A stretch of DNA of 32,487 bases, taken from NCBI GenBank assembly GCA_028277445.1, contig JANQGG010000007.1, positions 1 to 32,487 of the forward strand, read 5' to 3'. The notes below the pieces were generated by a model, which was not told the origin of the DNA, did no database searches, and worked only from the letters and a program-made list of their open reading frames with translations. Shown piece after piece: positions 1-32,487 of the stretch (position 1 is the first letter of the stretch; each line of letters opens with the position of its first letter). The position numbers and the translations under genes are program-made. Source of the stretch: Chloroherpetonaceae bacterium (GTDB lineage Bacteria; Bacteroidota; Chlorobiia; Chlorobiales; Chloroherpetonaceae).

Positions 1-116
1 CTATTCTGATTTCTACACATCGGATCAATATTAACTCACACTGATCCATTCGGTGAGCGTATGATCATTTTTAGGGATTGTTATAAACTAATGATTAAAA
101 TGGCTTCACCCTTGTC

Positions 117-139
117 ATGCCCCGATTTAGTCGGGGCAT
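117..139. repeat. Palindrome at the 3' end of the GIY-YIG remnant
   Basis: A perfect 9-bp inverted repeat (ATGCCCCGA, loop TTTAG, TCGGGGCAT). The last codons and the stop of the minus-strand GIY-YIG frame lie inside it. A related, imperfect palindrome lies at 439-466 in the opposite orientation, just upstream of the same gene. It could fold as a terminator, but it lacks a clear T-run, so an extragenic palindromic repeat fits better. Confidence 0.75.
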
Positions 140-432
140 CCAGTAGCCAAATCTGTATATAAATCCTTCCAATTTGGATTGTTTTTTTCAATCAAATTAA
201 GCTTCCACTTACGAAGATACTTCTTCAAGCGTTTTTCCCCTTTAATTGCAGCTACGGGGGTCATCATATTGTTCGTAATAGACAAGTTTATCCACACCAT
301 ACCTCGTTGTAAATCCATCTATAAATTTTCCGTTTGCTGCCAGAGAAGCTTTATTATATCTGAGGTAAAACCAACATACAAAGCACCATTACGTTTGCTA
401 GCCAAGATATAGATGTCGTATTTTTTTGCCAT
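127..432 (-). pseudogene. Broken GIY-YIG nuclease (UPF0213/YhbQ-like)
   Basis: Read from the ATG at 432, the minus strand begins MAKKYDIYILASKRNGALYV, followed by GFTSDIIK. This is the classical start of small single-domain GIY-YIG nucleases. The frame hits a stop near residue 38. The C-terminal half resumes in the same strand between 318 and 127, with IKGEKRLKKYLRKWKLNLIE and NPNWKDLYTDL, which is the usual family C-terminus. The middle, where YYE and the conserved IKRE region are expected, is scrambled in frame, so I infer one or more indels. The intact family length is about 85-100 residues and both ends are present, so this is a recent ruin rather than a fragment. It is bounded exactly by the palindromes at 117-139 and 439-466. 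Confidence 0.8.
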
Positions 433-438
433 CGTTAT

Positions 439-466
439 GGATTACCCGGATAAACCAGGTGATGAC
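439..466. repeat. Palindrome upstream of the GIY-YIG remnant
   Basis: The sequence GGATTACCCGG, ATAAA, CCAGGTGATGACA forms an imperfect stem (ACCCGG against CCAGGT, one mismatch). It shares the flanking words GGAT and ATGACA with the palindrome at 117-139 read on the minus strand. It begins 7 bp from the start codon of the GIY-YIG remnant. A 25-codon open frame (437-514) runs over it, but I do not regard that as a gene. Confidence 0.6.
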
Positions 467-534
467 ATTGAGGTAGAGGAAAAAGAAGCTGCCGAAGCAC
501 TACTGAAAAACTAACGAAGAGGGATACAAACTTC

Positions 535-598
535 AAAATCGGCGCTTCGACTACGCTCAGCACAAACATTTCGGCTCCGCTCAATGCGCGATTTTTTT
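535..598. terminator. Long hairpin, possible terminator or extragenic repeat
   Basis: AAAATCGGCGC at 535-545 can pair, with one bulge, with GCGCGATTTT at 586-595, and a T-run follows. The arms enclose about 40 bases containing CTTCGACTACGCTCAGCAC, a word typical of dispersed extragenic repeats in this part of the bacterial tree (from memory). No gene ends immediately before it on the plus strand, so it may be a repeat rather than a working terminator. Confidence 0.5.
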
Positions 599-779
599 AG
601 AAAACATCAACTCTTCCGATTTCTACAACTATACACACCGAATTAATAACAAAACACACCTTTTCCCGATCAATAAACTGTGATGAAACCCACACCAGTT
701 GCTGGCTCACATAGCCACCCCTTCAATGCAGGCGTAGATTATAACTGTTTTTAATAAACCATTACTTGGCTCAAAAATC
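599..779. other. Non-coding stretch before the TPR gene
   Basis: No open frame of note is seen on either strand. The stretch is AT-rich and probably carries the promoter of the TPR gene at 780. I cannot pick out a convincing -10/-35 pair. Confidence 0.4.
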
Positions 780-1124
780 ATGTTAGAACAAAAATATATT
801 CGTCACTCAATACTGGCCGAAAATTTTATCAAACTTAAAGAATACCAAAAAGCTATTGCCCAATATCAATTAGCCTTACGCTACCGTCCAACTGAAATCA
901 TGCTTTATATCAATCTGGGTGAGCTTCTCTTTCTAAGCGGTCAAACGAAACTTGCATTAGATATTCTTTACAGGGGCAGTTTGATCTCGCTTAAAGCCGG
1001 AAAACTCACCAAAGCACAAACCATTTTAGACCTCATGACACAAATTGATCAGCAACATAGGCTTACCTCTTTGGTTAGTAATGACGTGCGAACATTAAGC
1101 CAAATCAACAGCAACACAAAATAA
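780..1124 (+). CDS. Small TPR-repeat protein
   Basis: The 114-residue product has a clear tetratricopeptide pattern. Residues from about 10 to 38 (ENFIKLKEYQKAIAQYQLAL, then RYRPTE) match a TPR helix pair, and residues 39-70 (LYINLGELLFLSGQTKLALD) match a second. A third helix follows with KAGKLTKAQTILDLM. There is no signal peptide or membrane segment, so it is probably cytoplasmic and mediates protein contacts. The start ATG lacks a strong ribosome site. No partner can be named: the next firm gene is a lipoprotein 330 bp away. TPR proteins are too varied to assign a function from sequence alone. Confidence 0.75.
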   Translation: MLEQKYIRHSILAENFIKLKEYQKAIAQYQLALRYRPTEIMLYINLGELLFLSGQTKLALDILYRGSLISLKAGKLTKAQTILDLMTQIDQQHRLTSLVSNDVRTLSQINSNTK

Positions 1125-1143
1125 CTTTAAATCTAGCCCGATC

Positions 1144-1326
1144 ATGTTAAACCATATCTATATCGAAAGCGACCTCTCCGAATCCGTAAAATATAACCCA
1201 CGCAAAAATCAAAAAATTAGTAACAAACCGCATCAATTATCAACAAATGGGTTATCACATAAAGAGTTAACTTTATTGAAACCGGGCTCACAAGTTCTGT
1301 GCCGGTTAATTACCATAGCGTCTTAA
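1144..1326 (+). CDS. Doubtful 60-residue hypothetical protein
   Basis: An open frame starts 19 bp after the TPR gene and encodes a polar, Lys/Asn-rich peptide with no motif I recognise. There is no good ribosome site. It is the only open frame in the roughly 325-bp gap between the TPR gene and the lipoprotein gene, and it may be chance. The remaining 1327-1450 shows no structure beyond being AT-rich. Confidence 0.2.
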   Translation: MLNHIYIESDLSESVKYNPRKNQKISNKPHQLSTNGLSHKELTLLKPGSQVLCRLITIAS

Positions 1327-1450
1327 CCGTTCAATTTTTTCCCCCATATTGCCTTCAAGCTCAGCCTCAGGATCAAAGGTGTTTTTTATCCCATTCTCGA
1401 TTGATATATTTTAAGCATCAACATTACCGTAAAAAACTACACTTGAAATA

Positions 1451-3142
1451 ATGAAATCACACACGATTGCTGTTTTTTTTCTTTTAATCTTCTCCTTGAC
1501 GCATGTCTTTTCATGTAAATCCGATAAGTCCCCAAGCCAAATAAATCAAAACCGGATTGCCATTGGCATAGCCGCCGATTTGGACTATCTGAATCCTTTA
1601 TTAATACAACTCTCACTTTCAAGGGAAATTTGCAACCTGATTTTCCCAACCTTAGTTAAGCCATATTTTGATGAAGAATCAGGCGAGTTAAAGTATAATC
1701 CATCATTAGCCAAATCATGGGAGTTCTCTGAAAAAGGCGATCAGGTTACGTTTAATCTTCGCTCAGATGCTCTTTGGCAAGATGGAAAATCCATTACATC
1801 CAGCGATCTGAAATTTTCATATACACTCTATGCCAATCCAAAAGTTGCCAGCACCCGACAGCATTATGTCAATGATTTATTGCAAAACGGCATAGGCGAA
1901 ATTGATTTTGAACGAGCCGTTCAAACGCCAAACGACTCTACATTGATCTTGACCTTTCAAAATCCGATGGCTGAAAACATTGTATTGGATCACTTTTATG
2001 ATCTCATGCCTGTGGCCAAACATATTTTTGAGAGCTATAGCCCTGAAGAGATCCGTCAAAAATCCTCGGAAATTCCCATTGTGGGAGGAGGGCCATACAA
2101 AGTAGTGCGTTGGAAACGTCAACAAGAGCTTGTTCTGGAAAGTAACAAGACTTCAACACTTCCTTATGGGGGCAAAATTAACCGCCTCTCATTCCTGGTT
2201 ATCCCGGAATACACCACCCGGCTTACGCTTTTCAAAACCGGAAAAATTGATGTCTTGATGTCTGCCGGAGGAATTAATCCTAAAGATGTTGATCAGCTTT
2301 TAACTCAAAACCCAAACCTGAGCATCAAATCGGTTCAAAACCGAAATTTTGACAGTATCGTTTGGTTAATGATAGATGGGGATGCATTCCGAACTACGGG
2401 TAAGATACAACCAAATGCATTATTTGGGGATAAGCGCGTTCGCCAGGCTATGACTTACGCTATAAATCGTTCAGCCATTGTTGATGGGTTTATGGGCACA
2501 GCGCATGCAACCATTGTCAATACATCCCTTTCACCGGCTTATACACGAATTATGGATACATCCTTACATAATTATGATTACAATCCTCAAAAAGCTTCTC
2601 AGTTATTAAAAGAAGCCGGGTGGGAAATCGGTTCGGATGGCGTGTTGCAAAACAATGGGCGAAGGTTTGAATTTGATCTGGTGGCGCCAACCGGAAATGC
2701 CCGTCGGAACTATGCCGCCACAATTGTACAGGAAAATCTTAAAGACTTGGGAATTGTGTGCAATATTCAATTTGCTGAAACGGTGGTGTTTGTTAAAAAT
2801 CAAAACAATTATAACTACGATGCTGCCATGTCGGGCCTATCGGCTGAAACCTTACCGTTTCAACTCATCATATGGGGTTCGGATTTTGTTCGCTCGCCTT
2901 TCAACTCATCTGCATTCCAACATAAACAGCTTGATGATGTCATCGCTAAACTAAACAAACCCTTACCCGATGAGGAGTCAATTAAACTTTGGCATCAGTA
3001 TCAGCAAATTATCCATGAATGGCAACCACGAACATTTTTGTATTATTTTGATGAGCTCGAAGGATTTAACAAACGCATTAAAAATGTAGATGTCAATATG
3101 CTCGCCGTTCTTTATAACGCTTATGATTGGGAACTAAATTAA
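1451..3142 (+). CDS. Peptide-binding lipoprotein of the SBP_bac_5 (OppA/DppA) family
   Basis: A 563-residue extracytoplasmic solute-binding protein. The N-terminus is a lipoprotein signal: MKSH, a hydrophobic run, then VFSC with Cys22 as the lipid-modified residue. The mature part has family hallmarks: LNPLLIQLSLSREICNLIFP near the start, LAKSWEFSEKGDQVTFNLR, then ALWQDGKSITSSDLKFSY, and further on VRQAMTYAINRSAIVDGFMG. These identify the periplasmic binding component of oligopeptide/nickel-type ABC transporters. No permease or ATPase gene lies nearby, so it must work with a transporter encoded elsewhere or have another ligand-binding role. Length is normal for the family. The ligand cannot be told from the sequence. 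Confidence 0.88.
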   Translation: MKSHTIAVFFLLIFSLTHVFSCKSDKSPSQINQNRIAIGIAADLDYLNPLLIQLSLSREICNLIFPTLVKPYFDEESGELKYNPSLAKSWEFSEKGDQVTFNLRSDALWQDGKSITSSDLKFSYTLYANPKVASTRQHYVNDLLQNGIGEIDFERAVQTPNDSTLILTFQNPMAENIVLDHFYDLMPVAKHIFESYSPEEIRQKSSEIPIVGGGPYKVVRWKRQQELVLESNKTSTLPYGGKINRLSFLVIPEYTTRLTLFKTGKIDVLMSAGGINPKDVDQLLTQNPNLSIKSVQNRNFDSIVWLMIDGDAFRTTGKIQPNALFGDKRVRQAMTYAINRSAIVDGFMGTAHATIVNTSLSPAYTRIMDTSLHNYDYNPQKASQLLKEAGWEIGSDGVLQNNGRRFEFDLVAPTGNARRNYAATIVQENLKDLGIVCNIQFAETVVFVKNQNNYNYDAAMSGLSAETLPFQLIIWGSDFVRSPFNSSAFQHKQLDDVIAKLNKPLPDEESIKLWHQYQQIIHEWQPRTFLYYFDELEGFNKRIKNVDVNMLAVLYNAYDWELN

Positions 3143-3260
3143 TAGTTTACTTTTTTTAAAAGTTATTTTTTGGCTTGCACTCGCTCGGCTTTTATGTTAG
3201 ATTTACCCTTTTTACATTCGTGTTGTTATTTGTTTAATTTTTAAAGGAGAAACGAAAACT

Positions 3261-3737
3261 ATGCCTCGCTATACACCTGAGCAATTAAGAAAGCGAAACA
3301 ACTCTGTCTGGACTACAGTTCAACTGGTTCTAGCGCCCATTCAATTTGTCGTTTTTATCGTTGGTGTGATTTTAACTTTTATGTATTATAATGGTTCACT
3401 TGAAAACTTTAGCCTTGTAACTTGGGCGTTACTTATCAAAACGATTTTCCTGGTTGTTTTATTTGTTACAGGCGCATTTTTTGAAAAAGAAATTTTTGAC
3501 ATATGGGTATACTCCCCTGAATTTCTTTGGGAAGATATCGGAAGCACGGTGGCAACCATTGTTCATTTTCTTTATTTTGTTTTGGCATATTTAGGTTTTT
3601 CGCAGGAAGCGCTTATTTGGACAGCCTTCGCAGCATACTTTACATATGTTGTCAATGCCGCTCAATATCTTGTTCGCATTTACCTCGAAAAACAAAACGA
3701 AAAGCGCTTGAAGTCACAAGGCATTCAAGTGGTATAG
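3261..3737 (+). CDS. bchF: 3-vinyl (bacterio)chlorophyllide hydratase BchF
   Basis: BchF hydrates the C3 vinyl group of the chlorophyllide ring to hydroxyethyl, a late step toward bacteriochlorophyll a. The 158-residue membrane protein starts [20 protein letters not shown] and continues with [14 protein letters not shown], a conserved N-terminal pattern of BchF as I recall the family. The motifs [18 protein letters not shown] and [19 protein letters not shown] also match. About four membrane segments are visible (roughly residues 18-44, 55-75, 98-118 and 120-140). The start is fixed by a strong ribosome site, AAAGGAG, about 11 bases upstream. bchC and bchX follow on the same strand, the usual bchF-bchC-bchX order, which strongly supports the call. 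Confidence 0.92.
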
Positions 3738-3765
3738 TCCCCAATAAGTAGTTTTGAAGTTGAGC

Positions 3766-4728
3766 ATGAAATCACAAGCTGTTGTTTTTTCCTCTCCCGG
3801 AAATATCGAGTTACGAGAGGTTTCGTTGCGTCCTCTCAGTAACGACGATGTCCTGATAGAAACGCATTGGTCATCGATTAGCGCAGGTACTGAAAAAATG
3901 TTGTTAGATGGCCATCTTCCTTCCATGCACATGACGTCTTATCCGGTAATTCCCGGTTATGAAACCGTCGGTAAAATTATTGAATCCGGCAGTGATGTGC
4001 CTTCATCATATTTAAATAAATATGTCTATGTATCCGGTTCGCTGGGTTATACCGATGTGAATGCTGCATTTGGCGGGTCCTCGCAATACATTGTTTCACC
4101 ATTGCATAAAGTCACCTTGTTGGATGAACTTTCTGAGCCTATGGTTGGTATTGCTTTGCCATTAGGCGCTACGGCGATACATGCTGTGGAGCTGGCCGAG
4201 GTGAACGATAAAAAAATCATTGTTATCGGTCAGGGCGCTGTTGGCTTGCTTGTTTGCGAATTTGCCAAGGCATTTGGCGCTCAAACCATTGTAGCTACCG
4301 ACTTGTATGAATCCAGGCTCTCAAAATCTACTGCCGATCTTAAAATTGATATCAGCAAAACCGACCTTTGCGAAGTACTGGCAAACATGGAATATGACGT
4401 GTTGATTGACTGCTCAGGCTCTATGAAAGCTATTGAACATGCGCTTAAATTCTTAAAAATGCACGGTAGCGTTGTATTTGGAGGGTTTTATGAACGTGTC
4501 AATCTTGCCTATGAACAAATCTTCATGAAAGAACTAAAATTGATTTGTGCCAAACAGTGGGCTATGGGCGATTTGGATCGTGTGCGTGATTTTATGGCCA
4601 AAGAACTTATAAATTTTAAAAACATTTTTACACATCATGCTTCGGCTTGGAATAATACTTCAAGTCATTATGAAACGGCGTTTTCAGATCCATCGTGTTT
4701 GAAAATGATTTTATCTTGGGAGAAATGA
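3766..4728 (+). CDS. bchC: 3-hydroxyethyl bacteriochlorophyllide a dehydrogenase BchC
   Basis: BchC oxidises the C3 hydroxyethyl group to acetyl in bacteriochlorophyll a synthesis, after BchF and BchX have acted. The roughly 320-residue product is a medium-chain dehydrogenase: an N-terminal GroES-like part (SSISAGTEKMLLDGHLPS, PVIPGYETVGKI) and a Rossmann nucleotide fold with VIGQGAVGLLVCEFAKAFGA at about residues 156-175. I chose the ATG at 3766 rather than the in-frame TTG at 3754, because MKSQAVVF is the better family start and neither codon has a strong ribosome site. It lies 28 bp after bchF and 51 bp before bchX, so the three are probably cotranscribed. Confidence 0.9.
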   Translation: MKSQAVVFSSPGNIELREVSLRPLSNDDVLIETHWSSISAGTEKMLLDGHLPSMHMTSYPVIPGYETVGKIIESGSDVPSSYLNKYVYVSGSLGYTDVNAAFGGSSQYIVSPLHKVTLLDELSEPMVGIALPLGATAIHAVELAEVNDKKIIVIGQGAVGLLVCEFAKAFGAQTIVATDLYESRLSKSTADLKIDISKTDLCEVLANMEYDVLIDCSGSMKAIEHALKFLKMHGSVVFGGFYERVNLAYEQIFMKELKLICAKQWAMGDLDRVRDFMAKELINFKNIFTHHASAWNNTSSHYETAFSDPSCLKMILSWEK

Positions 4729-4779
4729 TTTTATACAATCATGTCAATTATGTTTTAATTTTTTTGAAACGTTTGTTTT

Positions 4780-5895
4780 ATGTCTGCTCGTACTCTGGCT
4801 ATTTATGGTAAAGGCGGTATCGGAAAAAGCTTTTTTACAACCAACCTCTCGGCTGCTTTAGCATTTGAGGAAAATCGAGTTCTTCAAATCGGCTGCGATC
4901 CTAAACACGATTCCACAACATCGCTGTTTGGCGGATTATCTCTTCCAACCGTTACGGAAGTATATCATCAGAAACAACAATCCGGTGAAAACATTGGAAT
5001 TGAAGATATTGTTTTTAAGCAGCATTTGCCTGATTTCAAACAACCGATTTTTGGCATTGAACTTGGCGGGCCCGAAGTTGGGCGAGGTTGTGGCGGCAGA
5101 AGTATTATATCCGGTTTCGATATTCTTGAAAATATTGGTTTGTTTGATTGGAATCTGGATTACATTTTGATGGACTTTCTAGGAGATGTGGTTTGTGGCG
5201 GTTTTGCCACGCCGCTTTCCAGATCGTTATGCGAAGAGGTGATTATTGTCGTATCAAATGACCGCCAATCCATTTTTGCCGCAAACAACATTTGCCTTGC
5301 AAACCATCACTTTAACTCCTACGGCGGCCAATCCAAATTATTGGGTATGATCGTAAACCGCGACGACGGAAGCGGCGTTGCCGAAAAGTATGCCGAAGTT
5401 GCCGGAATTAACGTGTTGATGAAAATCCCTTATTCCTTAGAAGCTAAATCCATATCAGATAGTTTTAACCTTGTTGCTCGTCATGATCATTTCAAAGCAT
5501 CCTTTTCAGATTTAGCCATTCAATTAATGAACCGGGAAATTGAATACTGCACGCCCAAAGGATTGAACTACGAAGAATTTATGTCGTTATTTGGCGAAGT
5601 TGATTTTCAAACGCCTCAATCTGCAACAGTCGCTGATCTGGTAAAATCCCATGAAAACCCTAACACGGCAAGCAAATCCCATAACCATAAATCCGATGAC
5701 AAAGAAAATGATCGCTTAAGTTTATGCATTGATAAGCTTTCCAATGCTGAAAAAGAAATTCTCATTGCGCATGATAAACAAGGCCAAACGCTTCAGCAAT
5801 TTGCTCTTGAAAAAAATATAGGCCTTCAGGAAGCTGAAGACCTATTAAAATCTGCAAAACTGCAATTAAAGCAATTGTTTTTTTCAAGTGAGTAA
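4780..5895 (+). CDS. bchX: Chlorophyllide reductase iron protein BchX with C-terminal extension
   Basis: BchX is the ATP-dependent, nitrogenase NifH-like electron donor to BchYZ, which reduces ring B of chlorophyllide. The P-loop GKGGIGKS is at residues 10-17, and the two cysteines that hold the bridging 4Fe-4S cluster are visible at 104 (GRGCGGR) and 139 (DVVCGG). The reductase core ends near residue 275. After a polar His/Ser/Asp linker (about 290-311) comes a roughly 55-residue tail (316-371: LSNAEKEILIAHDKQGQTLQ ... EAEDLLKSAKLQLKQLF) with the spacing of a sigma-70 region 4 helix-turn-helix. bchY and bchZ are not in the window. The gene is convergent with typA across only 26 bp, with a small AAACCC/GGGTTT hairpin over the stop codon. 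Confidence 0.93.
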   Translation: MSARTLAIYGKGGIGKSFFTTNLSAALAFEENRVLQIGCDPKHDSTTSLFGGLSLPTVTEVYHQKQQSGENIGIEDIVFKQHLPDFKQPIFGIELGGPEVGRGCGGRSIISGFDILENIGLFDWNLDYILMDFLGDVVCGGFATPLSRSLCEEVIIVVSNDRQSIFAANNICLANHHFNSYGGQSKLLGMIVNRDDGSGVAEKYAEVAGINVLMKIPYSLEAKSISDSFNLVARHDHFKASFSDLAIQLMNREIEYCTPKGLNYEEFMSLFGEVDFQTPQSATVADLVKSHENPNTASKSHNHKSDDKENDRLSLCIDKLSNAEKEILIAHDKQGQTLQQFALEKNIGLQEAEDLLKSAKLQLKQLFFSSE

Positions 5896-5921
5896 ACCCC
5901 AGGGTTTGTTTGACGTTTTTC

Positions 5922-7760
5922 TCACTCTGCTGCAATTTTTTTCTTTTTTGCTTCTTTCGCACGTTGGTTTGAATCCAATGTTCGCTTTCTCAACCTGATG
6001 GATTTTGGCGTTACTTCCACAAGCTCATCATCGGCAATAAACTCAATGGCTTGTTCTAATGTTAATTTTCTGGCCGGTGTTAATCGCAATGCTTCATCAG
6101 CGCCTGAAGCTCTCATGTTGGTTAATTTCTTCGTTTTGCACACATTCACATTCATATCAAACTCTCGATTGCATTCACCCACAACCATTCCTTCATACAC
6201 CTGAATTCCGGGTTCAATAAAAAACGATCCCCGATCTTCAAGATTGCTAATGGCATAAGCCACAGAATCGCCATTTTCAGCGGAAACTAATGCCCCGGTT
6301 GAACGATTGGGTATTTCACCACGGAACGGCTGATAATCTTTAAATACGTGGCTCAAAATACCTTCGCCTTTGGTATCGGTGATAAACTCAGTATTAAAAC
6401 CCAGTAAGCCACGTGTTGGAATTTCAAACTCCAACCTAACCATGCCGCCTTCCAATTGCACCATGTTTTTCATATCGGCTTTTCGCTTTCCCATTTTTTC
6501 TATCACAATACCAACAAATTGATCGGGGACATCTATCGTGACATTTTCTATCGGTTCGCACTTTTCACCCTGTTCATTGGTTTTAATGATCACTTGCGGT
6601 CTCGATACGGCCAGTTCAAATCCTTCTCGACGCATGGTTTCGATCAATACCGAAATGTGCAATTCTCCCCTACCGGAAACTTTGTAGGTATCGGCGCTAT
6701 CGGTTTCTTCTACTTTCATGGCCACGTTGGCCAAAACTTCTTTAAAAAGTCGCTCTCTGATATTTCGGCTTGTGACAAACTTTCCCTCTTTACCTGCAAA
6801 AGGGGAGTTATTGACCGAGAAAAACATTGAAATGGTTGGTTCTGAAATTTCTATGGTATCCAATGGCTCAGGTCGATCCGGGCTGGTTAAGGTATCGCCT
6901 ATGGAGATGGCATCTAAACCGGTAATGGCGACAATATCGCCTGCCGAAGCATTTTCCACTTCAAGTCTGCCCAATTTATCGAACACAAAAAGCTTAGCGA
7001 CTTTTCCATTAATCAGTTCAGCTTGGCGCGATATACAAATAAAAGGATCACCCTTTTTTATGGCGCCCTTAAAAATTCGGCCTATAGCAATCTTACCTAA
7101 ATACTCGCTGTAGTCAACCGTATTGACAAGCATTTGAAAGGGTTCATCAACATGGGCTTCCGGCGGCGGCATGTACTTAATAATTTTATCCAGCAATGGG
7201 GTAATATCTTTTTCTTCACCATCAAGGGTTTCTTTTGCATAGCCTTTTTTTGCAGAAGCAAAAATGTATGGAAAATCCAATTGCTCTTCACTTGCTCCCA
7301 GTTGAATGAATAAATCCAAAACCTGATCCAAAATGGCCATAGGGTCGGCATTCGGGCGATCAATCTTATTGATCACAACCATAATGTGCAATCCCAACTC
7401 CAGGGCTTTGCGTAATACAAATTTTGTTTGTGGCATTGGGCCTTCCAAAGCATCCACTAACAGAAGAGCGCCATCAACCATTTTAAGAATTCGCTCTACT
7501 TCACCGCCAAAATCAGCATGACCCGGTGTATCAACAACATTGACTTTTATATCCTGATAAGTAAATGACGCATTTTTTGCAAAAATCGTTATGCCGCGTT
7601 CTCGCTCCTGAGGGTTGGAGTCCATAATACGGTCTTCAACTTTTTGGTTTTCACGGAATGTGCCTGTTTGTTTTAAAATTGCATCAACTAATGTAGTTTT
7701 TCCATGATCAACATGTGCAATAATGGCTATATTTCGTATATCTTTTCTTACTAATGTCAT
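5922..7760 (-). CDS. typA: Ribosome-associated GTPase TypA/BipA
   Basis: A translational GTPase that binds the ribosome and is needed under stress and for late assembly of the large subunit. All G motifs are present: AHVDHGKTT (G1), the RERGITI loop (switch I), DTPGHADF (G3) and NKIDR (G4). EF-G-like domains II and III follow ([25 protein letters not shown]), then the TypA-specific C-terminal domain with [17 protein letters not shown] and [14 protein letters not shown]. The 612-residue length is typical. The basic tail ([11 protein letters not shown]) is common in this family. It is divergent from the ccsA-like gene across about 165 bp. Confidence 0.97.
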
Positions 7761-7926
7761 AATTTTGTTTTCCCAATACTATTCTTGATTATTACGGCGG
7801 GGAATATACAACAATGGTCATGTATTCTCTAACGAAGCTTGGTTTAGAATGATTTTCTTTTCCCAGCACATTGAGATTACATAGAATTTCATAAATTATA
7901 GCGTCATTTTCCATCTAAAATAAACC

Positions 7927-8757
7927 ATGGATACTGCCGTTTTAATACTCTCATTTGGTGTTGCAATACTTTATTTGATTACAACATCATTATATATAGC
8001 TCATTTTATTACGGATCACAATTGGTTAAAAAAGCTAAAAACACCTTTTTTAGTTTTCACCTTTTTGGTTCATCTGGCTTTTTTAACTCTATTAACAGTT
8101 AAAAACGGATACCCACCGATTGGGTCGGTTTATCAAATGATGACCATGATAGCCTTTACCCTAACCCTTGTTTATTTAACCGTTGAACTTTACATCAAAA
8201 CGAGTGCATTGGGAGGATTTGTAATTAGCATTTCACTTGTTTTTCATACCCTTTCTGCAGTTTACATGAAAAGTTACCCTATAACAGTTCCGCTTGCTAT
8301 AGTTAATAATTGGGTAATTGAGCTTCATATTGTTTGTACACTTTTAGGATACAGCGCCATTTTAATTGCAGGCATTTACGGATTGCTTTACTTGATTTTG
8401 TATCGGCAAATTCAAAGCAATCATTTCGGAATACTATTTCAACGGTTACCAAATCTTGAAATCATTGAAAAAATGAGCTACCATTCGGTGATTACAGGGT
8501 TCACGTTTATGACCATTTCTCTGGTTGCTGGCATATCTCAATTTGTTAAAACCAATGAAAATATTTTTGTGAGACTTTTAGACCCAAAACTAGTGGGTGT
8601 GATTATCATATGGATTCATTATGGCGTGGCTCTGTTTGTGAAGAATCAGTTCGGGTGGAATGGCAAACGCATGTCGGTGTTATTTGTCACAGGTTTTATC
8701 GTAACATTCCTCTCTATCACATTTTTTAATTTATTTTCACCAACTTTCCATAACTAA
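7927..8757 (+). CDS. CcsA/HemX-type cytochrome c assembly membrane protein
   Basis: A 276-residue polytopic protein with about eight hydrophobic segments. Conserved HemX/CcsA features are visible: YPPIGSVYQM after the third segment, ELHIVCTLLGYSAILIAGIY with a candidate haem-ligand His, LPNLEIIEKMSYHSVITGF, and WIHYGVALF with another His. The tryptophan-rich WWD loop of true CcsA is not seen, so it belongs to the shorter HemX-like branch. Its place directly upstream of hemA is the classical hemX-hemA arrangement, in which HemX affects glutamyl-tRNA reductase level in some bacteria. A role in haem handling or cytochrome c maturation is inferred. There is a 157-bp gap before hemA. Confidence 0.78.
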   Translation: MDTAVLILSFGVAILYLITTSLYIAHFITDHNWLKKLKTPFLVFTFLVHLAFLTLLTVKNGYPPIGSVYQMMTMIAFTLTLVYLTVELYIKTSALGGFVISISLVFHTLSAVYMKSYPITVPLAIVNNWVIELHIVCTLLGYSAILIAGIYGLLYLILYRQIQSNHFGILFQRLPNLEIIEKMSYHSVITGFTFMTISLVAGISQFVKTNENIFVRLLDPKLVGVIIIWIHYGVALFVKNQFGWNGKRMSVLFVTGFIVTFLSITFFNLFSPTFHN

Positions 8758-8914
8758 AGTATTGAGTAACAGAAATTGTAGCAAATATTTAAATATATTG
8801 ATTTGCAATTTTGAATTGGAACTGATAAAACCTATATTTTTCGTTACAAAAAAACATCAGTAGTAACAGTGGAGTGTTGTTAATCAAAAAGCCAAAAACT
8901 GTTAAAACAAAACT

Positions 8915-10225
8915 ATGAACTTAATTGCAGTAGGCGTTAATCATAACACCGCATCGATTGAAATACGCGAAAGGGTTGCGTTAAACGACAAAGAAGCCCG
9001 CTCACTACTTACCGAGTTAATTGATAGCAAAATCGCCTCAGAAGCTTTAATTCTTTCTACCTGTAATCGAACAGAATTATATGTTGTTCCGGGACTTCCG
9101 GAGGTTACTGCCACGTATCTTAAAGATTATCTCATTACGCATAAGGGAATTCGCAAAGAAGTGACAAGAGATCATTTCTTTAATTTCTTTGCTTGCGGCG
9201 CTGTTCGACACTTCTTTAATGTAGCCTGCGCAATTGATTCACTCATTTTAGGGGAAGTTCAAATTATTGGACAGGTTAAAAACTCCTACAATCTGGCTGT
9301 TGAAATGAAAACAACCGGGCCGTTGATCAATAAAATGTGTCATACGGCATTTAGTGTTGCTAATCGTGTCAGAACCAAAACAAAACTTACCGCAGGTGCT
9401 GTTTCCGTAAGTTATGCGGCTGTTGAACTTACCAAAAAAGTTTATTCCGACTTATCCAATAAAAATATTCTACTGGTAGGCGCCGGTGATACTGCCAAAC
9501 TTGCTGCTAAGAATTTACTGGACAAAAAAGTCAAAGATTTTTATATCACCAACCGAACCCTTGCCAGAGCTGAATCATTGGCTGAAGAATTGGGTACCGG
9601 TAAAATTCTACCCATCGAAGATTTATATACCGATCTTCATCAGTTCGATATTGTGATCACGGCTGTAGGCGGCAATAATCATATTATTGAAGGCAAGCAT
9701 GTTTCCGATGCCATGCAGAAACGACACCGCCAACCCATGTTGATTTTAGATTTAGGCTTGCCACGAAATATCGCTCCTGATGTTGCCGAAGTAAACAATG
9801 TGTTTCTAAAAGATATTGATGATCTTAAGATGATCATTGACAGCAATCTTGAAAAACGACGAGCAGAGCTGCCAAGGGTTAAGCATATTATTCAAAAAGA
9901 TTTAATAGAGTACGCAAAATGGTACTTCTCATTAGAAGTTAAACCTACGATACAAGATCTTCAGGAAAAGTTCTTTACCATTAAAGAAAAAGAACTCGAG
10001 CGTATCAAAAACAAGGTTTCCCCTGAAGAGTATCAGCGTATGACCATTTTAGCAGAGCGTATCGTTAAAAAGCTGCTTCATTATCCCATCACAACAATCA
10101 AAGAACAAAGTAACGATACAACCGACCCAGTCAATTTTATCCGCTCGGTTTTTGACCTTGAAGAGCAAACCGAAGAATTTCCTGGTTTAGTATTTCCAAT
10201 CAACATCAAAAATCAAGATCATTGA
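8915..10225 (+). CDS. hemA: Glutamyl-tRNA reductase HemA
   Basis: HemA reduces glutamyl-tRNA(Glu) to glutamate-1-semialdehyde, the first committed step of C5-pathway tetrapyrrole synthesis. The active-site Cys50 lies in [10 protein letters not shown], with the [14 protein letters not shown] start typical of the family. The NADPH domain shows [19 protein letters not shown] at about residues 189-207, and [17 protein letters not shown] follows. A C-terminal dimerisation helix bundle completes a normal 436-residue protein. The stop codon overlaps the start of hemC, so the two are translationally coupled. The cluster hemA-hemC-hemD in this order is common in bacteria. Confidence 0.97.
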
Positions 10226-11166
10226 AAGATAAATTAGTTATTGGTACCCGTTCAAGTGCATTAGCTTTATGGCAAGCAGAATATGTAAAAGCTCAGTTAG
10301 AAAAACACTATCCCGAATTAGATATCTCTTTACGGCATATCAAAACAACCGGTGATAAAATTTTAGATGCACCGCTTGCCAAGATTGGTGATAAAGGGCT
10401 CTTTACCCGTGAAATTGAGCATGTGATGCTTCGCAATGAGATTGATCTTGCCGTTCATAGCTTAAAAGACCTCCCAACCATCACCCCTGATGGTTTAATT
10501 ATTTCTGCTATTTCTGAGCGTGAAGATACTCGCGATGTGCTTATTGCAAAAGGCGATCATACCATCAAAACACTGCCTGAAGGGGCTGTGGTTGCCACAA
10601 GTAGCTTGCGCCGTCGTTCTCAGTTGCTTTCGTATCGCCCTGATTTGAAAACGGTTGACATCCGAGGTAATTTAAACACACGATTTAAGCGTTTCGAAGA
10701 AGGCGAAGCTGACGCCATGTTACTGGCTTATGCCGGCGTATACCGTTTGGAATTCTCTGATCGAATCAGTGAAATTATTGCACCTGATGTTATCATTCCT
10801 GCGGTTGGTCAGGGCGCTCTTGGTATCGAAACTCGAATTGATGATGATAAAACACGAAAGCTTGTTAGTGTTTTGAACGATGCTGAAACCGAAATCTGTG
10901 CCAAATGCGAACGTTCTCTTTTAAGAACGTTAGAAGGTGGCTGTCAAATCCCAATTGGCGCTTCTGCACGTTTCGAAGACGGAAAATTTAAATTCTCAGC
11001 TTATGTCGGTTCATTGAATGGTGAACGTGCCATTCGCAAAAATGTTGAATACCAGTCTGTAACTACCGTAGAATCAGCGGAAGCGATTGGTGTTGAAATT
11101 GCCAACATCATGCGAAACGAAGGCGCTGAAGACATTTTAAAGGAGATTCGACCTGAAGAGGTATGA
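10222..11166 (+). CDS. hemC: Porphobilinogen deaminase HemC
   Basis: HemC joins four porphobilinogens into hydroxymethylbilane. The start is a TTG (10222) that overlaps the hemA stop. It is chosen because the family always begins close to [14 protein letters not shown] and no ATG is near. Other signatures are [26 protein letters not shown], the arginine cluster [21 protein letters not shown], and [11 protein letters not shown]. Cys241 in the last motif carries the dipyrromethane cofactor. Length (314 residues) is normal. The gene ends in ATGA with the hemD start. Confidence 0.97.
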
Positions 11167-11909
11167 AAACTGTTTTAATTACCCGTCCTAAAGATCAGTC
11201 AAAAACTCTAATAAAAGCTTTACAAAAGTACGGTTTGGATTATGTTTTATTTCCGACCATAGAAATTAAACCTGTTGTTGGCTGGTCTTTACCAGTAATT
11301 AATGATTATAAAGGCATCTTTTTTACAAGTGTCAATAGTGTTCGATTTTTTTTTGAACCTCTGATTTCAAAACACCCTAATATTGCCAGCGACCTTAACT
11401 CAATAAAGGTCTATGCGGTTGGGAAAAAAACTGCTGAAGCGCTTCATAATTACCAAGTTAAAACAGAGTCTCTTCCCTCAAAAGCTTATGCTACTGATTT
11501 AATGGCCATGATCTCTCCTGATGAGATTAAAGATCAAAAATTTTTATTTATTCGCGGTTCATTATCCCTGGGTATCATACCTGCAGAAGTTAAAAAATGC
11601 GGTGGGTTTTGTGACGAAATAACGGTTTATGCAAATCAGGCCCCTGTTGTTGAGGAACACGAAAAAAATCGCATAAAGTCGCTTATAAAATCAGGCAAAA
11701 TTGATTGTGTTGTTTTTACCAGCCCATCTACGGCTTCAAACTTTTTTAGTCTACTGCATTTGCAGCAATTACCTCAATACATCAAAATAGCTTCCATTGG
11801 AGAAACCACCTCTGCCGCATTAAACGATTTTAAGATCAAAACGGATATTATGCCATCCTATTCTACCGCTGAAGGTATTGCTGAAGCCATCTCCGGCTCT
11901 TTTTCTTAA
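11163..11909 (+). CDS. hemD: Uroporphyrinogen-III synthase HemD
   Basis: HemD closes and isomerises hydroxymethylbilane to uroporphyrinogen III. The family is poorly conserved, but typical elements are present: [20 protein letters not shown] at the start, [13 protein letters not shown] in the first half, [25 protein letters not shown] in the second half, and [11 protein letters not shown] near the end. The ATG overlaps the hemC stop by four bases. Length (248 residues) is normal. The downstream methyltransferase gene is convergent and only 7 bp away. Confidence 0.92.
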
Positions 11910-11916
11910 GAAAGAT

Positions 11917-12696
11917 TTACTTTGATTGAAGTATAAAAGCCGCTTCAGTAGAAAACACGTTGTGAAAAATTTCACCGTTAACAATTGAAGGTAGCTTTAA
12001 CTCAGGCAAACCAAATTTCATTTTAAATACCGGTCTTAAAAGATAAAACTCTTCATGGTAGATGCTGTAGCCCGTTTCCTGAGCCGCAGTCTTAAATTTT
12101 TCAACGCTTAGTTTAATCTCACTAATTTTTTTTACCTCCTGCACATCATTTGGCCTGCCTGAACTAATGAGCTTAAAAAATACGCTTTGAGGTAAGAATT
12201 GCAGATACGGGAAATTTCCCCAAAAATTTTTTACGGTATGCTGGTGGGCCCCAAAAGGTGAGTAAAAAGGAGGAAATGTAACAAAAAGAAAACCGCCTGG
12301 TTTAATTAATGGCTTAATATTTTTTAAAGCCAGGTTGGTGTCTTGCAAATGTTCAATAACATCTCTTAACAACACCAAATCAAAATTTTTTATCCAATCT
12401 TTTTCAGGCTCATTCTGAAGTATGTTGTGCGATGTTAAATGAATTTCCAAGCCTTGCTCCAGGATGAATTGTTTTCCTTCGCGGATGCGTTCTTCATTTA
12501 TATCCGTACCAACGGCCATGCCAACACCTGCTTTTACAAATGCAGTTAAAACACCGCCTTCGCCACAGCCAACTTCAAACACATTATCACCCGGTTTAAA
12601 GACCTTTTGTTTCATCAAGTTTGGCACCAAAACTTCAGTACCCAGTCGATGCTGATAATTCCAGTTATATTTGATTTGTTCGGCAACACTTTGCAT
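11917..12696 (-). CDS. Class I SAM-dependent methyltransferase
   Basis: A 259-residue protein with a Rossmann methyltransferase fold. Motif I is VFEVGCGEGGVLTAFVKAG (about 38-56), motif II is GTDINEERI (about 63-71), and motif IV is DLVLLRDVIEHLQD (about 105-118), followed by KPGGFLFVTFPPFYSPFG. This resembles the UbiG-like Methyltransf_11 group acting on small molecules or lipids. The substrate is not evident. It is convergent with hemD, so tetrapyrrole methylation cannot be inferred from an operon. It starts with an ATG at 12696. Confidence 0.82.
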   Translation of the reverse strand: MQSVAEQIKYNWNYQHRLGTEVLVPNLMKQKVFKPGDNVFEVGCGEGGVLTAFVKAGVGMAVGTDINEERIREGKQFILEQGLEIHLTSHNILQNEPEKDWIKNFDLVLLRDVIEHLQDTNLALKNIKPLIKPGGFLFVTFPPFYSPFGAHQHTVKNFWGNFPYLQFLPQSVFFKLISSGRPNDVQEVKKISEIKLSVEKFKTAAQETGYSIYHEEFYLLRPVFKMKFGLPELKLPSIVNGEIFHNVFSTEAAFILQSK

Positions 12697-12737
12697 ATGA
12701 ACTTCTTAAGCATTTTAAATTGTGTGGCCATAAAATA

Positions 12738-12762
12738 AAAAAACGGCTTTAAAAAAGCCGTT
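12738..12762. terminator. Intrinsic terminator hairpin
   Basis: AAAACGGCTTT, a 3-base A loop, AAAGCCGTTTT: a perfect 11-bp stem with an A-run on the left, so that the minus-strand transcript of the hisN region ends in a U-run. It also has TCAATTTTT on its right. It separates the methyltransferase gene from hisN. Confidence 0.85.
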
Positions 12763-12945
12763 TTCAATTTTTATCTAATGACAATCACGCTAGTGAAGGT
12801 TAGTGCTTCAAGCACTTATATTCAGTATTTTTAGGAGACTTACTTCTATGTTACTCAGCCCTCCTTTCATATTTAACTAACACATTTTTTATTCGTTTAG
12901 ATCAACGTAATGTTACGTAGTCAAGCCAATAATTTTCTAAAATTA
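12763..12945. other. Non-coding spacer with small palindromes
   Basis: Between the terminator and the hisN stop there are two compact inverted repeats, AGTGCTT-C-AAGCACT (12802-12816) and ACGTAA-TG-TTACGT (12905-12918). On the plus strand AGGAG at 12833-12837 precedes, at some distance, an ATG at 12848 with only ten codons. No family of RNA or leader peptide is recognised. Confidence 0.35.
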
Positions 12946-13698
12946 TCAAATTTTTTTCAGCAAGTGATCACTAATATTTGCATTGGCGCTTACCAACCCC
13001 CGGCCATAAATGGTGGTTGCTCCCGTATAATCAAAACACCTTCCGCCGGCTTCTTCTACGATTGGAATTAATGCTGCACAATCCCAGGGGCTCATTTCCG
13101 GTTCAATAACCACATCAGCTTGCCCCGAAGCAACAAGCATATGTGCGTAACAATCACCCCAACCTCTCAATAATCCCACTTCATGCTTAATTTTTTCAAA
13201 AGGATGGTCAGAATGTTCGGTTAAGAATTTTCCATCCGTAAATACAAAGGTGGCTTCATTTAAATCGGAAATATCCGATACCGAAATTCGGCTGAAATTT
13301 TTATAAGCTCCCGAACCTTTTTCCGCATAATACATGATGTTGAGCGCCGGAAAGTTAACAACGCCTACCTTTATTTGGTCATTTACTTCCAAACCGATCA
13401 ACACGCCATAGAGTGGCACACCGTGAATAAACGATTTTGTGCCATCAATTGGGTCTATAATCCATTTTCTGCCATTCTTGGATTGAGCGTCGCCATATTC
13501 TTCACCTAAAATCGCATCATCCGGAAACTTTTGATTTAATTGAGTTCTAATGAGTTGTTCGGTGTTTTTATCTGCAATGGTAACCGGGGATTTATCTCTT
13601 TTTTTTTCTACAACCAACGAAGGCTGTCCAAAATACTTCAAGGTTTCTTTTCCTGCCAACTCGGCAATTTCAAGAGCAATTTGCAAATCTTCTGTCAT
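12946..13698 (-). CDS. hisN: HisN-type inositol-monophosphatase-family phosphatase
   Basis: A 250-residue metal-dependent phosphatase. Metal-site motifs are GEEYG (about 66-70), DPIDGTKSFIHGVPLYG (about 82-98) and SPWDCAALIPIVEEAGG (about 203-219). The stretch LLRGWGDCYAHMLVASGQAD matches the HisN branch, which dephosphorylates histidinol phosphate, better than inositol monophosphatases proper. No other his gene is near, so the histidine-pathway assignment rests on the motifs. It lies 8 bp downstream of the E1 dehydrogenase gene on the same strand, probably cotranscribed with it. Confidence 0.85.
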   Translation of the reverse strand: MTEDLQIALEIAELAGKETLKYFGQPSLVVEKKRDKSPVTIADKNTEQLIRTQLNQKFPDDAILGEEYGDAQSKNGRKWIIDPIDGTKSFIHGVPLYGVLIGLEVNDQIKVGVVNFPALNIMYYAEKGSGAYKNFSRISVSDISDLNEATFVFTDGKFLTEHSDHPFEKIKHEVGLLRGWGDCYAHMLVASGQADVVIEPEMSPWDCAALIPIVEEAGGRCFDYTGATTIYGRGLVSANANISDHLLKKI

Positions 13699-13706
13699 GT
13701 TATGGT

Positions 13707-15812
13707 TTAATAATTAGCAAGTTTTAAAGCCTCGTCATAGACTTTTTGATCGTTTAATAAAATTTCATTTTCAAGCACCTTTGCAAAACCAACCGGCGTA
13801 TCGTATGAGCCTAACCTGAAAATCGGGGCATCCAGGTGCTCAAAACATTCCTCGGCTATTATTGCTGAAATTTCACCGCCAAATCCGCCGGTTTTTTTAT
13901 CCTCATGCACAACCAAAACCTTGTTGGTTTTAATGACTGTTTGTTTAATGCTTTCGATATCCAACGGGATTAACGTTCTTAAATCAAGCACCTCGGTTGA
14001 TATCCCATAATCATGTTGCAATCGCTCAGCAGCCCTCATTGCATTATGAATGGTTGTGCCATACGAAATAATCGATAAATCCTTACCATATCGTCTGAAG
14101 CGAGCTTTACCAAATGGAATAAGAATATCCGGTTTCAATCGTTTGGTTTTAGCCCAAGGATGATTGTATAAAAATTTGGGCTCTAACATAACCGTTACAC
14201 CTTTGGATCGCATCGCGGAACGAACTAAACCCTGGACATCGTCGGCAAAGGCAGGCGCAATAATTCGCAATCCGGGAAGGGTTGTAAATGACCCTTCAAC
14301 ATTTTGAGAATGATACAAACCACCGTTAATGTAACCTCCTGAGGCAATTCGTATCAACATATTTGGCGTAAATTTTCCGTTTGTTCGCCAGTATTCATGC
14401 GAGGTTTCAACAATTTGCTCCATTGCCGGCCAAATATAATCGGCAAATTCAGCGCCTTCAACAATCACATGCACATCATCACGATATCGGCAAAACCCGT
14501 TGGCCGTGCCGACAATAAAATCTTCAGCAATTGGTGCGTTAAAAATACGATGATTCCCGAATTTTTTCAGCATGCCTTTTTCGGCATTAAACACGCCCCC
14601 TTTATCTTTAGAAGCCACATCTTGTCCCCAAAGAAATGTATGCTTGTTATGTTCAAACTCTTCTATTTGTGTAAAGTTGATGGCTTGTAAAAGCTTGATG
14701 AGGTCTTGTTCATAATACTCATCATCCATTTCCGGTGTATCCAGCAAATGAACCTCGCCATCATAGGGTTCAAATTCAGGAAAAATAAAATTTTTGACAG
14801 ACGCCGGGTCAGGTAAAGGCGCCTGTTCAGCCTTGGGCATAACCAGGCTTAGTTCTTTTTCATTTTCTTTTTCTATGGCTTTTAATTCCTTTTCGGTTAT
14901 GGCGTTCGATTCTAAAATAAATGCTCTGAACTTAGGCAATGGATCACGCTTTTTGGCTTGCTCCAACTCTTTATGTGATCGATATAACAAATGGTTATCG
15001 GAGTTTGAATGCGAACCAATGCGTTCGCAATCGGCATGAACCATAACAGCACCATTACCGGCTTTAACATGCTCAACGGCTTGTTGCATGGCCTGCCAGG
15101 AATCCAAAACATCAGTGCCATCGCAAAAAATCAATTTCAAATTCTTAAACCCGGAAAAATTCTCCGTGACCTTAACATTAGCGGTTTGCTCATGAACAGG
15201 CACTGAAATCCCATATCGGTTGTTTTGTATGACAAAAATAACCGGTAACAACTCTCTGGATGCGCCATTCACGGCTTCATAAAAATAACCTTCCGAGCAT
15301 GCCGAATCCCCCCCTGAATAAAATGCAATTTCATCGCCCTTGTATTTTTTGATGGCTCTGGCTACGCCAACAGCATGCAGGGAATGATTGCCGGTTAATG
15401 ACGATACATTCTGAATCCTGATTTCAGGTTTTGCGAAATGGTTCGACATATGCCTGCCGCCACTGGCCACATCTGTTGCCCTGGATAAACCATTTAATAA
15501 TATTTCTTCTGCCGTTAAGCCTCCGGCAAGTGTGGTTAGCATATCGCGATAATAGGGAAATAGAAAATCTTTACTTTGTCTGAATGAAAGACCCAGCGCC
15601 AACTGTATTCCATCATGGCCTTGATAAGGCGCATGATAAGACCATCCCATCCCTTTTTTAAGGTACCCTGCTGCTTTAAGATCCAGTTGTCGACCCAAAT
15701 GCAACAGCTTATAACATTTCAGGAGAAAGGGTTTATCAATTTTACCATCATACTTGATTTGTTGCGAAGGTTTTTCCAACGTTGCCGTTTGAGCATTGTT
15801 TTTTTTGGGCAT
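13707..15812 (-). CDS. Fused alpha-beta E1 component of a 2-oxoacid dehydrogenase
   Basis: A thiamine-diphosphate enzyme that decarboxylates a 2-oxoacid and passes the acyl group to a lipoyl E2. The N-terminal half (about 1-330) is the E1-alpha type: GHDGIQLALGLSF, GGRHMSNHFAKPE, and the ThDP motif running from GGDSACSEGYFYEAVN to VIFVIQNNRYGISVP. The C-terminal half (about 370-701) is the E1-beta transketolase-like part: FLWGQDVASKDKGGVFNAEK, ending with LDLRTLIPLDIESIKQTV and VVHEDKKTGGFGGEI. The 701-residue fused form is common in Bacteroidetes/Chlorobi and is usually annotated as branched-chain or pyruvate-type. No E2 or E3 gene is adjacent, so the substrate is uncertain. Confidence 0.88.
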   Translation of the reverse strand: MPKKNNAQTATLEKPSQQIKYDGKIDKPFLLKCYKLLHLGRQLDLKAAGYLKKGMGWSYHAPYQGHDGIQLALGLSFRQSKDFLFPYYRDMLTTLAGGLTAEEILLNGLSRATDVASGGRHMSNHFAKPEIRIQNVSSLTGNHSLHAVGVARAIKKYKGDEIAFYSGGDSACSEGYFYEAVNGASRELLPVIFVIQNNRYGISVPVHEQTANVKVTENFSGFKNLKLIFCDGTDVLDSWQAMQQAVEHVKAGNGAVMVHADCERIGSHSNSDNHLLYRSHKELEQAKKRDPLPKFRAFILESNAITEKELKAIEKENEKELSLVMPKAEQAPLPDPASVKNFIFPEFEPYDGEVHLLDTPEMDDEYYEQDLIKLLQAINFTQIEEFEHNKHTFLWGQDVASKDKGGVFNAEKGMLKKFGNHRIFNAPIAEDFIVGTANGFCRYRDDVHVIVEGAEFADYIWPAMEQIVETSHEYWRTNGKFTPNMLIRIASGGYINGGLYHSQNVEGSFTTLPGLRIIAPAFADDVQGLVRSAMRSKGVTVMLEPKFLYNHPWAKTKRLKPDILIPFGKARFRRYGKDLSIISYGTTIHNAMRAAERLQHDYGISTEVLDLRTLIPLDIESIKQTVIKTNKVLVVHEDKKTGGFGGEISAIIAEECFEHLDAPIFRLGSYDTPVGFAKVLENEILLNDQKVYDEALKLANY

Positions 15813-16032
15813 GGAAAATGTTTTTTAGGTTCAAGTTTCTCGTTCTAAGTAAAAAACTGGTTTAGCAATTCTTTTCAATATTAACATGCTGCTGTAAATT
15901 ATCCGTTCTGATGTTAGGGAAAACAATGTTGATTATGCGCGCTCAATCCTTTGGATTTTACGACAATTTTCATAAATAAACATTATCTTCATTCAACGCA
16001 AGCTAATAGAATTTCATTTTTAGAATCGGTAA

Positions 16033-17058
<1,026 letters not shown>

Positions 17059-17079
17059 CAACAAGTCATTTTTGTAACT

Positions 17080-17112
17080 AAAGGGGCAAAATCATAATTG
17101 CCCCTTTATTGT
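17080..17112 (+). terminator. Intrinsic terminator after hemB
   Basis: AAAGGGGCAA (17080-17089) pairs perfectly with TTGCCCCTTT (17098-17107) across an 8-base loop, followed by ATTGTTTTT. It lies 22 bp after the hemB stop and isolates hemB from aroC. Confidence 0.92.
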
Positions 17113-17189
17113 TTTTAATCATCAACTATCATTGTCTAAAACGGCAATTTGTTTTTTTATTAGCCTTTAACCATTTCATTACTCTATAC

Positions 17190-18380
17190 ATGATCAGATA
17201 TTTAACATCCGGCGAATCGCATGGGCCGGCATTGGTTAGCATTGTTGAGGGACTGCCTGCAGGCGTTCGTATTACCCCTGAAGATATAAATGTTCATTTA
17301 AAGCGCAGGCAACTGGGTTACGGACGAGGAAAACGAATGGTTATTGAATCGGATAAGGTTGAAATTTTGTCCGGCATTCGCTTCGGACTTTCAATTGGTT
17401 CGCCAATTTCTTTAATGATTAAAAACAAAGACTGGGAAAACTGGACCACGAAAATGAACCAGTTTTCAAAGCCTGAAACCCCGGTTGCATCCATTGATAT
17501 ACCCAGGCCCGGACATGCTGATTTTTCGGGTCGTCTAAAATATGGGTTTGATGATATCAGACCGGTTATTGAACGCTCCTCGGCTCGCGAAACTGCATCG
17601 CGAGTTGCCGGATGCACGCCCTCGCGTATGTTTTTAAAAACATTCGGAATTGAAATCGGAAGTTATGTTTCTGCAATTGGCAAAGCCATTGAAGAACCGT
17701 TTAATCCAAAAGCAGATCAAATTCTACAGGATGGCGCCGAAACGCTCATGCAAAAAGCCGATGCCTCCCCGGTTCGAATGTTAGACAGCCACCTGGAAGA
17801 TCAAGCCATTAAAGCCATTGATGAAGCCAAATCACTCGGCGATACATTAGGGGGCGTGATTGAAGTTTTTGTTACCGGCCTGCCTATTGGCCTCGGAAAT
17901 TATGTCCATTTCGATAGACGATTAAGCGCTCAATTAGCCTCTGCGATCCTCTCTATTCAGGCCGTAAAAGGATTTGAAATCGGCCACGCATTTACCAATG
18001 CCACAAACTTAGGTTCCGAAGTTCACGATCAGTTCTATCTTAGCGAATCCGGCGAACCAAAGCGCAAAACCAACCGTGCCGGCGGTATGGAAGGCGGCAT
18101 GACAAATGGCGAAATTTTGCATCTGCGTGTAGCTATGAAACCCATTTCAACGCTGATGTCGCCACTAAGCTCATTTAACTTTAAATCCATGCAACCGGTT
18201 GCCTCTCATATTGAACGTAGCGATACATGCGCTGTGCCTGCATGTGGCGTTATCGCAGAATCTGTCATAGCGCCGGTTTTAGCCAATGCCATTATAGAAA
18301 AATTCGGTTCGGACTGTGTGAGCGATATTCAAGCAAATATAGATTTGTATCTGGAGCGATTATCAAACACCTTTCACTAA
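17190..18380 (+). CDS. aroC: Chorismate synthase AroC
   Basis: AroC converts 5-enolpyruvylshikimate-3-phosphate to chorismate, needing reduced FMN. The chosen ATG at 17190 gives MIRYLTSGESHGPALVSIVE, the invariant family N-terminus. The open frame extends 27 codons upstream but overlaps the hemB terminator region and lacks family similarity. Further signatures are RRQLGYGRGKRM, PGHADFSGRLKYGFDDIRPV, then RSSARETASRVAG, and AGGMEGGMTNGE. Length (396 residues) is within the family range. An imperfect terminator hairpin follows. Confidence 0.96.
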   Translation: MIRYLTSGESHGPALVSIVEGLPAGVRITPEDINVHLKRRQLGYGRGKRMVIESDKVEILSGIRFGLSIGSPISLMIKNKDWENWTTKMNQFSKPETPVASIDIPRPGHADFSGRLKYGFDDIRPVIERSSARETASRVAGCTPSRMFLKTFGIEIGSYVSAIGKAIEEPFNPKADQILQDGAETLMQKADASPVRMLDSHLEDQAIKAIDEAKSLGDTLGGVIEVFVTGLPIGLGNYVHFDRRLSAQLASAILSIQAVKGFEIGHAFTNATNLGSEVHDQFYLSESGEPKRKTNRAGGMEGGMTNGEILHLRVAMKPISTLMSPLSSFNFKSMQPVASHIERSDTCAVPACGVIAESVIAPVLANAIIEKFGSDCVSDIQANIDLYLERLSNTFH

Positions 18381-18385
18381 AAAAA

Positions 18386-18411
18386 TGTCAAACCAGCTAT
18401 CTGGATTGACA
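18386..18411. terminator. Bidirectional hairpin between aroC and the GWxTD gene
   Basis: TGTCAA-A-CCAG, loop CTAT, CTGG-A-TTGACA: a symmetric stem with one A-A mismatch, 6 bp after the aroC stop and preceded by an A-run. The genes on both sides converge on it. Confidence 0.7.
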
Positions 18412-18435
18412 ATCCCAAAAGAATTAAAATAGAAC

Positions 18436-19794
18436 CTATTGACTGGAGCGATTTTCTTCGACCAGTTTATAGTTTCCATTGTTTGATTTATCTACAAACG
18501 TAAATGTTTTATTTATGGGCGGTCCGTATCGCCAGGTTTCTTCAGTTGGCCGGTTAAATGGAAACTTCCGATCCATGGATTCAGGCTTACCATATAAAAT
18601 GTAGATTTTGCCCCGATCGGTGCGCCAGCCAAATTCGCGCGGTGTATAAAAATTAAAAAAGGTGTAGTCCACCCGGCGGAAAAATTCGGTCATAACTTCA
18701 TTATACTCCGTGTTAGGAGTGGGGTCTTTCGCTTTCCAGAATGATTTGAACTTTGCATGCCGATCCTGCTCGCTTCCCGACATTAAACTCATTGTTTCTT
18801 CCGGGGTTAAAATGTGCTCCATGAGTCGCAGCGCCAAATCAATATCATATAAAGGATATGGCATGGTGATCCATGCATTTTCAAACTCCTCAGTTTTTAC
18901 GATGCTATCTGTGGCTGATTTTGCAGTGATGTTTAGTTTGTATTTCGCATTTGAAAGTTTTTTTGAATCAATATCTAATCGCACAATTTTGGCAAACGAT
19001 TGCTTTGATTTTTTAACTGAAACACTTGATGATCTTTCATCCGAAGCCACAAATACATTCGGATAAATAGCAACCATTGATTTAGCGGGTATTGTGCCTT
19101 TTTTGACCACACTCTCTTTTTCTTCATCAGAATTGATGATTCGAATGAGTTTATAGGTAAGCTCTTTAATGGGCATTTCGTTGTGCGACACAACTTTTAC
19201 AAAGGCCTCATAAGCTTTCCCATAATGACCTTTTTCTGAGATGGCCAACGGTTTTAAAACAAGCTCTTGCTCTGAATTTATAACGTTTGAAACAAACAAA
19301 AGATCGGAGATTTCCAAATTTGAGCTTGCGTCCGTTTCAATCTTAAGCTCTTCGTTGTGGCTTTTAATTAATTTTTGGGTGTTATTGTCATAAAATTCCG
19401 CAACAAACTTATACTCCCCTTTTTTTAAGTCTAGAACTGCTGCTCCCGAAATAAATTTATTTTTGCTTTCAGTTTCTTTAAAACTTTTTACAACAACTCT
19501 GCGCTGCAATATTTTTCGGTTTACTGCTTTTTTATTGGTTAAAATTTCAACGGCAAACGTTAATGATGATTCATAATCGCCACCTTCCTTTTGATGAAAG
19601 ACCAAAAAATTGTACGGCGCTTTAAAATCAACAAACAACTTCACCGAATCGGGTGATGCGGAAGGAAAAATGAGCGTTTCTATAAAAAATTTCGGCTTAC
19701 TGTGCTTTCTGACAAGTTCTATGTATCGTTCTTGCGAAAAAACGTCAGGGATAAGAGCGCCAAAAAAAATAATGGCTGGCAATAGCTTTTTCAT
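18436..19794 (-). CDS. Exported GWxTD-domain protein
   Basis: A 452-residue protein with a cleavable-type signal (MKKLLPAIIFFGALIPDVFS, then QERY). The C-terminal domain contains FYTPREFGWRTDRGKIYILY, which holds the GWxTD motif, then GKPESMDRKFPF and ETWRYG, typical of this Bacteroidetes/Chlorobi/Acidobacteria family. The long middle has beta-rich, lipocalin- or Ig-like patterns (KYKLNITAKSATDSIVKTEE). The function of GWxTD proteins is not known. It probably acts in the periplasm. It is monocistronic between a terminator and a non-coding gap. Confidence 0.82.
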   Translation of the reverse strand: MKKLLPAIIFFGALIPDVFSQERYIELVRKHSKPKFFIETLIFPSASPDSVKLFVDFKAPYNFLVFHQKEGGDYESSLTFAVEILTNKKAVNRKILQRRVVVKSFKETESKNKFISGAAVLDLKKGEYKFVAEFYDNNTQKLIKSHNEELKIETDASSNLEISDLLFVSNVINSEQELVLKPLAISEKGHYGKAYEAFVKVVSHNEMPIKELTYKLIRIINSDEEKESVVKKGTIPAKSMVAIYPNVFVASDERSSSVSVKKSKQSFAKIVRLDIDSKKLSNAKYKLNITAKSATDSIVKTEEFENAWITMPYPLYDIDLALRLMEHILTPEETMSLMSGSEQDRHAKFKSFWKAKDPTPNTEYNEVMTEFFRRVDYTFFNFYTPREFGWRTDRGKIYILYGKPESMDRKFPFNRPTEETWRYGPPINKTFTFVDKSNNGNYKLVEENRSSQ

Positions 19795-20130
19795 AGCAAA
19801 AGAAATTTAGTAAACTACAATACGTGCTTTTACTTTGCTTCAATCTTGTGTAGAAGTTTTACTAAGAATAAACAATTCCCTAATATGAATGAAAAATTGG
19901 CAGAAAAAAGTAGTGAGTTGCCCCCCTAACTAGACAACCCACTTGCGGCTGGAGAGAGAAATAGTAAATAACTACTTTTATACTATCAACTTTTGTGCCA
20001 AAATTAAATACCAAATTTAAAAAGTTTTTATTAGTAGTTTTTAACGCTTTTTTTCTATACTTGAAGCCTTTATGATAAGCTCAAGTGTGTAAATGTCTAC
20101 ACTCAATGGGACTAAATTCTTCGATACTGT
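19795..20130. other. Non-coding divergent region between GWxTD gene and smpB
   Basis: About 335 bp without a plausible open frame. It must hold divergent promoters for the GWxTD gene and for smpB-tyrS. A G+C-richer patch at 19915-19965 interrupts AT-rich sequence. I could not fold it into a known RNA, and there is no tmRNA-like end (no CCA or tag reading frame) in it despite smpB being next. Confidence 0.4.
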
Positions 20131-20583
20131 ATGAAAAAAGACAATTATGTAACCTCCATTTCGAACAGAAGAGCCCGGCATGATTACCATATTCTGGAGA
20201 GTATGGAATGCGGTATAGAACTTAAGGGCACAGAGGTTAAATCTATACGGCTGGGTAAAGTCAGCTTGGCCGAAAGCTACGCTTTGGTGCAGCGCGATGA
20301 AGTCAAGTTAGAAAATATGCAAATTACGCCTTACGAGCATGGGAGCTATGAGAATCATGAACCCAAACGTAGCCGAAAATTACTTTTGCACAAAAAAGAA
20401 ATTTTGAAATTAAAGCAGAAAATTGCTGAAAAAGGACTCACGCTTGTGCCTTTGAAACTGTATTTTAACGCTCGTGGAATTGCTAAAGTTGAACTGGGTC
20501 TGGCAAAAGGTAAAAAGCTTTTTGATAAACGAGAAACCATTAAACAACGCGATACCGAACGAGAGTTGCGCCGTTTAACCTAA
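20131..20583 (+). CDS. smpB: tmRNA-binding protein SmpB
   Basis: SmpB delivers tmRNA to stalled ribosomes for trans-translation. The 150-residue sequence has the family start [20 protein letters not shown] followed by [20 protein letters not shown]. It also has the conserved [12 protein letters not shown], and ends with [17 protein letters not shown], the basic tail that enters the decoding centre. tyrS follows after 18 bp on the same strand, so they probably form one transcript. Confidence 0.97.
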
Positions 20584-20601
20584 ACATTTAATTTTTTCAC
20601 T

Positions 20602-21810
20602 ATGTCATTTCCGTCTATTCCGGAACAGTTGGATTTAATCACAAAAAACGCCGTTGAAATTATATCCCTTGAAGAATTAGAGCAAAAGCTAAAAAAAAGC
20701 ATCGATACCAATACCCCGTTAAAGATTAAACTAGGCGCTGATCCATCCCGACCCGATCTGCATATCGGGCATGGGGTGGTTTTGCAAAAGCTCAGAGATT
20801 TTCAAGATCTTGGTCACATTGCAATTTTAATTATCGGCGATTTTACGGCGCAAATTGGCGATCCATCGGGTAAAAGTAAAACGCGGCCACAAATCACCCC
20901 GGAAGAAACTCGTATCAATAGCCAATCCTATTTTGAGCAAGCCTCAAAAATTCTCGATCCTGAAAAAACTCAAATTAAATACAATTCGCACTGGTTGGGC
21001 GCCATGAACTTCGCTGATGTCATACGACTTTCAAGCCATTATACCGTAGCCAGAATGCTTGAGCGGGATGATTTTGAAAAGCGTTATCAAAACAATGAGC
21101 CGATTTCCATTCATGAGTTTCTCTACCCGTTAGCCCAAGCTATGGATTCGGTTGAACTCCAAAATGATGTGGAAATCGGAGGAACGGATCAGAAATTTAA
21201 TTTATTGGTTGGCAGAGATTTGCAACGTGAATACGGCCTTGATCCGCAAATTTGCATGACCATGCCAATTTTGGAAGGGCTTTATGGCAAAGAAAAAATG
21301 TCCAAGTCCCTTGGTAATGCGATCAGTTTCAACGATGCACCCGACGACATGTATGGCAAAGCGCTTTCCATTCCCGATCATCTCATTGAAAATTATTTCA
21401 AGCTTGCCGCACAGTATACGTCATCTGAAGTAGATAACATCAAAGACTTGATTTCCAGCAAACCCCGAGACGCCAAGCGACAACTAGCGTTTGAAATTGT
21501 AAAAAAATACCACGACAAAACCCTGGCCAAAACTGCTGAAGAAAATTTTGATCGGGTTTTTATCCGCAAAGAAGCGCCGAGTGATATTCCAATCACAACC
21601 CTGGAATTTAATGACATACCCCTGATGGATTTGCTCGTAGAGTTGGGCGCTACAAGCTCCAAGAGCGAATCGCGACGATTGATCAACCAGGGAGGCATTT
21701 CCGTGGATGAAGAAAAGATCGGTGATTTTAAAGCTTCGATTACGCTTACCGATGAGCCGAAGCTTATAAAGGTTGGTAAGCGCCGGTTTTATAAAGTAAC
21801 CAAAAAATAA
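20602..21810 (+). CDS. tyrS: Tyrosyl-tRNA synthetase TyrS
   Basis: A class I aminoacyl-tRNA synthetase charging tRNA(Tyr). The HIGH motif appears as [12 protein letters not shown] (about 46-57), the tyrosine-binding segment includes [20 protein letters not shown], and KMSKS is in [16 protein letters not shown] (about 230-245). A C-terminal S4 RNA-binding domain is seen from [20 protein letters not shown] to the end. Length (402 residues) and motif style fit the TyrRS type carried by Chlorobi and many Gram-negatives. Downstream of smpB. Confidence 0.96.
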
Positions 21811-21902
21811 TAGTCGAGGATTTATTTTTAATCAAAAAACCGTGATATTCTTATATTTAAGATTGTAGTCGAAGTTCAAAAAACTATAAACATAGAAACA
21901 CC

Positions 21903-22451
21903 TTGACTTTTGTACCTTCAAAAGTGTTTTTTACAAAAGGCGTCGGGCGTCATAAAGAGTATCTTTCGTCTTTTGAATTGGCGCTTCGCGATGCCAAAAT
22001 TGAAAAATGCAACCTTGTAACGGTTTCCAGTATTTACCCTCCCGACTGTAAAAAATTAACCATCGAAGAAGGCCTTGCCTACTTAAAACCCGGTCAGATC
22101 ACTTATTGCGTGATGGCACGAAATTCAACCAATGAACGAAACCGGTTAATCGCCTCTTCCATCGGGGTTGCCTTACCAGCCGATTCTTCCCAATACGGAT
22201 ATCTTTCAGAACATCATCCATATGGTGAAACGGCAGAGTATGCCGGGGAATATGCCGAAGATTTAGCCGCCACAATGCTGGCCACCACATTAGGTATTGA
22301 ATTCGATCCAAATACGGCTTGGGATGAGCGTGAAGAAGTCTATAAAATGAGTGGGAAAATTGTTAAATCGTTTAATGTCACTCAATCGGCTGAAGGCGAT
22401 AAAAACGGTTTATGGACAACCGTGATCTCAGCAGCAATTCTTTTGCCTTAA
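21903..22451 (+). CDS. pdaD: Pyruvoyl-dependent arginine decarboxylase PdaD
   Basis: PdaD decarboxylates arginine to agmatine, the entry to polyamines. It self-cleaves at a Ser-Ser bond to make its pyruvoyl group. The site is visible in [13 protein letters not shown] (cleavage between the two serines). Other family motifs are [20 protein letters not shown] at the start, [15 protein letters not shown], and [20 protein letters not shown]. The TTG at 21903 is taken as the start because the family begins with xFVPxKVFFTKGxG and no ATG lies upstream in frame. The ribosome site is weak. Length (182 residues) is normal. It is 92 bp from tyrS and ends before a terminator. Confidence 0.93.
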
Positions 22452-22460
22452 ATTTGACAT

Positions 22461-22491
22461 AAAAAAACCACTGAAGCATGCCTCAGTGGTT
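22461..22491 (-). terminator. Terminator after the radical SAM gene
   Basis: AACCACTGA (22466-22474) pairs with TCAGTGGTT (22483-22491). On the minus strand the hairpin is followed by a run of seven T, so it is best placed to end the radical SAM transcript. It may also stop pdaD transcription from the other side. Confidence 0.88.
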
Positions 22492-22547
22492 CATTTTAAT
22501 CTTTCTATAACTGTCAACCTATTTTAGGACGACATAGCTGCTTAAGC

Positions 22548-23951
22548 CTAAGCAAACATCTCAGGTTTCATCCGTTTCGAGAAAAAATGCATGGCCACAT
22601 TAACAAACCACACCCAATTTAAAGGTTTGCCTTTCATGCGATGATATATTGATTTCCAGGAATACACTTCTCTATGGATTTTGATGAAGTTTTCCACCAG
22701 CTTTTCACCCGACATTTTTTTAGGTTCATACATGTAATGGAAAGTATCGTAACGATCCCAGTCGAAGTGGCGAATTCGCGTTTTCATTTCGTCGTACCAA
22801 GGCGTACCCGGAAATGGCGTTGCTAACGCGAAAACAGGGAATTCGATATGATTATCCATAATAAAATCATAGGTGGCCTGAAAGCTGGTTTCCTTATCGG
22901 TATCGAACCCAAACATGAAGTAACCCTGAATGGCAATATTATTTTTTTGGACATTTTTGATCACCTCATCGTATTGAGAGTGAAAATTTGAACCCTTGTG
23001 AACTTGCTTAATGGTATCGGGATCCAGTGATTCAAACCCGATGCTAAACATATCGCAACCGGATTGTGCGGCAAGTTCGGGCACACCGGGACGCACGAGA
23101 AAGTTCATAGAGATATTGGCATTCCAATGAACGCCCAAACCGGTCATGGCTTCCATCAAATCATTAAAAAACTTTGGCTTAAAGCAAATGTTATCGTCCA
23201 TAAAAGAAAAATTCACATTTTCTTTACCCAGACGATTTTGATGATATTTGATTTCATCGATGACCAAATCCACTTCGCGCATCCGAAAGCTTTTGCCGTA
23301 AATCGTTGGTGTTGTGCAAAAATTGCAACCGACCGGGCAACCCTTAGTAGCAAGGATCGGAACTAAGTTGCTGTATTTTTTAAAGTTTTTGGACTTTTCG
23401 GCAAACTTAAACTCTGGCCGGTGCATGTGATCCATTTGCTCAAGTTTACCCGACTTATAAAACGGCTTCATTTCATCTAAAAGTACATCACGGGCAAGAT
23501 CTGTCCATACCGACTCCAGCTCGCCATAAACCACCGTTGTACAATAATTTCTGGCTTCATCGGGCATCATTGTGGGATGCACGCCGCCAAAAATCACTTT
23601 AGCCCCATGCGATTTGGCCAAATTTCCAATCTTATAGGCTTTTTTCACATTCAGGGTTCTGGCTGTAAATGCCACAACATCGTAGCCGGAAAAATCTTCC
23701 GGGACGGGATCGCCAATGCGCTCATCAATAAACTCCACATCAAACAAAGTGCTCGCCAACGTGCACACCATCATCAAATTCAAAGGGATGCTTACGTGAC
23801 CGGAATCAGCTCGGAGGTTAGTTAAACTTTTAGGCTGAATAACTAACCATTTCTTTCGGTGGGTTTGTTTAGAAGCAAGTTCTTGAAGCATTTCAGCCTG
23901 TTGATCGAATCCATTGATTGAATTCACCTGGAGTGCACTATGATTTGACAT
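22548..23951 (-). CDS. B12-binding-domain radical SAM protein (BchE/BchQ/BchR-like)
   Basis: The 467-residue protein has a cobalamin-binding-type N-terminal domain (about 30-160: LNLMMVCTLASTLFDVEFID, DVVAFTARTL, VIFGGVHPTMMPDEA) and a radical SAM domain with CPVGCNFC at 205-212, the three cysteines that bind the 4Fe-4S cluster. YFMFGFDTDKETSFQATYDF and FPGTPWYDEM are typical of the class. In green sulfur bacteria such proteins (BchQ, BchR) methylate the C8 and C12 side chains of antenna bacteriochlorophylls, and BchE makes the isocyclic ring. The nearby bch and hem genes make a bacteriochlorophyll role likely, but hopanoid or lipid radical SAM enzymes look similar. No symbol is given because the paralogues cannot be told apart by eye. 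Confidence 0.82.
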   Translation of the reverse strand: MSNHSALQVNSINGFDQQAEMLQELASKQTHRKKWLVIQPKSLTNLRADSGHVSIPLNLMMVCTLASTLFDVEFIDERIGDPVPEDFSGYDVVAFTARTLNVKKAYKIGNLAKSHGAKVIFGGVHPTMMPDEARNYCTTVVYGELESVWTDLARDVLLDEMKPFYKSGKLEQMDHMHRPEFKFAEKSKNFKKYSNLVPILATKGCPVGCNFCTTPTIYGKSFRMREVDLVIDEIKYHQNRLGKENVNFSFMDDNICFKPKFFNDLMEAMTGLGVHWNANISMNFLVRPGVPELAAQSGCDMFSIGFESLDPDTIKQVHKGSNFHSQYDEVIKNVQKNNIAIQGYFMFGFDTDKETSFQATYDFIMDNHIEFPVFALATPFPGTPWYDEMKTRIRHFDWDRYDTFHYMYEPKKMSGEKLVENFIKIHREVYSWKSIYHRMKGKPLNWVWFVNVAMHFFSKRMKPEMFA

Positions 23952-24099
23952 ATCTCACAAAAATTACTGATGAATACCACAAATTAATTTCAACTGCTTT
24001 TATATGACTACAGCCATAAAATTAACAACTTAGCGCATGGTCACCATATTTCTGAAAACCGAAAACTTAAATAAACCAATAATTTTTCAAACCCCAAAA

Positions 24100-24552
24100 T
24101 TATGGCTTATCAATTATTGCTACGGTTAAACGACTGGTCGAAACCAATCGATCCTTTTCATCAACAATTTCAATATCCCATACTTGTGTTTTTGAACCTA
24201 AATGAACCGCTTTAGCTGTTGCGTAAACCCAGCCATTATCAACCGGACGCAGGTGATTGGCCACAAGGCTCGCGCCAACGGCCGTTTTTGTTTCATCATT
24301 TATGGATAAATGAGCCGCAACACTACCAACGGTTTCAGCCAGGGCTGCCGAAGCGCCGCCATGCAAAATCCCAAATGGTTGCTTGGTTGAAGCAACCACC
24401 GGCATTTTGGCTTTAACTTGCCCATCTGGCGTATCCAGAAACTCAATGCTTAAGTGATGGCTTAAACATTTGGTTTCGTTTAACAACGTGTTTAAGCGTT
24501 CCGCACTGTAATTAAGCGCTGCCTCCTGATATTTATCGGAAGATAAAGCCAC
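24100..24552 (-). CDS. PaaI/YdiI-like hotdog thioesterase
   Basis: A 150-residue hotdog-fold acyl-CoA thioesterase. The active-site stretch PFGILHGGASAALAETVGSV (about 78-97) contains the HGG motif, and its Glu is the probable catalytic residue. VGASLVANHLRPV and TKAVHLGSKTQVWDIEI-type strands follow. It resembles YdiI/MenI, which hydrolyses 1,4-dihydroxy-2-naphthoyl-CoA in menaquinone synthesis, but many aryl- or acyl-CoA esterases share this pattern. The GTG start directly abuts the stop of the acyl-CoA ligase gene (TAG-GTG), so the two are coupled and may act on a shared acyl-CoA pool. Confidence 0.84.
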   Translation of the reverse strand: MALSSDKYQEAALNYSAERLNTLLNETKCLSHHLSIEFLDTPDGQVKAKMPVVASTKQPFGILHGGASAALAETVGSVAAHLSINDETKTAVGASLVANHLRPVDNGWVYATAKAVHLGSKTQVWDIEIVDEKDRLVSTSRLTVAIIDKP

Positions 24553-26349
24553 CTAAACGCTCACTTTCTCTTGATCGGTCAGTTCTTCATACATCGCATT
24601 GATTTCCGACTCATAACGATGCAAAATCACCTTTCGTTTTAAACTCAGTTTTGGCGACAGTTCACCGCTTTCCGCCGTCCATTCGTGATCCAATACGATA
24701 AACTTTTTAAGCTGCATGTATTGCGCAAAATGTTGATTGTATTTCTGAACATGCTCATTGAATTTTTGCTTAATTACCGGATGATGGATCATTTCTTCGT
24801 TGCTTGTATAAGGAATTTCTTTATGCTCGCAATACGATTTCATATATACAAAATTTGGGACGATCAATGCAGCCGGGAACTTTCGATGTTCACCAATGAC
24901 CATAATCTGTTCTATAAACCGCGATTCTTTCATTTTATTCTCGATCACCTGTGGCGCCACATATTTTCCACCGGATGTTTTAAACATCTCTTTCTTTCGA
25001 TCGGTAATGAACAAAAACTCACCTTCAAAATGGCCTATATCTCCGGTTTTTAACCACCCCTCTTCATCAAACACCTCGCTTGTTAGCTCCGGTTTATTGT
25101 GATAACCTGCCATAACATTCGGGCCTTTGTATAAAATTTCACCATCCGTCGCGATTTTTACTTCGCCATCTTCAATTACCGTACCAACCGATCCGATTTT
25201 ATAACACCCTTTTTTAGGGTAATTAACAGTTATAACCGGGGATGTTTCCGTAAGTCCATAGCCTTCCAAAATCGGAATACCCGCCGCCCAAAAAAGTCTG
25301 GCAAGCCTTGGCTGCAAGGAAGCGCCGCCGCAAACCACGGCACGTACGTGCCCGCCAAATGCATCTTTCCACTTTGGAAACACTAATTTATTCAGGAGGT
25401 TGTATTGAAATTTATACCACAACGACTGCGGGCCATCAGGTTCATAAACAAAACCAACAGCAAGCGACCATTTAAAGAGCCAATATTTAAGGCCTTTCAA
25501 CTCGTTGCCTTTGGCTGATATTTTATCATAGACTTTTTCCAACATCCTAGGCACGGTTGCAAACATTTGGGGTTTCAGTTCTTTAAGGTTGTCCGCCACG
25601 GTTTGCAAATTTTCTGCATAGTAAATGGAAGCGCCCACATACAAATACATGCAACCAATGATGCGTTCAAACGTATGGCACAGTGGTAAAAACGATAATG
25701 CTTTTTCATTGGGATCGCTTTGCATTCGTTTTGAGCCCCTGAGAGCATTATGCATAATATTTTTATGCGTTAAACACACCCCTTTTGGAACGCCGGTTGT
25801 TCCTGAGGTATATATCAACATGCACAGATCGTTTTCCGAAATGGAATCTTTGATGGGCTGAAGCGTTGAGATATCTTCTTTTTTTCCGAGGGTTTCAATC
25901 TCTTTCCAGCATTTAATATCTTCGTAATGATCGTAGGTGAAAATTCCTTCCAAGCATGAAACTTCTCCGGCTATAGACTGAATTTTTTCATAGAGTTCTT
26001 GATTGGAAACAAATACGAGCTTTATGTTCGCATCATTTAAAATGTAAATGTAATCTTCAGCAGTAAGATTCGAGTAGATCGGGACATGGACGGCGCCTAA
26101 GCTTAAAACGGCCATATCGATAAAATTCCACTCCGGGCGGTTTCGATCGGTAATGTTGGCAATTTTATCGCCCTTTTGAACGCCTAACTGCTTTAAACCT
26201 AACGCCAAATGTGCCGCATGGTCGCTAAAGGCTTGTGTGGAAATTTTGTTCCAAACCCCATCTTGCTTGTATGCCAATGCATCTGGTTTTGGATAATGAT
26301 CAAGCTGGTGTTCCAGTAATTCAAACACGCGTGTCGGTGAAGCGCTCAT
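24553..26349 (-). CDS. Long-chain acyl-CoA synthetase (AMP-forming, FadD15-like)
   Basis: A 598-residue adenylate-forming enzyme that activates fatty acids with ATP and CoA. The AMP-binding signature is LIYTSGTTGVPKGVCLTHKN (about 184-203), followed by GYGLTETSPVITVNYP and the acyl-adenylate motif TGDIGHFEGEFLFITDRKKE. The C-terminal KTSGGKYVAPQVIENKMKES precedes the catalytic lysine region. Length and style match the long-chain type (FadD15/FAA1) rather than acetyl-CoA synthetase. The start is secured by a very strong site, AGGAGGGGGCT, just before ATG. The thioesterase gene follows without a gap. Confidence 0.92.
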   Translation of the reverse strand: MSASPTRVFELLEHQLDHYPKPDALAYKQDGVWNKISTQAFSDHAAHLALGLKQLGVQKGDKIANITDRNRPEWNFIDMAVLSLGAVHVPIYSNLTAEDYIYILNDANIKLVFVSNQELYEKIQSIAGEVSCLEGIFTYDHYEDIKCWKEIETLGKKEDISTLQPIKDSISENDLCMLIYTSGTTGVPKGVCLTHKNIMHNALRGSKRMQSDPNEKALSFLPLCHTFERIIGCMYLYVGASIYYAENLQTVADNLKELKPQMFATVPRMLEKVYDKISAKGNELKGLKYWLFKWSLAVGFVYEPDGPQSLWYKFQYNLLNKLVFPKWKDAFGGHVRAVVCGGASLQPRLARLFWAAGIPILEGYGLTETSPVITVNYPKKGCYKIGSVGTVIEDGEVKIATDGEILYKGPNVMAGYHNKPELTSEVFDEEGWLKTGDIGHFEGEFLFITDRKKEMFKTSGGKYVAPQVIENKMKESRFIEQIMVIGEHRKFPAALIVPNFVYMKSYCEHKEIPYTSNEEMIHHPVIKQKFNEHVQKYNQHFAQYMQLKKFIVLDHEWTAESGELSPKLSLKRKVILHRYESEINAMYEELTDQEKVSV

Positions 26350-26470
26350 AGCCCCCTCCTGAAGATTTGAATGTTATGTTATAGAATGAATAACACCAGG
26401 TACTTAGGTGCAATTTAACAAAAATTAGAAGTAATACCTATTACTGTTTATGGAAACATCAATGATTTTT

Positions 26471-26893
26471 TCAATGTTTTTTAAGCCATCTGAAGCGGTA
26501 ATAGTAATGCAAACTCGCCAAAAAAAGTGATCCGCCCATTCCCAGGTACATACTGGCAAGATAGGACTTTGGAATCATGGAATGACGCAGCGTATAACCT
26601 AACGGAACCATGATCGCAATCATGAAGTAGCTTCTTGGCGACATAAAGCCAAAGAATGGCGCCATTTCAGGATATGATGAAATGCGTTGTATGTTTTTTT
26701 CAGCAATCCTGACTAAACTGATTTTGTATGTTAACAGCGCTAAAAACAATCCGAAGCTCCCAAAAATCAACCCGGATGTTGTATCTCCATGAATTAACCA
26801 GCTTAACGCCAAACGGCATAGAAACAGACCGACCAAACTCCACATTAACCCTGCGGAAATATAAAGCCAATGTTTTGGTACGTTAAAATTCAA
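26471..26893 (-). CDS. Small polytopic membrane protein, unknown function
   Basis: Four hydrophobic segments are visible: YISAGLMWSLVGLFLCRLAL, SGLIFGSFGLFLALLTY, FMIAIMVPLGYTL, and YLGMGGSLFLASLHYYYRF. I place the start at the TTG at 26893, with GGAG a few bases upstream, giving about 140 residues that begin NFNVPKHWLYISAG. The open frame continues to another TTG at 26950, but the extra residues are not hydrophobic and look accidental. No family is recognised. The gene is separate from the acyl-CoA ligase gene (121 bp) and is the last housekeeping-looking gene before the island. Confidence 0.6.
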   Translation of the reverse strand: MNFNVPKHWLYISAGLMWSLVGLFLCRLALSWLIHGDTTSGLIFGSFGLFLALLTYKISLVRIAEKNIQRISSYPEMAPFFGFMSPRSYFMIAIMVPLGYTLRHSMIPKSYLASMYLGMGGSLFLASLHYYYRFRWLKKH

Positions 26894-27192
26894 CAAAAAC
26901 TCCGAATCGATTAAAAAAGAAAAATGACACTCCTGGAAAAGACATGTCAATAACGTTAAGAACTTCGTTTAGCCATTGATTTTTGATATAGGGAAAATAT
27001 AACTTTAACAGGCAATTTTAAAATTGATAGGGAGTTGTTTGGGATTTGGCTTAAGATTGCGGGGTTTGTGAGCTTCTTAAAGATTAATTCCAAATAGGTA
27101 TTAAGGATTGCTGTTATATTTCAAGCATGCAATTTTGCCATCAACTAAAACGCGAGCGCTCCTCAAATAGTCTTTAACACTATAGATGAAAC

Positions 27193-27420
27193 TTAAAACT
27201 CATTAAATATTTTCAAAAAGCTATCCGGTTCAATTTTTGCTTGCTTCAAAATGTTTTTTAAAGTACCCTGAGCAATTTCTTTATGCATCGGCACAACGCA
27301 ACCAATTGATCCATCTGATGTTATTTTTTTCATCACTACATGGCTGCCTTTTTGACAGACTTCTTCAAATCCAAATTTTAATAAGACCCTTTTACATTTT
27401 TTACCTGATATTGGAGGGAG
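27193..27420 (-). pseudogene. hicA: HicA toxin frame without a start codon
   Basis: Read on the minus strand from 27420, the frame gives LPPISGKKCKRVLLKFGFEE, then VCQKGSHVVMKK, VVPMHKEIAQGTLKNILKQA and KIEPDSFLKIF. This is a complete HicA mRNA interferase body (about 75 residues), including the GSH motif with its catalytic His. HicA cleaves mRNA unless bound by HicB. The frame directly continues that of hicB after its TAG stop, with no ATG, GTG or TTG before the conserved part. A GTG lies 12 bases upstream of the body but out of frame. One added base in the CTAGCTC region would make it the start, overlapping the hicB end as in normal pairs. So it is broken by one base, or is read by TAG readthrough, or the base call is wrong. 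Confidence 0.82.
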
Positions 27421-27639
27421 CTAGGCACTTTTAACTGAAAATGTGGTTAAATAAGTATTTGTGTGATCTGTTAGTGGAAATTCTTCTAAATATAGTTCAG
27501 TTGCTTCTTGTAGATTATGAATTGATTCTTCAATTGTGCTACCCTGACTCGAGGTACCAACATCCGAGCATTCAGCCACATATATTTCCTCACCAGTAGA
27601 AAGGTTTTCTTTATGGATTATAGCTATGAAAATTTTCAT
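27421..27639 (-). CDS. hicB: HicB-family antitoxin
   Basis: The 72-residue product has the partial RNase-H-like HicB fold: a beta-rich start (KIFIAIIHKENLSTGEEIYV), AECSDVGTSSQGSTIEESIH, and NLQEATELYLEEFP, all classical for the family. HicB neutralises HicA and represses the operon in most characterised systems. It lacks the C-terminal DNA-binding domain of longer HicB proteins, which is normal for this short class. It precedes the hicA frame on the same strand with no spacer. Confidence 0.85.
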   Translation of the reverse strand: MKIFIAIIHKENLSTGEEIYVAECSDVGTSSQGSTIEESIHNLQEATELYLEEFPLTDHTNTYLTTFSVKSA

Positions 27640-27799
27640 AACTTTAAAATTATCGCTAGTGATAAAATATTAATTTTTTAGGTTCTTTAATTTACCAAAC
27701 AGGTATTCAAATATATAATCAATAATCTAAAAATGAGCGGACTACTTCCTGGGAAACATCATGCCAGAAAACTTGCGCGGCATAAATGGTGATCAAAAA

Positions 27800-27974
27800 G
27801 CGTTTAAGTTCGGTTTTAAGACATTTATCGTATTTGGTTATTTTTGAAATGGTGATCGTAAATGGGATTGATTTCTACTTTGCAGGTTGTACTCTGGAAA
27901 AAATTGCGGAACTTATCGGGAAATTCAGGAAGTGTGTGGCGTTTCCTCTTAGGAGGGTCTTAGTAAAACCTAAC
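27800..27974 (+). repeat. Copy A of the coding-like island repeat
   Basis: Roughly 175 bp aligning by eye with 28601-28777 at about 80 percent identity. A plus-strand frame from ATG 27849 reads MVIVNGIDFYFAGCTLEKIA, then ELIGKFRK. Its right end is CTTAGGAGGGTCTTAG. It lies between hicB and the RelE-type toxin gene. The protein family is not recognised. Confidence 0.75.
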
Positions 27975-27975
27975 A

Positions 27976-28284
27976 CTATTTCGTTTTTTCTTTCCATATT
28001 TTTGGATCTCGCGATGTATTGATGACCGCTAAAACTTCAACACTACTGTTTTCTTCATCTGCATAAAAATGTACCATAAAAGGAAATTGATCTATAACCA
28101 AGCAACGAATTTCATTGTATCGAATATTATAAATTAGCGGGTTTGTTTTAAGTAGCTCGATTTTTTGGATGACGTGATTTTGAAACCTATCCCCAAGTCC
28201 TTTTTGTTGCTGATCATACCAGTCTTTACTTTGTTCTATGTCCAAAAGTGCACTCTCTGAAATTTTCAGCTTAAAGACTTTCAT
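27976..28284 (-). CDS. RelE/ParE-family toxin
   Basis: A 102-residue protein of the ParE/RelE fold: KISESALLDIEQSKDWYDQQ near the N-terminus, LGDRFQNHVIQKIELLKTNP, NEIRCLVIDQFPFMVHFYAD and VEVLAVINTSRDPKIW at the end. The tyrosine-arginine pattern fits ParE-type toxins (gyrase poisons) as well as RelE-type mRNases, so the target is open. Its ATG overlaps the stop of the antitoxin gene by four bases, the standard arrangement. Confidence 0.86.
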   Translation of the reverse strand: MKVFKLKISESALLDIEQSKDWYDQQQKGLGDRFQNHVIQKIELLKTNPLIYNIRYNEIRCLVIDQFPFMVHFYADEENSSVEVLAVINTSRDPKIWKEKTK

Positions 28285-28490
28285 GAGGCATTTAATTTTT
28301 GTTTAGCCTCTTCCCAATCTATTAGTTTTTCAGGATGCTTTCTAGCCTCTTTCAACCTGTTCAACACCAATTTCTTGTCTTCCTTTGTAATAAGTATATC
28401 TTCTTCATTAATACTGAAACCTAATTGTGAAACAAGCTCACAAAAAAACTCAATTCTATTTTCAGGGACTGCAACAACCACTTTTTGCAT
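28281..28490 (-). CDS. Antitoxin of the RelE/ParE pair
   Basis: A 69-residue protein ending ARKHPEKLIDWEEAKQKL, which is the toxin-wrapping helix typical of this antitoxin group. The N-terminal part (MQKVVVAVPENRIEFFCELV, SQLGFSINEEDI) is beta-alpha and probably serves in dimerisation or DNA binding. It precedes the toxin in the operon, so it should autoregulate. No operator could be singled out upstream. Confidence 0.8.
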   Translation of the reverse strand: MQKVVVAVPENRIEFFCELVSQLGFSINEEDILITKEDKKLVLNRLKEARKHPEKLIDWEEAKQKLNAS

Positions 28491-28600
28491 GATTAAACTC
28501 TTTCTTGATTTATTTAATGTGAACTATAACCAATATACCCAAGATAAAGATATATGGTTCAAATTTTTTTCAATCCAGTATCATCTTTGCCAACCTAGAT

Positions 28601-28777
28601 GCGGTTCAGTTTGGGTTTCAAATCAAGCAATCGTATTTAGTTATTTTTTAAATGGTGATCGTGAATGAGATTGGATTCTACTTTGCGCGTTGTACCCTGG
28701 AGAAAATTGCAGAACTTATCGGGAAATTCCGTAAGTGATTCTCGCTTCTTCCAAGGATGGTCTTAGGATTAGCCTAA
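28601..28777 (+). repeat. Copy B of the coding-like island repeat
   Basis: About 177 bp homologous to copy A (27800-27974). The plus-strand frame from ATG 28652 reads MVIVNEIGFYFARCTLEKIA, then ELIGKFRK and a TGA stop. Compared with copy A, at least six codon differences are synonymous, including AGG against CGT for Arg. The right end CTTCTTCCAAGGATGGTCTTAGG recurs at 30161. It lies between the RelE/ParE antitoxin gene and the DUF2442 gene. Confidence 0.78.
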
Positions 28778-28808
28778 ATCATTTTATCTTGTTATAAAAA
28801 CTCATAAT

Positions 28809-29105
28809 TTAAGGTTGTCTTTTCTCTAGCCATTTTTTCAAGGAATTTTGACTCTCTTTTGATCTTCTTCCTGCAATGATACCCTCGGCGCTAATATCTT
28901 CATCCAAATCCGGCCAATGAATTCCTTCGCCATCACCAATTAATTCATAATGATTTCGTTCAGCCTGGGTTGCGTGATACAAACGTGGGTACCAAGCCAG
29001 CGGGACGGTTATTGTTCTACCATCATCAAGTAAAACGGAAATTGAGTTTTCAAGAAAACAGACTTCCTGAATTGTGCATTGTTGTTCAATCGTTAAAGTA
29101 GTCAT
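28809..29105 (-). CDS. DUF2442 protein
   Basis: A 98-residue protein with the DUF2442 pattern: ISVLLDDGRTITVPLAWYPR, LYHATQAERNHYELIGDGEG, and IHWPDLDEDISAEGIIAGRR. The last stretch is diagnostic of the family. These proteins often sit beside DUF4160 proteins and are suspected to be toxin-antitoxin partners, but biochemical proof is lacking to my knowledge. The start overlaps the end of the DUF4160 gene by 20 bp, so the two are translationally coupled. Confidence 0.82.
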   Translation of the reverse strand: MTTLTIEQQCTIQEVCFLENSISVLLDDGRTITVPLAWYPRLYHATQAERNHYELIGDGEGIHWPDLDEDISAEGIIAGRRSKESQNSLKKWLEKRQP

Positions 29106-29322
29106 ACCATGCCTCCAAATATTTTTCTTTATTTTGTTCTATAATCTTTTGAATTTCCCTCAACTCTATATCACGAAAGAATTTTGATCTTTGTAAGATA
29201 ACAGGAGATAACCAAAACTTTGCAGTTGCTTTATCTTTTTTAACATGAACATGGGGTGGCTCAATTCCATTGGAAGAATAAAAGAAAAACCGATATGAAT
29301 TGATGATTTCAATTGTAGGCAT
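29086..29322 (-). CDS. DUF4160 protein
   Basis: A 78-residue protein with the family signature: MPTIEIINSYRFFFYSSNGI, then EPPHVHVKKDKATAKFWL (the HVHV motif), and a helical C-terminus IELREIQKIIEQNKEKYLEA. It is paired with DUF2442 as in many genomes and is presumed to be the other half of a toxin-antitoxin-like unit. Which partner is toxic is not known from sequence. It is 44 bp downstream of the VapB-like gene. Confidence 0.82.
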   Translation of the reverse strand: MPTIEIINSYRFFFYSSNGIEPPHVHVKKDKATAKFWLSPVILQRSKFFRDIELREIQKIIEQNKEKYLEAWYDYFND

Positions 29323-29366
29323 TTAGAGTATGTGCAGAATAATTAAGTAATGGTTTGTTTAATATA

Positions 29367-29555
29367 TTACCTTTCATTCATGTGATTTTGAAGTTCATTG
29401 ACCAAATCTTCCGGTAATTTCCCGGCATATTTATCAGATAACTTCTGTTTTGGCTCTTCACTTACTTTGAGAAGCTTAATCAATTGCAGATATTCTAAAT
29501 CCTCTAATAACCTGTATGCCTTTTTATTTGTGATTTGAACAACAATCGTTTCCAT
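29367..29555 (-). CDS. VapB-like antitoxin, orphan
   Basis: The ATG at 29555 gives 62 residues beginning METIVVQITNKKAYRLLEDL, then EYLQLIKLLK. This is clearly homologous to the product of the plus-strand gene at 29804 (MAQTIVVDIINEKAMKLLQD, LELLKLIRVHK). The longer upstream extension of the open frame lies over unrelated repeat sequence and is rejected. Such proteins accompany PIN-domain (VapC) toxins. No PIN gene follows here: the next gene is DUF4160, so this copy is an orphan or has changed partner. Confidence 0.72.
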   Translation of the reverse strand: METIVVQITNKKAYRLLEDLEYLQLIKLLKVSEEPKQKLSDKYAGKLPEDLVNELQNHMNER

Positions 29556-29659
29556 ACCTTTAAGATTTAAATTCATTTGTATAATACAATTACGATAACC
29601 GTGCAATTTTAGACATTTGGAAGCTGTTAATATACTGACACATATCTGATAACAGCACT

Positions 29660-29724
29660 CTAGTTCTATTTTTAGGACGACTTTAAAGAAGATCGCAGAG
29701 CTGATCGGGAAATTCAGGAGAGTA
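29660..29724 (+). repeat. Copy C, partial, of the coding-like repeat
   Basis: The plus-strand frame reads SIFRTTLKKIAELIGKFRR (core 29677-29718), matching FYFARCTLEKIAELIGKFRK of copy B. The nine codons for IAELIGKFR differ from copy A at four positions, all synonymous. It lies between the two divergent VapB-like genes. The sequence left and right of the core no longer aligns well. Confidence 0.65.
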
Positions 29725-29803
29725 GCAATCAATAACTTTGAAAAAATCCGTTTCGTATAAAGTTTGAATTAATAGTTATATTGATAAAAACAAACTTCCA
29801 ATT

Positions 29804-30010
29804 ATGGCTCAAACGATAGTCGTTGATATTATCAATGAAAAAGCGATGAAGCTTTTACAAGATCTGGAACTTCTAAAGCTGATCAGGGTTCATAAAAAAG
29901 ATGATCCCAAAACAGTGAATTATATAAAACGATATAAAGGTGCAATGTCAAAGCAACCTTTGCCTGATGTGGATTCCCAGCTTCAAGAACTCCGAAATTC
30001 ATGGGAATGA
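29804..30010 (+). CDS. VapB-like antitoxin of the broken PIN module
   Basis: A 68-residue protein starting MAQTIVVDIINEKAMKLLQD and ending LPDVDSQLQELRNSWE, a tail typical of antitoxins that wrap a PIN toxin. The stop overlaps the ATG of the following vapC frame by the ATGA arrangement. It is paralogous to the minus-strand gene at 29367-29555. The gene itself is intact though its toxin is not. Confidence 0.75.
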   Translation: MAQTIVVDIINEKAMKLLQDLELLKLIRVHKKDDPKTVNYIKRYKGAMSKQPLPDVDSQLQELRNSWE

Positions 30011-30193
30011 CGTATCTTTGGGACACAAACATTGTTATTTACTATCTTCAAAAGCAGTTACCTCAACAGGCTGAAACATTTATTGATGGCGTTTTAATGG
30101 ACTTTTCAGCCTTGCCTATCTGCAATTAATGAGATAGAACTACTTTGCTGGAAGAGTGCCACTTCCTCCGAGGATAGTCTTAGGTTTAGATAA
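30007..30193 (+). pseudogene. Truncated, frameshifted PIN-domain toxin (VapC-like)
   Basis: The frame starts MTYLWDTNIVIYYLQKQLPQ, and the DTN with following hydrophobics is the first acidic motif of PIN ribonucleases. After VLMDF the frame shifts: in the next frame it reads QPCLSAINEIELLCWKSAT, with the second acidic residue in INEIEL, then SSEDSLRFR and TAA at 30191. Removing one T from the TTTT at 30103-30106 joins them. The product would still be only about 61 residues against roughly 130 for the family, because the tail is replaced by a segment shared with copies A and B. The later PIN acidic residues are missing, so it should be inactive. Confidence 0.85.
30161..30188 (+). repeat. Copy D: right-end segment of the island repeat
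   Basis: ACTTCCTCCGAGGATAGTCT and the following TAGGTTTA align with 28747-28773 of copy B (CTTCTTCCAAGGATGGTCTT) and with the end of copy A. The left part of the repeat is absent, and the sequence to the left is the PIN gene. So the junction lies inside the toxin gene. Confidence 0.6.
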
Positions 30194-30212
30194 AACAAAA
30201 AAATCAAATTTA

Positions 30213-30737
30213 TCAAATAGCCTCACCATCAATATTATTTTTGCTAAAATTTTCTGTAAAATAAACACCAGAAGTATTAAAAAGATAACATCCAATTTCA
30301 GTTTGTTTTTTAAAATCTCCTCCGAGAACGATAAGAATCGGAGTGTCTGTAGCAACGTCTTGCGATTTGGCAAGCTCGGTTAGCGAGCGCTTATCTTGAT
30401 CACTTGGTTGTGTGCTTGATAGTGGGTGCGTATGCCACTCGCCGAGGTAGTAAATCTTTCCTTCAGATTTTCTGTATATCTCTGAAAGCTGTCTATCAAG
30501 GGAATCGGGTGGACGATAGAACTTTGTCCTTTTTCTTTTTGCACCTTTGATAGGCTCAAAAGCATCTGTTATGCAGGCCTTCATATCATGTTCACAGTAG
30601 TAGCCAACTAATGTTCCGCCAGTCTCATTTGGTATGGCTTTTATGGATAGGGTTTTAATCTTGCTCAAAACCGAATCGGGTAAATGAACTTCACCATTGT
30701 TCTCATCAAACCTCCATGTATGGTTTTTCTGATTCAT
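30213..30737 (-). CDS. JAMM/JAB metallopeptidase (Cap3-like deubiquitinase)
   Basis: A 174-residue zinc peptidase of the JAB/MPN family that removes ubiquitin-like conjugates. All JAMM ligands are visible: Glu38 in NETGGTLVG, His102 and His104 in EWHTHPLSSTQPSDQD, with Ser112 and Asp115. The length equals that of stand-alone bacterial JAB proteins such as Cap3. Its ATG overlaps the stop of the E2-E1 gene by four bases, so the two are coupled. In type II CBASS this enzyme cleaves what Cap2 conjugates. Here the partner proteins are not in view, so the role in defence is inferred from the pair. It ends 20 bp before the truncated vapC. Confidence 0.9.
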   Translation of the reverse strand: MNQKNHTWRFDENNGEVHLPDSVLSKIKTLSIKAIPNETGGTLVGYYCEHDMKACITDAFEPIKGAKRKRTKFYRPPDSLDRQLSEIYRKSEGKIYYLGEWHTHPLSSTQPSDQDKRSLTELAKSQDVATDTPILIVLGGDFKKQTEIGCYLFNTSGVYFTENFSKNNIDGEAI

Positions 30738-32359
30738 TTCAATATAACTTGGGACTCTATTTGGGTTTCAATTCCGAAGCGATCTATACGTTCAGCCTGT
30801 TTGTACAGGGTAATTACATCATTCGGGGCATCTTTTTCTATCCATGAGACCAATGTCGTTAGGAACGTATCGGCCATCATGCGAATCCTGTGGTAGGAAG
30901 CGTTAAAAGTGGGATGGTAGCATCCCGGTTCCGGCCATACTATTGATCCTTCTTTTTCATCGGATTTGTGATACTGGTCAAGAATATACTTTCTGAGCAT
31001 ACCAAAGAGCTTAGCTTGTAGCTCAGCAAAAGTTCTTTGTGAAATTTCCTGTCTTAGTCCTAAAACCCCAAAATCCGGGCCGGGTTTGATAAAGCACCAC
31101 GCTATTTTCTTAGTGAGTAATTCAGACGATGACGAGAGTCTTTCATGTATGGCCTTGTTTGCAGTGGCATCGATGATAAGGTCATAGTCGGAAAGGGTTT
31201 TTACCAGTTCATCCCAATCAGTAAGAATGTTCTCTTTAAAAGGAGGAACCATTTGTATGCTTGAGTTGATAGCAAGAAGCTGCCACGCCATACTTACAGC
31301 TTTATTCATTCCTACAGTGTTTGTTAATGCTTCATGCCGGATTAGGTTTCCGGGTTCTACATTTTGACTATCAGCCAGAAAAAGCTTTACGGGGGCAAGT
31401 TTGGAAACAGATTTTGCCAACACTGAACCAATAGCACCCACTCCAAGAATAGCTATTTTCAAGTCTTCAAAACTCTTCATATCAGCTTTGCCTCTAACAA
31501 GGAGTGCCTCTTTTGATAAATCGGTGCATGTACCCCATTTTAGATGATGGTTTTTCTTAATCAGACTTTTCACGCCTGGTAGATTAATTAGGGGGGTATT
31601 AGGTCGAAACCCTTTCCGATTAAATATATTCTTGGTTACACCATTAAGTTCAGATGCTAACCATACTATGCTGTTTGCGTCCCCTTCCCATTTTTCTGGT
31701 ACAGAAAAAGCAAGAAGGACAAAATGCTTTTGACTTTTAATCCTCAAACATTCATCTAATGCTATGAGTATTTTATTCTGATTTTCCTGTGAAAAATCAC
31801 TCCATGTTACATATGGACGATGAGGCTTTTCAACAACAGGGTTTCCTATGAATACCCAAGGAACTGTGCTTCCGTTAACTTCACTGCCAAAAGTATCCAT
31901 ATGAATATCAGGCCTCCAGTATTTTGATTCATCTCTTTGGCTAATCCCTCGTAATGATTTAATTATGAAGCGTTTTCGCTCAACAAATGAACTATTTATC
32001 TCTTCTATCCATGCGATACCATGACTGTTTTCCCTAATCCAGTCAAATATTTTAGAGCCTCCTTCAATAAAGATTTCTGAACGAGATTCCGGTGCAATAT
32101 GAGGGAACTCATATCGCTCGTCAGGATTTGTAAGTTTGCCAATGCGTGCATTAGAAATCCACTTGTAGGCATAATCTATGTATGGGATTAAGAGGCGGCT
32201 TCTTTCTTCTGCAATCTTATCGGGATTAGGAGGACATATAATGTTCGAGTGCCATGAATTCCAGTCTCCGTTTTGGTGTGAATACCATTTGAGTTCCGGT
32301 TCGAGTGGAATTGTCTGAACAGGCATGTATGGAAAAGATTTCGGAATCAGAAACTTCAC
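30734..32359 (-). CDS. E2-E1 fusion, ThiF-type ubiquitin-like conjugating enzyme (Cap2-like)
   Basis: The C-terminal half (about 298-541) is a ThiF/E1 adenylation domain: GVGAIG at 306-311, Asp330, NLIRHEAL with Arg341, Lys353 in GMNKA, and IIDAT at 395-399. Cys422 (AWCFIKPG) and Cys480 (PGCYHPTF) are candidate thioester cysteines. The N-terminus looks like an E2 core: IPKSFPYMPVQTIP, then SNIICPP with Cys42 as the candidate catalytic residue, and IDYAYKWI. This matches Cap2 of type II CBASS in order. The listed start is a GTG (32359) without a good ribosome site. The frame stays open upstream to 32440 and reads E2-like (SGEPHSCYKVKF), so the N-terminus seems to be missing or frameshifted. 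About 60-70 residues are lacking compared with Cap2 as I recall it. Confidence 0.83.
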   Translation of the reverse strand: MKFLIPKSFPYMPVQTIPLEPELKWYSHQNGDWNSWHSNIICPPNPDKIAEERSRLLIPYIDYAYKWISNARIGKLTNPDERYEFPHIAPESRSEIFIEGGSKIFDWIRENSHGIAWIEEINSSFVERKRFIIKSLRGISQRDESKYWRPDIHMDTFGSEVNGSTVPWVFIGNPVVEKPHRPYVTWSDFSQENQNKILIALDECLRIKSQKHFVLLAFSVPEKWEGDANSIVWLASELNGVTKNIFNRKGFRPNTPLINLPGVKSLIKKNHHLKWGTCTDLSKEALLVRGKADMKSFEDLKIAILGVGAIGSVLAKSVSKLAPVKLFLADSQNVEPGNLIRHEALTNTVGMNKAVSMAWQLLAINSSIQMVPPFKENILTDWDELVKTLSDYDLIIDATANKAIHERLSSSSELLTKKIAWCFIKPGPDFGVLGLRQEISQRTFAELQAKLFGMLRKYILDQYHKSDEKEGSIVWPEPGCYHPTFNASYHRIRMMADTFLTTLVSWIEKDAPNDVITLYKQAERIDRFGIETQIESQVILK

Positions 32360-32442
32360 CTTGTAGCATGAATGTGGCTCCCCTGAGATAATGGCACTAA
32401 CATAACAAATAAAATGGTATCTTAGAGAAAAACTAAGGTATT

Positions 32443-32487
32443 ATGAAATCAAACAGGTCCCTTGCTATAAGCACGACAATTCAAGAA
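32443..32487 (+). CDS. Possible divergent gene start, cut by the window edge
   Basis: An ATG preceded by AAGG opens a frame (MKSNRSLAISTTIQE) that runs to the window edge. It would be divergent from the E2-E1 gene. Fifteen codons do not allow a family call, and it conflicts with any upstream extension of the E2 gene, so only one of the two readings may be right. Confidence 0.25.
   Translation, partial: MKSNRSLAISTTIQE

Follow-up and report, generated by a model that had tools for sequence, protein, structure and literature searches.

The E2-E1 and JAB genes near the end of the window, which is the complete contig C45 of the assembly (32,487 bp), very probably belong to a relative of the 6A-MBL system. 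Our favored reading is that an IS has interrupted the operon of a divergent 6A-MBL-type system with split genes, that the two genes are the distal part of this operon, and that the system works by the mechanism proposed below; we regard this combined reading as likely. The locus represents a deep branch of the 6A-MBL type, in which E2-E1 and JAB are encoded separately and control would lie with capH/capP. Across the IS, the full operon runs in the order capH-like HTH gene, capP-like peptidase gene, membrane protein gene, metallo-beta-lactamase (MBL) fold gene, E2-E1 gene and JAB gene, with the upstream half located on contig C7 (Table 1).

Table 1. Coordinates of the operon and of the IS ends; positions without a contig name are those of the window, and the operon genes of C7 lie in locus L029.
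Feature	Coordinates	Strand	Basis
JAB/JAMM isopeptidase gene, Cap3-like, intact, 174 aa	30213..30737	(-)	Prok-JAB, PADLOC JAB, motifs, PDB match
E2-E1 (Cap2-like) gene, 3' part, codons 54-604 of 604	30734..32388	(-)	Pfam, PADLOC, alignment, AlphaFold2 model
10-bp target-site duplication TCCCCTGAGA, reverse complement TCTCAGGGGA	32379..32388		repeated at C7:100-109
Left IS end, inverted repeat TAATGGCACTAAC..., to contig end	32389..32487	(+)	end recurs in assembly
Right IS end	C7:1-99		contig-end comparison
E2-E1 gene, codons 1-53	C7:109-269	(-)	empty-site reading
MBL-fold gene, 371 aa	C7:259-1374	(-)	Lactamase_B, NF058524
Membrane protein gene, 227 aa	C7:1349-2032	(-)	homologue in L189
capP-like M78 peptidase gene, HEIGH motif	C7:2084-2698	(-)	PADLOC capP 77 bits
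capH-like HTH gene	C7:2703-3011	(-)	PADLOC capH 34 bits

The conjugation gene pair and its interruption

The ThiF/E1-containing frame and the JAB gene overlap by ATGA on the minus strand of the window. The JAB product was recognized by the Pfam family Prok-JAB (46 bits, E=5e-12) and matched best the Cap3-type JAB model of PADLOC (132 bits). Its residue E38 and the HxHx7SxxD motif (HTHPLSSTQPSDQD) are kept, and the peptidase of PDB entry 9ild is a structural-database match (E=9e-10). For the E2-E1 protein, Pfam identified ThiF in the E1 part (59 bits) and PADLOC placed Cap2-type E1-E2 models of CBASS first, at 174 bits versus at most 44 bits for the ThiF/MoeB equivalog models. When the gene is read across the empty site, the nucleotide-binding site of E1, the E2 cysteine (residue 105 in the 604-codon numbering) and the E1 cysteine (residue 543) all align with Cap2 proteins. 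Furthermore, an AlphaFold2 model of the protein (pTM 0.60, with an E2 part of low confidence, pLDDT about 40-75) found Cap2-CdnD02 as its best PDB match (7to3, E=9e-19, over 575 columns).

Since the best PADLOC matches are a Cap2-type E1-E2 and a Cap3-type JAB, the pair is neither a chance association nor a MoeB/ThiF locus. A biosynthetic MoeB/ThiF enzyme is ruled out by the scores of the Cap2 models, the aligned E2 cysteine and the structural match to Cap2. The original prediction of an overlapping E2-E1 and JAMM pair that encodes a Cap2/Cap3-related conjugation and deconjugation module therefore holds, the comparison of the fusion with Cap2 that it called for gave the match described above, and the ThiF/MoeB enzyme without an E2 half that it had named as evidence to the contrary was not what we found. 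Phage records gave no match, and neither did genome contigs scanned with the E2-E1 fragment as a single query. We examined two further JAB genes of the same genome (C15:46176-48407, L005:8156-13018) as possible partners but rejected them, since they are sited in an apparent cluster for cysteine/sulfur-carrier biosynthesis that includes a MoeB-rhodanese fusion and are unrelated to the operon.

The GTG at 32359 had been taken as the start of E2-E1. Alignment to the PADLOC model indicated that the frame lacks about 50 or more residues ahead of this codon, and the frame in the window is therefore incomplete. Contigs of this assembly overlap by 99 bp, and the ends of all 70 were compared. The last 99 bp of C45 occur a second time in the assembly, at the C33 end, and hold from 32443 the first codons of an ORF, MKSNRSLAISTTIQE, which is presumably the transposase of the IS and is oriented opposite to E2-E1. 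The other end of the IS, TAATGGTGCTAAC, is common to the start of C7 and the end of C43 and matches TAATGGCACTAAC. The genome thus contains two copies of the IS, each with its own 10-bp duplication, TCTCAGGGGA at C45/C7 and CTCTTGGATG where the ends of C33 and C43 meet (L008:8992-9090). These duplications pair the C45-C7 and C33-C43 junctions unambiguously; the body of the IS was not found in the assembly. At the other end of the window, positions 1-99 overlap the end of contig C2 by 99 bp, so that the contig can be extended there.

Removal of the IS and one copy of the duplication yields an E2-E1 frame of 604 codons with no stop. The frame starts at ATGGACGGTAA, where its ATG overlaps the stop of the upstream MBL gene. 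Insertion occurred after codon 53, ahead of both C105 and C543, and the GTG is thus not the start of the gene. The copy of the E2 domain in the window lacks its N-terminal 53 residues, and conjugation has therefore probably been lost in this strain, where the operon is probably inactive. The other genes of the operon are intact, which suggests that the insertion is recent.

The neighborhood of the JAB gene is a toxin-antitoxin cluster (27421-30130), as predicted, with ParE and DUF2442/DUF4160 recognized by Pfam. It comprises a weak HicB-like gene, ParE and its antitoxin, the DUF2442/DUF4160 pair, a small antitoxin-like ORF and a frameshifted vapC-like remnant. The ruined vapC reported beside the JAB gene can be followed by eye (MTYLWDTNIVIYYL..., then a frameshift), but Pfam does not recognize the remnant.

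The upstream genes and their place among known systems

The genes on C7 lie on one strand with close spacing. The MBL protein matched Lactamase_B in Pfam and scored 108 bits against NF058524, the 6A-MBL enzyme (cut-off 220 bits), while E2-E1 and JAB scored 109 and 98 bits, respectively, against NF058523 (cap2_3, cut-off 320 bits). All of these scores fall below the curated NCBIfam cut-offs, and we therefore describe the locus as a relative of 6A-MBL and not as a certified member. A homologue of the membrane protein occurs in L189, an intact operon from Bacteroidia (blastp 2e-13); plasmids searched with the membrane protein of C7 gave no match.

The system to which we compare the locus was described as operon 6a, in which a triple E2-E1-JAB protein adjoins a metallo-beta-lactamase (Iyer et al. 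2006, PMC1779556). Similarly, the present operon has a homologous MBL gene directly upstream of E2-E1 and overlapping it, a JAB gene, an MBL tail with a glycine end and a membrane-type accessory gene. It differs in that E2-E1 and JAB are two genes joined by the ATGA overlap instead of one polypeptide, in that both cut-offs were missed and the operon is interrupted by an IS, and in that its MBL sits with L153 on a deep, separate branch, which is fully supported and stands apart from the other 90 proteins of the MBL tree. L153 is also the nearest relative of the MBL, at 45% identity, and its operon contains an E2-like gene. The literature searched states no substrate for the 6a operon, known since 2006, and yielded no paper on the mechanism of 6A-MBL or on an MBL in ubiquitin-like conjugation; further papers may exist, because NCBIfam already names the system anti-phage.

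The earlier proposal offered a stand-alone pair or half of a CBASS operon. Neither describes the locus, as MBL, membrane protein and capP/capH-like genes lie upstream across the IS. The lack of an effector downstream of the JAB gene, which had been used as an argument, carries no weight since the cyclase and effector of related type II CBASS operons sit upstream of cap2. An ordinary type II CBASS would demand that the CD-NTase and effector be elsewhere or missing from the assembly. Such an origin would fit the best structural match of E2-E1, which is Cap2, the CBASS-like arrangement of E2-E1 and JAB as separate genes, and the best plasmid matches of E2-E1, which are CBASS Cap2 genes adjoining SMODS cyclases and SAVED effectors. 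However, where a CD-NTase had been one possibility beyond the window, C7 carries the MBL and membrane protein genes directly upstream, and neither a SMODS cyclase nor a SAVED protein has a match in this 99%-complete genome. Additionally, the E1 tree places the E1 of this operon on a long branch outside the clade of CBASS and multi-ubiquitin systems (100/100), with its exact place unsure and only five CBASS rows in the tree. The C45/C7 junction thus largely refutes the CBASS alternative, which we consider extremely improbable.

Comparison with type II CBASS (Cap2/Cap3; Jenson 2023; 7to3, 7tsq) nonetheless reveals a shared plan: an E2-E1 with both cysteines, a separate Cap3-like JAB, an upstream partner gene with a special C-terminal residue, and membrane-directed effectors. 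The differences are the MBL-fold protein in the place of the CD-NTase, the absence of SAVED and the position of the E1 outside the CBASS clade. The CapH/CapP control module is described as DNA-damage-responsive (PMC13373217). A similar arrangement occurs here, where an HTH gene precedes one for an M78 peptidase with HEIGH and the two adjoin the immune genes on the upstream side; in this case the module is attached to an MBL operon and its role is predicted. An operon on the Aeromonas salmonicida plasmid pBY3 (L139) also combines an MBL, an E2-E1, a separate JAB and a small membrane protein, but its membrane protein gene is last instead of first, its MBL ends in ...AYA and the identity of the MBL proteins is only about 25%. 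Unlike Bil and Bub operons, the C7/C45 operon, read from capH through JAB, has no recognized gene for a ubiquitin-like protein.

The C-terminal glycine of the MBL and the proposed mechanism

Relatives were collected by an alignment scan of genome contigs with the MBL, from which 80 of 171 matched loci were taken in, and by adding loci from plasmids, IMG/VR and genomes of the phylum. With L153 left out, 85 of 89 distinct MBL tails have [YFHQA]G at the end or before a tail of 1-5 residues, and in 41 of the 89 the motif is the very end; these relatives are not independent of each other. In the background, which consists of 794 further ORFs from these loci with some spurious ones among them, the motif occurs within the last seven residues in about 10% and at the very end in 1.4%. 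The MBL of this operon ends in SEYG-R, with its glycine one residue before the end. Sister proteins vary mainly after the glycine, as in STYG and STYG-NGEV, HTYG and HTYG-RP, or PHFYG and PHYYG-QRF. Exceptions to the motif are two MBL proteins that end in YA, one truncated ORF and L211. The motif is absent from the MBL proteins of L153 and L211, whose operons both have an E2-like gene but no recognized E1; L175, which also has only an E2-like gene, keeps the motif and is a counter-example.

Ubiquitin precursors carry a short tail that is trimmed after a glycine. Cyclases adjoining the related CBASS E2-E1 genes end in GRFA, and the terminal residue of the CBASS cyclase is the one that is conjugated (Jenson 2023, PMC10097602). 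From the position of the glycine, the varying tails and this CBASS precedent, we infer that the MBL could be the conjugated partner and that its tail could be trimmed by JAB. Conjugation of the MBL by E2-E1, judged from these sequences, has in our estimate an even chance of being correct. The tail comparison also offers a candidate substrate for the 6a operon, namely the MBL protein, whose glycine and trimmed tail would resemble those of ubiquitin precursors.

The steps that we infer run from induction through capH/capP and trimming of the tail to conjugation, licensing of the effector and cell death. The capH- and capP-like proteins would keep the system silent until DNA damage or infection occurs. 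The MBL, predicted to be a metal-dependent hydrolase whose C-terminal tail is disordered, would replace the CD-NTase of type II CBASS, and JAB would remove the short tail after its conserved glycine (EYG-R here). E1 would then adenylate the glycine, and the MBL would be handed via the E1 and E2 cysteines to a target, with JAB also able to undo the conjugation. Conjugated or activated MBL may license a membrane effector, which would be the membrane protein in this operon and a patatin phospholipase elsewhere, and the licensed effector would kill or arrest the infected cell. For 6A-MBL-type systems as a whole, we consider it about equally probable that this holds or fails, namely that the MBL-fold enzyme is a ubiquitin-like modifier that is matured by JAB at the glycine, conjugated by E2-E1 and in control of a membrane-killing effector. 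Should this hold, bacterial immunity uses folded enzymes other than CD-NTases as ubiquitin-like modifiers, and killing is likely to be carried out by the patatin or membrane protein.

Alternatively, the MBL may be only an effector or sensor enzyme, such as a nuclease or phosphodiesterase, with E2-E1 and JAB serving an unlinked ubiquitin-like protein or modifying the MBL otherwise, and with another role for the glycine. Its metal motifs are kept (HGDQDH, D201, H234/H235), and its distant matches are defence MBLs such as Avs1a, LmuA and RTasMBL. The model of the L153 protein likewise has an MBL fold, with a low-confidence tail from residue 322, and resembles in fold the hydrolases of the Pce, CPSF, RNase J and RNase Z kinds. 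These features are consistent with a purely enzymatic role, yet no ubiquitin-like protein was recognized among the neighbors in the operon, and tails with the glycine motif occur in all major MBL clades that carry E2-E1 and JAB (apart from two tails ending in YA), with trailing residues that vary. We therefore regard this alternative as unlikely, with conjugation of the MBL as the preferred reading.

Candidate effectors, distribution and role

The organization of the 96 loci with a good MBL links the MBL to conjugation enzymes and, in some cases, to a phospholipase. An E2-E1-JAB fusion adjoins the MBL in 68 loci, an E2-E1-JAB-patatin fusion is present in 13, and in two the E2-E1 ORF does not include JAB; seven loci are cut off by the end of the available sequence, and no E2-E1 was found in the remaining six. 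The patatin glycine-rich motif follows JAB in 13 of 13 longer fusions, and the two scanned with Pfam read E2_A-ThiF-JAB-Patatin. Such four-domain fusions of 1131-1181 aa, which physically tie a phospholipase effector to the conjugation enzymes, lie downstream of the MBL in L157, L182, L183, L185, L190, L194, L196, L199, L201, L202, L203, L207 and L228. The downstream genes (n=62) include 15 of one patatin cluster and about 25 small proteins with at least two membrane segments predicted by simple hydropathy, compared to 7% of background ORFs. The membrane gene is upstream in the operons of some relatives, as it is in the C7/C45 operon.

A lone E2-like gene, with no recognized E1 or JAB, is found in three MBL operons (L153:7995-10768, L211:7998-10252 and L175:275-2114). 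Pfam gave these genes no name and they were judged E2-like by reading their sequences; the gene that follows encodes a patatin in L153 and a membrane protein in L211.

The role of the operon is probably defence. A regulatory or housekeeping role would agree with reports of related Bub operons without shown phage protection (PMC13373217). Against it are the capH/capP-type control, the patatin or membrane proteins, which are CBASS-like, the anti-phage name that NCBIfam gives the related system, and the plasmid-borne relatives, which include an intact operon of Fibrella. Furthermore, the distribution is patchy, at 9 of 394 genomes of the phylum and with no relative in the 60 close-relative genomes searched. 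A role outside defence is thus very unlikely.

Two loci of the same phylum, L020 (8780-9247) and L022 (9558-10298), encode multi-ubiquitin-like proteins adjoining E2-E1 genes, and these proteins end in FA like CBASS cyclases.
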